From positions 124,001 to 188,000 of the forward strand of contig CANJLQ010000002.1 in the NCBI GenBank assembly GCA_947475735.1: 64,000 nt of DNA. The letters run 5' to 3'. The position numbers and the translations under genes were made by a program. The notes below the pieces were generated by a model. That model made no database searches. It saw only the letters and a program-made list of their open reading frames with translations, and had not been told where the DNA came from. Positions 1 through 64,000 of the stretch are shown here, in pieces (positions within the stretch are counted from its first letter, which is position 1; every line of letters starts with the position of its first letter). This DNA comes from Caulobacteraceae bacterium. Its GTDB lineage: Bacteria > Pseudomonadota > Alphaproteobacteria > Caulobacterales > Caulobacteraceae.

Positions 1-1
1 C

Positions 2-490
2 AGCGACCTGACCGGGGCGATGGGGATCACGCCGCCCAGTCTGTATGCCGCGTTCGGCGACAAGAAGCGGTTGTTCCTGGAGTGCGTGGGTCTGTACCTG
101 GCGGCCGAGTCACCACACGCCATGATTGAGTCCGCACCGACGGCGCGCGAGGCCGCGCGGCGACTGCTGACGGTCAGCGCCGAGGGCGTGACGGGCGACA
201 CGACGCCGACCGGCTGTCTGCTGGCGACCTCGGCGCTCAGCGTTTCGGCGACGGCCGGGGACGTCCAGGCCGAACTGGCCGCGATCCGGCACGGGATCGA
301 GGCGACGCTGAGGGAACGGTTCGAGCGGGGGCGCGCCGACGGCGAACTGCCCGCCGACACCGACGTCGATGCCCTGGCCGGCCACATGATGGCGATGACC
401 CAAGGGCTGTCGACCCTGGCGCGGGACGGGGCCTCGCGCGAGAAGCTGCTGAGGGTCGCCGACGCCGCGATGGCGGGCTGGCCGGACTAG
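2..490 (+). CDS. TetR-family transcriptional regulator (5' end outside window)
   Basis: The visible part begins inside the N-terminal DNA-binding domain: the reading frame is open from base 2 (SDLTGAMGITPPSLYAAFGDK), which matches the recognition-helix end typical of TetR/AcrR repressors. The rest is an alpha-helical ligand-binding domain of about 130 residues. The ATG at 20 lies inside the helix-turn-helix and is not the real start; the true start is upstream of the window. The ligand and target are unknown. It converges on the gapR operon and its stop overlaps the end of the next minus-strand gene by 4 nt. Confidence 0.85.
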   Translation, partial: SDLTGAMGITPPSLYAAFGDKKRLFLECVGLYLAAESPHAMIESAPTAREAARRLLTVSAEGVTGDTTPTGCLLATSALSVSATAGDVQAELAAIRHGIEATLRERFERGRADGELPADTDVDALAGHMMAMTQGLSTLARDGASREKLLRVADAAMAGWPD

Positions 491-801
491 TCGTCCCGGG
501 GCTTGCGACGCCAGGGCGGGCGGGTGTCCTCGCCATTGGCTTTTCGCGTGATCTCCTTGAGCTTGCGGCCCTGCATGGCCGAGAGCGCCTGACCCGGCGC
601 GCCTTTTTCAGGATCACCGAAGGCCCGGCCATAGGTCTTCACGCGGTCGCCAACCGAATCGAGGAACTCGCCCTCCCACTCGGACAGGGACACGCCGGCC
701 TTCTCCGCCGCCCGTTTGGCGCGTTTCAGAGCGTTCAGCGCCGCGCGCTTGGCGGCCTCGCGCTGGGCTTCGTACGGACTCGCGGGCGGCTTTCGCTTCA
801 C
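487..801 (-). CDS. Conserved hypothetical protein, basic and helical
   Basis: 104 residues, rich in Lys/Arg/Ala at the N-terminus (PYEAQREAAKRAALNALKRA) and with an acidic central helix. It starts 13 nt after the stop of gapR, so the two are probably co-transcribed. No membrane segment or signal peptide is seen. I do not recognise a family with a known function; the charge pattern would fit a nucleic-acid-associated protein, but that is only inference from its partner. Confidence 0.7.
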   Translation of the reverse strand: MKRKPPASPYEAQREAAKRAALNALKRAKRAAEKAGVSLSEWEGEFLDSVGDRVKTYGRAFGDPEKGAPGQALSAMQGRKLKEITRKANGEDTRPPWRRKPRDD

Positions 802-814
802 CCGGCCGAAGGTG

Positions 815-1090
815 TCAGATTTCGCCCAGCGCGGACAGATACAGGTCCAGGATCGCGTCCTCTTCCTGGCGCTTCGCCTTGTCCTGTTTGCGGATGCGGA
901 TGACCTTGCGCAGGATCTTGACGTCGTAACCCTCGCCCTTGGCCTCGGCGAAGACCTCCTTCTGGTCGGCCATGATGGCGGCCTTGTCTTCTTCCAGACG
1001 CTCGATGCGCTCGATGATGGTGCGCAGCCGCCCCTGGGCCGCCGAGTTCAGGACGTCGGGGGAAGCGTCGAAGCCGGCGTCGTCCGCCAT
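815..1090 (-). CDS. gapR: Nucleoid-associated protein GapR (DUF2312)
   Basis: 91 residues that match the DUF2312 family almost end to end: an N-terminal coiled coil (RLRTIIERIERLEEDKAAI) and the conserved C-terminal segment with RIRKQDKAKRQEEDAILDLY. In Caulobacter GapR is an essential, AT-preferring protein that encircles over-twisted DNA ahead of replication and transcription and stimulates topoisomerases. That role is family knowledge; the sequence shows family membership. The next gene downstream follows after 13 nt. Confidence 0.9.
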   Translation of the reverse strand: MADDAGFDASPDVLNSAAQGRLRTIIERIERLEEDKAAIMADQKEVFAEAKGEGYDVKILRKVIRIRKQDKAKRQEEDAILDLYLSALGEI

Positions 1091-1158
1091 GAGAACTCTC
1101 CAATCAAACGAGCCGGGACGCTAACCATGCCGACGCGGCCCGCTCAACGCCGGACACG

Positions 1159-1186
1159 AAAAAGGCCGCGGACAAAGCCCGCAGCC
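1159..1186 (-). terminator. Rho-independent terminator of rpmJ
   Basis: On the minus strand a stem of about 10 bp with two G-U wobbles and a short TTTG loop is followed by TTTTT. It lies about 60 nt beyond the rpmJ stop. Confidence 0.65.
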
Positions 1187-1246
1187 TGTGGATCGTTCAG
1201 CGCTCAAGCAGCGCGGCTCCGCGAGCCGCGCGTTAGCGCCAGGGTG

Positions 1247-1372
1247 TCAGCCCTGCTTCGCCTTAAAGCGCGGGTCGGTCTTGTTGATCACGAAGACCAC
1301 GCCCTTGCGACGCACGACCTTGCAGTCGCGGTGGCGGGTCTTGAGCGACTTGAGCGAGCTGCGGACCTTCAT
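1247..1372 (-). CDS. rpmJ: 50S ribosomal protein L36
   Basis: A 41-residue gene: [20 protein letters not shown] is followed by [21 protein letters not shown]. The MKVR start and VVRRKG core are diagnostic of L36. Only one Cys remains (Cys17), so the zinc-binding C-C-C-H set of classical L36 is absent. This longer, zinc-free form is common in alphaproteobacteria. It is a single-gene unit with its own terminator. Confidence 0.93.
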
Positions 1373-1843
1373 GGTCGGACTTCCTTAGTGGCGCTATCGC
1401 TCGCCGCGCGGCGGCTCGCTGCTTTAGCGCGTGAGGCAAAGCGAAAATAGAAAAGCCGCAGGGCGGGCCAGCGGCGGAGCGGTGCCTATAGAGAAGGTGG
1501 GCGAGCGCGTCAACGTCGAGGTTGGGGACCGAAGCAAACATTGGCTGATCCCCGGCGCCCAAGCAGCGAGTGACCGCGTCGCGAGCGGTAGCGCCCCTTC
1601 AAGAATGGAGGCCTGGCCTCCGAGTTGAACGGAGGGTTTGCGGGTTTGCATCCCCGCCGCGTCGCCCCTCCGCCACCAGGCCGTGATCCGAGAGCCACGC
1701 CACCCTGCCGGAATCGCCTTAAGCCCGCGTCAGCAGGAACGGTTTACGAGACTTCACCGTATCGTGTGGGCGTCGGTCACATTGCCGTGCCGATTGGCAC
1801 GAGATTTGATCGGCACCACCGTCCTCTGGGAAACGCCATTCGT
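1373..1843. other. 471-bp intergenic region between divergent rpmJ and transglycosylase
   Basis: No convincing gene. It must hold the promoters of rpmJ (minus) and the transglycosylase (plus). A perfect 7-bp-arm palindrome (GGAGGCCTGGCCTCC) sits at 1607-1621. Small open frames here lack ribosome binding sites and family features. An unannotated structured RNA cannot be excluded. Confidence 0.5.
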
Positions 1844-3109
1844 ATGCGCCTCGACTATCGCCTCGTTCTGATCGCCTGCGTCTCGGCCTGCGCGCCGATG
1901 CTGCCGGAAGCGCCGCCTGTCGTGGCGCGCGCCGAACCCGCGCCGCCGCGACCGGCTGAGGCGACGTCGGCGCAGGAACGCCCCTACTCCACCGACGCCG
2001 CAGGGTTCGAGGGCTGGAAGCAGGGGTTCCTGAACCGCAAGGGCGGCGCGCGGCGGGAGGCCTATGCGCGCCAGCTGGACGGTCTGTCGCCCGACCCGGA
2101 CGTGATCCGGCTGGACGGCAACCAGCCCGAGTTCAGCCGCCCGGCCGGGGCCTATATCTCGAACGCGGCGTCCGCGACCCGCATCGCCCAGGCCCGACAG
2201 CGCCTGGATGTCGTGCCCGCGTCGGTCGTGCAGCGGTTCGGCGTCCCGGCCGAGATTCTGGTGTCGATCTGGGGCAATGAATCCAGCTTCGGTGCCGTCC
2301 AGGGCGACAAGGATGTCATCCGCTCGCTGGCCACCCTCGCCTATGAGGGCCGCCGCCGCGACTGGGCCGAGGGTCAGCTGAAGGACGCGCTCGACATCGT
2401 CATCGACGGGCGGCGCGACCGCTCGGGCCTTCTGGGCAGCTGGGCCGGGGCGATGGGCCAGACCCAGTTCATGCCGGACAACTATCTGCGCCTGGGCGTC
2501 GATCAGAACGGCGACGGCCGTGTCGATATCTGGGGCTCGGACGCCGACGCCCTGGCCTCGGCGGCGAACCTGCTGGCCCAGGCGGGATGGAAGCGGGATC
2601 AGCGCTGGGGTTATGAGATCGTGCTGCCCCAGGGCTTCGACTACGCGCTGGCCGAAGCCGAGGGACGGCCCTGGAGCTTCTGGGCCCAGCGCGGCGTCAG
2701 CCTGGCCCAGGGGGGCGCGCCGACGACGGCGGAAGCGGCGGAGGCGGGCATCATCCTGCTGCCGCAAGGCGCGCGAGGGCCGGCGTTTCTGGCCCTGCCC
2801 AATCACTATGTCATCCGCCGCTACAACAACGCCGTGACCTATGCCCTGGCCATCGGCCTGACGGCGGACGGGGCGATCGGGCGGCCCGGTCTGGTGGGGA
2901 CCTGGCCCAATGACGGGCCGCTCTCGCGCGAGCAGCGGTTCGGGGCCCAGACGGCGCTGGCGCGGGCGGGATACGACGTCGGCGGCATCGACGGGGTGAT
3001 CGGCTCCGGCACGCGCCGGGCGCTGAGGGCGTGGCAGCTGGCCAACGGACGCACGCCGGACGGCTATCTGACGGCGGCGCTGGCCGATGAGCTGATGCGC
3101 GGGATGTAG
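1844..3109 (+). CDS. Lytic murein transglycosylase, MltB family, with peptidoglycan-binding domain
   Basis: 421 residues from ATG 1844. This start begins a short hydrophobic leader with two possible lipobox cysteines (LIAC, VSAC), pointing to an outer-membrane lipoprotein. The catalytic domain has the MltB signature IWGNESSFG, where Glu is the general acid, followed by MGQTQFMPDNY and DIWGSDADALASAANLL. A C-terminal PG_binding_1 repeat of about 60 residues (GYDVGGIDGVIGSGTRRAL) anchors it to the wall. It cleaves the MurNAc-GlcNAc bond with 1,6-anhydro product formation (family knowledge). Frame is open further upstream to 1625, but those residues look non-coding. Confidence 0.9.
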   Translation: MRLDYRLVLIACVSACAPMLPEAPPVVARAEPAPPRPAEATSAQERPYSTDAAGFEGWKQGFLNRKGGARREAYARQLDGLSPDPDVIRLDGNQPEFSRPAGAYISNAASATRIAQARQRLDVVPASVVQRFGVPAEILVSIWGNESSFGAVQGDKDVIRSLATLAYEGRRRDWAEGQLKDALDIVIDGRRDRSGLLGSWAGAMGQTQFMPDNYLRLGVDQNGDGRVDIWGSDADALASAANLLAQAGWKRDQRWGYEIVLPQGFDYALAEAEGRPWSFWAQRGVSLAQGGAPTTAEAAEAGIILLPQGARGPAFLALPNHYVIRRYNNAVTYALAIGLTADGAIGRPGLVGTWPNDGPLSREQRFGAQTALARAGYDVGGIDGVIGSGTRRALRAWQLANGRTPDGYLTAALADELMRGM

Positions 3110-3117
3110 AGGGCGTT

Positions 3118-3280
3118 CCTTCTCCCCTTGCGGGAGAAGGTGGCCGAGCGCAGCGAGGTCGGATGAGGGGTGATAGGCGACGGTGCCCGGGGGCTCGCCA
3201 TCGCTATCCCTCACTTCTGCAATCGAGTTTCACCCCTCATCCGGCCCTGACGGGCCACCTTCTCCCGCAAGGGGAGAAGG
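3118..3280. repeat. REP/BIME-like paired palindromic repeat
   Basis: Arms 3118-3145 and 3253-3280 are perfect 28-nt inverted repeats, each itself a small hairpin (CCTTCTCCCCTTGCGGGAGA type). An inner 13-nt pair lies at about 3161-3173 and 3230-3242. The element fills the gap between the convergent transglycosylase and cysS genes and could fold into a long hairpin that ends both transcripts. It is a different family from the repeats at 11916 and 39478. Confidence 0.8.
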
Positions 3281-3283
3281 GGA

Positions 3284-4693
<1,410 letters not shown>

Positions 4694-4846
4694 TATGAAG
4701 CGGAGCCGTAGGTTTTCTTGCGGGACTTGCCTCGCGTCCCATATAGCCGTGTCAGCCCGGCGAACAGCCGTGGCCACGAACAGGGAGAGCGACGCGCGTC
4801 AATCCGGGGCCATCGTCCCGGCGCTACTGGTCGCTGAAAACAATTC

Positions 4847-5461
4847 ATGGATGCCCATGCCGCCCGCCCGACCCTCGTCGGCAATGATCACGTGACCCGC
4901 CCGACCCGCGAGGAGGCCCTGGCGGCCGTTCGCACCCTGATCGCCTGGTCGGGGGACAATCCCGACCGCGAGGGCCTGCTGGACACCCCCAAGCGGGTGG
5001 TCGACGCCTATGGCGAATGGTTTGAGGGCTATGCCGCCGATCCGGCCAAGGAGCTGTCGCGGACGTTCGAGGACGTCCAGGGCTATGACGACATGGTCCT
5101 GCTGCGCGACATCGAGGTCGAGAGCCACTGCGAGCACCACATGGCACCCTTCCTGGGCAAGGCCTATGTCGCCTATCTGCCGACCGAGAAAGTCGTGGGC
5201 ATCTCCAAGATCGCGCGCGTGGTCGAAATCTTCTCCAAGCGTCTGCAGACGCAGGAGACCCTGACCCAGGAAATCGCCGCCTCGCTGGAGGACCACTTGT
5301 CGCCGGCCGGGGTCGCGGTGCTGATCGACGCCGAGCATCAGTGCATGACGACGCGCGGCGTGCATCACCGCCACGTCTCGACCATCACCACGCGCTTCAC
5401 CGGCCAGTTCAAGAGCGACCCGGCCCTGATCGAGCGGTTCCTGAAGCTGGCCAAGGGCTGA
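4847..5461 (+). CDS. folE: GTP cyclohydrolase I
   Basis: 204 residues. Catalyses GTP to 7,8-dihydroneopterin triphosphate, the first step of tetrahydrofolate synthesis. Zinc ligands are visible: Cys95 and His98 in [16 protein letters not shown], and the second Cys in [11 protein letters not shown]. Substrate-site motifs [13 protein letters not shown] and QTQERLT-like [12 protein letters not shown] are conserved. Homodecameric cytoplasmic enzyme. A stand-alone gene with its own promoter region between 4694 and 4846. Confidence 0.96.
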
Positions 5462-5612
5462 GGTCTCGCCTCACGGGGGAAAACCGCGGGACGGGAACCC
5501 GGATCGGTCGCTGGCCGCTTTACAAGCCCGGCGTCAGACGCCAAGAACCGTCCGAAGCCTTAAACGCGATGCTCGCGCGACCGACGCCGAGCCAGATGGA
5601 GACGACCAGATC

Positions 5613-6056
<444 letters not shown>

Positions 6057-6079
6057 GCGACGACGTCGCCCGAAACGAC

Positions 6080-6113
6080 AAAGGCCGCGCCCCTCGGGAC
6101 GCGGCCTTTTTCT
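6080..6113 (+). terminator. Rho-independent terminator of exbD-like gene
   Basis: AAAGGCCGCG / CGCGGCCTTT arms with a CCCCTCGGGA loop, then TTTTTC. Perfect GC-rich stem plus T tract 24 nt after the stop. Confidence 0.9.
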
Positions 6114-6132
6114 TTGACGTGGAGCCGATGGC

Positions 6133-6318
6133 CTAGTGGCGGCCGTCGCCCTTCAGGCTGTCTTTGATGCCGCCGACGGTGTTCTGGACCTTGCCCTCGA
6201 CCTTGTCCGCGCGGCCTTCGGCCTTCAGCTTCTCGTCGCCGGTGAGCTTGCCGAGGCCCTCCTTGATGGAGCCTTGGGCCTGTTTGGCGGCGCCTTCGAT
6301 ACGGTCATGATCAGCCAT
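6133..6318 (-). CDS. CsbD-family stress protein
   Basis: 61 residues, hydrophilic, with the CsbD pattern DRIEGAAKQAQGSIKEGLGK then KAEGRADKVEGKVQ. A strong ribosome binding site (AGGAG) lies 8 nt upstream of ATG. CsbD proteins are small, natively flexible, general-stress-induced proteins of unknown biochemical role. It converges on the exbD-like gene. Confidence 0.9.
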   Translation of the reverse strand: MADHDRIEGAAKQAQGSIKEGLGKLTGDEKLKAEGRADKVEGKVQNTVGGIKDSLKGDGRH

Positions 6319-6410
6319 GATGATCTCCTGGGTTCGACGCCACCGGGATGGTCGCGCTTCACGGGAGATAGCGGGATCGGGCGCGTCCAGTTCCGTATGG
6401 TCTGGCTTGC

Positions 6411-6866
6411 CTAGCGTCGCAGCCAGGTGGTGACGGCCCAGGCGTGGGCGTCGTGGCGCAGTTCGGCCAGGGCCGAGCGCGGATGCAGCCAGACCAATTC
6501 GTGGTCGTCCTCGACCTTGCGCGCGGGGTCCAGGGCGATCATCCGCGCGATCCAGACACCGCCGACGTTGTTGACCGGCTCACCGTCGGACTTCCTGAAA
6601 TACTGGCCGGCCTCGACCAAACGCTGGACGGGTTCGATCGTCATGCCGGTCTCTTCCAAAAACTCCCGGACCAGGGCCTGTTGCTCGGTCTCGGGGCCAT
6701 CGACGGCCCCGCCCGGGAGGTCGTGATAGGGGGTGTCGCGGGTCACGCGCACACAGGCCAGCTTCTCGTCGTGGAAGACCAGGCCGAAGGCCGTGGGGCG
6801 GATCAGGTAGTCGACGCCGGCGTCGGCGTGGCCGAACTGCAGCACCGGCGACGCGGCAGCCGTCAC
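6411..6866 (-). CDS. NUDIX hydrolase
   Basis: 151 residues. The Nudix box is intact: GGAVDGPETEQQALVREFLE followed by ETGM, giving the REFLEE metal-binding core. The substrate cannot be told from sequence; length and architecture fit small nucleoside-diphosphate-X hydrolases. Its start overlaps the stop of the sensor kinase gene at 6863 by 4 nt, so it is the last gene of the two-component operon. Confidence 0.88.
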   Translation of the reverse strand: MTAAASPVLQFGHADAGVDYLIRPTAFGLVFHDEKLACVRVTRDTPYHDLPGGAVDGPETEQQALVREFLEETGMTIEPVQRLVEAGQYFRKSDGEPVNNVGGVWIARMIALDPARKVEDDHELVWLHPRSALAELRHDAHAWAVTTWLRR

Positions 6867-7906
6867 AGGTCGAAGGCCAGCCGGGCGCGGACCCCCTTGT
6901 GCGCCCCGTCGAACTCGACCACCGAGCGCAGGCCGGACGCCATGGCGGTGATGATCTTGCCGCCCAGACCCGTGCCCTTGGGGGTGCCCTCACCCAGCCC
7001 CGGGCCGTCGTCCTCCACCGTCAGAATCGCCCGTTTGCCAGTGGCGTCGGGTTGCAGGATCACGCGGATCTCGCCCCCCTGCCCCGGGCCATAGGCGTAC
7101 TTCACGGCATTGGTCACCAGCTCGGTCACGACCACGCCCAACGACACGGCCTGGTCGGTCGGAACCCAGATCGAGGCGGCCTGGAGCGTGATGTTCGGCG
7201 CGCTGCCGTCGGGGCCCAGGGACTTGCAGAGCTCGTCGACCAGCCCCTCGAGGTAGGCGTCCATCTCGACGCTTTCCATGTTGCCGGAGGTGTAGAGGCG
7301 CCGGTGGACGTGGGCCACGGCCTCGATCCGGCCCTGGGCCTCGCGCAGAGCCGACCGCGCGCCGTCATCGGTGAGGTGACGTTGTTGCAGCGACATGAAG
7401 CTGGACACCAGTTGCAGCGAGTTGCCCACGCGATGATTGACCTCGCGCAGCATGGCTTCGGCCCGGTCGCGCGCCAGGCGCACCATCTCCTGGGCCTCTT
7501 CGTTCTCGCGCTGGAGGCGACGGCGCAGCAGGGCGTCTTCCACGGCGGACCGCAGCAGGGCGGTGAAGTCCTCGGACACGTCCTTGATGACATAGTCGGC
7601 GGCGCCGGCGCGCAGGGCGGCGACGGCGATCCGGCCTTCCTGGGCCCCCGTCACATAGACGACCGGGGGCGGCGCCGGGCGATCCAGGATGTCGGGCAGG
7701 ACGTCCAGCCCGTCGCGGCCGGGCATGTAGTGATCCAGGGCGAGGATATCGAACGCGCCTTCGGCCAGCATCTCCAGGCCCGCGTCGCCGTCGGGGGCCA
7801 GGGTCACCTCATAGCCGTGACGGCCGAGTTCCTTTTGCACGAGCCGCGACAGGCCGCGGTCGTCGTCGATGTAGAGCAGCCGGATGGGCGGCCGGGCGTC
7901 GGTCAT
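6863..7906 (-). CDS. Hybrid response regulator / HWE-HisKA_2 sensor histidine kinase
   Basis: 347 residues. Residues 1-125 form a receiver domain (LLYIDDD acidic pocket, LDHYMPGRDG with phosphoacceptor Asp, YVTGA, YVIKD). Then comes a coiled linker and a HisKA_2 dimerisation domain with the phospho-histidine in REVNHRVGNSLQLVSSFMSL, and an HATPase_c domain (ELVTNAVKYAY N box, DDGPG G1 box, GTGLGGKII). No membrane segment, so cytoplasmic. This receiver-kinase order suggests it relays signals from the neighbouring membrane kinase. Overlaps the preceding regulator by 4 nt. Confidence 0.92.
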   Translation of the reverse strand: MTDARPPIRLLYIDDDRGLSRLVQKELGRHGYEVTLAPDGDAGLEMLAEGAFDILALDHYMPGRDGLDVLPDILDRPAPPPVVYVTGAQEGRIAVAALRAGAADYVIKDVSEDFTALLRSAVEDALLRRRLQRENEEAQEMVRLARDRAEAMLREVNHRVGNSLQLVSSFMSLQQRHLTDDGARSALREAQGRIEAVAHVHRRLYTSGNMESVEMDAYLEGLVDELCKSLGPDGSAPNITLQAASIWVPTDQAVSLGVVVTELVTNAVKYAYGPGQGGEIRVILQPDATGKRAILTVEDDGPGLGEGTPKGTGLGGKIITAMASGLRSVVEFDGAHKGVRARLAFDL

Positions 7907-8328
7907 TCGATCTCCGGCGCCTGCATCACCGACAGGAAAAGCCCCAGCTGGCGGATGGCGGAGGCGAAGCTCTCATAGTCCACCGGCTTGGTGATGTAGA
8001 CATTGCAGCCAAGGTCGTAGCAGCGCTGGATTTCGGTCTTGTCGTCGGTGGTGGTCAGCACCACCACCGGCGCGCGCCGCAGCCGCTCGTCGCGCTTGAC
8101 CTCGGCCAGGATGTCGGTGCCGGACATGTCGGGCAGGTTCAGGTCCAGCAGGATCAGCATCGGGCCGTTCAGCTGAACCTCTTCGCTGAACAGATAGTCC
8201 AGCGCCGGCTGGCCCGCGTCGAAATGGGCGATCTCGTTGGAGATGTTGGCCCTGCGGATGTTCTTCTCGATCAGCCGGGCGTGGCCATGGTCGTCCTCGA
8301 CCATGACGATCTTCACGGGATTGCTCAC
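7903..8328 (-). CDS. Single-domain response regulator (Rcp1 type)
   Basis: 141 residues, receiver domain only: MVEDDHGHARL, the phosphoacceptor Asp in LLDLNLPDMSGTD, conserved Thr in VVLTTTDD and Lys in YITKPVDY. There is no output domain, so it acts by protein contact or as a phosphorelay intermediate. The extended beta4-alpha4 loop resembles the Rcp1 group that pairs with CHASE or phytochrome kinases. It overlaps genes on both sides by 4 nt. Confidence 0.93.
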   Translation of the reverse strand: MSNPVKIVMVEDDHGHARLIEKNIRRANISNEIAHFDAGQPALDYLFSEEVQLNGPMLILLDLNLPDMSGTDILAEVKRDERLRRAPVVVLTTTDDKTEIQRCYDLGCNVYITKPVDYESFASAIRQLGLFLSVMQAPEIE

Positions 8329-9857
8329 ACGGTATCTCCAGCCTCGTCGAGGATCAGGCGTTTGGGAAATTTCAGGCGGAATGTCGAGCCTTCGCCGAGC
8401 ACGGACTCGACGGTGACGTCACCGCCCAGTCGGCGAACGCTGTTGCGCACGAAGGCCAGGCCCAGGCCCTCGCCCGGGCGGTCCTGACGCCCCGAGCGGC
8501 GGAACAGTTCGAAGATGCGCTCGTGGTCACGATCGGAGATGCCGCGACCGTTGTCGGTGACGGCGTATTCGACCCAGCCACCGGGGACATCGCGCCCGGT
8601 GACCTCGATCCGGCCCGGTCGCTTGGGGTCCAGATATTTGACGGCGTTGTCGATGAGGTTGCCCAGGATCTGCTCCACGGACAGCCGGTCGCTCTCGAAC
8701 TCCGGCAGGTCGGCGACGAGCACCTCGCCGTCGGCCTGTTCGACCTGGTGGCTGATGCTGTCGGCGATGCGGCGGACCATCGCGGCGACGTCCAGCGTCT
8801 CGGGGATCAGATTGCGCCGGCCTTCGCGCGACAGCTTCAGGATCGCGCCGATCAGCCGGTCCATCTTCTCGGTCGAGGCGCGGATGAAGCCGACCGCCTC
8901 GGGGATGTCCTCTCGCGCGGCGGTCAGGGCCTCGCGCTCGACCAGGCCGGGGGCCAGGGTCTCGACCTTGGTCATCTGCAGATCGATGGTCTTGCCCGCC
9001 TGCTCCAGCTCGGCGGTGTAGCCCATGACGTTGACCAGGGGCGAGCGCAGGTCGTGGCTGACGATATAGGCGAACCGCTGAACCTCTTCGTTGGCGCGGG
9101 TCAGGGCGGCGGTGCGGGCGCGGACGGTCTCCTCCAGCCCGGCATTGGTGCGGTCCAGCGCGGCCTGGGCGGCCTTCAACTCCGCGAGGTAGCGGCGAAC
9201 GAGCAGGAAGGCGATCCCGGCGAGAACCAGGATCAGAAGCCCCGCCAGGGCATTGGTGAAGAGGGTGACCGCTGCCGATCCTTCGGACTGTTCGCGCGAA
9301 TCGGCGATGTCGAGCCCGATCTGCTGATCGATGTCGTCGAGCTGCGTCTCGAGCTCGCGCATGAGCTCCTGGCCGCGTCCGCCCCGCACCAGGGCGACGG
9401 CCTCGGCCGACCGGCCCTGGCGATACAGGTCCAGGACACGGGACATTTCGAGGATCTTGTCGCGCGACAGGCGGCGGATCGCCTCGACCCCCGCCTGGCC
9501 GGCGGCGTCCGAGCCCAGCCGATCCTCGAGATCCTGAACCGCGGCCTCGTGCACATCGATGGCGGTGAGATAGCTGCGCATCAGGCTGTCGCGACCCGTC
9601 AGAAGATAGCCGCGCTGAGAGGTCTCGGCGTCCTGGAGATTGATCAGCAACAGCCGACCAGCCCGCCGGGTCTGCCAGTGGGATTCGACCTTGGCGCTGA
9701 AGTCGGCCGTGCGGTTGATCAGAACGAAGGTGCTGAGATTGACCACCAGCAGCAGGAGGATCGCCGCCACCAGCAGCAGGACGATCGACCGCCCCAGCGT
9801 CCGCTCGCCCGCGAGCCGGTTCAACCGGCTGAGAAATTCTTCGATCGCGGTACGCAT
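8325..9857 (-). CDS. CHASE3-domain membrane sensor histidine kinase
   Basis: 510 residues. TM1 (about 22-45), a periplasmic CHASE3 domain (QDAETSQRGYLLTGRDSL is the signature), TM2 (about 205-225, FTNALAGLLILVLAGIAFLL), a coiled linker, HisKA with the phospho-His in FAYIVSHDLRSPLVNVMGYT, and HATPase_c (NLIDNAVKYLD, TDNGRGI, GLGLAFVRN). First gene of the operon kinase - regulator - REC-kinase - NUDIX. The input signal is unknown. Confidence 0.93.
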   Translation of the reverse strand: MRTAIEEFLSRLNRLAGERTLGRSIVLLLVAAILLLLVVNLSTFVLINRTADFSAKVESHWQTRRAGRLLLINLQDAETSQRGYLLTGRDSLMRSYLTAIDVHEAAVQDLEDRLGSDAAGQAGVEAIRRLSRDKILEMSRVLDLYRQGRSAEAVALVRGGRGQELMRELETQLDDIDQQIGLDIADSREQSEGSAAVTLFTNALAGLLILVLAGIAFLLVRRYLAELKAAQAALDRTNAGLEETVRARTAALTRANEEVQRFAYIVSHDLRSPLVNVMGYTAELEQAGKTIDLQMTKVETLAPGLVEREALTAAREDIPEAVGFIRASTEKMDRLIGAILKLSREGRRNLIPETLDVAAMVRRIADSISHQVEQADGEVLVADLPEFESDRLSVEQILGNLIDNAVKYLDPKRPGRIEVTGRDVPGGWVEYAVTDNGRGISDRDHERIFELFRRSGRQDRPGEGLGLAFVRNSVRRLGGDVTVESVLGEGSTFRLKFPKRLILDEAGDTV

Positions 9858-9970
9858 TGTCGCAATGCTTTAGCGGTCGCCTCCCGCGTGTCCAGCTTGG
9901 CGGTTTACGGCGCAACCTGTGCAGGGTGAAGGCATTGCGTTAACTGGCTGTGCCGTTTCGGGAGGGGTCT

Positions 9971-10675
9971 ATGGTCTGGTGGTGGTGGATTGCGCCGACG
10001 GCCGTGGCGGTGCTCGGCGCGCTTTGGCTGATCTCCAGCCTGGTGGGCCTGTTCCGGGGCCGGATCGTCAGTGGCCTGTTCGGGACGGTGGGGGGTGGCG
10101 CGCTGCTCGCCGCAGCGGCCGGGGCGGCCTTGCTGGGCCAGAACGCTCAGACCTATGCCCGCCTGACCTATGAGCGGCCGGTGGCGACGATCACCAGCCG
10201 CCAGCTGGCCCCGCAGTATTTCGAGGTCACCGTCACCCAGCCAGCCGAGGGCGACCTTCCCGAACGCACCGCCGTCTATCCCGTCCACGGCGACGAATGG
10301 CGGATGGAGGCCCAGGTCCTGCGCTGGAAGCCGTGGGCCAATGTCCTGGGACTGGACAGCCAGTACCGGCTGGACCGGCTGTCGGGCCGCTATCAGAACA
10401 TCGACCAGGAGCGGACGGGCGCGCGCAGCGTCCACGCCCTGTCCAGCGACGCGGACCCCGACGGCCTGCCCTGGTCGCTGTCGCTGTGGGACACGGCGCG
10501 CAAGTATCGGAGGTACGTCGACGCGGTCGACACCCTGTACGGCTCGGCCGCCTATATGCCGATGACGGACGGCGGCAGCTATGAGGTGTGGATCACCCAG
10601 TCGGGCCTGATCGCCCGCCCGACGAACGCCCAGGCGCGAGAGGCCTCGGCCGGGGGCTGGACGATCGCCAACTGA
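9971..10675 (+). CDS. Hypothetical membrane-anchored protein
   Basis: 234 residues from ATG 9971, chosen because GGAGGGG sits 4 nt upstream. Two N-terminal transmembrane helices (about 4-28 and 35-58) are followed by a soluble domain of about 170 residues with no motif I recognise. The domain is rich in aromatic residues and probably beta-structured (ARLTYERPVATITSRQL). Likely faces the periplasm. Transcribed divergently from the two-component operon. Confidence 0.75.
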   Translation: MVWWWWIAPTAVAVLGALWLISSLVGLFRGRIVSGLFGTVGGGALLAAAAGAALLGQNAQTYARLTYERPVATITSRQLAPQYFEVTVTQPAEGDLPERTAVYPVHGDEWRMEAQVLRWKPWANVLGLDSQYRLDRLSGRYQNIDQERTGARSVHALSSDADPDGLPWSLSLWDTARKYRRYVDAVDTLYGSAAYMPMTDGGSYEVWITQSGLIARPTNAQAREASAGGWTIAN

Positions 10676-10773
10676 GGCGACCATCGCGATTGATGGGGGC
10701 GAGCGGACTCCCTATATGAGCCGCCTGCGAGCGGGGGCCGATCGCCCCGCGTCACGACTGGACCGCACTCCCC

Positions 10774-11130
10774 ATGCTGGTCACCCTGATGAAGGCCAAG
10801 CTTCACCGCGCGACGGTGACCCAGGCCGACCTGGACTATGAAGGCTCGATCGCCATCGACGGCGATCTGCTGGACGCCGCCGGCATCTTTCCGCACGAGC
10901 AGGTCGATGTGCTGAACATCACCAACGGTGCGCGCTTCACGACCTATGCGATCGAGGCTCCGCGCGGGTCCAAGGTCATCGGCGTGAACGGCGCGGCGGC
11001 CCGGCTGGTGCAGAAGAACGACAAGGTGATCGTGGTCACCTATGGCCAGCTGCCGTCTGAAGAGGCCCGCCAGTGGTCGCCGACCGTCGTGCTGCTGGAC
11101 GACGACAACCGGATCAAGCAGGCCGCCTAG
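10774..11130 (+). CDS. panD: Aspartate 1-decarboxylase (proenzyme)
   Basis: 118 residues. Makes beta-alanine for pantothenate and coenzyme A. The self-cleavage site is present: Gly24-Ser25 in DLDYEGS, where Ser25 becomes the pyruvoyl cofactor. Also conserved are Lys9 ([10 protein letters not shown]), Tyr58 region ([10 protein letters not shown]) and NGAAARL. The length is near the family norm. Its TAG shares bases with the stop of the convergent aminotransferase gene. Confidence 0.97.
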
Positions 11131-11912
11131 ATCGGCTGAAGCGGGGCGGAGGCCCAGGCGGCGCGCAAGCGATCGAGCCTCGTCTCGTCCAGATCAAAGA
11201 CAACATCGCCGATGGCCGTGACGGCGCAGGCGGGCGTGGCGCTATTGCAGATGAAGGCCACGTCGAAGGTGGCTATGTCTTCTGTCCGGACAGGGCGAGT
11301 GGCTGAGGTCATTCCCTGCTTTTCAAGTCCCTCCTCGATCAGCGCCTGAGCCACGCCCGCGAGCATGGGGGCCTGCGGCCAGACCACGGTGTCGCCGACG
11401 ACGAAGCCGATGTTCCAGAGGCTGCCCTCCGAAATCAGGCCGTCGCCATCGACATAGAGGGCGTCGTCGAAGCCTGACTGGCGCGCCGCGCGGCGGGCGT
11501 GGATCGCCTCGATGGACGCCGTGTGCTTGTGCTGCGGCAGCAGGCGGGCGTGGGTCTGGAGTTGCAGGCGAAGGCTGCTCGCCAGCGGCGGCGGCGGCGG
11601 GCTGGCCGTCGTCAGCACCTTGGGCCGCACGATCCCCTCGGGCGTGCGCGGACCGATGTCGGGTGAGAACAGTCCGATCCTGAGCCAGGCGTCGGTCGCC
11701 TCGCCGAGAGCCGCGCGCATGAACCGGCGAAGATCGCTGTCGGGAACGGCCTCGCCGAAGAGGGCGAGCGCGGAGGCCTCAAGCCGCGCCAGATGCAGGT
11801 CCAGCCCACGCACACCGGCCTCGACGCGAAACGAGGTGTAGGCGCCGTAGTTGGTCGTCGCGAAATAGGTCAGGTCGTCGGGCGTGGGCGCGCGGCCATC
11901 GATCAGGATCAT
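11127..11912 (-). CDS. Aminotransferase class IV (fold-type IV PLP enzyme)
   Basis: 261 residues from ATG 11912; an ATG further upstream lies inside a repeat element and was rejected. The PLP Lys is probably in [13 protein letters not shown], and the phosphate-binding region in [12 protein letters not shown], as in 4-amino-4-deoxychorismate lyase and branched-chain aminotransferase relatives. The exact substrate is uncertain. The Shine-Dalgarno GGAGGA 5 nt before ATG is the terminal part of the palindromic repeat. Convergent with panD, with stops overlapping in CTAG. Confidence 0.85.
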
Positions 11913-11915
11913 CAA

Positions 11916-12044
11916 AATCCTCCCCCATTGGGGGAGGGGGACCGCGAAGCGGTGGAGGGGGCCAGCCACGCATGGCGAAGTGTGGGGCGAGCCCCCTCCG
12001 TCACTCCGCTACGCTCCGTGCCACCTCCCCCGACGGGGGAGGAT

Positions 12045-12045
<1 letters not shown>
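11916..12045. repeat. Dispersed palindromic repeat, copy A
   Basis: About 130 bp with long imperfect inverted termini: AATCCTCCCCC at one end and GGGGGAGGATT at the other, plus internal GGTGGAGGGGGCC / AGCCCCCTCC pairs. The reverse complement of the element at 39478-39610 aligns along its whole length with variable loops. It separates the aminotransferase from gyrA and its outer end provides the aminotransferase ribosome binding site. Confidence 0.85.
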
Positions 12046-14810
<2,765 letters not shown>

Positions 14811-14942
14811 GGAAATCGGGGCTCAGTCAGCCGGAATCGGAACGTGATCCTCTGTCGCGTTTTCTAGCATCCAGGGGGCTGTTAGGCAAAGATGCCGGCC
14901 GTCCTCGGACACCTCCGCGCCCCTCCGTAGAAGGATGAAACC

Positions 14943-15500
14943 ATGCGCCCGATCGTACTCGTCGCCGCCCTGGCCCTGATGCCCCTGTCCGCCTGTGCCA
15001 GCATGGCCCCGGGGGGCGACATGATGCGGGCGCCGACAGGTGATTTCGGCGAAGCGACTCTGATCAATGGCGACGGCGCGCGGGTCGGTCGGGCCATGTT
15101 CCGCCAGGGGGCGACGGGGCTGCTGATCCGCATCGAGGCGACCGGGCTGACGCCCGGCTGGCATGGGGTGCACATCCACGCGACCGGCGAGTGCGCCGCC
15201 CCCTTCACCTCGGCCGGGGCCCATGTGAACCACGGCGAACCCGCCGCGCCGCACGGCCTGCTGAACCCTGAAGGCCCCGACGACGGCGACCTGCCCAACA
15301 TCCACGCCGCGGCGGACGGCAGCGTCAACGCCGAGGTCTTCACCACCCGCGCCCGCATCGCCGACACCGGACCGGGTCAGTGGCTGTGGGACGCCGACGG
15401 CTCGGCCCTGATCATCCACGCCAGCCCCGACGACCACACCAGCCAGCCGATCGGCGGTGCCGGTGCGCGGGTGGCCTGCGGGATCATGGCGGCGGGATAA
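14943..15500 (+). CDS. sodC: Cu-Zn superoxide dismutase, lipoprotein
   Basis: 185 residues. A lipoprotein signal ends in LMPLSAC (Cys18), so the enzyme is membrane-anchored on the periplasmic side. Copper/zinc ligands are seen in GVHIHATGEC, HVNHGEP, LPNIHAAADG and IIHASPDDH; the two cysteines in GECAAPF and RVACGI form the structural disulfide. It removes superoxide in the envelope. Divergent from gyrA. Confidence 0.92.
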   Translation: MRPIVLVAALALMPLSACASMAPGGDMMRAPTGDFGEATLINGDGARVGRAMFRQGATGLLIRIEATGLTPGWHGVHIHATGECAAPFTSAGAHVNHGEPAAPHGLLNPEGPDDGDLPNIHAAADGSVNAEVFTTRARIADTGPGQWLWDADGSALIIHASPDDHTSQPIGGAGARVACGIMAAG

Positions 15501-15510
15501 CGTCCGCAGA

Positions 15511-16419
15511 TCAGGCCTTGGCGGCGCCGGCTCTGAGACCGCGCTCGGCGAGCGCCACGACGCCGACGCCGGCCATGGTCAGCGCCGCGCCGGTCAGGAT
15601 CTGGGGCGTCAGGACGTCGCCGAGAAAGCCCCAGCCGATGGCGATGGATACGACCGGGGTGGCCAGGAAATAGGGCGTGACGCGCCCGGCCTCGCGTCTC
15701 TGGACCAGCCAGAAGACCAGGGTCGTAGCGGCCACCGACGAGAGGATGCCAGCCCACAGGACGGTGCCCCACACCAGGGCGGTGGCGCTGCGGATCGCCT
15801 CGACCTGCCCGCGCTCGAAGATGGCCGAAGCGAAGGCCAGGGTCGGCAGGGCGGTCAGGGCCAGAAGACCCTGCATCTTCAGCGGCGGGATCGAGGTGGT
15901 TCGCCGCGCGATGACCGTCGTCATGGCCCAGGCCGCGCTAGCCCCGATCACCACCAGGATCGCGGCCCAGTCGTGCAGCGCGTGGGGATCGGCCGCCATC
16001 CAGGCCACCCCGGCGAGGGCGACGACCAGCCCCATCATGGCGAAGCGGGACAGGCGTTCCCCCAGCAGGAGGAAGGCGAACAGGGCGGTGAAGGGGATCC
16101 ACAACTGGGCGGCGACCGAGGCCGGGCTGACGTCGTCGGCCAGGCCGAAGCCGATGTAGATCAGGGCGTAGTGGATCGGGCCGCCCAGCACGACGATCAG
16201 CAGCAGGCTCTTCCAGTCCGGAAACGGCGGTCGCACGAACGGGAACAGGCACAGGGCCGCCACGGCGAAGCGCAGCGTCGCCGTCAGCAGCGGCGGCAGG
16301 GTCTCGGTCGCCACCTTGGCGGCGGCGTTGTTCGCTCCCCAGATCACCACGATCGCGACGATCGCGCCGATTTCGAGCAGGCTCAGCGGGCTGTGGGGCT
16401 TGTCGGGAGCGGCGGGCAC
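15511..16419 (-). CDS. DMT-superfamily permease (EamA)
   Basis: 302 residues with ten predicted transmembrane helices in two EamA repeats (first around GAIVAIVVIWGANNAAAKVA, second around AAILVVIGASAAWAMTTVIA). Such proteins export metabolites or amino acids; the substrate is not evident. It ends 11 nt from the sodC stop (convergent). Confidence 0.9.
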   Translation of the reverse strand: MPAAPDKPHSPLSLLEIGAIVAIVVIWGANNAAAKVATETLPPLLTATLRFAVAALCLFPFVRPPFPDWKSLLLIVVLGGPIHYALIYIGFGLADDVSPASVAAQLWIPFTALFAFLLLGERLSRFAMMGLVVALAGVAWMAADPHALHDWAAILVVIGASAAWAMTTVIARRTTSIPPLKMQGLLALTALPTLAFASAIFERGQVEAIRSATALVWGTVLWAGILSSVAATTLVFWLVQRREAGRVTPYFLATPVVSIAIGWGFLGDVLTPQILTGAALTMAGVGVVALAERGLRAGAAKA

Positions 16420-16487
16420 AACGACGTGATCGCACAGCCCGCCGGTCGGCGCGCGTCACACTGGGTGACAAGGCGTTTCCGTTGACC

Positions 16488-16964
16488 TCAGAACGGGATG
16501 TCGTCGTTCAAGTCGTAGCTCTCACGCGGACCGGACGGCTTGTTGGCCCCGCCCGTCTGGAAGCCCGAGGAGTAGTCGTCGTCGTTCGAGCGACCGCCGC
16601 CGGCGTTGTCGTTGCGCCCGCCCAGCAGCGTCAGCTGGCCGTTGAAGCGACCGACCACGATCTCGGTGGTGTATTTCTCGACGCCCTGCTGGTCGGTCCA
16701 TTTGCGGGTCTGGAGCTGGCCCTCGATGTAGACCGTGGTGCCCTTCTTCACATAGTTCTCGACCACCTTGACGATGTTGTCGTTGAAGATGGCGACCCGG
16801 TGCCACTCGGTCTTTTCCTTCTTCTCGCCCGAGGATTTGTCGCGCCAGGTCTCGGACGTGGCGATGGACAGATTGGCGATGCGGTCACCGCCGGGGGTGG
16901 ACCGGATCTCGGGGTCACGCCCCAGGTTGCCGATCAGGATGACCTTGTTGACGCTTCCCGCCAT
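16488..16964 (-). CDS. ssb: Single-stranded DNA-binding protein
   Basis: 158 residues. An OB fold of about 110 residues ([41 protein letters not shown]), a Gly/Asn-rich linker and the acidic partner-binding tip DLNDDIPF. It coats ssDNA and recruits replication and repair proteins. An alphaproteobacterial SOS box lies 64 nt upstream of the start. Confidence 0.97.
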
Positions 16965-17027
16965 GACACTCGTTCTTTCGTTCAGGGATTCAGGCCCGCG
17001 GGCCCCGCTGTGAATTCGTTAACAGAT

Positions 17028-17042
17028 GTTCCGCATCTGTTC
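17028..17042 (-). promoter_or_regulatory. LexA (SOS) box upstream of ssb
   Basis: GTTC-N7-GTTC (GTTCCGCATCTGTTC), which reads GAAC-N7-GAAC on the ssb strand. This direct-repeat form is the alphaproteobacterial LexA operator. It sits 64 nt upstream of ssb and just touches the stop codon of the preceding gene. Confidence 0.75.
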
Positions 17043-17482
17043 TAGCCCTGCGGCGCGCCGGGGAAGGCGGGCGGCTCGGCCTCGCTGACGATGGCCAGTT
17101 CGTCGATGTCGCGCTGGATCGCGCCCGGCACCGCCAGCCGCCCGTCGCCCGTTCGGGCCAGGGCGAAGAAGCGAGCCCCTTCCAGCGTGCGGCTGAAGGA
17201 CACTCCGCGGGAGTCCACGAAGATGAACTGGCCCTGGAAGCTGCCGGTCACCTCGCGCGTCGATCCGCCCAGCCGCAGGAACCGGACCCGCATCTCTTCC
17301 AGCCGCGCGGCGCAGAACTCGATCTGGGGCTGATCGCGCGCGACCACATTGAACTGGATCTCGCCGCTCGGGCGGGTCACGCTGTAGCAGACGCCGGGAT
17401 CGAACGGGGCCTTGACCTGCTGGGCGCAGGCCGCGAGCCCGACGGTGCCGACAAGCGCGACAATGGCAAACAGGCTGCGCAT
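17042..17482 (-). CDS. Hypothetical lipoprotein
   Basis: 146 residues from ATG 17482. The signal ends in TVGLAAC, a lipobox. The mature part is about 125 residues, contains two more cysteines (GVCYSV, IEFCAARL) and an extended beta-rich segment (GSFQGQFIFVDSRGVSF). No known family recognised. It is translationally coupled (TGATG) to the upstream gene, so both probably work in the envelope. Confidence 0.75.
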   Translation of the reverse strand: MRSLFAIVALVGTVGLAACAQQVKAPFDPGVCYSVTRPSGEIQFNVVARDQPQIEFCAARLEEMRVRFLRLGGSTREVTGSFQGQFIFVDSRGVSFSRTLEGARFFALARTGDGRLAVPGAIQRDIDELAIVSEAEPPAFPGAPQG

Positions 17483-18174
17483 CAACCCAGGCCCGGGAAC
17501 TGGCAGCTGCGGTCCTGATCGGCCAGCACGCGGAAGCGGGTGTTGTCATTCGACTGCTCGACCCGGCGCGGGACCAGACGCAGGGTCAGATTGCCGTGGC
17601 GGCCGTATTGCGCCTCTCCGGGCCCGACGCAGACGCCGGCGTAAAGGGCCTGGACGCACTCGTTGAGACTCACATTGCCGGAAAGCTGACGCCATTCCGA
17701 ACCGGCGTAGCGCAGGCAGGGCGCGCCGCCGGCCCGCTGAACCCGAGGCTCCTGCGACGGCTGGGGATTGGCGGTGACGTCCACCGGCTGAGGGTTCCCG
17801 CCGTCCGCATCGGTCGCCGGCAATTCGGGAGGCGGCGCGAAGGACGCCGTGGGGGCCGCCGCCAGATTGCCGCTGGAGTCGAGGCCCACGTCGAGGCCGT
17901 CGGTGGCCAGACCGTTGCGCTCGGCGCAGTCGGCCAGGGTCGCCATGCCCACGAACTGACCGTCGACGAAACAGCGCAGCTCGCGCGTGGGCTGCAGCTC
18001 AGGGGCGTCGGCGACGTCTACGGTCAGACCGGCGTTGGCATCGGGCTCCTCGGCCGGAGCCGCCTTGCGCTCGCCGCCGCCGCCCATGAACAGCAGCGCC
18101 AGGACCACGGCGGCGAGGATCGCCAGACCCGCGCCGACCGCCAGGATCACGCGGTTGTCGTTGGGAAGTTGCAT
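17482..18174 (-). CDS. Hypothetical single-pass membrane protein with Cys-rich domain
   Basis: 230 residues from ATG 18174 (MQLPNDNRVILAVGAG). One N-terminal transmembrane helix (about 9-32), a Pro/Ala-rich acidic linker, and cysteines in pairs (RELRCFVD, LADCAERN, APCLRYAG, LNECVQAL, GVCVGPG, DRSCQF) in two similar segments that look like an internal duplication. Probably periplasmic with disulfides. No function is known to me. Overlaps the downstream lipoprotein gene by TGATG. Confidence 0.75.
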   Translation of the reverse strand: MQLPNDNRVILAVGAGLAILAAVVLALLFMGGGGERKAAPAEEPDANAGLTVDVADAPELQPTRELRCFVDGQFVGMATLADCAERNGLATDGLDVGLDSSGNLAAAPTASFAPPPELPATDADGGNPQPVDVTANPQPSQEPRVQRAGGAPCLRYAGSEWRQLSGNVSLNECVQALYAGVCVGPGEAQYGRHGNLTLRLVPRRVEQSNDNTRFRVLADQDRSCQFPGLG

Positions 18175-18248
18175 AAGGGGGCTCGGCTGGGGCTTTGGCT
18201 CAATAACCCCGTCCAGGGTCGCCGCGTCAACCGCGAACCAGCCGTCCC

Positions 18249-18319
18249 ACCCGGCAGGCGATGCCGGGCACCCGGCAAATCCTGCCGTATCCGCGCCCAC
18301 CCGGCAGGATTTGCCGGGT
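18249..18319 (+). promoter_or_regulatory. Probable FlbD-binding ftr-like repeats upstream of flagellin
   Basis: ACCCGGCAAATCCTGCCG at 18270-18287 recurs as a perfect inverted 18-mer at 18302-18319, and a related CCCGGCA/TGCCGGG pair lies at 18249-18269. The motif resembles the ftr enhancers bound by the sigma54 activator FlbD. The sites are about 100-150 bp upstream of the predicted transcription start, the usual enhancer distance. Confidence 0.6.
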
Positions 18320-18389
18320 CTTGGACGTGGTTAAGGCAAGGTACCATCGATTTTTCAATGACTTGCCAAGGCACCAGCCAGCTGCGGCC

Positions 18390-18406
18390 TTGGCCTGGGC
18401 ATTGCT
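18390..18406 (+). promoter_or_regulatory. Sigma54 promoter of first flagellin gene
   Basis: TTGGCCTGGGCATTGCT matches the -24/-12 consensus YTGGCACGRNNNTTGCW at all but two positions, with GG at 18392-18393 and GC at 18404-18405, exactly 10 nt between. The predicted start near 18417 leaves a leader of about 60 nt before the ATG. Confidence 0.8.
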
Positions 18407-18478
18407 GTGAAGGCCGTGGGCAAAATGCCCCCGACGGTCAAAACGACGGTCGGACACCTTGAAACAAGGACTTTCGTC

Positions 18479-19309
18479 ATGGCGCTGAACAGCGTGAACA
18501 CGAACACGGGCGCCCTCGTCGCCCTGCAGAACCTCCAAGCCACGAACAAGGAACTGGACACCGTCCAGGGCCGGATCAACACGGGCAAGAAGGTCAACTC
18601 CGCCAAAGACAACGGCGCCATCTGGGCCATCGCCCAGGGCCAGCGCTCGGAAATCTCGGCCCTCAATGCCGTCAAGGACAGCCTGGACCGCGGTGCCTCC
18701 GCCGTGGACGTCAGCCTGGCCGCCGGCGAATCCGTCTCTGACCTGCTGGTTCAGCTGAAGGAAAAGGCCCTGGCCGCGACCGACCGGTCTCTGACGACCG
18801 CTGCCCGCAGCGCTCTGAACGAAGACTTCAAGGCCATCCGCGACCAGATCACCACGGTGGTCACCAACGCCAGCTTCAACGGCGTCAACCTGCTGAACGG
18901 TTCCAACACCCTCGGATATCGCGCCCTGGCCAACACCACGGGCTCGACGATCACCGTCAATGACGAGGATCTGCGTCTGGGCGGAACCATCAACACCGTG
19001 GCCGCCACCACCACCATCGGCACCGCGACCCTGGCCACCACGGCCCTGGGTCTGGTGAACGCTTCGATCGACCGCGTCTCGGCCTCCCTGGCTCGCCTGG
19101 GCACCGGCGCCAAGTCGCTGGAAACGCACCGGACCTTCGTCGGCAAGCTGTCCGACGCCCTGGAGTCGGGCGTGGGCAACCTGGTTGACGCGGATCTGGC
19201 CAAGGAAAGCGCGCGACTGCAGTCGCTGCAAACCAAGCAACAGCTGGGTGTGCAGGCTCTGTCGATCGCCAACTCCTCGACCTCGATCCTGCTCGGCCTG
19301 TTCCGTTAA
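18479..19309 (+). CDS. Flagellin (first copy)
   Basis: 276 residues, starting at ATG 18479 behind AAGGA. N-terminal D0/D1 (MALNSVNTNTGALVALQNLQ ... INTGKKVNSAKDNGAIWAIA) and C-terminal D1/D0 (LVDADLAKESARLQSLQTKQ ... SILLGLFR) are complete, with almost no D2/D3. This short form is typical of Caulobacter-type flagellins, where several paralogues build one filament. The second copy at 19794 has the same length. Expression likely late and sigma54-dependent. Confidence 0.95.
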   Translation: MALNSVNTNTGALVALQNLQATNKELDTVQGRINTGKKVNSAKDNGAIWAIAQGQRSEISALNAVKDSLDRGASAVDVSLAAGESVSDLLVQLKEKALAATDRSLTTAARSALNEDFKAIRDQITTVVTNASFNGVNLLNGSNTLGYRALANTTGSTITVNDEDLRLGGTINTVAATTTIGTATLATTALGLVNASIDRVSASLARLGTGAKSLETHRTFVGKLSDALESGVGNLVDADLAKESARLQSLQTKQQLGVQALSIANSSTSILLGLFR

Positions 19310-19320
19310 TCGAAATGGAA

Positions 19321-19342
19321 GGGCGGGGCTTCGGTCCCGCCC
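19321..19342 (+). promoter_or_regulatory. GC-rich hairpin between flagellin and flaG-like gene
   Basis: GGGCGGGGC-TTCG-GTCCCGCCC: a 9-bp stem with one G-U pair and a UUCG tetraloop, 11 nt after the flagellin stop. No T tract follows, so it is more likely an mRNA-stabilising or attenuating hairpin than a full terminator. Confidence 0.6.
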
Positions 19343-19386
19343 GACCGTTCCCAGGAGCCGCCGGCCTCCCCCCGGCGTGAGGAGCC

Positions 19387-19671
19387 ATGGACCCCAATGC
19401 CAAGATAGCCAGCGTCTCGCCCTTCATCCCCGCCGCATCGCCCGCGACGGCCGGTGGAGACTTCAACCAGGGACGCCCCACCCGCGAGGCCGAACTCGCC
19501 GCCAGGTACCGCCTGATCATCGAGGAAGGCCCGACGATCGGGAGCTATATCTACAAGACCCTGGACAGCGCGACCGGAGAGGTCGTCCGGCAGTTCCCCC
19601 GCGAGGAGGTCCTGCGTCTGTCCGAAGACGGCGGCTATGCCGCCGGAGGCCTGATCGACACCAGCGCCTGA
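19387..19671 (+). CDS. FlaG-like flagellar protein
   Basis: 94 residues. The C-terminal half fits the FlaG domain: YIYKTLDSATGEVVRQFPRE then EVLRLSED. The N-terminal 45 residues are variable and polar. FlaG proteins influence filament length and assembly. Lying between two flagellin genes, it probably acts in the same late-assembly step. No membrane segment. Confidence 0.8.
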   Translation: MDPNAKIASVSPFIPAASPATAGGDFNQGRPTREAELAARYRLIIEEGPTIGSYIYKTLDSATGEVVRQFPREEVLRLSEDGGYAAGGLIDTSA

Positions 19672-19730
19672 TCCGGCCGTCTGGTTCTGAACGACCTTCC
19701 CGCGCGGGCCCGCCCGTCGCGGCAAAACCG

Positions 19731-19756
19731 CGTTAACCATACGCTCATGGTTAACG
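19731..19756 (+). promoter_or_regulatory. Palindromic TTAACCAT pair, candidate CtrA site, upstream of second flagellin
   Basis: CGTTAACCAT and ATGGTTAACG are perfect 10-nt inverted repeats separated by 6 nt. Each contains TTAACCAT, a known form of the CtrA half-site in alphaproteobacteria. The palindrome lies 38 nt upstream of the second flagellin ATG. No sigma54 -24/-12 element is seen here, unlike the first flagellin. Confidence 0.5.
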
Positions 19757-19793
19757 CCTAGCGTCCGAGAGAGAATCCGGGGCTAGAAGACCT

Positions 19794-20624
19794 ATGAGCA
19801 ACAGCGTTCACACCAATGCGTCCGCCGCCGTCGCGCTGCAGAACCTGGCGCGGACCAACGAGAACCTGGCGGGTGTCCAGAACCGGGTCTCGACCGGACT
19901 GAAGGTCCAGGGGGCCAAGGACAACGCCGCGATCTGGGCGATCGCCCAGCAGCAGAGGGCCGACACCAGCGCCCTGTCGGCCGTCCGTCAGAGCCTGGAC
20001 CGCGCCACCTCGATCGCCGACGTGGCCCTGGCCGCGGGCGAGTCGATCTCGGACCTGCTGAACCAGCTCAAGGAAAAGGTCGTCGCGGCCAAGGACACCT
20101 CGCTGAAGACCCAGTCGCGAGAGCTGCTGGACGCCGACTTCAAGGCCTTGCTGCGGGCCATCGGCTCCGCCGTCGAGAACGCCGAGTTCGACGGCGGCAA
20201 CATCCTGAACGGGTCGCTGACCAACGGTCTGCGCTTCCTCGCCAACGCCGACGCCACCAGCTTCATCACCCTGTCGAGCAAGGACCTCAGCCTCAGCGGT
20301 TCCATCATCTCGCTGAGCGCGACGGACAGCCTGCTGACGCCCACGGCGGCCACCCAGGCACTCAACCGTCTGGACGCCTCGATCACCAACCTGAACAAGG
20401 CGCTGGGCGACATCGGTGCCCAGGCCAAGCAGATTTCGGCTCATACGACCTTCGTGTCGAAGCTGACCGACACTCTGGAGAGCGGCATCGGCAATCTGGT
20501 CGACGCCGATCTGGCCAAGGAAAGCGCCCGGCTTCAATCCCTGCAGGTTCAGCAACAGCTGGGCGCTCAGGCTCTGTCGATCGCCAACCAGGCGCCGCAG
20601 ATCATCCTGTCGCTGTTCCAGTAA
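19794..20624 (+). CDS. Flagellin (second copy)
   Basis: 276 residues, same architecture as the first copy: MSNSVHTNASAAVALQNLAR at the start and LVDADLAKESARLQSLQVQQ near the end. The central region (residues about 150-190) differs most. It starts with a weak ribosome binding site. The paralogues may be used at different positions in the filament. The control region differs from that of copy one. Confidence 0.95.
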   Translation: MSNSVHTNASAAVALQNLARTNENLAGVQNRVSTGLKVQGAKDNAAIWAIAQQQRADTSALSAVRQSLDRATSIADVALAAGESISDLLNQLKEKVVAAKDTSLKTQSRELLDADFKALLRAIGSAVENAEFDGGNILNGSLTNGLRFLANADATSFITLSSKDLSLSGSIISLSATDSLLTPTAATQALNRLDASITNLNKALGDIGAQAKQISAHTTFVSKLTDTLESGIGNLVDADLAKESARLQSLQVQQQLGAQALSIANQAPQIILSLFQ

Positions 20625-20627
20625 CGA

Positions 20628-20753
20628 TCAGCGCCAGCCGGATGGCGGGTTCCCGATCAGAACGGGAGCCGGGCGGCGGCGCGCGGTCTGAGGCTTGGGC
20701 GCAAAGCCGTACAGCGACAGCAGACTCTGAAAAATCGACTTCGGAAAGATCAT
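20628..20753 (-). CDS. Small unannotated protein, 41 aa, beside flagellin genes
   Basis: Not a shadow of another gene: it lies in the gap between the second flagellin and the FlaEY-like gene, on the opposite strand, with AGGAG 8 nt before ATG. Translation begins MIFPKSIFQSLLSLYGFAPK and continues with a basic, proline-rich tail (QTARRRPAP, then VLIGNPPSGWR). An amphipathic N-terminus and basic tail are the only visible traits. A hairpin inside its 3' half may also end flagellin transcription. Function unknown. Confidence 0.5.
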   Translation of the reverse strand: MIFPKSIFQSLLSLYGFAPKPQTARRRPAPVLIGNPPSGWR

Positions 20754-20864
20754 GATCTCGCTCCTGTCTGGCGAGAGCAAAACATGATTCGCCCGATATC
20801 GTTCCCGACCCGGACGTTAAGGCCCCGTTGAGCCCGACACCTCATGCTGCGGACTGGAGGCATC

Positions 20865-23618
20865 GTGGCGATCAACAACGGCTATCTGCTGGGCTTGTTC
20901 GGGGGCAGCTATGACCCCTCGACCAGCGCCGCCGTGACGACGGCCGTCACCCGCAAGCGCCAGCCGACGGCGCCGTGGAGCACCCAGGGGTCCGCCTCGG
21001 CCCCGGCCCCGGACGCCCTGGTCCGCGCGGCGCTGGGCGGACGGAAGTTCGTCAGCGAGGACGCCGCCCCGGTCGACGTGAAGGGCGCCTCAGCCGACTA
21101 CGCCAAGCTGTTCGCCCTGTATCGCGGGCTGGAGACCCTGAACGCCCTGGCCAATCGGGCGTCGGTCAAGGGGCTGGGCAACACCGACCTGGGCCTGATT
21201 CAGAAACGCTTCGCCTCGGGCCTGGCGGAGATCGGGGCCTATGTCGGCAAGACCGAGCTGGAGGGCCTGCGGCTGGTGCAAGGCACGTCGTCGTCCCTGT
21301 CCAAGACCACCGCGGCCGTGCCGCGCGACAGCGCCAACTCCGTCACCGGGCCGGTGCACGAAGGATCGATCGACAGCCCCGTCGCGGCCTTCGCCGGCGA
21401 CACGCGGTTCTCGATCACCATCCGGGTGCCACAGGGACTGGGCTCCGTCACCGCGACCATCCCCATCGATCTGGCGGACCTGGGATCGACGCCGCGCACG
21501 TTGGATGCGGTTCTGGGCCACATCAACGGCAAGCTGGAGGCCGGCGGTTTCCAGACCCGGATCGGGCGCGACCAGATCAAGGCCGAGGCCCGCACCGTCC
21601 AGGTCAACGGCAAGCCCGTCACTTTGCCCGCCGGTCCGGACAAATGGGCCCTGGCGATCCGGGGGACCTCGACCGAGACCGTGGGGTTCGCCGCAGCCGA
21701 CCGATCCGACGCCGTCTATGTGGTGCAGGGGTCAGGCACCGCGGGCGCCAACCAGCTGTTGAAATTCCAGTCGGACGGTGGCGCGGCCCCGGCGCCGGCC
21801 GGCGGCAATGTGGGCGAGACCCAGTGGGTCGACGGGCGGCTGTCGCAAGAGACTCTGCCCGACGGCATCGCGGCGGTGCGAGCCAGCGCCGTTGGCCCCG
21901 ACGGCTCGCTGTGGCTGGTGGCGGACCTGTCCAAGGGCCCCGGCACACAGCCGATCAAGGGCGCCCAGGACGTCGCTCTGATGAAGTACGACACGGCCGG
22001 TCGGCTGGTGGCGACGCGCGCGCTGGGCGCGGCCTCGACGGCCAGCGGCTATGCCATCGCCGTCGACGCCGGCGGCAACGTCGCGGTAGCCGGATCGGTC
22101 ACCGGCGCGCTGAACACCAAATCGACCGACGCGGGCAAGGCCGGTGACGTCGCCACCGTGGCCGACAGTTTCGTCACCGTCTTCAACGGCGACGGCGAGG
22201 AGCAATGGACCCAGCGTCGCGGGGCCCGCGCCGAGGACCAGGCGACCAGCGTCGCCTTCGGCCCCGACGGCGTCGTCTATATCGGGGGCCGCGCCAAGTC
22301 CGCCCTGACCGGGACGAGCGGCGTCGGCGGGTGGGACGGATACGTCCAGGCCTTCAAGGCGGGAGAACCCTATCCGACCGCCGGCATCGTCACCGCCGTG
22401 GTCGGCCAGAGCCAGTTCGGCACGGCGGCCGAGGACGGGGTCGACGCGGTCACCGTGGACGGCGGCAACCTGTACACCGCCGGGGTCGAGGACGGCCGGG
22501 CGGTGGTGCGTCGCTTCACCCTGGACGCGGCCGGAGCGCCGACCCTGGCCGGGACGCGGGATCTGGGCCCGATCTCGGGGTCCATCGAGGGCGTGTCGGT
22601 GGCGAACGGCCGGGTCATCCTGACCGGCACCAGCCGCGACAGCGGACTGTCGGCCGGAACGACCACCGTGGCGCATTCGGGGGGCACGGACGTCTTCACC
22701 GCCGCCCTGTCCAGCGACCTGACGGCGGCGGCCTCGGACCGGCTGACATGGTACGGCGGCGAGGGTCAGGACACGGCCGCCGACGTCAAGGTCCACGACG
22801 GCAAGGTCTGGATCACCGGCGTCGCCGACCGACCCGTCACCGCCAAGCCCGAGGATCCGACGCAGGGCTTTCTGGCGCGGATCGACCCACTGACGGGCGC
22901 GGTGGAGTATGAGCGCGTCTGGTCGGGCGAGAACGGTCAGGCCAAGCCGCTGACGCTGGCCGTCGCCACCAACGGCGCCTCGGTGCTGGACCGGTTAGGT
23001 CTGCCCCAGGGCGAGATCGATCAGTCGGATTCCAAACGCCTGATCGACGCGACCTCGCTGCGGGTCGGCGACCGCTTCTATGTGTCACCGGCCGACGGCG
23101 GCCGGGCGCAGGCGGTCACGATCGAGGCCAAGGACACCCTGGCCACCCTGGCCCGCAAGATCGGCATCGCGTCCAACGGTCGGCTCAAGGTCACCGTCGC
23201 GTCCGAGGGCGGCGCGGTCACCGGCAAGGACGGCGAGACCACGACCACCACCGGCGGCTTCCAGCGCCTGTCGATCATTGCCAAGGACGGCGTCACCGGG
23301 GCTGTCCTGACGTCGGGCGAGACCGGCCGTGACGCCCTGTTGGGCCTGGGTCTGTCACCCGGCTTCATCGGCCAGACCTCGGGCGACGACGTGACCCGCA
23401 CCTTCGGCCTGAACCTGCCCGCCGGCCTGACCCTGAACGACGCCGACGCCATCAAGGCCGCCGGCGAGAAGATCCAGGGGGCGCTGAAGGCCATCCGCGA
23501 CGCCTATCGCGCCCTCGCGCCGGAGACGACAACCAGCCGCGCCAACGGCCCGGTTCCGGCCTATCTGACCAACCAGATCTCCAACTATCAGGCGGCCCTG
23601 GCGCGGCTGGGCGGCTAG
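20865..23618 (+). CDS. Large flagellar-locus protein, FlaEY-like, with beta-propeller repeats
   Basis: 917 residues from GTG 20865, chosen because GGAGG lies 4 nt upstream; an ATG at 20844 lacks one. The N-terminal segment (about 1-150) is helical. The middle (about 280-690) has repeated blades such as VDAGGNVAVAGSVTG, FGPDGVVYIGGRAKS, VANGRVILTGTSRDS and VHDGKVWITGVADRP, the SBBP/propeller pattern. The C-terminus is helical again. No signal peptide. Size, repeats and position recall the Caulobacter regulatory protein FlaEY, needed for normal flagellin use; that identity is from memory and unverified. Confidence 0.65.
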   Translation: MAINNGYLLGLFGGSYDPSTSAAVTTAVTRKRQPTAPWSTQGSASAPAPDALVRAALGGRKFVSEDAAPVDVKGASADYAKLFALYRGLETLNALANRASVKGLGNTDLGLIQKRFASGLAEIGAYVGKTELEGLRLVQGTSSSLSKTTAAVPRDSANSVTGPVHEGSIDSPVAAFAGDTRFSITIRVPQGLGSVTATIPIDLADLGSTPRTLDAVLGHINGKLEAGGFQTRIGRDQIKAEARTVQVNGKPVTLPAGPDKWALAIRGTSTETVGFAAADRSDAVYVVQGSGTAGANQLLKFQSDGGAAPAPAGGNVGETQWVDGRLSQETLPDGIAAVRASAVGPDGSLWLVADLSKGPGTQPIKGAQDVALMKYDTAGRLVATRALGAASTASGYAIAVDAGGNVAVAGSVTGALNTKSTDAGKAGDVATVADSFVTVFNGDGEEQWTQRRGARAEDQATSVAFGPDGVVYIGGRAKSALTGTSGVGGWDGYVQAFKAGEPYPTAGIVTAVVGQSQFGTAAEDGVDAVTVDGGNLYTAGVEDGRAVVRRFTLDAAGAPTLAGTRDLGPISGSIEGVSVANGRVILTGTSRDSGLSAGTTTVAHSGGTDVFTAALSSDLTAAASDRLTWYGGEGQDTAADVKVHDGKVWITGVADRPVTAKPEDPTQGFLARIDPLTGAVEYERVWSGENGQAKPLTLAVATNGASVLDRLGLPQGEIDQSDSKRLIDATSLRVGDRFYVSPADGGRAQAVTIEAKDTLATLARKIGIASNGRLKVTVASEGGAVTGKDGETTTTTGGFQRLSIIAKDGVTGAVLTSGETGRDALLGLGLSPGFIGQTSGDDVTRTFGLNLPAGLTLNDADAIKAAGEKIQGALKAIRDAYRALAPETTTSRANGPVPAYLTNQISNYQAALARLGG

Positions 23619-23621
23619 GGC

Positions 23622-23918
23622 TCAGCGCGGCGTCGCGGCCGCCTGCGCCCTTCGCTCGGCCAGCAAGGTCTCGACCGCCAGGCGTCGCGCGGCGTCGCAG
23701 GCGACGATCTGGGCCCCTCGCGTGACATAGCCGATCTCCAGATCCGCCAGCCTCGGGCTGTCCGGCAGGCGATGCAGATCACAGGGCCGGGACGCCGTCT
23801 CCGGCAGGGTCAGACGCGGCGGCGCAACCGCCGAGGTCGGGCGCGATCCGGCACAGCTCGCGATCATGAGCGCGCAGGCGATCGATGCGATCGGGCGAAA
23901 GGGAATGGTCAGCGTCAT
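23622..23918 (-). CDS. Rz1-like outer-membrane spanin lipoprotein
   Basis: 98 residues from ATG 23918. A short signal ends in CALMIASC, a lipobox, giving a small Pro-containing mature lipoprotein. Its first 140 nt overlap the 3' end of the i-spanin gene in another frame, the nested arrangement characteristic of Rz/Rz1 pairs. The o-spanin joins the i-spanin and fuses inner and outer membranes in the last step of phage lysis. Last gene of the cassette. Family sequence conservation is low, so the call rests on architecture. Confidence 0.65.
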   Translation of the reverse strand: MTLTIPFRPIASIACALMIASCAGSRPTSAVAPPRLTLPETASRPCDLHRLPDSPRLADLEIGYVTRGAQIVACDAARRLAVETLLAERRAQAAATPR

Positions 23919-24225
23919 CGGCGGCTCTCGCTTCAAGGGTGGAACGGGTCGTGACGGCGTCGATCCGTCGGTGGGTCTCCAGGGCGGCGTCGAGGCGCGC
24001 CACCTGACCGGCCTGGCCCCCGGCTTCGGCGGAACGCGCGGCGGCATTGCCCTGGGCGACGACGGCGGCGGCCTCGGCCCGATCGGCGCGGCGTCGGGCG
24101 AGGTCGAACGGGTCCCAGCGAAAGCCGAGACCACCCAGAACCAGAGCGACGACGGCCAACATGGCGACCCCGGTCACAAGCCAGCCCAGCGGCGTCAGGG
24201 CGCGCAGGAAGGCGGCCGGGCTCAT
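23779..24225 (-). CDS. Rz-like inner-membrane spanin
   Basis: 148 residues from ATG 24225. One N-terminal transmembrane helix (about 14-37, PLGWLVTGVAMLAVVALVLG) and a charged, alanine-rich periplasmic coiled coil (RRADRAEAAAVVAQGNAAAR). Start overlaps the endolysin stop as ATGA. Topology, length and the overlapping small lipoprotein fit an i-spanin. A generic coiled-coil membrane protein is the alternative. Confidence 0.7.
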   Translation of the reverse strand: MSPAAFLRALTPLGWLVTGVAMLAVVALVLGGLGFRWDPFDLARRRADRAEAAAVVAQGNAAARSAEAGGQAGQVARLDAALETHRRIDAVTTRSTLEARAADDADHSLSPDRIDRLRAHDRELCRIAPDLGGCAAASDPAGDGVPAL

Positions 24226-24605
24226 GGGAACACCCGCCGGTCCATCTCGAAATGCGGACCGTCGCGCAAGGTCGGCCAGTCGCCGCCCCAAACGATGGCG
24301 GTCCCCTGCTCGGCCGCCGCGGCCTTCACCGCCTCGGCGATGCGAGGGTAGAGCGGCCAGTCCCAGCGGATCTTGCCGTCCACCAGGGCGGCGACATCGA
24401 CGGCGTGGCCGGTCAGGTGCCGGGACTTCAAGGTGCGACTGGCCCCGGCCCGAACCAGGGCGGCCTGGCGCGCGGGGGTGCGCAGGCCCTCGGTGATCAG
24501 GAAGTCGATGGGCGATCGCCCGATCGCGGCCTCCATGACCGCGACCAGGGCCGGATGGACGCCCTTCATCCGCGCGCGGGATCGGGCCGAGAAACGAAAG
24601 CTCAT
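24222..24605 (-). CDS. M15-type endolysin (L-Ala-D-Glu / D-Ala-D-Ala peptidase family)
   Basis: 127 residues from ATG 24605 (MSFRFSARSRARMKGVHPAL). Zinc-peptidase motifs of the M15 family are present: SRHLTGHAVDVAAL (HxxxxxxD) and the C-terminal GDWPTLRDGPHFEM (His ligand). Length and domain match phage T5-type endolysins and the lysis enzyme of gene transfer agents. It has no signal peptide, so it needs the holin to reach the wall. Overlaps holin and spanin genes by 4 nt each. Confidence 0.88.
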   Translation of the reverse strand: MSFRFSARSRARMKGVHPALVAVMEAAIGRSPIDFLITEGLRTPARQAALVRAGASRTLKSRHLTGHAVDVAALVDGKIRWDWPLYPRIAEAVKAAAAEQGTAIVWGGDWPTLRDGPHFEMDRRVFP

Positions 24606-24871
24606 CGCGCCCCTCCCTCGGCCAGGCGCAGGCGCAGATTGGCCAGCAGGGCGACCAGCTGCTGGGCCGTGGGGGCCACGAGGTAGAGAACCAGCGTCAG
24701 GGCCAGAAGACCCATCAAACCGGCGGCGACGCGCGGAAGCTGGGCCGGCTCGGTGCGCTCGACGGCCGAGGCCAGCAGGCACCACAAGGCCAGGCTGACC
24801 AGGAAGACATAGAGGCGGCGCCACAGCCAGCGGGCCTCGGCCAGGGGCGGGATCGGGGTGCGGTCAGTCAT
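24602..24871 (-). CDS. Holin-like small membrane protein
   Basis: 89 residues with two hydrophobic helices (about 21-38, LYVFLVSLALWCLLASAV; and 51-68) and a charged C-terminus (NLRLRLAEGGAR). The place directly before the endolysin, with ATGA overlap, is the standard holin position. Sequence alone would not assign it. It would open the inner membrane for the endolysin. Confidence 0.7.
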   Translation of the reverse strand: MTDRTPIPPLAEARWLWRRLYVFLVSLALWCLLASAVERTEPAQLPRVAAGLMGLLALTLVLYLVAPTAQQLVALLANLRLRLAEGGAR

Positions 24872-25037
24872 GGTCCATCTCCGGAGAAAACACGGGGCGG
24901 GTGGAGCGCCAGTCGGCTCCGGTCAGGTCGAGGCTCTCTCGGGGCGACAAACGACGCGGTGTCTCCCAGACCTCGGGCTCCAGCAGACGATCGTCGGGCG
25001 CGACGACCCGCCTGCGACGACGCAGCGGCGCGCTCAT
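24864..25037 (-). CDS. Small coupled protein, 57 aa, between tail-fibre and holin genes
   Basis: ATG 25037 overlaps the DUF2793 stop (ATGA) and its TGA overlaps the holin start. The translation is MSAPLRRRRRVVAPDDRLLE followed by an acidic, Trp-containing tail (EVWETPRRLSP, then DLTGADWRSTRPVF). Very basic N-terminus, no membrane segment. Its tight coupling on both sides supports that it is real. A chaperone or regulator of the neighbouring proteins is possible, but nothing in the sequence proves it. Confidence 0.65.
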   Translation of the reverse strand: MSAPLRRRRRVVAPDDRLLEPEVWETPRRLSPRESLDLTGADWRSTRPVFSPEMDHD

Positions 25038-26488
25038 CCCTGCACCAGGATCAGGACCGCGCCGGCCGCGCCCGCGCCGCCGGCGCCGCCGGACGCGATC
25101 CCGGCACCGCCGCCACCCCCGCCAGCGCCGCGCGCCCCGCCCGCCCCGCCAGCGAAGCCCGCGCCGGACGAAGCAGCCGATCCGCCGCCACCGCCACCAC
25201 CGCTGATCGAGACCGCGACGGGAGGGGCGGCTCCCGCGCTTCCCGCCGACGCCGACCCGCCCGCGCCGCCGGGGGCCGGACAGGACAACAGCCCGCCCGT
25301 GCCGCCGTCGCCGCCGTTCCTGGCCGTGCCGCCCGCCTCCAGCGACCCGCCCGCGCCGCCTCCGCCTGGCGCGCCGGGGGCCGCGCTCGCCTGGCCTGCG
25401 CCGCCGGTGGCCGAAGGGGCGGTGGCCCCGCCGTCATTGCCGCCCAGAAGGCCGGGACCGCCGGAGCCGCCCGCGCCACCGGACGCGCCCGATTGACCGG
25501 CCAAGCCGCCTCGCGCGGTCAGCAGGGTCACGCCGCCGCTCGTGATCGTGGTGTCGCCCCCGGCCGCGCCACCAGCGCCGCCCGCGCCGACCGTCAGCGT
25601 CAGCCCCGCCGGCAGATCGGCCGTCCGCCACAGCGCGGTCGACAGGCCCCCGCCGCCCCCGCCTCCGCCGCCGGACCTCAGCCCGCTGGCCCCGAAGGCG
25701 CCCGCCCCGCCCCCACCGCCGCCCCCGACGGCCATGACCGACAGCGTCCGCGCCCAGTCCGGCGGGCTCCAGGCCCCGCCCGCCGTCAGCAGGACCGCCT
25801 CGACCCGCCCGGCCCCGCGCGGGAAGGTCACGCGACCGTCGTCGCCGTCGATGCGGAAGGCCTCGCGCCAGGTCGCGCCGTCGCTGGAAACCCTCAGCGT
25901 CAGGTCGTCGTCGCCGACGAGGCCGAACTCGGCGCGGCCGCCGTATCCGCTCTGGAACAGCAGCGACAGGACGTCGGTCGGGGTGTCCTTGTTCAGGGTG
26001 ATGCGCAGGTCGCCGTCGCCGCCGTCGGCCTCGGGCCGGGCGGTCCACAGGGCCTTGTTGACCTTGGCGGCGAAGGGGTTGGTGGCGTCGGCCTCAGTGT
26101 TCAGGCCCAGCCGGGTCAGGTTCTGGTGCTCGGCCCTGCGGATCAGGGGCGTCCAGCCGCCCGCATCGCGCGCGATGAGCTCATCGCGATCCCGCACCAG
26201 GACCAGCATGCCAAGCGGCACCGGCACCCGGACCCACCCGCCGGCCTCGGCGCGGACCAGGTCTCCCGCGCTCCAGCTGGCCCAGGTCGCGCCGGTCGCG
26301 CCGGGCGGGAGGATGTAGAGGTCGCCCTCGGTCGGGCTGGCCGGCTCGGCCGCGACGGTGCGGCTGATCACCGCCGTCTGGGTCAGGGCGTCGAGGCGGG
26401 CCAGGGCCTCGTTGACGGTGACGTGTTTCTGCAGCTGACCCGCCGCGACATAGGGCAGGGTCAGGCGCGCGCTGTGGCTGGATGGCAT
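25034..26488 (-). CDS. DUF2793 tail-fibre-like protein with polyglycine C-terminal domain
   Basis: 484 residues. The N-terminal 90 residues fit DUF2793 (RLTLPYVAAGQLQKHVTVNE, then EGDLYILPPGATG), a domain found in phage tails and in the host-attachment fibre of alphaproteobacterial gene transfer agents. A central beta-rich segment (about 110-240) follows. The last 230 residues are extremely glycine-rich (GGGGGGGAGAFG, SGGGGGGGG, AGGAGGAA), resembling polyglycine-sandwich adhesin tips. First gene of the lysis operon; GGAG lies 9 nt before ATG. Confidence 0.8.
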   Translation of the reverse strand: MPSSHSARLTLPYVAAGQLQKHVTVNEALARLDALTQTAVISRTVAAEPASPTEGDLYILPPGATGATWASWSAGDLVRAEAGGWVRVPVPLGMLVLVRDRDELIARDAGGWTPLIRRAEHQNLTRLGLNTEADATNPFAAKVNKALWTARPEADGGDGDLRITLNKDTPTDVLSLLFQSGYGGRAEFGLVGDDDLTLRVSSDGATWREAFRIDGDDGRVTFPRGAGRVEAVLLTAGGAWSPPDWARTLSVMAVGGGGGGGAGAFGASGLRSGGGGGGGGGLSTALWRTADLPAGLTLTVGAGGAGGAAGGDTTITSGGVTLLTARGGLAGQSGASGGAGGSGGPGLLGGNDGGATAPSATGGAGQASAAPGAPGGGGAGGSLEAGGTARNGGDGGTGGLLSCPAPGGAGGSASAGSAGAAPPVAVSISGGGGGGGSAASSGAGFAGGAGGARGAGGGGGGAGIASGGAGGAGAAGAVLILVQG

Positions 26489-26763
26489 GATCGATCTCCG
26501 CGTTGAGGCTGGAGATCAGTCTGTGGGAGCCGCCAATGCGGGCGCGCTCAGCCGACGTCGATCGACGTGGCCTTTGAATCAAGGGGCGAATTCAGCCTGT
26601 CTTCGGATGAAAGGGCGCTTGAAGGCGGATGCGGGGAGGCCGTTGGAAGGGCTGGGAGGCCTCCCCGCGGACCGATGCGCGGCTGTCAGGACCCCGACGC
26701 CGCGAAGCGACGTCGAACGCACCGGTCAAGGCAGCTACGGACGCGTCGGCGCGCCGGATGCGG
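26489..26763. other. 275-bp intergenic region upstream of the tail-fibre/lysis operon
   Basis: No gene seen. It separates the DUF2793 start from the anti-sigma factor stop, both on the minus strand, so it should carry the operon promoter. It contains a 14-bp perfect palindrome (26555-26568) and TTGAATCAA (26574-26582), which includes a GANTC methylation site. Confidence 0.6.
26555..26568 (-). promoter_or_regulatory. Candidate operator: 14-bp perfect palindrome
   Basis: ACGTCGATCGACGT, self-complementary, centred about 73 nt upstream of the DUF2793 start. Position and symmetry fit a dimeric regulator binding at the promoter of the lysis operon. The regulator is unknown. Confidence 0.4.
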
Positions 26764-27495
26764 TCAGAGTTGCTGAAGTTCGCCGGAGGCGACGACCGGG
26801 CCCTGGGGCTCCGTCGGCGGCGGTGTGGTGCCCGGGGCCTCGATCGAGATGGCGACCGCCGTGGCCGTGCCCGCCTGGCCGCTGAGGGCCTGTGACAGGG
26901 TCCGACGCGAGGCCTCCGCGCCGTCGATCGCACCGATCAGCTGGACCCCGCCCTCGGGCCGCACCAGCCAAAGGTGCGGCACGCCGTCGGAGGCGGCGAT
27001 GGCCGTCGTGGGGGCGATGAACAGATTTCCGGTCACGGTGTCATAGGCGATGGTCACCGCCGGGGCCCCGCCCTCGGACAGGGTCAGGGTGGCGACGCGT
27101 GTCACGCCACCGGCAGGCGCGGGGGCGGGTTCGGGCACCGGGGCGGGGCGCGCGATCAGGACGGCGACGGCGACGAGGCTGGCGGCCAGCAAGCCGGTCG
27201 ATCCGATGGCCCAACCGCGCCAGAAGCCCAGGCGACCGTTGTCATTGGCGGCCGGATCGATCCCGGCGAGGATGCGGGGCCAGACGCCTGGCGACGGCTC
27301 GACACCGCGGATTTCGGCGGCGAAGGCGGCCAGATGCGCGTTCCAGGCCTCGACCTCGGCGGCGAAGGCCGGGTCGGCCTGCGCGCGGGCGCGGGCGGCC
27401 CGCTCCTCGTCCGGCGACAGGACACGCAGGGCCAACTCTCCGGCCAGGGCGCGGGCGTCGTCGGGTCCGGGCTCGTGTGTGGTGGTGTCGCTCAT
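26764..27495 (-). CDS. Anti-sigma factor, RskA-like
   Basis: 243 residues. N-terminal cytoplasmic anti-sigma region (DARALAGELALRVLSPDEER, then WNAHLAAFAAEI), one transmembrane helix (about 92-113, GSTGLLAASLVAVAVLIARP) and a periplasmic RskA C-terminal domain (VPHLWLVRPEGGVQLIGAID). It would hold the ECF sigma factor until an envelope signal triggers release. Overlaps the sigma gene by 4 nt. Confidence 0.88.
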   Translation of the reverse strand: MSDTTTHEPGPDDARALAGELALRVLSPDEERAARARAQADPAFAAEVEAWNAHLAAFAAEIRGVEPSPGVWPRILAGIDPAANDNGRLGFWRGWAIGSTGLLAASLVAVAVLIARPAPVPEPAPAPAGGVTRVATLTLSEGGAPAVTIAYDTVTGNLFIAPTTAIAASDGVPHLWLVRPEGGVQLIGAIDGAEASRRTLSQALSGQAGTATAVAISIEAPGTTPPPTEPQGPVVASGELQQL

Positions 27496-28049
27496 GATTC
27501 GAGGCAGCTCCTCAGCCTCATCAGCCCCCGTCGGATCCAGCTTTTCATCGTTCCCAGCGGCACGTTCTCGCGCTGGGCCAGGGCGTCGTAGGTGACCCCT
27601 TCGATGAAGGCTGTGCGGATCACGCCACGGGCCTTTTCCTCGAGTTGGTCCAGGCAGACGTTCAGCCGACCGACCTCGTCGGCCTGCTCGATCGTCTCGG
27701 ACGCCAGAGCCGCGCCGTCGGCAAGATCATGGGCGTCCTCGACCGGGACGGCGCGCCGCATGGGGGAGGCCGAGCGCAGCCGGTCGATCGAGCGATTGCG
27801 CGCGATCGTCACCAGCCAGGTGATGGGGCTGGCGCGCGCCGGATCGAAGCCGTCGGCTTTTCTCCACACTGTCAGATAGGTGTCCTGCAAGACGTCCTCG
27901 GCCGTTTGGCGGTCAGGCAAGATACGCAGGCACACGCCCAATAGCTTCGCCGAGGTCGCTTCATAGACCACGCGGAACGCGGATCGGTCGCCCTGTCCGG
28001 CCTGAACCAGGGCCGCAGCCAGTTCGTCTCGCGTCAGCATGGCGGCCAT
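27492..28049 (-). CDS. ECF-family RNA polymerase sigma factor
   Basis: 185 residues; the start could be 28049 or the ATG at 28040. Region 2 (LLGVCLRILPDRQTAEDVLQ, DTYLTVWRKA, ITWLVTIARNRSIDRLR) and region 4 (GVTYDALAQRENVPLGTMKS, WIRRGLMRLR) are both intact. It belongs with the SigK-type group that pairs with RskA-like anti-sigmas. Targets are unknown; autoregulation is likely. Confidence 0.92.
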   Translation of the reverse strand: MAAMLTRDELAAALVQAGQGDRSAFRVVYEATSAKLLGVCLRILPDRQTAEDVLQDTYLTVWRKADGFDPARASPITWLVTIARNRSIDRLRSASPMRRAVPVEDAHDLADGAALASETIEQADEVGRLNVCLDQLEEKARGVIRTAFIEGVTYDALAQRENVPLGTMKSWIRRGLMRLRSCLES

Positions 28050-28121
28050 GGAGCACTCTGCACGTTCGTTACCGGGCGACTAGGGCGAGCCCCGGCGACG
28101 CCGTCAAGCCGAATGCGCATC

Positions 28122-28595
28122 CTAGTCATGCAGGTAGACAATCCGTCGCTTGTTCGGATCAGCCCGCATCGTCGCCACGTGCCGGTCGTGGTCGCCGGAC
28201 GCCCGGGCTTCGCGCTCGTTGGCCTCGACCCAGTGGGTGCTCTCGATGTCCTTCTGCAGCGCCTTGGCCGCCATCAGGTGGCCCGGGAAGAAGAAGTCGA
28301 CCAGATCGGGCGCGAACGGCACCACCTCGCCGACCGCCGTCGTCGCGCTGTCGACGCCCAGATAGCCGACCATCCGGACGATCGTGCCGGGGGCCGCCCT
28401 GGCCCGTAGCGCCTGCATCAGCAGCCAGCCGCTGGCCCCGACGCTGTAGACAGTGCCCACGACCGGGATCCAGGTCAGCAGGCCGTCCAGACCCACGCCG
28501 AAGGGCCCAAAGCCCACCGCCCGGTCGGACAGCTTCTTGATCCCCTCGACATTGGACCAGATTTTCTCGATATCCGCGACGGATCGTTTGGCCAT
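28122..28595 (-). CDS. DUF4112 protein
   Basis: 157 residues from ATG 28595 behind GGGAGGG. The DUF4112 core is visible: LDGLLTWIPVVGTVYSVGAS, then YLGVDSATTAVGEVVPFAPD and DFFFPGHLMAAKAL. Two or three hydrophobic segments suggest membrane association. No biochemical role is known for the family. Same strand as, and 72 nt from, the sigma factor gene. Confidence 0.85.
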   Translation of the reverse strand: MAKRSVADIEKIWSNVEGIKKLSDRAVGFGPFGVGLDGLLTWIPVVGTVYSVGASGWLLMQALRARAAPGTIVRMVGYLGVDSATTAVGEVVPFAPDLVDFFFPGHLMAAKALQKDIESTHWVEANEREARASGDHDRHVATMRADPNKRRIVYLHD

Positions 28596-28661
28596 CTCGC
28601 CCTCCCTGAGCGGGGTCAACGCCCCACATCGACCCGTGTTCACTCTCGAAAGCAACATGCC

Positions 28662-29633
28662 GTGACGCTTGTGGCGGGTCCGCGCCTGCGAATGTTCCTG
28701 ACGGTGGCGCTGGTGCTTCTGTCGGGCGGCCCGCTGGCCATAGCAGTCGCCTCTCTCAGTGCGATCGGTCATCGCTGGGTCGACATCCTGGCCCAGTTCG
28801 TCGGGCCGGCCGCAGTGGGCGCGGGTCTGCTGGTCGCGACGGCGCTCGTTCTGCGGCTGCGCGCGGCTACCGTTGCGACGGGCCTGGTCGGGTTCATCGT
28901 CATGGTGGCCGGATCGCCACAGTGGTTTCCGACCAAGGGGTGGCCCGCCGACGGCCCCGGTTTCACGCTCTATTCCGCCAACCTCTTCGTCCAGAACGCG
29001 GACCTGCCGGCCATCGGCACCTCCATTCGCCAGGCGAACGCCGACGTCGTGGTGCTTATGGAGGTCGGGGACGCGGCGCGACCGGGCCTGGACACCGTCC
29101 TCGCGGCCTATCCGCACCGGATCGTCACGCCCCGCAGGGCAGGCGGCGCGGGGCCTTCGGTCTTCGTCATCGCCAGCCGATGGCCGCTGACCGAGCGTCG
29201 CATCGAGCTGATGTACATGTTCGCCATCGCCGGAGAGGTTCAGACCCCCGCAGGCCCGGTCACCGTGGCCGGTGTTCACCTGACCCGGCCGTGGCCCTAC
29301 CAGGAGCAGTGGGGACAGATCCTGCAAACGCAGGACCTGATCGACTGGCTGGCGACCGTCGACGGCCCGGTCGTGGTCGCGGGCGATTTCAACAGCGTCT
29401 CCTCAGCTCGGATCGGACGAATGCTGCGGCGCGAGACCGGCCTGGTCGCGGCCCCCGGCTGGCCCGGCACCTGGCCCTCGGCCCTGCCCGCCTGGGCGGG
29501 GATCACGATCGATCAGGTCTATCGCTCGCCAGAACTGGCCGTGGTCGAGCGGCGGCTGGGTCGTCCGAACGGGTCTGACCACCGCCCGGTCGTCACCCGC
29601 TTCGTCAAGGCCCAGACCCCGCCAGCCGCCTGA
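28662..29633 (+). CDS. Membrane-anchored endonuclease/exonuclease/phosphatase family protein
   Basis: 323 residues from GTG 28662 (ATG 28692 is an alternative). Three N-terminal transmembrane helices (to about residue 85) are followed by an EEP domain with LMEVGDAARPGLD, VVVAGDFNS and NGSDHRPVV, the metal- and phosphate-binding motifs. These enzymes cleave phosphodiesters of DNA or lipids; the target is not clear. The catalytic domain should face the periplasm. Its end overlaps the convergent CCA-transferase gene by 29 nt. Confidence 0.85.
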   Translation: MTLVAGPRLRMFLTVALVLLSGGPLAIAVASLSAIGHRWVDILAQFVGPAAVGAGLLVATALVLRLRAATVATGLVGFIVMVAGSPQWFPTKGWPADGPGFTLYSANLFVQNADLPAIGTSIRQANADVVVLMEVGDAARPGLDTVLAAYPHRIVTPRRAGGAGPSVFVIASRWPLTERRIELMYMFAIAGEVQTPAGPVTVAGVHLTRPWPYQEQWGQILQTQDLIDWLATVDGPVVVAGDFNSVSSARIGRMLRRETGLVAAPGWPGTWPSALPAWAGITIDQVYRSPELAVVERRLGRPNGSDHRPVVTRFVKAQTPPAA

Positions 29634-30813
29634 GGCGCTCCTGGTGGCCATGCTCGGGGAAGTCGGCGGCGACCCATTCGTCCTCGAAGGCCTTGAGGAC
29701 GCGTCCGGTCTGAGGCCCGGGGGGTAAGCCCAGCCGCGCCAGCTCGCGCCCGCCGACCGGCATCCGTGGAGGCGTCCAGTCGCGCACCAGCGCCAGGGCC
29801 GTCTTCGCCGAAACGCCGGTGGCCGCCTGCCCGCGTATCAGTCGGTCCACGACGGCCTCGGTCCCGTGCCGGTACACCAGCGCGCGCAGGGCGATGTCGG
29901 GCGTCTGCGGATCGAGGGGACCCCGGGCAGCGTCGGCGAGCCGCCCCTCGGTCGTCCGAGGCAGGCGCAGATCGCGCGCGATAGCGGCCACCTGGTTGGG
30001 ATCATCCGGCAGCAGGGCGGACAGTCGCAGCACCGGGTCGTCGGTCAGGGCGACGATGGCCTCGAAGGCCCCTGACTCTTTCACGACAGGAAACAGGCGC
30101 TCCAGGACCCCGGCTTCGCGCATCGCCGCCACCGACCGGCGCGGATCGGGCGCGCTCAGCAGCTTCAGCAACTCCTTCGACACCCGCTCGGCCGACAGGC
30201 GCGACAGGCTGTCGGCATGGGCGGCGCAGGCGGCCAGGCCCTCCGCGTCCGGCTCGGCACGGCCGTACCAGGCGAAGAAGCGGAAGAAGCGCAGGATCCG
30301 CAGATAATCCTCCTCGATCCGCCGATACGGGGCGCCGACGAACACCACCCGGCCCGCCAGCGCGTCCTCCACCCCACCGCCGGTCGGATCGAACACGGCC
30401 CCGGTCCGGTCGGCATAGAGGGCGTTCAGCCGGAAATCGCGACGCTGGGCGTCCTCGCCCCAGTCGTCGGTGAAGGCGACGACGGCGCGGCGACCGTCCG
30501 TCTCCACGTCGCGGCGCAGGGTGGTGATCTCGAAGGGGCGACGGTCGGCCACCGCCGTCACCGTGCCGTGCGCCAGCCCGGTAGGCACGGCCTTGATCCC
30601 CGCCGCCTTCAGGGCCGCCATCGTCTGTTCGGGCTGTAGTCGGGTGGCGATGTCGATGTCGTCGACTGCCTGTCCGACCAGGCTGTTTCTCACGCAGCCA
30701 CCGACGAAGCGCGCGCAGTCGGGACCGCCCGCCGCCTCCAGCGCCGTCATGACACGCGCAGTCGCGGCGTCGTTCAGCCAGGGCTGATCGGCCAGGCTGG
30801 GGGCCGGGCTCAT
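29605..30813 (-). CDS. cca: CCA tRNA nucleotidyltransferase / poly(A) polymerase family
   Basis: 402 residues from ATG 30813, which overlaps the NUDIX stop (ATGA). Class II nucleotidyltransferase motifs: FVGGCVRNSLVG, DIDIATRL (catalytic Asp pair), RRDFRLNALYAD and the RRIEEDYLRILRFFRFFAWY region. It adds or repairs the CCA end of tRNA. Last gene of an operon DUF1285 - NUDIX - cca. Confidence 0.93.
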   Translation of the reverse strand: MSPAPSLADQPWLNDAATARVMTALEAAGGPDCARFVGGCVRNSLVGQAVDDIDIATRLQPEQTMAALKAAGIKAVPTGLAHGTVTAVADRRPFEITTLRRDVETDGRRAVVAFTDDWGEDAQRRDFRLNALYADRTGAVFDPTGGGVEDALAGRVVFVGAPYRRIEEDYLRILRFFRFFAWYGRAEPDAEGLAACAAHADSLSRLSAERVSKELLKLLSAPDPRRSVAAMREAGVLERLFPVVKESGAFEAIVALTDDPVLRLSALLPDDPNQVAAIARDLRLPRTTEGRLADAARGPLDPQTPDIALRALVYRHGTEAVVDRLIRGQAATGVSAKTALALVRDWTPPRMPVGGRELARLGLPPGPQTGRVLKAFEDEWVAADFPEHGHQERLRRLAGSGP

Positions 30814-31475
30814 GCCGCGTCCTCGGCGGTGGCGAGGCTGAGCTCGTCCTCGTCGCCGTAGAGCCGGTGCCGCAGCGCCCGGATGATCCCCGCCGTCACG
30901 CCCCAGATGTAGCGATCCTCGAACGTCACCGACCAGAACCAGCGCCGGTCCCCGGCGGGCGTCTCCAGATGGTCGCGGCGCAGCATGGCCGGGTCCATCA
31001 GCACGTCCCACGGCACGTCGAACACCTCGGCCACCTCGTCCGGCGACGGGATCAGGTCGGGCATCCGCGCCAGCCAGCCCACCACCGGTGTGACCAGATA
31101 GCCCGTGCCGGTCTCATAGGCATCGGACAGTCCCAGAACCTCGACCGCCTCGGGCTCCAGGGCGACCTCTTCCCACGCCTCGCGCAGGGCCGCCTCGACG
31201 GCCGTCTCGCCGGGATCGAGCCGACCGCCGGGAAAGGCGATCTGGCCGGTGTGGCGGGCCAGGCTGTCCGCGCGGCGGGTCAGCAGCACACGCGCGCCCT
31301 GTTCCGTCTGCACGATCGGGATCAGCACGGCGGCAGGCTTCAGCGGCCCCTCGACCCAGCGGCTGGACCCGGGGTTGAGGTCGAAGTCCGACCGCATCGG
31401 GCCGCCCTCCGCCCGCCAGTCGGCCGGGGCCACCAGGTGCTCCCCCAGCCGCTCCTTCAGCGACGCCAGGCTCAT
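30810..31475 (-). CDS. NUDIX hydrolase, CoA-pyrophosphatase type
   Basis: 221 residues. Nudix box GGRLDPGETAVEAALREAWE followed by EVALEPE. The upstream QTEQGARVLLTRRADSLARH and GQIAFPGG match the CoA diphosphatase (NudL) subgroup signature. It would hydrolyse CoA to 4'-phosphopantetheine and 3',5'-ADP. Overlaps genes on both sides by 4 nt. Confidence 0.88.
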   Translation of the reverse strand: MSLASLKERLGEHLVAPADWRAEGGPMRSDFDLNPGSSRWVEGPLKPAAVLIPIVQTEQGARVLLTRRADSLARHTGQIAFPGGRLDPGETAVEAALREAWEEVALEPEAVEVLGLSDAYETGTGYLVTPVVGWLARMPDLIPSPDEVAEVFDVPWDVLMDPAMLRRDHLETPAGDRRWFWSVTFEDRYIWGVTAGIIRALRHRLYGDEDELSLATAEDAA

Positions 31476-32029
31476 GCCAGACCTGCTCCAGGCGGTCCCA
31501 GCGGAAACCAGACACCGCCCGACGAGACCGCCAGCTGCCCGTCCCGCTCCTCGGCCATCTCGACCAGGTCGTAGAAAACGGAGCGGACGATCCGCGCCTC
31601 CAGACCGCGGCGGACGTGAACGCGGGGCGCGGGCTCGCCGGTCGCGGGGTCGGTCTCGACCGTGATGGCGTTGTCAGGACCGGCACGAACCTCGTCGCCG
31701 ACGTCGGTTGTGAAGACCAGGTCGTCGCCCTCGCGCGTCATGGCGACGGCCCGGAAGGGCAGGTCCTCGACGCTGATCTTCAGCTTCTCGCCGGGGGTGA
31801 CCAGGTGATAGCCGTCGGGATCGAGGCGCAGCACCGTCGAAAACAATCGCACCAGCTCGGCCCGGCCGATGGGCGAGTCCTCGTGCATCCAGACGCCGTC
31901 GGCGCGGATCACGATGTCGATGTCGCCGCAGTGGGCCGGATTCCACAGGTGCACAGGCGGCAGGCCGCGCGCAGACTTCGCCGCCTGTGTGACCGCCGCG
32001 ATCCCCGTGGTGCTCTCCGTTGCGCTCAT
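31472..32029 (-). CDS. DUF1285 protein
   Basis: 185 residues. Core motifs: LWNPAHCGDIDIVIRADGVW, MHEDSPIGR, RLDPDGYHLVTPGEKL and VRRGLEARIVRSVFYDLVEM. The family is widespread in proteobacteria and structurally a two-domain beta fold, but its biochemical role is not known to me. First gene of the operon with NUDIX and cca. Confidence 0.88.
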   Translation of the reverse strand: MSATESTTGIAAVTQAAKSARGLPPVHLWNPAHCGDIDIVIRADGVWMHEDSPIGRAELVRLFSTVLRLDPDGYHLVTPGEKLKISVEDLPFRAVAMTREGDDLVFTTDVGDEVRAGPDNAITVETDPATGEPAPRVHVRRGLEARIVRSVFYDLVEMAEERDGQLAVSSGGVWFPLGPPGAGLA

Positions 32030-32074
32030 GCTCCAGACTTAGGGCGCGTCGCGTCCGGGCGAAAGCCGCGAGCG

Positions 32075-32566
32075 TCAGGCGGGCAGGACAGGACCCTCGG
32101 CGCGGTCGCTTCCGATCGCCAGCCACAGGACCCGCCGGGGGTCGGCTGGTCCCGGCAGCGCCGCCCCCGGCGCGGCCACGAAACCGAAGCGCGAGAAATA
32201 GGGCGCGTCCCCGACCAGCAGGACGCCCGCCACGCCTCGCCGACGGGCCTCCTCCACGCAGGCGGCCACCAGGTCGGCACCGAGACCTTCGCCCCGCGCA
32301 TCGGCGGCGACGGCGATGGGGCCGAGAAACAGCGCCTCCGCGCCGCCCACGGTGATCGCCCACAGCCGCACCGACCCGACCATCCGGCCGTCGTGTCGCG
32401 CGGTAAAGCCCGCCACGCGCCGAGCGGCCTCGCGCAATCGTTCGGCCGTCTTGGCGAACCGGCCAGGGCCGAACGCGTCCAGAACCAGCGCCTCGGCCTC
32501 GGCGGCGTCGGCGGGGGTCTCCGGGGCGATCCGGATGGACGACAGGGGGGCGGCGGACGCGGACAT
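32075..32566 (-). CDS. GNAT-family N-acetyltransferase
   Basis: 163 residues, single GNAT domain. Acetyl-CoA loop in LGPIAVAADARGEGLGADLV; beta5 followed by VLLVGDAPYFSRFGFV, the YhbS-type signature. Substrate unknown. Divergent from the SDR gene at 32678. Confidence 0.87.
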   Translation of the reverse strand: MSASAAPLSSIRIAPETPADAAEAEALVLDAFGPGRFAKTAERLREAARRVAGFTARHDGRMVGSVRLWAITVGGAEALFLGPIAVAADARGEGLGADLVAACVEEARRRGVAGVLLVGDAPYFSRFGFVAAPGAALPGPADPRRVLWLAIGSDRAEGPVLPA

Positions 32567-32677
32567 GGCGCGCGCACCTAGGACGTTCGGGGCCTCCTAT
32601 CAATCCGCGAACGATGACGGCGACTTGCCCCGATCCGGCGGACGGGGGAAAGACCGACCGACAACAGGAGAAGTGGC

Positions 32678-33355
32678 ATGACCAGGCGGACCGTGGTGGT
32701 GACGGGCGGACACGGCATTCTGGGCCGCGCCGTGGTCGAAGCGGCCCTGACCCAGGGGCTGAACGTCGCCCTGATCGACCATGCGACGGGGCAGATCCCG
32801 CCGGGGGGCGCGTTCGAGATCGCGGGCGTCGATCTGACAGACCCTGATGCGGCCGCGAGCGCCCTGAAAGCCGTCGCCGACCATTTTGGCGGCATCGACG
32901 CCCTGCTGAACATCGCGGGCGGTTTCGTCTGGCAGACGGTCGAGGACGACAAACCCGCTTGGGACCGGATGTTCGCCCTAAACCTGACCACCGCCCTGAA
33001 CGCCTCTCGCGCCGCCCTGCCCTGGCTGAAGGCGTCGGCGGAGGGGCGGATCGTCAACGTCGGCGCCGCGGGCGCCCTGAAGGCCGCGGCCGGCATGGGG
33101 GCCTACGGCGCGTCCAAGTCCGCCGTCCATCGCCTGACCGAGGCCTTGGCGGAGGAGCTGAAATCCACCTCCGTCAGAGTCAACGCCGTCCTGCCCTCGA
33201 TCCTGGACACGCCCCAGAACCGCAAGGACATGCCCGACGCCGACCCTGCCAAATGGGTCGCCCCCGCCGACCTGGCGACCGTCATCCTGTTCCTGGCCTC
33301 GCCCGAGAGCCGGGCCATGACCGGGGCGCTTGTGCCGGTCACCGGCCGGGTCTGA
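32678..33355 (+). CDS. Short-chain dehydrogenase/reductase
   Basis: 225 residues. Rossmann Gly motif GGHGILG (a TGxxxGxG variant), NIAGG, and the catalytic YGASK (Tyr-xxx-Lys). NAD(P)-dependent oxidoreductase of unknown substrate. The stop lies 2 nt before the lyase start, so the two are co-translated and may work in one acyl-CoA or hydroxy-acid pathway. Confidence 0.88.
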   Translation: MTRRTVVVTGGHGILGRAVVEAALTQGLNVALIDHATGQIPPGGAFEIAGVDLTDPDAAASALKAVADHFGGIDALLNIAGGFVWQTVEDDKPAWDRMFALNLTTALNASRAALPWLKASAEGRIVNVGAAGALKAAAGMGAYGASKSAVHRLTEALAEELKSTSVRVNAVLPSILDTPQNRKDMPDADPAKWVAPADLATVILFLASPESRAMTGALVPVTGRV

Positions 33356-33357
33356 GC

Positions 33358-34191
33358 ATGAGCCTGGTCCGCAGCCTGCTGTTCCTGCCGGCATCCAACG
33401 CTCGGGCGATCGAGAAGGCGCGGACCGTGGCCGCGGACCTGATTGTGCTCGATCTGGAGGACGCGGTGGCCCCGGACGCCAAGGCGGAGGCGCGTGCGGC
33501 GGCGGTCGAGGCGGTGCGGGCCGGCGGATTTCCCGCCCAGGTGGCCGTGCGCGTCAACGCGCTGGGCACCCGCTGGGGCGAGGCCGACCTGGAGGCGCTG
33601 GCCGACCTGCCGCTGGACTATGTCGTGGCCCCAAAGGTCGAGAACCCCAGCATCGTCGATGCCTATGGGGCCCGCATGACGCCCGGCGCCCGCCTCATCG
33701 CCATGATCGAGACGCCCCGGGCGCTGATGGCCCTGCCCGCCATCGCCGGAGCCGGAGAGCCGCTGGCGGGGCTGATGCTGGGGGTCAACGATCTGGTCAA
33801 GGCGCTGGGCACCGGCGCGTCGCCGGACCGGGAGCCGCTGAAGCCCTGGCTGGCGGCGACCGTCGCCGCCTCCCGCGCGCACGGCCTGTTCGCCATCGAC
33901 GGCGTCTTCAACCGCCTGACCGACGCCGACGGCCTGGCCGCCGAATGCGCCCAGGGTCGCCTGTACGGTTTCGACGGCAAGAGCCTGATCCATCCCGACC
34001 AGATCGCGGTCGCCAACACCGCCTTCTCGCCGACCGAGGCCGAGATCAAAGAGGCCCAGGCCATCGTGACCGCCTTCGCCGCGCCCGAGGCCGTGGGCAA
34101 GGGCGCGATCCGCGTCGGCGGAGCCATGGTCGAGCGGCTGCATCGGGATCAGGCCCAGGCCCTGCTGGACCGGGCGGCGGCGTGCCGCTAG
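33358..34191 (+). CDS. HpcH/HpaI (citrate lyase beta, CitE-like) CoA-ester lyase
   Basis: 277 residues. CitE-family motifs: RSLLFLPASNARAIEKA, DLIVLDLEDAVAP (metal Asp/Glu), VRVNALGTRWGEADLEAL, MIETPRAL, GVNDLVKALG and GFDGKSLIHPDQI. Such enzymes cleave malyl- or citramalyl-CoA type substrates. With malate synthase G also in the window, glyoxylate handling is plausible but not shown. Coupled to the SDR gene. Confidence 0.9.
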   Translation: MSLVRSLLFLPASNARAIEKARTVAADLIVLDLEDAVAPDAKAEARAAAVEAVRAGGFPAQVAVRVNALGTRWGEADLEALADLPLDYVVAPKVENPSIVDAYGARMTPGARLIAMIETPRALMALPAIAGAGEPLAGLMLGVNDLVKALGTGASPDREPLKPWLAATVAASRAHGLFAIDGVFNRLTDADGLAAECAQGRLYGFDGKSLIHPDQIAVANTAFSPTEAEIKEAQAIVTAFAAPEAVGKGAIRVGGAMVERLHRDQAQALLDRAAACR

Positions 34192-34250
34192 AGGCTTCGC
34201 GGTTCCTCCGGCGCGGCCCGGCGTCCCCGCCAGCCGCGAAAGCGTGACGA

Positions 34251-36323
34251 TTGTCCCAGCCCCCTTCCGCCCCCGCCGCTGATCCAGGACGCCGCCGCGC
34301 CTGGGTCTGCTCGCCCGGCATCTGGGACACGCCCTTCCTGCGGACCTTCCTGGCCGATCTCGACCTGCGCGCCAGCCCTCTGGCCCCGGTCGAAGCCGTG
34401 GTCGGCTGGGGCCTGAAACCCAGCTCGCGCGGCGGTCGCCGCCGGGCCCAGCGCGCGGGGCTGCCCTATATCGCGCTGGAGGACGGCTTCCTGCGCTCCA
34501 TCGGCCTGGGAGAGAGCGGCGCGGCGACGCTGAGCCTGATCGTGGACGACCTGGGGATCTACTACGACGCCACCCGCCCCTCGCGGCTGGAGCTATTGAT
34601 CGAAACCGCCGACGACTGGTGCGACGCGGCGATGCGGGACCGCGCCCGCGCCCTGGTCGAGCGCATCGTCGCCTCGGGCCTGTCCAAGACCAACATGGGC
34701 GTCCCTCTCGACCCGTCGATCCTGAAACCCGGCCCCCGCATCCTGCTGGTGGACCAGACGGCGGGTGACGCCTCCATCGCCTGCGGACTGGCGGGGCCCG
34801 ACAGCTTCGCCGCCATGGTCCGCGCCGGCCGCGCCGAACACCCCGACGCCCAGCTGATCGTTAAACGCCATCCGGCCGTGGCGGCGGGCCGCAAGAAGGG
34901 CTGCATCGCCGACGCCGACCTGACCGGCCTGACCCTGGTGGACACCGACGTCCGGGCGGCGGACCTGCTGGGCGCGGTCGACGCGGTCTGGTGCGTGACC
35001 TCGGCCTTAGGGTTCGAGGCCCTGATGCGCGGCCTGCCGGTCCGCTGCTTCGGCGCGCCCTTCTATTCCGGCTGGGGCCTGACCACGGACGAGGTCGCGA
35101 CCGGCCGCCGGAGCATGACGCGCGACATCGAGACCCTCGCCGCCGCCGCCCTGATCGCCTATCCGCGCTATGTCGATCCCCTGACCGGTCAGCGGTGCGA
35201 GGCCGAGACGGCGCTGGATCGGCTGATCACCCTGCGCGACCGGGCCGAGCGCCTGGCCGGCGACTGGGCCGCCGTCGGCTTCGCCCCGGCCAAGCGGCCC
35301 CAGGTCCGCCGCCTGCTGAACGGACCAAGGACCCGGCTGAAGTACTTCGCCAGCGCCTCGCGCGCCGCCGCCCATGCCGAGCGCACCGGCGGTCGCCTGA
35401 TCTACTGGGCCGGCAAGGAGACGCCGGAGATCGCGGCGGCCGCCGCATCGACCTCGGCCCCGGTGGTGCGGATGGAGGACGGCTTCATCCGCTCTCGCGG
35501 CCTGGGCTCGGACTTCTTCGGCGCGCTCAGCGTCGCCCTGGACGACCTCGGCGTCTACTACGACCCGACCGCCCCCTCGCGGCTGGAGCGGCTGATCGAG
35601 GACGGGACCCAGGATCCGGCCATGCTGGCCCGCGCCGCCGCCCTGCGCGCGCGGATCGTCTCGGCCGGTCTGTCGAAATACAATCTGGCGTCGGGGCCCG
35701 CCCGCCCCGACTGGCCGTCAGACCGGATGAAGCTGCTGGTGGTCGGTCAGGTCGAGAACGACAAGTCGATCCTGAAAGGCTGCGGCGACATCCGCACCAA
35801 CTCGGGCCTGGTCGAGGCCGCGCGCGCAGACTTTCCGGATGCCTTCCTGATCTACCGCAACCACCCCGACGTGATGAGCGGCAACCGTCCGGGCCGTCTG
35901 GATGCCCACGCGATGGAGACGGTCGATGCCGTCGCCGACGACCTCGACATCATCGACTGTCTGGAAGCCTGTGATACCCTGGCCACCTTGACGTCCCTGT
36001 CCGGGTTCGAGGCCCTGTTGCGCGGAAAGGCCGTCGCCACCTACGGCCGCCCCTTCTATGGCGGGTGGGGCCTGACGACCGACCGCATGACCTTCGAGCG
36101 CCGCACACGGCGGGCCAGCCTGGATGCCCTCGTGGCCGCCGCCCTGATCCAGTATCCGATCTATGTCACGCCCGAGGGCTGGCCCTGCGAGGCCGAGGAC
36201 CTGGTCGAACGTCTGATCCGCGAACGCGACACCCCGGCCCCGCCCCCACCGCCCCATCAGATCGCCCGCTGGTGGAAGGGCCTCAACGCCAGTCTCGACC
36301 GCCGCCCGCCACCGTCCTATTGA
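34251..36323 (+). CDS. Capsular polysaccharide protein, KpsC-like (tandem Kdo-transferase domains)
   Basis: 690 residues from TTG 34251. Two homologous halves: first around WVCSPGIWDTPFLRTFL, LEDGFLRSIGLG, DDLGIYYDATRPSRLELLIE; second around LIYWAGKETPEIAAAA, MEDGFIRSRGLG, DDLGVYYDPTAPSRLERLIE. This duplication is the KpsC hallmark, where each half is a beta-Kdo glycosyltransferase building the lipid-linked poly-Kdo primer of capsule. No other capsule genes are nearby in the window. Confidence 0.9.
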   Translation: MSQPPSAPAADPGRRRAWVCSPGIWDTPFLRTFLADLDLRASPLAPVEAVVGWGLKPSSRGGRRRAQRAGLPYIALEDGFLRSIGLGESGAATLSLIVDDLGIYYDATRPSRLELLIETADDWCDAAMRDRARALVERIVASGLSKTNMGVPLDPSILKPGPRILLVDQTAGDASIACGLAGPDSFAAMVRAGRAEHPDAQLIVKRHPAVAAGRKKGCIADADLTGLTLVDTDVRAADLLGAVDAVWCVTSALGFEALMRGLPVRCFGAPFYSGWGLTTDEVATGRRSMTRDIETLAAAALIAYPRYVDPLTGQRCEAETALDRLITLRDRAERLAGDWAAVGFAPAKRPQVRRLLNGPRTRLKYFASASRAAAHAERTGGRLIYWAGKETPEIAAAAASTSAPVVRMEDGFIRSRGLGSDFFGALSVALDDLGVYYDPTAPSRLERLIEDGTQDPAMLARAAALRARIVSAGLSKYNLASGPARPDWPSDRMKLLVVGQVENDKSILKGCGDIRTNSGLVEAARADFPDAFLIYRNHPDVMSGNRPGRLDAHAMETVDAVADDLDIIDCLEACDTLATLTSLSGFEALLRGKAVATYGRPFYGGWGLTTDRMTFERRTRRASLDALVAAALIQYPIYVTPEGWPCEAEDLVERLIRERDTPAPPPPPHQIARWWKGLNASLDRRPPPSY

Positions 36324-36395
36324 GACCAAACCACCGGGGCAATAAACGTCCCTCGAGCAGCGAGGGACCGCGTCCCGAGCGATAGGGACACCAAC

Positions 36396-37517
36396 TTGCC
36401 TCACGCCGTGATCGCCGCCACCGGCCTGTTCACTCCCGAACAGTCCATCTCCAACGCCGAACTGGTCGCCGCCTACAATACCTGGGCCGAGCGGTGGAAC
36501 TCTGACCACGCGCTGCAGATCGCCGAGGGCGACGTGGCCGCCCTGACGCCGTCGTCGGTCGAGTTCATCGAGAAGGCGTCCGGCATCAAGAGCCGGTTCG
36601 TGCTGGATAAGGCCGGCGTGCTCAATCCCGCGCGGATGGCGCCGAACATCCCCGAGCGCTCCAACGACGAGCTGTCGATCATGGCCGAGATGGCCGTCGC
36701 GGCCGCGCGTCAGGCCATCGCCGCCTGGGGCAAGCCGGTCTCGGAGATCGGCGCAGTGCTGTGCGCCGCATCCAACATGCCCCGCCCCTATCCGGCCCTG
36801 GCTGTCGAGATCCAGCAGGCGCTGGGCATCGACGGCTTCGGCTTCGACATGAACGTCGCCTGCTCCTCGGCCACCTTCGGCATCAAGACGGCGGCAGACT
36901 TCATCGCCAACGATCCGGGGAAGGCCGTGCTGATGGTCAACCCCGAGGTCTGTTCGGCCCACCTGAACTTCAAGGACCGCGACAGCCACTTCATCTTCGG
37001 CGATGTGGCCACCGCCGTGATCGTCGAAAGCGCCGACCGGGCCGGACCGGGCGGCTGGGACATCCTGGGCACCCGGCTGAAGACGGTGTTCTCCAACAAT
37101 ATCCGAAATAACTTCGGCTTCCTTAACAACGCCGCGCCCGAGGGCATTGGGGCCCCCGACAAGCTGTTCATTCAGCAGGGGCGCAAGGTCTTCAAGGACG
37201 TGGTGCCGATGGTGTCGGACATGATCGTCGACCACGCCGGCGACCTGGGGATCGATCCCACGGGGCTGAAGCGCCTTTGGCTGCACCAGGCCAACATCAA
37301 CATGAACCAGATGATCGGCCGAAAGGTCCTGGGCCGCGACCCGACCGAGGCCGAGAACGTCATCATCCTGGACGAATACGCCAACACCTCTTCCGCCGGC
37401 TCGATCATCGCCTTCCATCTGCACAACGACGGGTTCGAGGCCGGCGAGACCGGCCTGATCTGCAGCTTCGGCGCGGGTTATTCGGCCGGGACGGTCTTCG
37501 TCAGGAAACGCGGCTGA
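36396..37517 (+). CDS. Beta-ketoacyl-ACP synthase III (FabH/FabY-like)
   Basis: 373 residues from TTG 36396 (AGGGA upstream). Thiolase-fold condensing enzyme with catalytic Cys in FDMNVACSSATFGI, His in LWLHQANINMNQMI and Asn in ILDEYANTSSAGSI. The longer length and NNIRNNFGFLNNA insert match the FabY-type group used by some proteobacteria to start fatty acid synthesis. It could instead supply acyl chains for a special lipid. Confidence 0.88.
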   Translation: MPHAVIAATGLFTPEQSISNAELVAAYNTWAERWNSDHALQIAEGDVAALTPSSVEFIEKASGIKSRFVLDKAGVLNPARMAPNIPERSNDELSIMAEMAVAAARQAIAAWGKPVSEIGAVLCAASNMPRPYPALAVEIQQALGIDGFGFDMNVACSSATFGIKTAADFIANDPGKAVLMVNPEVCSAHLNFKDRDSHFIFGDVATAVIVESADRAGPGGWDILGTRLKTVFSNNIRNNFGFLNNAAPEGIGAPDKLFIQQGRKVFKDVVPMVSDMIVDHAGDLGIDPTGLKRLWLHQANINMNQMIGRKVLGRDPTEAENVIILDEYANTSSAGSIIAFHLHNDGFEAGETGLICSFGAGYSAGTVFVRKRG

Positions 37518-37618
37518 TCACGAACAGATGAGCCGGAGAACACCGGCATAGCTTGCGCCTGAAAGGCGAGTGGGTTCATGAAAGGTCATCCCTGACAGCC
37601 TGGCGGCGGAGCGTCCGG

Positions 37619-37876
37619 ATGAACCAACCGAAGCAGTTGAACTTTCTCGAAGCCTTGGCGCGCGATGTCGCCCAGGTCCTGAAGTCGCTTGGCGGCTCGG
37701 CCCATGAGACGACCGTGATCGAATGCGTCGCGGCGCTCAGACGTCAGCGCGGCGAACCCGTCGCGCCAGATCTGGGTCGCCAGATCATCGAGGCGTTCCA
37801 GCGATATTCGGAATGGTTCACACGCCCCTTCGGCGAGGGCTCCAAGCGCTGGGCCCTGATCGCCGAACCGGGCTGA
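37619..37876 (+). CDS. Hypothetical protein, 85 aa
   Basis: From ATG 37619 (MNQPKQLNFLEALARDVAQV). Helical, soluble, with KSLGGSAHETTVIECVAALR in the middle and a conserved-looking aromatic end (FQRYSEWFTRPFGEGSKRWA). It could be a small winged-helix-like protein, but no family is recognised. Followed by a bidirectional terminator. Confidence 0.65.
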   Translation: MNQPKQLNFLEALARDVAQVLKSLGGSAHETTVIECVAALRRQRGEPVAPDLGRQIIEAFQRYSEWFTRPFGEGSKRWALIAEPG

Positions 37877-37886
37877 CGACCACGTG

Positions 37887-37920
37887 TCCTCCCCATCGGC
37901 CGGGCGGCCGACGGGGAGGA
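37887..37920. terminator. Bidirectional hairpin between convergent genes
   Basis: TCCTCCCC-A-TCGGCCG / CGGCCGA-C-GGGGAGGA, a 16-bp stem with one mismatch and a 2-nt or smaller loop, between the 85-aa gene and the outer-membrane protein gene. No clear T tract on either side. Confidence 0.65.
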
Positions 37921-37931
37921 GGCCGTGGGCC

Positions 37932-38462
37932 TTAGAACTTCCGGACGTAGCTCACGCCATAGGTGTCGACTTCGCCGCCGTTGTCGTCGGTGAAGTCGCG
38001 GCGGGTCCAGTCGGCGCGCAGTCCGTTCTGGGCGTCGAAGAAGTAGTTGGCGCCGACGCCATAGTTGACGCTCTCGCCGTCCTCTTCGACCTCGAAGCCG
38101 GCGACCTCGGCCTTGATCGAGGTGGTGCCGTAGCCGACGCGGCCGAACAGGTCGAAGTTCGGCGCCAGGGGCAGGATGCCCACGACATAGGCGGCGGCGT
38201 CGTAGTCCTGCTCGATCGAGCCGGTCACGCCGCCGAAGGTGACGTCGTCGTCCACCACGCCGATCGAGGCTTCACCCTCGAAAGCGACGTTGGGCGAGAC
38301 GCGCGCGCCCACCCGGCCGGTGATGGCGCCCAGGTCGGCGTCGTCGGCGTCGAGCGCCGTATAGCCCGCCGTCCCGTACCACTGGGGCTGGGACAGGCTC
38401 TGCGCCGCGGCAGGCAGGGCGAACAGGGAAACGGCGGCGGTAGCGAGGAGAATGTTACGCAT
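37932..38462 (-). CDS. Outer-membrane beta-barrel protein
   Basis: 176 residues. Signal peptide 1-21 (MRNILLATAAVSLFALPAAA, then Q). The mature part is a series of alternating strands (WYGTAGYTALDADDADLGAI, FDLFGRVGYGTTSIKAEVAG) and ends in Phe (VSYVRKF), the outer-membrane insertion signal. An eight-stranded OmpA/Omp25-like barrel is likely. Adhesion or stability roles are possible. Confidence 0.87.
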   Translation of the reverse strand: MRNILLATAAVSLFALPAAAQSLSQPQWYGTAGYTALDADDADLGAITGRVGARVSPNVAFEGEASIGVVDDDVTFGGVTGSIEQDYDAAAYVVGILPLAPNFDLFGRVGYGTTSIKAEVAGFEVEEDGESVNYGVGANYFFDAQNGLRADWTRRDFTDDNGGEVDTYGVSYVRKF

Positions 38463-38621
38463 TGTTTCTTTGACTTCCTAGATGCGGGACTGATCGTCCC
38501 GGCCCCATCCAGCGAGTGCTCAAGTAGGTATGCCCCAAGGTCGTTCCAGGGCTCGGCCGTTACATTGCGGAAACTGTGAGCCGCGAAGCACAGACGGCGT
38601 TATACTCGCCGCCTTCTTGCC

Positions 38622-39554
38622 CTATTCGGCTGCTGACAGCAGCGAGGCGGCCATGGCGTTCAACGGCGTCGCGATGCCGTGGACCGTGCCCAGCCGCGCG
38701 ATGACGCCGTTTCGCGCGTCCCATTCCATCGGCCGGCCCGCCAGTCGATCGGCCAGCAACGAGTTGACCGAGTCGGGCGGAGAGGCGCGGTACTGATCCA
38801 CGACACGGTCCGGCAGGTCCTCGTCAAGCGTCGCCCCTTCGGCCCGTCCGACCGCCAGACATTCGGCGACCAGCCCGCGCATCAGGTCGGCGATGTCCTG
38901 CCTCGCGGCGATGCCGGCGGGCCGGCCGGTCAGGGCGTTGACGGCGCCGGCGCTATTGACCGCCAGCTTGCGCCAGGCGACCGATGTCCAGTCCTCGGTC
39001 GTCGATGCCTCGATGCCTGGGGTCCGGAACAGGGCGGCGAAGGCCTCGCCGTTCGCACCGGCGGGGACCTTCAGCCAACCGTCCCGGCGCTGAACGATGA
39101 GACCGGGCGCACTGCGCTCTGCCGGGATTTCCACGACCACCGGCACGATCCGGTCCACAGGCACGAAGGGCGCAAAGCGGGCGACGTGTTCGACACCGTT
39201 CTGCAGCACCGCCAGGCGGGTGTCCGGTCCCATCAGCCGCTCCAGCCAGAGCGCGGTGCCGGCGACGTCATAGGTCTTGGTGGCCACCAGGACCCAGTCG
39301 ACGGCACCGGCCGTGGCGGGGTCGGTCAGCACGGTCGGCGCGACCTCGATCCGGCCCTGGGGCGTCTCGACGATCAGCCGCGCGAACGCCGTGCGGGCGC
39401 AAAGGGCGAGGTCGGGGTGGCTCGGAGACAGATGCGCCGCGACTGTCCCGCCGATCGCCCCGGGACCGATGATTGCCAATCCTCCCCCGTTGGGGGAGGT
39501 GGCACGGCGCGGCTTCGCGCCGTGACGGAGGGGGCTGGCCCTGGACTTTGTCAT
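38622..39554 (-). CDS. 2-dehydropantoate 2-reductase family protein (PanE-like)
   Basis: 310 residues if ATG 39554 is used. The family core begins at LAIIGPGAIGGTVAAHL, with the NADPH motif GxGAxG; further motifs are VLVATKTYD, LQNGVEH and WRKLAVNSAGAVNALTG. KPA reductase activity (pantothenate pathway) is the family reaction, but many paralogues act on other substrates. The first 25 residues are encoded by the palindromic repeat at 39478-39610. The native start may be TTG 39479 (MAIIGPGAIGG), which would give 285 residues. Confidence 0.8.
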   Translation of the reverse strand: MTKSRASPLRHGAKPRRATSPNGGGLAIIGPGAIGGTVAAHLSPSHPDLALCARTAFARLIVETPQGRIEVAPTVLTDPATAGAVDWVLVATKTYDVAGTALWLERLMGPDTRLAVLQNGVEHVARFAPFVPVDRIVPVVVEIPAERSAPGLIVQRRDGWLKVPAGANGEAFAALFRTPGIEASTTEDWTSVAWRKLAVNSAGAVNALTGRPAGIAARQDIADLMRGLVAECLAVGRAEGATLDEDLPDRVVDQYRASPPDSVNSLLADRLAGRPMEWDARNGVIARLGTVHGIATPLNAMAASLLSAAE

Positions 39555-39610
39555 GCGCGGTTGGCCCCCTCCACCACTTCGTGGTCCCCCTCCCCCTACG
39601 GGTGAGGATT
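39478..39610. repeat. Dispersed palindromic repeat, copy B
   Basis: Reverse complement of the element at 11916-12045, same ends (AATCCTCCCCC ... GTGAGGATT) and same internal blocks (GGAGGGGGCTGG, TTGGCCCCCTCC), with different loops. It sits between panE-like and ppdK, and reaches into the panE-like 5' end. Confidence 0.85.
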
Positions 39611-39614
39611 AAGC

Positions 39615-42293
<2,679 letters not shown>

Positions 42294-42413
42294 TCGTCAG
42301 CCCCTGAGGATCGATGGCGGGTAGACCCCGCTCGGGATGCGGCCCTGACTAACGTGCTGCGCGCGCGAAGGCGAGGCCGGGCTGTAACAAAGGGTGATGC
42401 TGGCCCCGGTTCC

Positions 42414-45400
42414 CTACTCCACGCTCCGCACATTGTCGTCCGAGTTCCGATCGATCCACTTGTTGTAGGGATCGACCCCGGCGAACGTGGGCTTCTGCGC
42501 TGTCGTGAAGCGGAAGGTCTGCACCCCCGTCCGCAGCGGCCGCCGCTCGAACAACAGGACGTCGCTGGCCTCGAAGGCCCCGTCGCCCGGCTCGGCCGAG
42601 AACAGGCCGATGTCGAAGGTCTCGTTCAGCGGCGATTCGGTCTCCTCGCCCTGGCCGTTGGCGTACAGCTTCCTGGCCTCGACCGTGACGGTGACGTCCC
42701 AGCGGCCGTCGGAGCGGCGCGTGGCGGTCGTCTCGTTGACCTTCACGTCATACAGGGTGATCCGCTCGAACAGGTCAGTGATCAGGGCCTGTTTGTCCGC
42801 CGGGGCGACGGCTCGCAAGGCGGCGACCAGATCCAGCGAGCGCGGATAGGGCGGGCCCTTGAAGGCGAACGACTGGATCAGGCTGCGCAGGGCGGCGTTG
42901 ACCCGGTCCTCGCCGATCTGGTCCGCCAGCAGGTACATGACCGATCCACCCTTCTGGTAGTGGATATAGCCCTGGTTCTCGACCCGGTAGAGCGGCAGTT
43001 CTTCCAGCCTCTCACTGCCCCGGCTGCGCAGATAGTTGTCCAGCTCGAACTTCAGGAACCGACGGATCTGATCCGCGCCATAGGTCTGTTTCATCACCAT
43101 CAGGGCCGAGTACTGGGCCAGGGTCTCGGTCAGGGTCGTGGACCCTTGCGAGTCCGCGCTGACGACCTGGTGGGCCCACCACTGGTGACCCAGCTCGTGG
43201 GCGGTGATGTAGGTGACGTAGTCGATCTTCTCCGGATTGCGGAAGTCGGCGATGAAGCCCAGCGATTCCGAATAGGGGATGGTGTTGGCGAAGGCCTGGG
43301 CGAAGCTGGCATAGGCCGGGAACTCGATGATCCGCACCTGCCGAAACTGATACGGGCCGAACGCCGCCTGGAAGTAATCCAGCCCGGTCTTCAGGGACTG
43401 GATCATGCGCGGCACGTTCCGCTCATGGCCGGGCTGGTGATAGACGGCCAGCTCGATGCCGTCGTGGACCTCGCGCTCGACCTCGTAACGGGCCGACTGG
43501 ACCGACAGGAAGTTCAGGATCGGGGCCTCGGTCACGAACCGGGCGGTGCGGCGTCCGTTCGCCGTCGTGTCCGACACCTTGTAGCCCGGCGCGATCGGCG
43601 TCTGGTCGGCGACGGTGGTGACCGTGATGTCCGACGTCACCCAGTCGGCGCCGACGTAGTTCCGACCTTGCGCCGTGGTGTCCTCCAGCTTCGCCTGACG
43701 CAACTCCGGCTCGAGGCCGTATTTGCGGCGCGTGGTGCGGTCGGACAGCAGGCCGTCGCGGCTCATGCCGATGATCGGCGCGAACTCGTTGTTCGAGACG
43801 AAGGTGCCGTTGTCGACCAGACGGGTGGTGTTGCCACGGTGCTTGAAGCCCCGCTGTTCGAACACCGTCTCGAAGCTGACCGTGCGGCGCTCGCCCGGCG
43901 CCATCGGCGTGGCGAAGCGGTAGATGCGATAGTCGAATTCGTCCCACTCGCGGGCGATCGCGGCGCCCTCGACGTCCATGCGCGTGACCTGCAGGTCGGG
44001 CAGCCAGCGCAGGTGCATTTCCGACAGGGGCGCGCCCGTGCGGTTCTCCACGACATAGCTGCCCTTGGTCACCAGGCGCGGGGCGTGGGGATCCAGGTCC
44101 ATGTCATAGACGACGCTGACCACCGACGGCTGGGGCGCGGTCTCGAACCGCAGCAGGGTCTTTTCGTACTCGGCCGACCGCTTCTCCTCCTGATCGGAGG
44201 TCTGGTATTCGTTCAGCACATTGGTGTTGTAGAAGATGAAGCCGCCCAGGCTGGCGAAGGCCACGACAGCCACGGCCAGGACCGCGCCCGCCGGACCGGC
44301 CAGGCGACGCGGCAGGCGACGCAGGCGCGGCAGCAGCCGCGTCTCGGTCCCTCGCCGCCACAGGGCATAGGCGAACACCAGCAGGATCACGGCGAAGGCG
44401 GTCCAGTAGGCGTCCGTCCAGCTCGCGAACCTGCGGAAGTCGCCCGTCCCGTTCATGTCGGACAGGGGCACGCCCGTCCCGCTGCCATAGCGGTACAGGA
44501 CATGCTCGAAACCTAAATTGCCCAAGACAATCGTGCTCACGAGATAGACCACCATGATGGCCCAGCCGACGAACTTGTTAGGCGACAGGGCCTGCACGAA
44601 GATGGCCAGGACCGCGATCAGGGCGAAGTTCAGCGTGTCCGGCAGGAGGAACCACAGGATGTATTTGTCGATCTCGTAATCGACCCCGCCCTTGTAGGTC
44701 TGGACCGCCATGCCGGTCAGCGAGGCCACGACCAGGATCGCGCCCAGGACCAGCGTCAAGGCCAGGGTCTTGGGCACCAGGAAGGTCCAGTCGGGCGTCG
44801 GCGTCGCGTCGATGATCTCGTGCGTGCGCCGCTCGCGATCGCGCCACACCAGCTCGCCGGCATAGTAGATGGCCACAATGATCGCCACGATGCCGAAGGC
44901 GCCCTGCAGCAGTTCGACCACCAGCCGCGTCACCAGAAACACCGGCGCGCCGTAGAGCTCGCCCGCGAACAGCAGGGTGCCGACTGCGTTAAAGGCCCCC
45001 AGGACCAGCAGCACCAGGAAGGCCGGGCTCTTGAACATCAGGCCCATCTCGAACCCGGTGCGGCGGCTCAACTGGGCCCAGCCCGAGGCGAAGCCGTAGC
45101 TGGGGGTCGGCAGGGGACCGGACGAGGCGGCCGTGGCCGGCGCCTTCTCGGCCAGGGCGCGCAGCTTGTCCTGCTTGGACGCCTTGGCCCCGCGCGTGGC
45201 CGGCTGGTAAAGGAAGTAGGCGGCGGCGAGGAACAGCACCCCCACGCCGGTCCAGATCAGGCGGTTGTAGAGGAAGATGCCCTCCAGCGCCGGCTGCAAG
45301 GTGTTGCGCTCGACCGGGGTCCAGTAGCGCGTCACCAGCCCGTAGGCCGAGGCGCCGAACGGCTCCAGCCAGGCCAGGGCCGTCTCGAACTCCGGCCGCG

Positions 45401-45989
45401 CCAGGGCTGAGGTCAGGCTGATGTACAGGATGAACACGGCGACCACGCCGACGTAGGTCGCCATCATCGACCGGGTCACCGTGGCCAGGGCGAAGAACAA
45501 CGCCGAGGTCAGGAACACGCCGGGCAGGCCCATCACCAGATAGGCCCAGGCATAGTCGCCCGGACGGAACGGCCCGACCGTTTCCTTGTCCACCCAGGGC
45601 ATGAAGGTGGCGACGAGAATGCCCAGCGACACGCTGAGGAAGCACAGGGCCACGGCCCCGAAGGCCCCGGCGAAGCGGCCATACAGATAGTCGAACTTGG
45701 TCGCCTGCGTCGCCTGGATCATTGGCCCGAAGCCGGTGGTGGCGTCGCGCGCGACCACATTGGCCACGATGGCCGTGGTCGCCAGCATGAACAGGATGGC
45801 GAAGATCGTGTTCGCCTGCGCCAGGGTATAGGGCGCGTTGACGTAGACATTGCCCCCGCCCCCGATCGAGATGTTCTCGGAGGCCGCGACGATGCCGAAG
45901 CCGAACAGGGCGAAGACGATGGCGATGACCCAGAAGGCCGGCTGGCGCAGCTGATAGCGGAATTCGAAGGCGGCGATCTTCCCGAACAT
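42414..45989 (-). CDS. ABC transporter permease fused to M1-family metallopeptidase
   Basis: 1191 residues. The first 600 hold two sets of about six transmembrane helices with ABC-2 permease character (AAFEFRYQLRQPAFWVIAIV; IVAIIVAIYYAGELVWRDRE). After a last helix near 575-600 the periplasmic M1 peptidase follows, with zinc motif HELGHQWWAHQV and the third ligand Glu in TLTETLAQYSALM. Fusion of an exporter membrane part and an aminopeptidase-like domain is known in proteobacteria, but substrate is unknown. Follows its ATPase gene by 12 nt. Confidence 0.9.
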   Translation of the reverse strand: MFGKIAAFEFRYQLRQPAFWVIAIVFALFGFGIVAASENISIGGGGNVYVNAPYTLAQANTIFAILFMLATTAIVANVVARDATTGFGPMIQATQATKFDYLYGRFAGAFGAVALCFLSVSLGILVATFMPWVDKETVGPFRPGDYAWAYLVMGLPGVFLTSALFFALATVTRSMMATYVGVVAVFILYISLTSALARPEFETALAWLEPFGASAYGLVTRYWTPVERNTLQPALEGIFLYNRLIWTGVGVLFLAAAYFLYQPATRGAKASKQDKLRALAEKAPATAASSGPLPTPSYGFASGWAQLSRRTGFEMGLMFKSPAFLVLLVLGAFNAVGTLLFAGELYGAPVFLVTRLVVELLQGAFGIVAIIVAIYYAGELVWRDRERRTHEIIDATPTPDWTFLVPKTLALTLVLGAILVVASLTGMAVQTYKGGVDYEIDKYILWFLLPDTLNFALIAVLAIFVQALSPNKFVGWAIMVVYLVSTIVLGNLGFEHVLYRYGSGTGVPLSDMNGTGDFRRFASWTDAYWTAFAVILLVFAYALWRRGTETRLLPRLRRLPRRLAGPAGAVLAVAVVAFASLGGFIFYNTNVLNEYQTSDQEEKRSAEYEKTLLRFETAPQPSVVSVVYDMDLDPHAPRLVTKGSYVVENRTGAPLSEMHLRWLPDLQVTRMDVEGAAIAREWDEFDYRIYRFATPMAPGERRTVSFETVFEQRGFKHRGNTTRLVDNGTFVSNNEFAPIIGMSRDGLLSDRTTRRKYGLEPELRQAKLEDTTAQGRNYVGADWVTSDITVTTVADQTPIAPGYKVSDTTANGRRTARFVTEAPILNFLSVQSARYEVEREVHDGIELAVYHQPGHERNVPRMIQSLKTGLDYFQAAFGPYQFRQVRIIEFPAYASFAQAFANTIPYSESLGFIADFRNPEKIDYVTYITAHELGHQWWAHQVVSADSQGSTTLTETLAQYSALMVMKQTYGADQIRRFLKFELDNYLRSRGSERLEELPLYRVENQGYIHYQKGGSVMYLLADQIGEDRVNAALRSLIQSFAFKGPPYPRSLDLVAALRAVAPADKQALITDLFERITLYDVKVNETTATRRSDGRWDVTVTVEARKLYANGQGEETESPLNETFDIGLFSAEPGDGAFEASDVLLFERRPLRTGVQTFRFTTAQKPTFAGVDPYNKWIDRNSDDNVRSVE

Positions 45990-46001
45990 GACGCGGCCCT
46001 C

Positions 46002-46883
46002 TTAGGCGGCGACGCGGCGCGAGGCCGACAGGGTCGAGAAATAGACGTCTTCCAGCCCGCCGGGCACCGGCTCGAAGCCTTCGCCCGGACGACGGTCCGA
46101 CAGGACATGGATCACGGTGCGCCCGGCGAACAGGCGCGTCGAGATGACCTCGTGCTTGGCGCGGTGATCCTCCAGGGCCTCCTTGTCGATGGTCTTCTTC
46201 CAGACCCGGCCGTTCAGACGCTCCATCAGCTCGGCGGGCGCGCCCTCCAGCTGGATCTTGCCGCCCGCCAGCACCGCCATGCGCGGGCACAGGTCGGCGA
46301 CGTCCTCGACGATGTGGGTCGACAGGATGATCACGACGTTGTCGGCGATCTCCGCCAGCAGGTTCAGGAAGCGGTTGCGCTCTTCCGGGTCCAGGCCCGC
46401 CGTCGGCTCGTCGACGATGATCAGCTTGGGGTTGCCGATCAGGGCCTGGGCGATGCCGAAACGCTGACGCATTCCGCCCGAGAAGCCCGCGATGGCCTTG
46501 TTCCGCACCGACCATAGATTGGTCTGGTTCAGCAGGCTCTCGACCGTCTGCTTGCGATCCTTGCCGCCCGCGATGCCCTTCAGCACCGCCATGTGGTCCA
46601 GCATGTCGTAGGCCGAAACGCGCGGATAGACGCCGAAATCCTGGGGCAGATAGCCCAGGGTGCGGCGCAGCTTCTCCGGCTCCGCGATGGCGTCGATCCC
46701 GTCGAAGTCGATGGAACCCGAGGTCGGGGTCTGCAGCGTCGCGATCGAGCGCATCAGCGTCGACTTGCCCGCGCCGTTCGGACCCAGCAGACCGAACATA
46801 CCGGTCGGCACATTCAGCGAAACATCGTCCAGCGCCCGCGTCCCATTGCCGTAGACATGGACGAGATTCTTCACCGACAGCAT
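46002..46883 (-). CDS. ABC transporter ATP-binding protein
   Basis: 293 residues from ATG 46883. Walker A GPNGAGKST, signature GFSGGMRQRFGIAQALIGNP, Walker B LIIVDEPTAGLDPEE and switch His in ILSTHIVED. It powers the permease-peptidase fusion directly downstream; together they form a two-gene transporter operon. The C-terminal 70 residues are an extra regulatory domain as in many ABC-2 exporters. Confidence 0.93.
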   Translation of the reverse strand: MLSVKNLVHVYGNGTRALDDVSLNVPTGMFGLLGPNGAGKSTLMRSIATLQTPTSGSIDFDGIDAIAEPEKLRRTLGYLPQDFGVYPRVSAYDMLDHMAVLKGIAGGKDRKQTVESLLNQTNLWSVRNKAIAGFSGGMRQRFGIAQALIGNPKLIIVDEPTAGLDPEERNRFLNLLAEIADNVVIILSTHIVEDVADLCPRMAVLAGGKIQLEGAPAELMERLNGRVWKKTIDKEALEDHRAKHEVISTRLFAGRTVIHVLSDRRPGEGFEPVPGGLEDVYFSTLSASRRVAA

Positions 46884-46950
46884 ATGACAGCCCCTTGCTT
46901 GGTCAAGGAGACTTGTCACGCCCGAACGGGCTTCGCAAGTTACGAATGCG

Positions 46951-47352
46951 TCAGGAAAGCGGCGCGCGGCTCAGACGGTAGGGATGGCCCACGGCCTGGA
47001 AGGCGTCCTCGCCCGTCCGGCGAAACGCAAGGACGACCGCTCCGTCCGCCGCCAGCAGCTCGAACCCGGTGGCCGTCGCCCGCCAGGATTTCGCCGCCGC
47101 AACTGTTGAAAGGCCGCACCGCTCGGCCAGCACCGGCCGCACGCCCTCGATGATCAGATTCGCCAGGGCCAGATCGCACCGCGCGGTGCCGCCGACCTCG
47201 GTCAGGGCCCAGTAGCCCGCGACCTGATCCACGGCCAGGATTCGGCCCTGCGGCTCGGACGCGGCGGGCTTGGGAGCGCAGGCGGTCATCATCAGCGCCC
47301 CGGCGAGAAGGACGACCCCGTGTTTCGCCGTTCCATTTGACCTGCTCCGCAT
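46951..47352 (-). CDS. Lipoprotein with AprI/Inh metalloprotease-inhibitor domain
   Basis: 133 residues from ATG 47352. Signal ends in ALMMTAC (lipobox). The mature domain has the Inh pattern: GYWALTEVGGTARCDLAL, ERCGLSTVAAAKSWRATATG and FELLAADGAVVLAFRR; two Cys form the family disulfide. Members inhibit serralysin-type proteases in the periplasm. No such protease gene is in the window. The adjacent operon encodes a periplasmic M1 peptidase, but a link is only speculation. Confidence 0.8.
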   Translation of the reverse strand: MRSRSNGTAKHGVVLLAGALMMTACAPKPAASEPQGRILAVDQVAGYWALTEVGGTARCDLALANLIIEGVRPVLAERCGLSTVAAAKSWRATATGFELLAADGAVVLAFRRTGEDAFQAVGHPYRLSRAPLS

Positions 47353-47396
47353 GGGCGCAACCCTCTGCTCAGACCGTGGCCGCCGCAAGGCCGGGG

Positions 47397-49502
47397 TCAG
47401 CCCCCCTTCACCCGCCGACGGAACGCATGCAGCAGCGGCTCTGTGTAGCCGTTCGGCTGCGTCACCCCCTCAAACACCAGGGCCCGCGCCGCCTGATAGG
47501 CCAGGCTGCCGTCCGGGTTCGGCGCCATTGGCCGGTACAGCGGGTCGCCCGCGTTCTGGGCATCGACCTTGGCCGCCATGCGCAGGAGGGCCGCGTCGAC
47601 CTGCGCCGGCGTGCAAACGCCATGCAGCAGCCAGTTGGCGATGTGCTGAGAGCTGATCCTCAGCGTCGCCCGGTCCTCCATCAGGCCGATGTCGTGGATA
47701 TCAGGCACCTTGGAACAGCCCACACCCTGATCGATCCAGCGCACGACATAGCCGAGAATGCCCTGGGCGTTGTTGTCCAGCTCGTCGGCGACCTCCTGCT
47801 CGGACCAGTTGGCCCCGTTCGCCAGAGGCGGCGTGAGCAGGTCCTGAAGACCGGGCACCGGCCGCTGGGCGACCTCCTTCTGCACCGCGAACACATCGAC
47901 CGCGTGATAGTGCATGGCATGCAGGGTCGCGGCGGTGGGGCTGGGGGTCCATGCCGTGTTGGCCCCCGTTTTTGGGTGGCCGATCTTCTGCTCCAGCATA
48001 TCGGCCATGCGGTCGGGCGCAGCCCACATGCCCTTGCCGATCTGAGCCCGCCCCGACAGGCCGCACGCCAGGCCGATGGCGACGTTCCGCGCCTCATACG
48101 AGCTGATCCACTTCGACGCCTTGATGTCGGCCTTGCGCACCATCGGCCCGGCCTGCATGGCGGTGTGGATCTCGTCGCCCGTCCGGTCCAGGAAGCCGGT
48201 GTTGATGAAGACGATCCGGTCCTTCACCGCATGGATACAGGCCGCCAGGTTCGCCGAGGTGCGCCGCTCCTCGTCCATCACCCCGACCTTGATCGTGTGA
48301 CGGTCGAGACCCAGCAGATCCTCGACCGCGTCGAACAGCCGGTTGGTGAAGGCGGCCTCGTCCGGCCCGTGCATCTTGGGCTTGACGATATAGACCGATC
48401 CGGCCGTCGAGTTGCGGAACCGGCCCAGGCCCCTCAGGTCGTACATCGCGATCAGCGACGTCACGATGGCGTCGAGGATACCCTCGAACGCCTCCTCCCC
48501 GTCCGGCAGGCGGATCGCCGGATTGGTCATCAGGTGCCCGACGTTCCGCACGAACAGCAGCGACCTCCCCCTCAGCGTCCGGCTCGAGCCGTCAGGAGCG
48601 GCGTATGAGACGTCCGGCTCCAGCGTCCGTTCCAGCGTCTTGCCGCCCTTCTGGAAGCTCGCCGACAGGTCACCCTTCATCAGACCCAGCCAGTTGCGAT
48701 AGGCGGCGGTCTTGTCGGCAGCATCGACGGCCGCGACCGAGTCTTCCAGGTCGCAGATGGTCGACAGGGCCGATTCCAGAACCACGTCGGCGATGCCCGC
48801 CGGATCGGTCGCCCCGACCGGATGGGTGGTGTCGAACACCACCTCGATGTGCAGCCCGTTGTTGCGGAACAGGCGCGACCGTTCGGTCATGCCGAGATAC
48901 TGGGCCGGGTCCTTGAGTTCGATACCGTTGGCGTGCGGGTCGGTCAGATCGGCCCATGAGCCCCCCGCGAGCGGCACAGCCTGATCCAGGAACGCCTTGG
49001 CCCGCGCGACGACCCGCGCCCCGCGCTCCGTGTCATAGGGCCCGCCCGGCGGCAGGTCGCCCAGGGCATCGGTGCCGTACAGCGCGTCGTACAGGCTGCC
49101 CCACCGGGCATTGGCCGCGTTCAGCAGGAAGCGCGCGTTCAGGATCGGCACGACCAGCTGAGGCCCCGCCAGTCGCGCCATCTCGTCGTCGACCCGCTCG
49201 GTGCCGACCTGAAACGGCGCAGGCTCGGGGGCCAGATAGCCGATCTCGCGCAGGAAGCCCTCGGTCGCCGCCGGATCGTGCGGCTGGCCCTTCCGCGCCG
49301 CATGCCAGGCGTCGATCCGAGCCTGAAGGTCATCGCGACGCGCCAGCAACGCGCGGTTCTCGGGCGTGAAGCGAGCGTAGAGGTCGGCCACCCCCGCCCA
49401 GAACTCTCCGGCATCGATCGCCAGCCCCGGCAGCACCTCTCCCTCGATGAAGGTCGCGAGCTCGTCGGCGACCGACAGGCCGGCGCGGTTCGAATGGGTC
49501 AT
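47397..49502 (-). CDS. glcB: Malate synthase G
   Basis: 701 residues from ATG 49502. Family G features: [17 protein letters not shown] near the start, [41 protein letters not shown] and [20 protein letters not shown]. Condenses glyoxylate and acetyl-CoA to malate. No isocitrate lyase gene is in the window. Confidence 0.96.
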
Positions 49503-49644
49503 GGGTCGTCTCCGGTCTGAGCGCGACCGGGGAGGCGGCTCGTAACAATGCGTGATCGCACTAGAGCGGGGCCCGTTCGGCTCCGCAAGCCGCCATCGCG
49601 ATGACACCGGTGACAACGAAGCCTCGGTGGGCCTAGGCTGCCGC

Positions 49645-51213
49645 ATGACCCGCTTCATCCCAGACCGCCGTCAGGCCCTGATCACCGGCGCGGCCCTGCT
49701 GACCGCCGGCATCGCGAGGGCCCAGGACCACCCCGTCGCCGCGACGACCCACGGCCCGGTCCGGGGTGTCCGCGACGGCGCTGTCTCCGTGTTCAAGGGC
49801 GTGCGTTACGGGGCCGACACCGGCCCGCGCCGCTTCCAGCCGCCGGTGCCGCCCGCGCCCTGGAGCGCGCCGGTCGAGACCTTCGACTATGGACCCGCGA
49901 GCCCACAAGGGGGATCCGAGCCGAACCAGGGCGAGGACTGCCTGTTCCTGAACGTCTGGACGCCCGGGCTGGACGCCGAGCGGCGACCGGTCATGGTCTA
50001 CATCCACGGGGGCGGATATTCGAACGGGTCCGGCTCCAGTCCGCTGTACGACGGCACGCGGCTGGCGGGGCGGAACGACGTGGTGGTGGTGACCCTGAAC
50101 CACCGTCTGAACCTGTTCGGCTATCTCTACCTCGCGCGGCTGGCGGGGCCCGCCTTCGCCGACAGCGGCAACGCCGGCCAGCTGGACCTGATCCTGGCGC
50201 TGCGATGGGTGCGCGACAACATCGCGACCTTCGGCGGCGATCCAGATCGCGTCATGGTCTTCGGTCAGTCGGGCGGCGGGGCCAAGATTGCCAGCCTGAT
50301 GGCCACGCCCGCCGCCGCCGGCCTGTTCCACCGCGCCGCGACCATGAGCGGACAGCAGGTCACGGCGTCCGGCCCGATGAACGCCACGACACGCGCCGCC
50401 GCCTGGCTGGACGCCCTGGACCTGCCGCCGGAACGCGCGGCGGAGGTCGCCACCCTGCCCGTCGATCGCCTGCTGCGCGCGGCGCAGATGACCGATCCGG
50501 TGCTCGGCTATGGCGGCCTGTCGTTCGCCCCGGTGCTGGACGACCGCACCCTGACGCGCCACCCCTTCTATCCGGACGCGCCGAGCCAGTCGGCCGCCAT
50601 CCCCATGATCATCGGCAACACCCGGGACGAGACCCGCGCCTTCCTGGGCGGCGATCCGGCCAACTTCGCCCTGGCCTGGGACGACCTGCCCGCCCGCATG
50701 ACGGTGGCCAACATGCGCATCGACGTGGCCCCCGAGGGCGTCATCGCCGCCTATCGCCAGATGCATCCGAACTGGTCGCCCTCGGACGTCTTCTTCGCCG
50801 CCACGACCGCCGCCCGGTCGTGGCGCGGGGCCGTCATCGAGGCCGAGGCCCGCGCCGCCGCTGGCACACCGGCCTTCGTCTATCAGCTGAACTGGACCAG
50901 CCCCGCCGACGGCGGCCGACGCGGCGCCATGCACACCGACGACATCCCCCTGGCGCTCGATACCGTCACCGCCCCCGGCAGCCGTGCCCAGGGTCCGCAG
51001 GCGCAGGTCATGGCCGACATCCTGTCCGGAGCCTTCGTCGCGCTCGCACGGACAGGCCATCCCAACCACCCGGGCATGCCGGCCTGGACGCCCTATGACC
51101 TGACCCGCCGCCAGTCCATGATCATGGACGTCCCGCCCCGCATGGAAGACGATCCGCGCGGCGACGAACGCCGCCTGTTCGCCCGCATTCCCTACGTCCA
51201 GCCAGGGACGTGA
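49645..51213 (+). CDS. Type B carboxylesterase
   Basis: 522 residues from ATG 49645. The N-terminus ([20 protein letters not shown]) is a signal with an RR pair, so export (possibly Tat) is likely. Alpha/beta hydrolase motifs: [12 protein letters not shown], oxyanion [11 protein letters not shown], nucleophile elbow [12 protein letters not shown] (Ser), and the His region [10 protein letters not shown]. Substrate unknown. The elbow reads GQSGG instead of the usual GESAGG. Confidence 0.9.
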
Positions 51214-51219
51214 ACGAAA

Positions 51220-51555
51220 CTAGCCGATGATTCTGCTGAGCAGCGACCTCAGAGCCCGGACGTCGTTCGCGCCCAGCGAGCCCAGGCGTTGCCGGACGTA
51301 GGGCGCTTCGAGGGTGAACAGCACCGGCTTGAGGGCCGAGGCCTTTTTCAGCCCAGCCGCCTGCCACTCGTCGATCAGTACATCGAACCCGTCTTCTGAA
51401 CCCTTCAGCTGACTGGTGATGGCCAGCATCACAAAGTCGGCGCGCGTGGCATTGTATGCCGCGCCGCTGATCACGACCGCGGGTCTGCGCTTTCGATTGG
51501 ACCCGTCGGTGAAGGGAAATTCGACGACGAGGACGTCGCCGAACTCAAAGCTCAT
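51220..51555 (-). CDS. MazF/PemK-family toxin (growth inhibitor)
   Basis: 111 residues from ATG 51555 (MSFEFGDVLVVEFPFTDGSN). The RRPAVVIS motif and the MLAITSQ strand are typical of MazF-type mRNA interferases. It overlaps the antitoxin gene by 11 nt. If active, it would cleave mRNA when the antitoxin is lost. Confidence 0.85.
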   Translation of the reverse strand: MSFEFGDVLVVEFPFTDGSNRKRRPAVVISGAAYNATRADFVMLAITSQLKGSEDGFDVLIDEWQAAGLKKASALKPVLFTLEAPYVRQRLGSLGANDVRALRSLLSRIIG

Positions 51556-51748
51556 TGTAGATGTCGTCGTCCGGATTGTCCCAGACGCGCGCAAGGGCTG
51601 GCTCGCTGGCGCGCATGGCGGCCCGGGTCAGGGCGCGGTCCGCCTCCCGCTGACGGATGAAATCGACGAAATCCATGATCTCCGACACCCGGTCTTCCGG
51701 CAATTCGGCAATCTTCGCGATCAGGGCGTCTCGGACGATATCGTTCAT
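51545..51748 (-). CDS. Antitoxin of the MazF-type pair
   Basis: 67 residues: a helical N-terminus (IVRDALIAKIAELPEDRVSE, IMDFVDFIRQRE) and a disordered acidic end (WDNPDDDIYNEL), a pattern seen in antitoxins encoded directly before MazF-like toxins. It likely masks the toxin and represses the operon. Confidence 0.8.
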   Translation of the reverse strand: MNDIVRDALIAKIAELPEDRVSEIMDFVDFIRQREADRALTRAAMRASEPALARVWDNPDDDIYNEL

Positions 51749-52075
51749 GGCGTCTGCTCTCTGGCGAAGACTACCGCAACTGAGCCCCCGCGTCTCCCCA
51801 CCTTGACTTTACCGCCCTAAGCGCCCATCTGCCGCTCCGTCGCACCCTTGCGACCCCCGGTGCGCTCCAGCGCGTGTGGGTCTGGCCTCCGGGCCGAGAC
51901 CTGACTGTAGCAGCGGCCGGCCCTCAAGACTCATTCGCTGCCCGGACACGCGGGGCGGCGCCCGATCAAGCCCGCGATTGCCATTCAGGCGATCCGTCGG
52001 GATTGGCGGCGCGCGGTCCTTTGGCGTCTCAGCCCGGCCGATGCGCGTCGCCGCATGCGAAAGACATCCGCTCCC
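51749..52075. other. 327-bp region upstream of DEAD-box helicase
   Basis: No gene seen. It holds the promoters for the toxin-antitoxin pair (minus) and the helicase (plus). TTGACT at 51803-51808 could be a -35 element for the helicase, which would leave a long 5' leader of over 230 nt, a common trait of cold-responsive helicase genes. No clear -10 was identified. Confidence 0.4.
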
Positions 52076-53581
52076 ATGAGCATCACCTTCGAATCCTTTG
52101 GCCTGAACAAGGCCCTCCTCCAGGCCCTCACCACCGAGGGCTACACCATCCCCACCCCGATTCAGGCCCAGGCCATTCCCTCGGTCATGACCGGAAAGGA
52201 TCTGCTGGGCATCGCCCAGACCGGCACCGGCAAGACCGCGGCCTTCGCCCTGCCGATCCTGCATCGCCTGGCCGAAAACCGCGTCGCCCCCCTGCCCCGC
52301 ACCACGCGCTGCCTGGTCCTGTCGCCGACGCGCGAACTGGCCACCCAGATCGCCGACAGCTTCAAGGCCTACGGCCGCCACCTCGGCTTCAAGGTCGCGG
52401 TGGTGTTCGGCGGCGTGAAATACGGCCCGCAGGAGCGCGCGCTTCAGGGCGGCCTCGACGTCCTGGTCGCCACGCCCGGCCGTCTGCTGGACCACATGCA
52501 GCAGAAGACCCTGGACCTGTCCTCGACAGAGATCTTCGTCCTGGACGAGGCCGACCAGATGCTGGACCTGGGTTTCGTCAAGCCGATCCGTCAGATCGTC
52601 AGCCGCATTCCGGCCAAGCGCCAGAACCTGTTCTTCTCGGCCACCATGCCCGGCGAGATCGGCAAGCTGGCGGGCGAACTGCTGAAGGACCCGGTCAAGG
52701 TCCAGGTCACGCCCCAGGCAACGACGGTCGAGCGCATCAACCAGTCGGTCGTCTATGTCGAACAGGGCAGGAAACGCGCCCTGCTGACCGAGATGTTCTC
52801 GGACCCGAACTACACGCGCTGCCTGGTCTTCACCAAGACCAAGCACGGGGCCGACAAGGTCGCCGCCTATTTGGAATCCGGCGGCGTCCAGGCCGGGGCC
52901 ATCCACGGCAACAAGTCCCAACCCCAGCGTGAGCGCACGCTGGCCGCCTTCAAGGCTGGCAAGCTGCGCGTCCTGGTCGCCACCGACATCGCCGCGCGCG
53001 GCATCGACGTCGACGGCGTCTCGCACGTCGTGAACTTCGAACTGCCCTTCGTGCCCGAGGCCTATGTTCACCGCATCGGCCGGACGGCCCGCGCCGGGGC
53101 CGACGGCTCGGCCATCAGCTTCGTCGCCGGCGACGAGATGAAGCTGCTGCGCGACATCGAGAAGGTCACGCGCCAGAAGATCCCGGCCAGCGATCGTCGC
53201 AACGATCCGATCCTGGGTCGTCTCGACGCCTCGATCATGGCGGCCGGTGTCGGCAAGAAGGCCACCATGCCCGACGACGATCGCGGAGAGCGCCAGCAGA
53301 ACCGGGGCCCGCGCAATCCGCGTCGCGACGGCGTCAAGCCCGCTCACGGCGGCCAGCCCCACCGCGTTCGCGGCGGACGCGGCGGCCAGGGCGGCCGGAC
53401 TGATGGCGGCGATCGCCCGATCTCCAACGTCGTGCCCTTCGATCCCCTGGCGGGCGACCGCGCCCGCTCGCGCCCGGTCGAAACCGCCGCCACCGGCCCG
53501 GCCAAGGAGGGCGAGATCAAGCGCCGTCCGCGTCGCCGGCGTCCGTCCAACGGCGGCAAGGGCTACGTCGCCCGGGCCTGA
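52076..53581 (+). CDS. DEAD-box RNA helicase (RhlE-like)
   Basis: 501 residues from ATG 52076 (MSITFESFGLNKALLQALTT). Q motif, Walker A AQTGTGKT, motif II LDEADQMLD, motif III FSATMP, motif VI HRIGRTARAG all intact. The C-terminal 120 residues are basic and rich in Gly/Arg/Pro (RVRGGRGGQGGR), an RNA-binding tail. Unwinds RNA in ribosome assembly or decay. Confidence 0.95.
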   Translation: MSITFESFGLNKALLQALTTEGYTIPTPIQAQAIPSVMTGKDLLGIAQTGTGKTAAFALPILHRLAENRVAPLPRTTRCLVLSPTRELATQIADSFKAYGRHLGFKVAVVFGGVKYGPQERALQGGLDVLVATPGRLLDHMQQKTLDLSSTEIFVLDEADQMLDLGFVKPIRQIVSRIPAKRQNLFFSATMPGEIGKLAGELLKDPVKVQVTPQATTVERINQSVVYVEQGRKRALLTEMFSDPNYTRCLVFTKTKHGADKVAAYLESGGVQAGAIHGNKSQPQRERTLAAFKAGKLRVLVATDIAARGIDVDGVSHVVNFELPFVPEAYVHRIGRTARAGADGSAISFVAGDEMKLLRDIEKVTRQKIPASDRRNDPILGRLDASIMAAGVGKKATMPDDDRGERQQNRGPRNPRRDGVKPAHGGQPHRVRGGRGGQGGRTDGGDRPISNVVPFDPLAGDRARSRPVETAATGPAKEGEIKRRPRRRRPSNGGKGYVARA

Positions 53582-53621
53582 TACCGCTGCGGATCGGTCG
53601 TCTGACCGCTCGGCCCTTTGA

Positions 53622-55349
53622 CTAGCAGACCGCCGCCGCCGGATCGTCCGTCGGCGGCGGTTTGAATTCGGCCCAGCCTCCATAGGGTTTCACGACGGTC
53701 CAGCCCGGCAGGGCGGGAGCCGCCGACCGGGGGGCCACGAGATGGGCGTGGCATCGGCCCAGTCCCACGGCCGTGACCGCGCTGACCCGACCGCTCTCCA
53801 GTTCGGCCACCAGCCGGCCGACCAGGGTGTTCATCCGCGTCTGGCGCTCGATCAACGCCGGGGTCGGCAGGTAGTAGACGTCCCCGACCATACCCGAGGA
53901 CCGCGCATAGCCGTTCCAGACCACGGCCTCCCACCCGTCGCCGATCGGGCGGATGAAGACGCGACGGCGGTCGGCCTGCTCCTGCCGCATCGCGGCCAGC
54001 ATGGTCGCGGCCTCGGCCGGGATGGAGGCGTCGCGAAAGCCCAGACCCGTCTGATAGACATGGACCATGCGGCCCCCGGTCAGGTTCAGGGCGAACACCG
54101 CCCCCATCAAGGGTGCCGCGAGACCGATCAGCAACGGCAGGCTGAGCCCCGACGCCAGCCGTCCGACGATCGGCACGCGCCGCTCGGCCCAGGTCCGGAC
54201 GACCCAGACCGCCCCCGCCGCCAGCGTCAGGGCCAGGGCCAGGGCGATCCATGTCAGGTCCGGGGTCACCTTCAGGATCGCCAGGGCCAGCAGCAGCGGG
54301 ACCTTTTCGGTCGCCTTCAGGCTCCGCGCCCGCGCCACCTCGACCAGGGCCAGCAGATAGGCCAGCAGGGTCGCGGTCTCCAGCGCCCGGGCCGGGCTCA
54401 ACAGGACGACGGCGGGCACCGGCGGCAGCAGGGCCGAGAGCGCCAGGTACAGACCCCCGCCCACGAAGATCGCGACCGACACCGCGGCCGTCACACGCAG
54501 CGTCGACCGAACCGGCTCGGGGAAGGCGGTCGCCCGCCACGCCAGAAAGGCGACGCCCCCGGCGAACAGCAGTTTGGACGCCCAGGAGATGGCGAAGGGG
54601 TCGTCCTCGGTCGCATGTGCGGCCTTCAGCGTGTCCAGCACCGCGCGCGCCTCTTGCATCGACAGGTCCGCGCTCCCGGACAGGGCGGCCCATGCGGGGC
54701 CCACCATCGACAGGGCCAGCAGCAGCCACGGCCACGGCGCGCGCTCGCGTCGCCACAGCATCAGGGCTCCGGCGATCAGGACCAGCGGCCAGCCCACCTT
54801 GAAGGTGAACAGATTGATGGGGATCAGCACCGCCGTCATCAGCAGCGACCGTCCCGTCAAGGCCGCGTAGACGAACCACAGCCGCCCCGTCGCGGCCAGC
54901 ATGGTCAGGCTGAAATTGTGCTCGAAGATCCAGCCGCCCTTGTGGAACGCCATCAGCTTGGCATCCGCGAAGATCGCCAGGAACAGCAGCATCAGGGCCG
55001 TCAGCCGATCTCTGACGCCCAACGCCTCGGTCAGGAGGCGATGGACCGCCCATCCCCCGAGCGCGGCGGCGAGCAGATAGAGGGCGACCACCGGCGCCGG
55101 CTGGGTGATGTCGAACCTGACCGCCGCCAGCAGCGGGAACAGCGGCGACGAGCCCGCCACGATGGCGTTCCGCAGATAGACGTCGGCGGCATAGAGCGAC
55201 GGGTCGGCCGCCATCTGCAGGAAGGGGAAAACCACGGGGTTCACGTTCTGGAACCGGGCGATCAGCATCAGGCCGATGCCCGCGATCAGCAGCAGCCCGG
55301 CCGTCCAACGGACGAACGGCGTCGATCCGATGCTTCGAATGTCGATCAT
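53622..55349 (-). CDS. Polytopic membrane protein of unknown function
   Basis: 575 residues with about ten transmembrane helices in the first 430 (for example WTAGLLLIAGIGLMLIARFQ and LWFVYAALTGRSLLMTAVLI) and a soluble C-terminal domain of about 130 (VFIRPIGDGWEAVVWNGYAR). The layout is reminiscent of membrane glycosyltransferases with a periplasmic tail, yet no catalytic motif is recognised. It is the first gene after pufM on the same strand, behind a hairpin. Confidence 0.7.
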   Translation of the reverse strand: MIDIRSIGSTPFVRWTAGLLLIAGIGLMLIARFQNVNPVVFPFLQMAADPSLYAADVYLRNAIVAGSSPLFPLLAAVRFDITQPAPVVALYLLAAALGGWAVHRLLTEALGVRDRLTALMLLFLAIFADAKLMAFHKGGWIFEHNFSLTMLAATGRLWFVYAALTGRSLLMTAVLIPINLFTFKVGWPLVLIAGALMLWRRERAPWPWLLLALSMVGPAWAALSGSADLSMQEARAVLDTLKAAHATEDDPFAISWASKLLFAGGVAFLAWRATAFPEPVRSTLRVTAAVSVAIFVGGGLYLALSALLPPVPAVVLLSPARALETATLLAYLLALVEVARARSLKATEKVPLLLALAILKVTPDLTWIALALALTLAAGAVWVVRTWAERRVPIVGRLASGLSLPLLIGLAAPLMGAVFALNLTGGRMVHVYQTGLGFRDASIPAEAATMLAAMRQEQADRRRVFIRPIGDGWEAVVWNGYARSSGMVGDVYYLPTPALIERQTRMNTLVGRLVAELESGRVSAVTAVGLGRCHAHLVAPRSAAPALPGWTVVKPYGGWAEFKPPPTDDPAAAVC

Positions 55350-55466
55350 GGCCCCGCCCCCGCGATGGTGACCCGTTCCCTAGCACACCGTTCGCCGAGA
55401 AGGGACCGGTCGGTTCGCGGACGCGACAGTCTTTTCAGCCGCGCGCAGTCCGCCGCACGAATGCGA

Positions 55467-55492
55467 ACGGCCCCACGCGTTTCCGCGCGGGG
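55467..55492 (-). terminator. Hairpin after pufM
   Basis: GGCCCCGCGCG-GAAA-CGCGTGGGGCC on the minus strand: 11-bp stem with one G-U pair and a GAAA tetraloop, about 34 nt after the pufM stop. Lacking a T tract, it may block 3' decay of puf mRNA and end transcription only partly. Confidence 0.65.
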
Positions 55493-55525
55493 CCGCCAGC
55501 GGGCTGTGTCCGGGTGGAACCGGAC

Positions 55526-56446
55526 TCAGCGGGCGTAGTCGTGGGCGATCGCCCAGTCGAACCAGTTGTCGACCACGGTGCCGGTCAGCAGGATGCCGAT
55601 ACCGCCCGTCAGGGTCGTCAGCACGGCGAACCACCAGGCCCAGCGGTGGATGGATTCCATCGTGGCGTTGAAGCCCATGGTCCAGCGCCAGAACAGCGCG
55701 CCGCGCTCAGCCGCGGTGCCGCGATCGGTGATCTGCTCGACCTCACGCTCGGCGCCGTAGCGGGTCGTGGCCAGGATGGTCGCGCCGTGCATGGCGAACA
55801 GCAGGGTCGAACCGTACAGGAACACGATCGAGAGCGCGTGGAACGGGTTGTAGAACAGGTTGCCGTAGGTGATCGAGAAGGCCCCGGTCCAGTCCAGGTG
55901 CGGGAAGATCCCGAACGGCACGGCTTCGGACCAGCTGCCCATCATGATCGGACGGATGAAGCCCAGCACGAGGTACAGCCAGATCGCCGAGGCGAAGGCC
56001 CAAGTCGTGTGGGTGCCCAGACCCAGGGCCTTGGCCCGCTGGTAGCTGCGGATGCACCAGCTGATCAGCGACACCGTCAGGAAGAAGCCGGCGATCAGCC
56101 ACCATCCCCCCTGGTTCAGCGGCGGCAGGATGTTCAGACCCTGCTCGGGCGGAGGCGGATACAGGCCCAGCCACAGCAGCTGGCGGATGAACTCGAACGG
56201 GTTCCAGTTCACCTGGGCCAGCATGTTCAGGCCGATGATCTCAAAGGCCAGGAAACCGGTCAGCAGCGAGACCACGCCGGTCCAGCCCAGATGCATCGGT
56301 CCGATCTGGGCGTTGCCGATGGCACCGATCCAGTGGACGAAGAAGGGCTTGCCGACGCGCTCGTCGTCGCGGTCGGTGGTCGGGGCGCCCATTTCGGCGT
56401 GCCCGCGAACCTGAACCTGGGTGAAGATATTCTGATAGGCGTTCAT
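55526..56446 (-). CDS. pufM: Photosynthetic reaction centre M subunit
   Basis: 306 residues with five transmembrane helices. Quinone/bacteriochlorophyll site residues are in the expected places: [16 protein letters not shown] [40 protein letters not shown] with Glu iron ligand, and [20 protein letters not shown] with His ligand. The protein ends at AIAHDYAR without a long C-terminal extension. Forms the type-II reaction centre core with PufL. 15 nt after pufL. Confidence 0.97.
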
Positions 56447-56461
56447 TGTTCTCGCCCTCCC

Positions 56462-57286
56462 CTATTGCCAGATCGGCAGGTTGCGCCAGCCGTCCCACCA
56501 TTCGGGCCAGCCCTTGTCCCAGAAGGGACCGCTGATGACGATGCAGATCGCGCTCCAGATCCCGGCCTGAAGCGCCAGGAACAGTCCGACCCTGTGAATG
56601 CCCAGGGTGCCGACCGAATAGCCGATGAAGTCGCGGAAGAAGGTGTCCTCGTGCTCGGGCTGGCGCACTTCCTTGCCGGGTCCGGGGTTGGCCGCGGCCA
56701 GAACCAGGGAGCCGTGGAGCGCCAGCGCCATCGTCGTCGTGAAGAAGAACGTCACGGCGATCATGTGCGCGGGATTGTAGTGGAAGTTCAGATACTGGTA
56801 GCCGACGTTCGACACCCAATCGAGGTGGCTGAAGATACCGTAGGGAAAGCCGTGTCCCCAAGCGCCGAGCAGGAACGGCCGGATCACGACCAGGCTGACA
56901 TAGGCGAAGATGGCCACGCCGAAGGCGATGGGCACATGCAGGCCGATCCCCAACTTGCGACAGATCTCGACCTCTCGAAGCGCCCAGGAGCAGAAGGCAC
57001 CGATGGCGCAGATGGTGACCAACTGCCAGATGCCGCCCTCACGCAGGGGGGCCAGCGACAGGCCATAGGCGATGTCGGGCGGATTGATCGAGATCAGCCA
57101 CGGGTTCCAGGTGTCGCCCAGCGACGCCCCGTAGAAGATCAACGCCGTGCCCAGAGTGGCGAAGAAGGCGGTCGTGACGCCGAAGAAGCCGACGTAGAAT
57201 GGACCCACCCAGAAATCGAACATGTCGCCGCCGATCAGGGTGCCACCCCTGATGCGGTATTTGCGCTCAAAACTCAGTAAGGCCAT
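56462..57286 (-). CDS. pufL: Photosynthetic reaction centre L subunit
   Basis: 274 residues, five transmembrane helices. Family motifs: start [34 protein letters not shown], the BChl-ligand region [20 protein letters not shown], and [14 protein letters not shown] with His iron ligand, then [17 protein letters not shown]. Binds BChl and the primary quinone with PufM. The intercistronic region before it holds a stable hairpin. Confidence 0.97.
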
Positions 57287-57349
57287 GACCGTCTCCGCCC
57301 GCTGTCCCGCTCAACGTCGGGTTGGGCTCAAAATATCGGGGTCGCGACA

Positions 57350-57377
57350 GGCGGGATCGGATTGCTCCAGTCCCGCC
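57350..57377 (-). promoter_or_regulatory. pufA-pufL intercistronic hairpin
   Basis: GGCGGGA (57350-57356) pairs with TCCCGCC (57371-57377) across a 14-nt loop. Hairpins here slow 3' decay of the light-harvesting mRNA in purple bacteria, giving more PufBA than PufLM. No T tract, consistent with stabiliser rather than terminator. Confidence 0.6.
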
Positions 57378-57401
57378 CGCGCGCCGCATGCGCGGTTCCC
57401 G

Positions 57402-57569
57402 TCAGGGGGTGGCCGTAGCCGCCGCCGCTGCGCGTTCTGCGCCGTCGATCCAGTTGTACCGAGGCGAGCTGAGCAGGATGAAGTGGATCAGCAGAGCCAG
57501 AGTGAACAGGAAGACGGCGAGCGCCACGAGCGCCCTCCGGGGATCGAATAGGAGCCAAATTCTCCACAT
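57402..57569 (-). CDS. pufA: Light-harvesting complex 1 alpha polypeptide
   Basis: 55 residues; too short for most gene callers. Starts [20 protein letters not shown], typical of LH1 alpha; the single helix holds the BChl-ligand His in [17 protein letters not shown]. The C-terminal tail is Ala/Thr-rich. Surrounds the reaction centre with PufB. Confidence 0.96.
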
Positions 57570-57651
57570 GACTGTAGTCCTCCATAGCCGGTGACCGGCT
57601 TTGTTGGCGACGACGGGTCAAAATGGCCCGCCGACAAAGTAAAGTGGAGAC

Positions 57652-57819
57652 CTAGGCCCCCAACCAGGGACGCCAGTACCAGACGAGCACATGGGCGACG
57701 ATCGCAATGATCGTGAAGCCGATGAAGCTGGTCATGAAGAGGCCGTGGAATTCCTTGGCCGCCTCCGGCGTGAGTCCAGTCAAGGACCCCGTCGGTCTGT
57801 CATCAGGTAGATGAGACAT
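57652..57819 (-). CDS. pufB: Light-harvesting complex 1 beta polypeptide
   Basis: 55 residues, ATG 57819 behind AAGGAGG. Starts MSHLPDDRPTGSLTGLTPEA; carries LH beta motif EFHGLFMTSFIGF and the BChl-ligand His in IVAHVLVWYWRPWLGA. First gene of pufBALM. No pufQ was seen upstream. Confidence 0.96.
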   Translation of the reverse strand: MSHLPDDRPTGSLTGLTPEAAKEFHGLFMTSFIGFTIIAIVAHVLVWYWRPWLGA

Positions 57820-57851
57820 CTCTCCTCCTTTCGTTGGAGCTAGTCTTCGAA

Positions 57852-57900
57852 CGGGGGAAGATCCCCCGCCCGTTTCCGCCCCCCGGACAAGCCGGAAAAC
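57852..57900 (-). promoter_or_regulatory. Two hairpins in the bchZ-pufB gap
   Basis: CGGGGGA/TCCCCCG with a 3-nt loop (57852-57868), and GTTTCCG/CGGAAAAC around a GC-rich loop (about 57872-57900). They lie 33-80 nt upstream of pufB, in the 114-nt gap after bchZ. They may separate the bch and puf parts of the superoperon transcript or protect the 5' end of puf mRNA. Confidence 0.45.
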
Positions 57901-57933
57901 GGAACTGGGGTCCGATCAGGGTCGGGCGACGCG

Positions 57934-59409
57934 TCATGCGGCCCTCCCGCTCAGGACGATGGCGTTGGCGGCGATGAGGCGGTCGCGGGTGACCCGGTCC
58001 TCCCCGGCCTGGCGGGCGGCCCGTTCGGCCGTGTCGCGCAGGCGCTTGGCCGCGGAAATTCTGACGATGATGGGCTGCGCCGCGACCAGCTTTTCCAGCT
58101 CCTCGGCGGCGGTGTCGTCCCAGTGCAGCTCGGCGTGCGGCCGGGCCAGGGTCGGCTCGACCTTGTCCATCTGGGACGCCAGGGGCAGGACGTTGAACAG
58201 AGCGTCGAACAGGGCGTTGCAGACTTCCTGAACCAGATAGGTGCAGCCGCCGTAGCCCATGAAGGGCGTGCCCGTGTGCCGGCGGATCGCCGCGCCGGGG
58301 AAGGAGGCCGGCACCCAGACGCCGGCCGGTCCGTGCCCCCCGCCGCCCTGCGACGCCTCGGCGAGATAGATGCGCTCGTTGATGCTGCCGAACAGCACCA
58401 GGGGCTTGGTCTCGCGCACCAGACGGCTGATCTCGGCGTTGTCGGTCTTGGTCCCGGCCACCCGCGCGATGGCGAACTGGCACGGCAGACCCAGGTCGTC
58501 CTCCAGGAACTTCCGGACACCGCGCGTATAGGTCTCGTTGGCCACGATGGCGAAGCTGGCGGTTGCGAAGAAGTCCTGGGTGACCGAGCGCCACAGGTCC
58601 CACAACGGCTTGATCGTGGTGTGCTTCTCGCGCTCGATGAAGGGCTCGGGATCCAGCCCCGTCATCTCGCCCAGCCGGCGCAGGAACAGGGTGGTCGAGT
58701 CGAGCCCGATCGGGGCCTGCAGATAGGGCTTCTCCAGCGCCTCGCAGAGGCCCCGGCCGAACTCGCGGTACATGCAGATGTTGACCTCGGCGTCCGCCAG
58801 ATTGCGCACGTCGGCCAGGTGGCTGCCCAGCGGGAATGTCATGTTGACCTGACACCCGATGCCTTCGCACAGGCGTTGGATCTCGGCGACGTCCGAGGGC
58901 ATGTTGAACACGCCGTACATCGGGCCGATCAGGTTGACGCGCGGCTTGTCGCCCTCGACGCGGTCGCGCGGGCGGGGCATCTTCTTGGGTCCGAACTGGG
59001 TCCACAGCCAGGTCAGGGCGCGGTCGGCCGACTGCCACTGATCCTCGTCGATGGTGCGCGGCAGGAAGCGCTGGATATTGGTGCCTTCGGGCGTCACGCC
59101 CCCGCCGATCATCTCGGCGATCGAGCCGGTGACGACGACGCTGGGCAGGTCCTTGTCCAGCGTCTGCCAGGCCCGCTTCATCGCGCCCTCGGTGCCGTGG
59201 CGACCCAGTTCGTCTTCGCCCAAGCCGGTGACGACGATGGGCAGCTCATGCGGTGGCAGGCCGTCGGTGTAGTGCAGGATCGAGGTGACCGGCAGGTTCT
59301 CGCAGCCCACCGGGCCGTCGATGATGACCTGAAGTCCCTTGATGGCGGTGAAGGCGTAGACCGCTCCCCAGTAGCCGCCGGCCCTGTCGTGATCGAGGAT
59401 GAGGGTCAC
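57934..59409 (-). CDS. bchZ: Chlorophyllide a reductase subunit Z
   Basis: 491 residues from GTG 59409, which overlaps the bchY stop (GTGA). Nitrogenase-like catalytic subunit: [33 protein letters not shown] (Fe-S Cys), [20 protein letters not shown] and [20 protein letters not shown]. With BchY and BchX it reduces the C7-C8 bond of chlorophyllide a, the step specific for bacteriochlorophyll a. Confidence 0.95.
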
Positions 59410-60926
59410 GTTCCGACGTGCTCCTCGGCCTTGGCGGCGGCCGCACGCTGCTTGGCATAGCGGGCCTTGAACTCGGGACGCAGGACCGGCGTTTCGGTCC
59501 AGATGCCCGAGGTCTCGCCCTTGCCGACGCCCTCGAAGAACTCGGTCATCCGGTCGAACCGGGCCTTGTTGCCGATGGCGGCGTTGATGACCTGGGCCAG
59601 GGACCCCGCGCCGGCCGGTCCCATCAGGGGCCGGGCCGAGATCAGGTTGGTGAAATACAGCGCCGGGATCGACAGCGACTTGGCGTGCTGGACCACCGGC
59701 GTGGTGCCGATGGCCAGGTCCGGCTTGATGGCGTCGACCGCCGACAGATCCTGTTCCAGCGAGGCGCGGTAGTTGACCGTGACACCCTTGGACTCCAGCC
59801 ATTCGCGGTCGGGATCCGACCATTTGGTTTGCGGACAGGCGGTGCCGACATACTCGACCTCGGCGCCGCTCTCGATCAGCAGGCGGGCGACCAGAAGCTC
59901 CGAGCCTTCGTAGCCCGAGACGACGATCCGCCCCTTGATGGGGGTGGCGGCGAGGGCCGCGCCGATGGCGCCGACCATGGCGTTCTTGACGCCGTCGATT
60001 TGTCCCTGGGGCACATTGCAGGCTTCGCCGATGGCTTGCAGCCAGGCGGCGGTGCCGTCGCGGCCGACCGGGGCCGAGCCGACGACCTTGCGGCCCGCGG
60101 CTTCGAACTCGCGCACGCTGGCGGTGTAGAAGGGGTGGATGGCGGCGACGACGGCGCAGTCCAGGGCGGCATACAGCTCGCGCCATTCGCGGGTCGGGAC
60201 CACGGGTCCGGCGGCCAGGCCCATCGGCTCCAGCATCCGGCCGATGATCATCGGGTCGGCCGGGAACATCTCGCCCAGCAGGGTGACGGTCGGCTTGTCA
60301 GCACGGGTCTTGGGCGCCGCGACGGGGCCGGCTTCGACCTCCTTGCGCGCATAGTTGAGCATGGCCCCGGCCAGGACGTCCTTGGCCTCCGCGTGGGTCG
60401 GAATGCCAAAGCCCGGCACGTCGATGCCGACGATGCGGACGCCGTTGATTTCCTTGGGCAGCAGTTGCAGCGGCACGCCCGAGGCGGTCGGCACGCACAG
60501 ATTGGTCACCACGATGGAGTCGTACAGTTCCGGATCCGCCATCTGGAACACCGCCTCGCGGATGTCCTCGAACAGCTTGCCGGTGACCAGGCTCTCGGAG
60601 TTGAAGGGCACATAGCCGACCGAGCGGCGCGCGCCGTAGAAATGGCTGGTGAAGGTCAGGCCATAGACGCAGCAGGCCGACCCGCTGAGGATCGTCGCCG
60701 TCCGCCGCATCCGGAGACCAACGCGCAGACTGCCGAACGCCGGGCACATCGACTGCGGCTGGTCATGAGGGCCGACCGGATAGTCCTTGGCATAGCGGGC
60801 CAGGACTTCGGACTTGCCCGCCCTGGACGCCGCCGCCGTCAGCTCCGCCTTGCCGCCGTGGCAGCCGCCATCGAGCGAAACGGGCTCGGCGGCTTGAGGG
60901 TTCGAGATCGGGGGTCCGTCGGCCAT
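59406..60926 (-). CDS. bchY: Chlorophyllide a reductase subunit Y
   Basis: 506 residues from ATG 60926. Cys ligands for the shared [4Fe-4S] cluster lie in [14 protein letters not shown] and [12 protein letters not shown]. Also [20 protein letters not shown] and [15 protein letters not shown]. Partner of BchZ. Ends by overlapping bchZ; starts 5 nt after bchX. Confidence 0.95.
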
Positions 60927-60931
60927 CGGGA

Positions 60932-61924
60932 TCAGACCGCCTCGTCGTAGATGACTTCGAGCGACTGTTTGGGCACGTAGGAGGCACCGCGCATGTCGCT
61001 CTGCGATGCGGGCACCAGCTGCACCGCGCCGCCGGTCTGTTCCGGACTGAACAGGCCCAGCAGGCCGTCCTGCGTCAGGGGCCGGGGATGCTGCGGCAGG
61101 CTGTCGGACACCGCCTCGGCCAGGCCGGCGAACAGGCTGCCCCACTCGCTGTCGTGGGTGCCGATGATCTGGTAGTTGGCCGACTTCCGCCGGATGTCCT
61201 CATTGGCCGGGATCGAGGCCAGGACCGGGATGCCCACGGCGTCCGCGAAGGCGGCGGCTTCACCGGTGCCGTCGTCCTTGTTGATGATCATGCCGGCCAC
61301 GCCGACGTTGCCGCCCAGACGCCGGAAATACTCCACCGCCGAACAGACATTGTTGGCGACGTAGAGGGACTGCAGGTCGTTGGACCCGACGACGATGACC
61401 TTCTGGCACATGTCGCGCGCGATCGGCAGGCCGAAGCCCCCGCACACCACGTCGCCCAGGAAATCGAGCAGGACGTAGTCGAAGCCCCAGTCGTGGAAGC
61501 CCAGCTTCTCCAGCAGCTCGAAGCCGTGGATGATGCCGCGTCCGCCGCAACCGCGACCGACCTCGGGCCCGCCCAGCTCCATGGCGAAGACGCCGTCACG
61601 CTGGAAGCAGACATCCTCGATCTTGACCTCTTCGCCCGTCAGCTTCTTGGCGGCGGAGGTGGCAATGATGGTCGGGCAGGACTTGCCGCCGAACAGCAGT
61701 GACGTCGTGTCGGACTTGGGATCACAGCCGATCAGCAGCACCCGCTTGCCCTGCTGGGCCATCATGTAGCTGAGGTTGGACAGGGCGAAGGACTTGCCCG
61801 AGCCGCCCTTGCCGTAGATGGCGATGATCTGGGTTTCCTTGGTGACCTCGCCGGTGTGGACGGGATCCGGCTCGACCGCCGCTTCGGCACGCAGGTGCTT
61901 GTGGGTAATCAGGGTGACGGTCAT
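60932..61924 (-). CDS. bchX: Chlorophyllide a reductase iron protein subunit X
   Basis: 330 residues from ATG 61924. NifH-like ATPase: P-loop IYGKGGSGKSFALSNLSYMM, CDPKSDTTSLLF, GRGCGGRGIIHG and the cluster Cys in LGDVVCGGFGLPI. It donates electrons to BchYZ with ATP hydrolysis. Start overlaps the bchC stop (ATGA). Confidence 0.96.
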   Translation of the reverse strand: MTVTLITHKHLRAEAAVEPDPVHTGEVTKETQIIAIYGKGGSGKSFALSNLSYMMAQQGKRVLLIGCDPKSDTTSLLFGGKSCPTIIATSAAKKLTGEEVKIEDVCFQRDGVFAMELGGPEVGRGCGGRGIIHGFELLEKLGFHDWGFDYVLLDFLGDVVCGGFGLPIARDMCQKVIVVGSNDLQSLYVANNVCSAVEYFRRLGGNVGVAGMIINKDDGTGEAAAFADAVGIPVLASIPANEDIRRKSANYQIIGTHDSEWGSLFAGLAEAVSDSLPQHPRPLTQDGLLGLFSPEQTGGAVQLVPASQSDMRGASYVPKQSLEVIYDEAV

Positions 61925-62844
61925 GCGCAGTTCCTCCAATCGAGGATCATCTTGAGACAGGTCGGGTCGCCGAAGGCGGTCGGATAGGCGTCGTTCGCCT
62001 CCGTCGCCGCCATGCGGTGGGTGATCAGGCCGTCCAGGCTGAGCGCGCCGGACTGGATCAGGGCGGTCACCCCGGCCACGTCCTCGGGCTTGAACTCGGC
62101 GGCGATGCGGAACCGCGCCTCCTTCATGAAGGCCATCGGGAAGGCGAACGACAGACGCGCCTCATAGAAGCCGGCCAGAACGATCTCGCCACTGCGGGCC
62201 AGCCGCGCGACCAGGAAGTCCATCAGATCCTCGGCGCCTGAGGCGTCGTAGATCGAGCGATAGTCGCGGCGGTCATCCGCGTCGGGATGGATGCCGACGC
62301 CGTTGCGACGCGCCGCATTGGTCTCCCAGACGGTCGGCTTGTCGTGACCCATCGCCTCGGTGATGCGCAGCAGCAGGCGACCCAGAGTGCCGTAGCCGAC
62401 AATCAGGTCCGGAGCCGTTCCGCCGACGATGGCGTGATAGGCGGTCGCCGCCAGCGACAGCAGGACCCCGTCATCTTCCAGGCCCTCGGGCAAGGTGACG
62501 GTACGCGACGACGGCGTGATCAGGGTGCGGGCCGCGCCGCCGAACAGGCCGCGCGCGTCGATGAAGTGGGAAGAGCCAGGAACGAACACCCGGTCGCCGA
62601 TCCGGCTTTTCGCGTCGGTGCCGGCGTCCACGACGCGGCCGATCGACTCATATCCGGGCACCAGCGGATAGCCGAGACCCGGGAAGTGCGGCATCCGCCC
62701 GTCCCAGAGCAGGCGCTCGGTTCCGGTCGAGATTCCACTGACCTCGACCGCGACGACCACGTCGTCGGGACCGGCGGGCTTCAGGTCGAGGCGGCGGAGC
62801 GCCAAACGGCGGGGCTCCTCCAGTACGACGGCTAAAGTGTCCAT
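61921..62844 (-). CDS. bchC: BchC, 3-hydroxyethyl bacteriochlorophyllide a dehydrogenase
   Basis: 307 residues from ATG 62844. Medium-chain dehydrogenase-like: VSGISTGTERLLWDGRMPHF, YPLVPGYESIGRVVDAG, VPGSSHFIDARGLFGGAA, and a degenerate NAD motif (VGYGTLGRLLLRI). Oxidises the 3-hydroxyethyl group to 3-acetyl in bacteriochlorophyll a synthesis. First gene of bchCXYZ; two PpsR sites lie upstream. Confidence 0.94.
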   Translation of the reverse strand: MDTLAVVLEEPRRLALRRLDLKPAGPDDVVVAVEVSGISTGTERLLWDGRMPHFPGLGYPLVPGYESIGRVVDAGTDAKSRIGDRVFVPGSSHFIDARGLFGGAARTLITPSSRTVTLPEGLEDDGVLLSLAATAYHAIVGGTAPDLIVGYGTLGRLLLRITEAMGHDKPTVWETNAARRNGVGIHPDADDRRDYRSIYDASGAEDLMDFLVARLARSGEIVLAGFYEARLSFAFPMAFMKEARFRIAAEFKPEDVAGVTALIQSGALSLDGLITHRMAATEANDAYPTAFGDPTCLKMILDWRNCA

Positions 62845-62889
62845 CTCAGTGCCTTCGGGAGACGAGGCCCCCATAGGCACCCTCCCAAC

Positions 62890-62907
62890 TGTCAGCTTAG
62901 ATTGACA
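62890..62907 (-). promoter_or_regulatory. PpsR/CrtJ binding site 1 (bchC promoter)
   Basis: TGT-CAGCTTAGATTG-ACA, a perfect TGT-N12-ACA palindrome, 46 nt upstream of the bchC ATG. PpsR (CrtJ) represses bch and puf genes under oxygen or light. Confidence 0.85.
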
Positions 62908-62915
62908 GTATGGGT

Positions 62916-62933
62916 TGTCAAACTTTGATTACA
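62916..62933 (-). promoter_or_regulatory. PpsR/CrtJ binding site 2 (bchC promoter)
   Basis: TGT-CAAACTTTGATT-ACA, second perfect TGT-N12-ACA. It lies 8 nt from site 1; pairs of sites spaced about one helical turn or more bind PpsR tetramers cooperatively. The second site ends 11 nt before the crtF stop. Confidence 0.85.
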
Positions 62934-62943
62934 CTTTTCAGCG

Positions 62944-64000
62944 TCAAGCGCGGGCGACAATCAGGCTGGCGATCATCGGCATTGCGGTCGGAATGCGGCG
63001 GGCGCTGGCGAATCCGGCCTGTCGGCACATCGCAATTATTTCTCGCGCAGGGCGAGGACGGCCCGATCCCATGGCCAGAAGGTAGAAGCCGAAATAGGCG
63101 TCCCCCACCCGCTCGGCCCCGGGCTACTGAGCCATCGGTTCGCCGATGATCAGGGTCGCGCCGGGCTCCAGCGCGGCGCGGATGGCGCGCAGAATCAGCA
63201 GCGCAGGGCCGTCGTCGTGATCGTGCAGCACACGGATCAGGCTGACGACGTCGGCCCCGGTCGGAAGGGCATCGCGAAAGACATCGCCGCCCGTCGCGTC
63301 CAGCTGTAGTCCGTCTGCGACGAACCTGCTCCGCGCCCGATCGGCCACGGCGGGCAGGTCGAACAGCATCCGCTCCACCGCCGGGGCCCTTGCCGCCACG
63401 GCTCTCAGGAAGGTCCCCTCCCCGCCCCCGACGTCCAGCAGTCGCCGGTGTCGGTCGATCGGATAGGCGTCCAGCACCTGGGCCGCCACCATGGCCTGGG
63501 AGGCCGTCATCAGGCCGGAATAGGCCCCTGCGGCCTCGGCGTCCGGTGCTCCACCCTCGGCATAGGTCCAGTAGGAAGCGAGCGCTCCACCACCCCCGCC
63601 TCGCCTCAGCAGCACCAGCGGATCGGCTAGGTCGGCGTAGAGAAGCGCGTGGTGGTCGATCATCGCCGCCACCCCCGGCGCCCCCAGCAGGGCCGCCCCT
63701 TCGACGCCCAAGGCCCACCGATCTCCGCCCGCCGATTCGGCCAGCTTCAACGCGGCGGCAGCGCGCAGCAGCCGCAGTGTCGCCGGTTCGTCCAGACCCA
63801 GGTGGGCGGCCAGATCGCCGACCTTGGCCGCCCCCCCCGCCAGGCGCTCCAGCAGGCCGGAGCGAACACAGGCGTGGGCGATCTGGGAGTAGACGAAGCC
63901 CGCCGTCAGATCGAACAGGGCCTGGGCCCGGCGCTGCGCCACGGGTCGGGTCAGCGGAAACCGCGCCGCCCACCGCTGGAAGTCCGGCGAACCGATCAGG
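62944..64000 (-). pseudogene. crtF: crtF (demethylspheroidene O-methyltransferase), amber-interrupted, 5' end outside window
   Basis: Frame is open from the window edge (LIGSPDFQRWAARFPLTRPV, ARRRAQALFD-like AQRRAQALFDLTAGFVYSQI) through the SAM-binding site LLDVGGGEGTFLRAV and VLHDHDDGPALL to TLIIGEPMAQ, then TAG at 63124-63126. Past the stop the same frame continues with PGAERVGDAYFGFYLLAMGS, GRPRPAREIIAMCRQAGFAS and ends after LIVARA at 62944, which is the normal CrtF C-terminus. So 59 codons are cut off by one amber codon. The lost part belongs to the Rossmann core, so the product is likely inactive unless read through. Expected to act in carotenoid methoxylation. Confidence 0.85.

Follow-up and report, generated by a model that had tools for sequence, protein, structure and literature searches.

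We analyzed a window of 64,000 nucleotides from a Caulobacteraceae genome, which contains six open reading frames on the minus strand (23622..26488; Table 1). The first-pass annotation, which was made from the sequence alone, had listed these six ORFs and described them as adhesion and lysis genes, with spanins, joined in one operon. We found all six in place: a DUF2793 fibre, a 57-aa protein, a holin candidate, an M15 endolysin, and two spanin candidates. The gene junctions are overlaps of 4–8 bases. A search of the whole genome identified the fibre as its sole DUF2793 protein.

Table 1. Features of the fibre-lysis operon, its promoter region, and its flanks (window coordinates).
Feature	Position	Strand	Details
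o-spanin candidate	23622..23915	-	lipobox MIASC; other frame, partly inside i-spanin gene
i-spanin candidate	23779..24225	-	one N-terminal hydrophobic stretch (by eye), long periplasmic part
M15 endolysin, L-Ala-D-Glu peptidase type	24222..24605	-	Peptidase_M15_4 4.6e-12; PHROG endolysin 6.6e-58
Holin candidate	24602..24871	-	89 aa; two hydrophobic segments by eye
57-aa protein (ORF)	24864..25037	-	match, often short and weak (E up to 0.6), at this place in 19/20 chosen loci
Fibre, DUF2793 with glycine-rich C-terminal half	25034..26488	-	484 aa; Pfam PF10983 (DUF2793) 7e-23, PF21722 (Gly_rich_2) 6e-7
Leader hairpin	26493..26517	-	pairs Shine-Dalgarno GGAG of fibre gene; paired in 20/21 predicted leaders
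-10-like element CAGACTG	26517..26523	-	12 bp after GCGCCCGCAT; core promoter has TATAGTT in same register
GTA-type upstream promoter block, TCATCC - 59 bp - GCGCCCGCAT	26536..26610	-	exact match, G000:C2:150536-150610
Inverted repeat, terminator-like by eye	26631..26668	-	between anti-sigma gene and operon promoter; also in several of 20 relatives
Flagellin-like ORFs	18407-20624		by eye
Sigma/anti-sigma pair	26764-28049		

The lysin is most similar in the PDB to ChiX (5opz, 2e-41), followed by an M15C-domain protein (8e-32). Its start is probably at 24605 rather than 24614, which gives a protein of 127 aa whose ATG overlaps the stop codon of the holin gene, as in relatives. For comparison, we chose 20 loci in which the fibre lies beside the lysin. 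The lysin motifs SxHxxGxAxD and PHFE are intact in all 20 of these lysins, the holin candidate adjoins the lysin in 20/20 loci, and each spanin candidate is present in 19/20. The spanin pair was assigned from its arrangement and from the lipobox of the o-spanin, which was recognized by a pattern in 17 of the 19 proteins and by eye in the remaining two (MTASCV and SIASCA). The holin candidate, the spanins, and the 57-aa protein had no hits above the curated cut-offs in Pfam, PHROGs, or NCBIfam.

The flanks contain flagellin-like ORFs, recognized by eye, and a sigma/anti-sigma pair, in line with the first-pass annotation. The reported absence of phage structural or integrase genes alongside the operon also held up in a Pfam scan of four neighbours, which identified no phage gene among them. 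A 924-aa ORF in the flank had no Pfam match.

If the operon serves a gene transfer agent (GTA), then the genome might also encode the structural genes of an RcGTA- or CcGTA-like particle. We found such a cluster together on another contig, C3. It is RcGTA-like and includes GTA_TIM, Rcc01698_C, TerL, the portal, an HK97-type capsid, a tail tube, and DUF2460, among others; in this genome, then, the DUF2793 tail fibre is encoded outside the GTA core. We also considered DUF6456 (PF20057), a putative marker for the GTA activator, and rejected it as uninformative because it is present in 125/131 genomes.

The evidence that weighs most for a link between the operon and the GTA is regulatory. The block upstream of the fibre gene recurs in the promoter of the GTA core (C3:222772-222846) with identical 59-bp spacing, and the two upstream regions have in common an architecture of about 100 bp with fixed spacing. 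CAGACTG or CACACTG is found in 15 of 21 fibre promoters. For a broader comparison we picked 20 genomes with adjacent fibre and lysin genes and a listed place for GTA_TIM. TerL was found in 16 of these 20 core loci (it was not found in L085, L095, L096, or L098), so with our own genome added we used 17 core promoters. We aligned each genome's core promoter with its fibre promoter; 13 of the 17 pairs aligned best at a common offset, and the other four did not. In G053, the two promoters have at least 25 identical bp in one block, and a spaced pattern that was defined on G000 and G053 matches exactly at both the core and the fibre places in G051.

We also built profiles of the core promoters, with the tested species left out. 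Of about 10,400 windows, the fibre promoter took first place in 12 of 20 genomes; its rank was 3 or better in 16 and 11 or better in 19, and in G072 it was 97th. Within our own 64,000 nucleotides, the fibre promoter was 6th of about 128,000 windows when its own core was included in the profile, and was not among the best five listed when its own core was left out. In G159, the lysis genes are 84 kb from the fibre, and no GTA-type promoter was among the best profile hits there.

The leader of the fibre gene has a predicted hairpin, with a mean z of -2.0 relative to mononucleotide shuffles (below -1.5 in 14/21 leaders). We considered the leader motif as an element shared with the core and rejected it: it is found, in part, in just one of 17 core upstream regions (L099). 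The sequence that is common to the core and fibre promoters lies farther upstream.

To see how these genes are distributed, we surveyed 131 Brevundimonas genomes. A lysin orthologue is present in 110 of them, including our own (best hits were 68–87% identical), the holin in 116, and DUF2793 in 122, with one DUF2793 protein per genome. The lysin also occurs in a MAG of B. subvibrioides. Synteny in relatives, which the first-pass annotation had suggested as a check, was seen within Brevundimonas for the fibre and the lysin: they are adjacent in 78 of the 105 genomes that have both. Distances between the operons track those of TerL in 17 genomes (Mantel r 0.50–0.73). The lysin is under purifying selection; in comparisons of our genome with each of 20 others, pN/pS was 0.19–0.37 for the lysin, 0.13–0.72 for the holin, and 0.31–0.72 for the N-terminus of the fibre.

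Co-occurrence with the core was weak as the main proof of a GTA link. The lysin is present in 103 of the 120 genomes that have one or both core markers and in 7 of the 11 with neither (p = 0.076), so it is not confined to core-bearing genomes, and 15 of the 102 genomes with both core markers have no lysin orthologue. (G082 and G176, whose capsids are only 45–48% identical, were scored as having no GTA capsid.) The operon is retained in three genomes assembled as single contigs (G147, G173, and G174), which have no GTA_TIM and no GTA capsid at E ≤ 1e-40. Because some species keep the operon after loss of the core, GTA release may not be its sole use.

The gene content, the conservation across the genus, and the promoter architecture in common with the core all support the earlier proposal of a role in GTA adhesion and release. 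We think it quite likely that the operon provides adhesion and release for the RcGTA-like GTA of this genome. Given its gene content and the promoter design that it has in common with the GTA cluster, the operon probably lets the particles adhere and breaks open the producing cell to release them. Activation of the GTA programme would bring on the fibre and lysis genes together, from a promoter of the same design as that of the structural cluster. The plan of this promoter would be an activator site far upstream, a probable IHF bend, and a weak -35/-10; we infer that GafY and IHF bind there and that the operon is timed with the core. The fibre may then join the tail of the particle and bind recipient cells. 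The holin candidate would open the inner membrane, the M15 peptidase would cut the wall, and the nested spanin pair would break the outer membrane, so that producer cells burst and the particles are released.

The retention of the lysin in 7 of the 11 genomes without either core marker could instead reflect a stationary-phase lysis and adhesion operon that belongs to the GTA regulon and also serves another purpose, such as public-good lysis, extracellular DNA, or a second particle, and hence outlives the core. It also fits this idea that one genome-specific promoter is, as judged by eye, still common to the fibre and six noncoding repeats in G147. On the other hand, one of the core losses looks recent: a remnant of the capsid (residues 1–209) is still there in G062, the region upstream of its fibre is very like those of G173 and G174, and the fibre frame of G173 is shortened to 331 aa. 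We consider this explanation unlikely.

Serratia ChiWXYZ is a type 10 secretion cassette, and type 10 systems have a secreted enzyme in the same operon. With ChiX as the nearest solved structure to the lysin, the holin, peptidase, and spanins might export the glycine-rich fibre without bursting the cell. Our operon has the same kind of peptidase as ChiWXYZ, but the lysin is its only enzyme gene: besides the lysis set, it encodes just the fibre and the 57-aa protein, and so has no secreted enzyme within it. The promoter that it has in common with the GTA core also argues against a secretion cassette, as does the identification of DUF2793 as the tail fibre of RcGTA in PMC10883770, and we regard this reading as improbable. 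That same promoter makes a tailocin release unit, which we would expect to include fibre and lysis genes, the least probable of the explanations. Only slightly less doubtful is the idea, raised as an alternative in the first-pass annotation, that a former prophage left behind its tail-fibre and lysis end. Phage families are matched by both the fibre and the lysin, but phage lysins match at no more than 66% identity, the holin candidate has no phage match at E ≤ 0.01, and the lysin's selective constraint is not what a remnant would suggest. Nor did we see a patchy distribution, or integrase or structural genes among the four neighbours scanned. Instead, these genes are near-universal, single-copy, and lineage-following, and flagellin genes adjoin 9 of 10 operon-type loci among those listed.

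In Rhodobacter capsulatus, the fibre gene and the lysis genes lie apart from each other. Our GTA resembles RcGTA in the type of its structural cluster (GTA_TIM and Rcc01698_C) and in its DUF2793 tail fibre, but here the fibre and lysis genes are united, with a nested spanin pair added. Lambda-type holin/endolysin/Rz-Rz1 cassettes are known for their gene order and nested o-spanin, both of which are seen here; this operon differs in lying outside a phage, in being preceded by a tail-fibre gene, and in having a GTA-type promoter. CcGTA, of Caulobacter crescentus, comes from the same bacterial family and has the activator site, IHF site, and -10 of the same promoter plan (PMC11150451) as well as a tail-fibre homologue, ccna_02456, which is induced by GafYZ (PMC9632790). 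The DNA packaged in C. crescentus measures 8–10 kb. C. crescentus uses LypABC for lysis, whereas our operon has holin, endolysin, and spanin candidates. PMC13236601 reports no holin-endolysin homologues in C. crescentus, complete LypABC in 4 of 11 GTA-bearing Caulobacter species, and classical holin-endolysin lysis for RcGTA; as described there, the GTA lysis routes of these two producers are quite different machines. Among the literature matches listed, titles and abstract openings do not treat lysis by Brevundimonas GTAs or GTA spanins. The operon provides a concrete holin-endolysin-spanin candidate, linked to the GTA core through its promoter, for a whole genus that neighbours Caulobacter.

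More tentatively, Brevundimonas might have a genome-wide GTA regulon with one promoter design, whose targets would be the core, the fibre-lysis operon, terminase-small-subunit-like HTH genes, and noncoding RNAs of two multi-copy families, and whose fibre-lysis and RNA part could outlive the core. If so, the release and lysis programme would have a life of its own. Seven noncoding-repeat loci that we scanned with Rfam at the gathering threshold yielded only an unrelated tRNA.

There are 21 genomes without a full lysin orthologue, including G127, which has a fragment at a contig edge. We read the loci of 14 of these. In two of them, and perhaps a third, the lysin has been swapped and the neighbouring genes kept: its position is taken by a GH19 protein in G096, by a Tlde1-domain protein in G047, and perhaps, as judged by eye, by a CHAP-like endolysin in G141. 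Five others have partial operons (G065, G092, G158, G109, and G077), four have DUF2793 in another context (G052, G121, G084, and G164), and two are cut by contig ends (G130 and G102). Unrelated endolysins at one site, along with LypABC versus classical lysis, suggest that GTAs exchange their lysis modules over evolutionary time and keep the particle. As a point against the GTA reading, lysins of the operon type do move: six genomes have a second lysin elsewhere (63–71% identity) and there is a relative outside the class, in Marichromatium (65%).

The six overlapping genes that the first-pass annotation had described as a fibre-lysis block are confirmed, and its reading of this operon as a fibre and release locus of a gene transfer agent (GTA) is supported. 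The same genome has a GTA structural core on another contig (C3), and the core and the fibre have a promoter architecture in common. What is new here is that probable GTA accessory genes for adhesion and for lysis, spanins included, are brought together in a single operon.

Features of the operon, its neighbours, and other loci of this genome
Feature	Location	Strand	Basis or remark
Six overlapping genes (operon)	window 23622-26488	-	ORF reading
Fibre, DUF2793 domain	residues 25-112 (N-terminal)		Pfam
Fibre, glycine-rich half	residues 239-480		Pfam
Lysin, M15 peptidase			Pfam; top PHROG falls among endolysins; closest solved relative is ChiX (5opz)
Sigma-70-family factor and RskA-type anti-sigma gene	window 26764-28049	-	directly upstream of operon
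GDSL-lipase-domain gene	G000:C3:219513-220916		inside GTA core, between terL and portal
272-aa gene	L121:2080-2898 (C11)		preceded by an exact GTA-type promoter pattern; no domain match
171-aa gene	L123:2462-2977 (C9)		preceded by an exact GTA-type promoter pattern; resolvase-HTH/homeodomain-like matches are weak (below cut-off)
GTA-type promoter before noncoding repeat (L122)	C24:10597-10671		one mismatch

The window covers positions 124001-188000 of contig C2 of this genome (G000; 3.47 Mb, 26 contigs), and the fibre contains the genome's only DUF2793. Two hydrophobic stretches can be seen by eye in the holin candidate, which matched no family. The o-spanin candidate is out of frame with respect to the i-spanin candidate and has a lipobox; from this arrangement, we take the pair to be Rz/Rz1-like. 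A terminator-like repeat stands between the anti-sigma gene and the operon.

A search of this genome for an RcGTA- or CcGTA-like structural cluster found one on C3, around the single match to GTA_TIM (PF13547; E = 1e-138). We scanned ten proteins around this match for domains and identified TerL, a portal, an HK97-type capsid, a tail tube, DUF2460, a phiJL001-Gp84-type hub, and NlpC/P60. The cluster also encodes a short tape-measure-like protein (match below cut-off), the GDSL-lipase-domain protein of the table, and a protein of 1244 aa that combines GTA_TIM, Phage-tail_3, and Rcc01698_C.

According to passages of PMC11150451, the GTA promoter of C. crescentus requires a distant upstream GafY site, an IHF site, and weak -35/-10 elements, with a GafZ palindrome between the -35 and the -10. 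The fibre promoter in the window reads TCATCC-N59-GCGCCCGCAT-N12-CAGACTG, and the promoter of the first core gene reads TCATCC-N59-GCGCCCGCAT-N12-TATAGTT. In another Brevundimonas genome (G053), the two promoters have an identical block of at least 25 bp. The block varies among species and tends to agree within one genome (by eye). The best ungapped offset between core and fibre promoters is identical in 13/17 genomes and deviates in G073, G087, G106, and G176. Neither this comparison nor the promoter tests below are independent between related species, but each genome has its core and fibre promoters at separate loci.

A spaced pattern, defined from this genome and G053, is matched exactly in G051 too, at both the core and the fibre. 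In this genome, five matches are exact: those at the fibre, at the core, and at two HTH-type genes, plus one on C8 that is apparently a chance match. If as many as two mismatches are allowed, there are 17 matches, versus 1 for the pattern read backwards. We also built a 102-bp profile, using core promoters alone and excluding the species under test. This profile ranks the fibre promoter first of ~10,400 windows in 12 of the 20 genomes tested; the top three include it in 16 genomes and the top eleven in 19 (it is 97th in G072). Within our 64-kb window, the fibre promoter ranks 6th of ~128,000 windows if the genome's own core promoter is included in the profile; with that promoter left out, it is not among the best 5 listed.

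The lysin has an orthologue in 110 of 131 Brevundimonas genomes (plus one contig-edge fragment), the holin is in 116, and DUF2793 is in 122, with one copy each; six genomes have a second lysin (63-71% identity). Among 25 named lysin records, 17 bear the name Brevundimonas (B. subvibrioides, B. lutea, B. halotolerans, B. diminuta, and others), six have broader alphaproteobacterial or Caulobacterales names, one is labelled as a Bordetella MAG, and one is from Marichromatium (65% identity). The lysin and DUF2793 lie within 3 kb in 78 of the 105 genomes that have both; they are on different contigs in 26, in many of which a gene is near a contig start, and they are 84 kb apart in G159. Outside the genus, just 1 of 259 family genomes (G274) has a close lysin (59% identity). 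There (contig C53, L059), the genes after the lysin look spanin-like (by eye), and the fibre is absent from the 10 kb read. In genus g13 of the same family, 60/75 genomes contain DUF2793, with frames mostly of 250-300 aa, shorter than the ~480-aa glycine-rich Brevundimonas form; the listed lysin matches in g13 are all weak. Of the 10 operon-type loci listed, all but that of G141 have flagellin-like genes after the operon (by eye). In most relatives read (L041-L045, L051, L054, L055, L058, and L234), the operon adjoins flagellin-like arrays, with one to three genes per stretch read (by eye).

We read 14 loci from lysin-less genomes, two of them interrupted by contig ends. A GH19-type lysin (PF00182, 1.3e-8) follows the holin in G096, the holin of G047 is diverged and is separated from the spanins by a Tlde1-domain protein (9e-12), and a CHAP-like protein (by eye, with no Pfam match) precedes the spanins in G141. 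Because unrelated wall hydrolases substitute while the neighbours stay, the site appears to behave as a working lysis cassette. Five other operons are partial: those of G065, G092, and G158 end after the holin, G109 has the holin and spanins, and G077 has the fibre and spanins. In G052, G084, G121, and G164 (2.5-2.6 Mb), DUF2793 is in another location, which in 3 of the 4 is beside sugar-epimerase or nucleotidyltransferase genes (by eye).

The best-supported account is that the fibre and lysis genes would be co-induced with the GTA core, and that classical holin-endolysin-spanin lysis would follow. Protein distances for all five proteins tested track those of TerL in 17 genomes (Mantel r 0.50-0.73, reached in 0 of 2000 permutations). 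Within the genus, lysin presence is tied only weakly to the core: the lysin is found in 103/120 genomes with at least one core marker (GTA_TIM or GTA capsid) versus 7/11 with neither (p = 0.076); of the 102 genomes that carry both, 15 lack a lysin orthologue. Three single-contig genomes with the operon (G147, G173, and G174) have no GTA_TIM and, at E ≤ 1e-40, no GTA capsid. G062 is similar to G173 and G174 in the sequence upstream of the fibre and retains a capsid remnant, so this core loss looks recent. In G147, one genome-specific promoter still recurs (by eye) upstream of the fibre, of noncoding repeats, and of an HTH-like gene. Therefore, one of two things holds: loss begins with the core, or the operon serves another use as well. 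In G159 (L234, L235), a rearrangement has parted the fibre (a 432-aa frame) and its GTA-type promoter from the holin, lysin, and spanins, and no GTA-type promoter for these lysis genes is among the best profile matches.

Co-induced holin-endolysin-spanin lysis would differ from lysis in C. crescentus, which proceeds via LypABC and for which excerpts of PMC13236601 and PMC9632790 report that no holin-endolysin homologues were found. Since a complete lypABC was detected in no more than 4 of the 11 GTA-bearing Caulobacter species (as given in part of PMC13236601), other lysis routes probably exist, and the operon is a candidate for such a route in Brevundimonas.

The fibre leader (-10 to ATG) is predicted to fold into a small hairpin, in which the Shine-Dalgarno sequence is paired in 20 of 21 genomes; G079 and G082 have letters changed on both sides. 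Compared with mononucleotide shuffles, leader energies are lower (z averages -2.0 and is under -1.5 in 14/21). This suggests delayed or conditional translation.

By eye, the 272-aa and 171-aa proteins look like small DNA-binding proteins similar to terminase small subunits, and their genes are reminiscent of a homeodomain-related gene that GafYZ induces in C. crescentus, described in a portion of PMC9632790. GTA-type promoters also precede multi-copy noncoding repeats in G053 (L125-L134, L136-L140). The repeats form two families of ~350-450 nt with a conserved 5' part and variable inserts, and are possibly GTA-induced noncoding RNAs. Rfam identified only an unrelated tRNA in seven repeat loci. 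A family A probe matched 26 of 131 Brevundimonas genomes at E ≤ 0.001 (some matches are short), with at least six matches in nine of them and none in our genome. In G147 (L200-L229), which bears no GTA core markers, the palindrome CCAATCCCTTGNNNNGCAANGGATTG has 61 strand-wise matches at 31 places (0 for the reversed control). It lies upstream of the fibre, of noncoding repeats and a second, GGACTC-rich class of repeats, and of an HTH-like gene.
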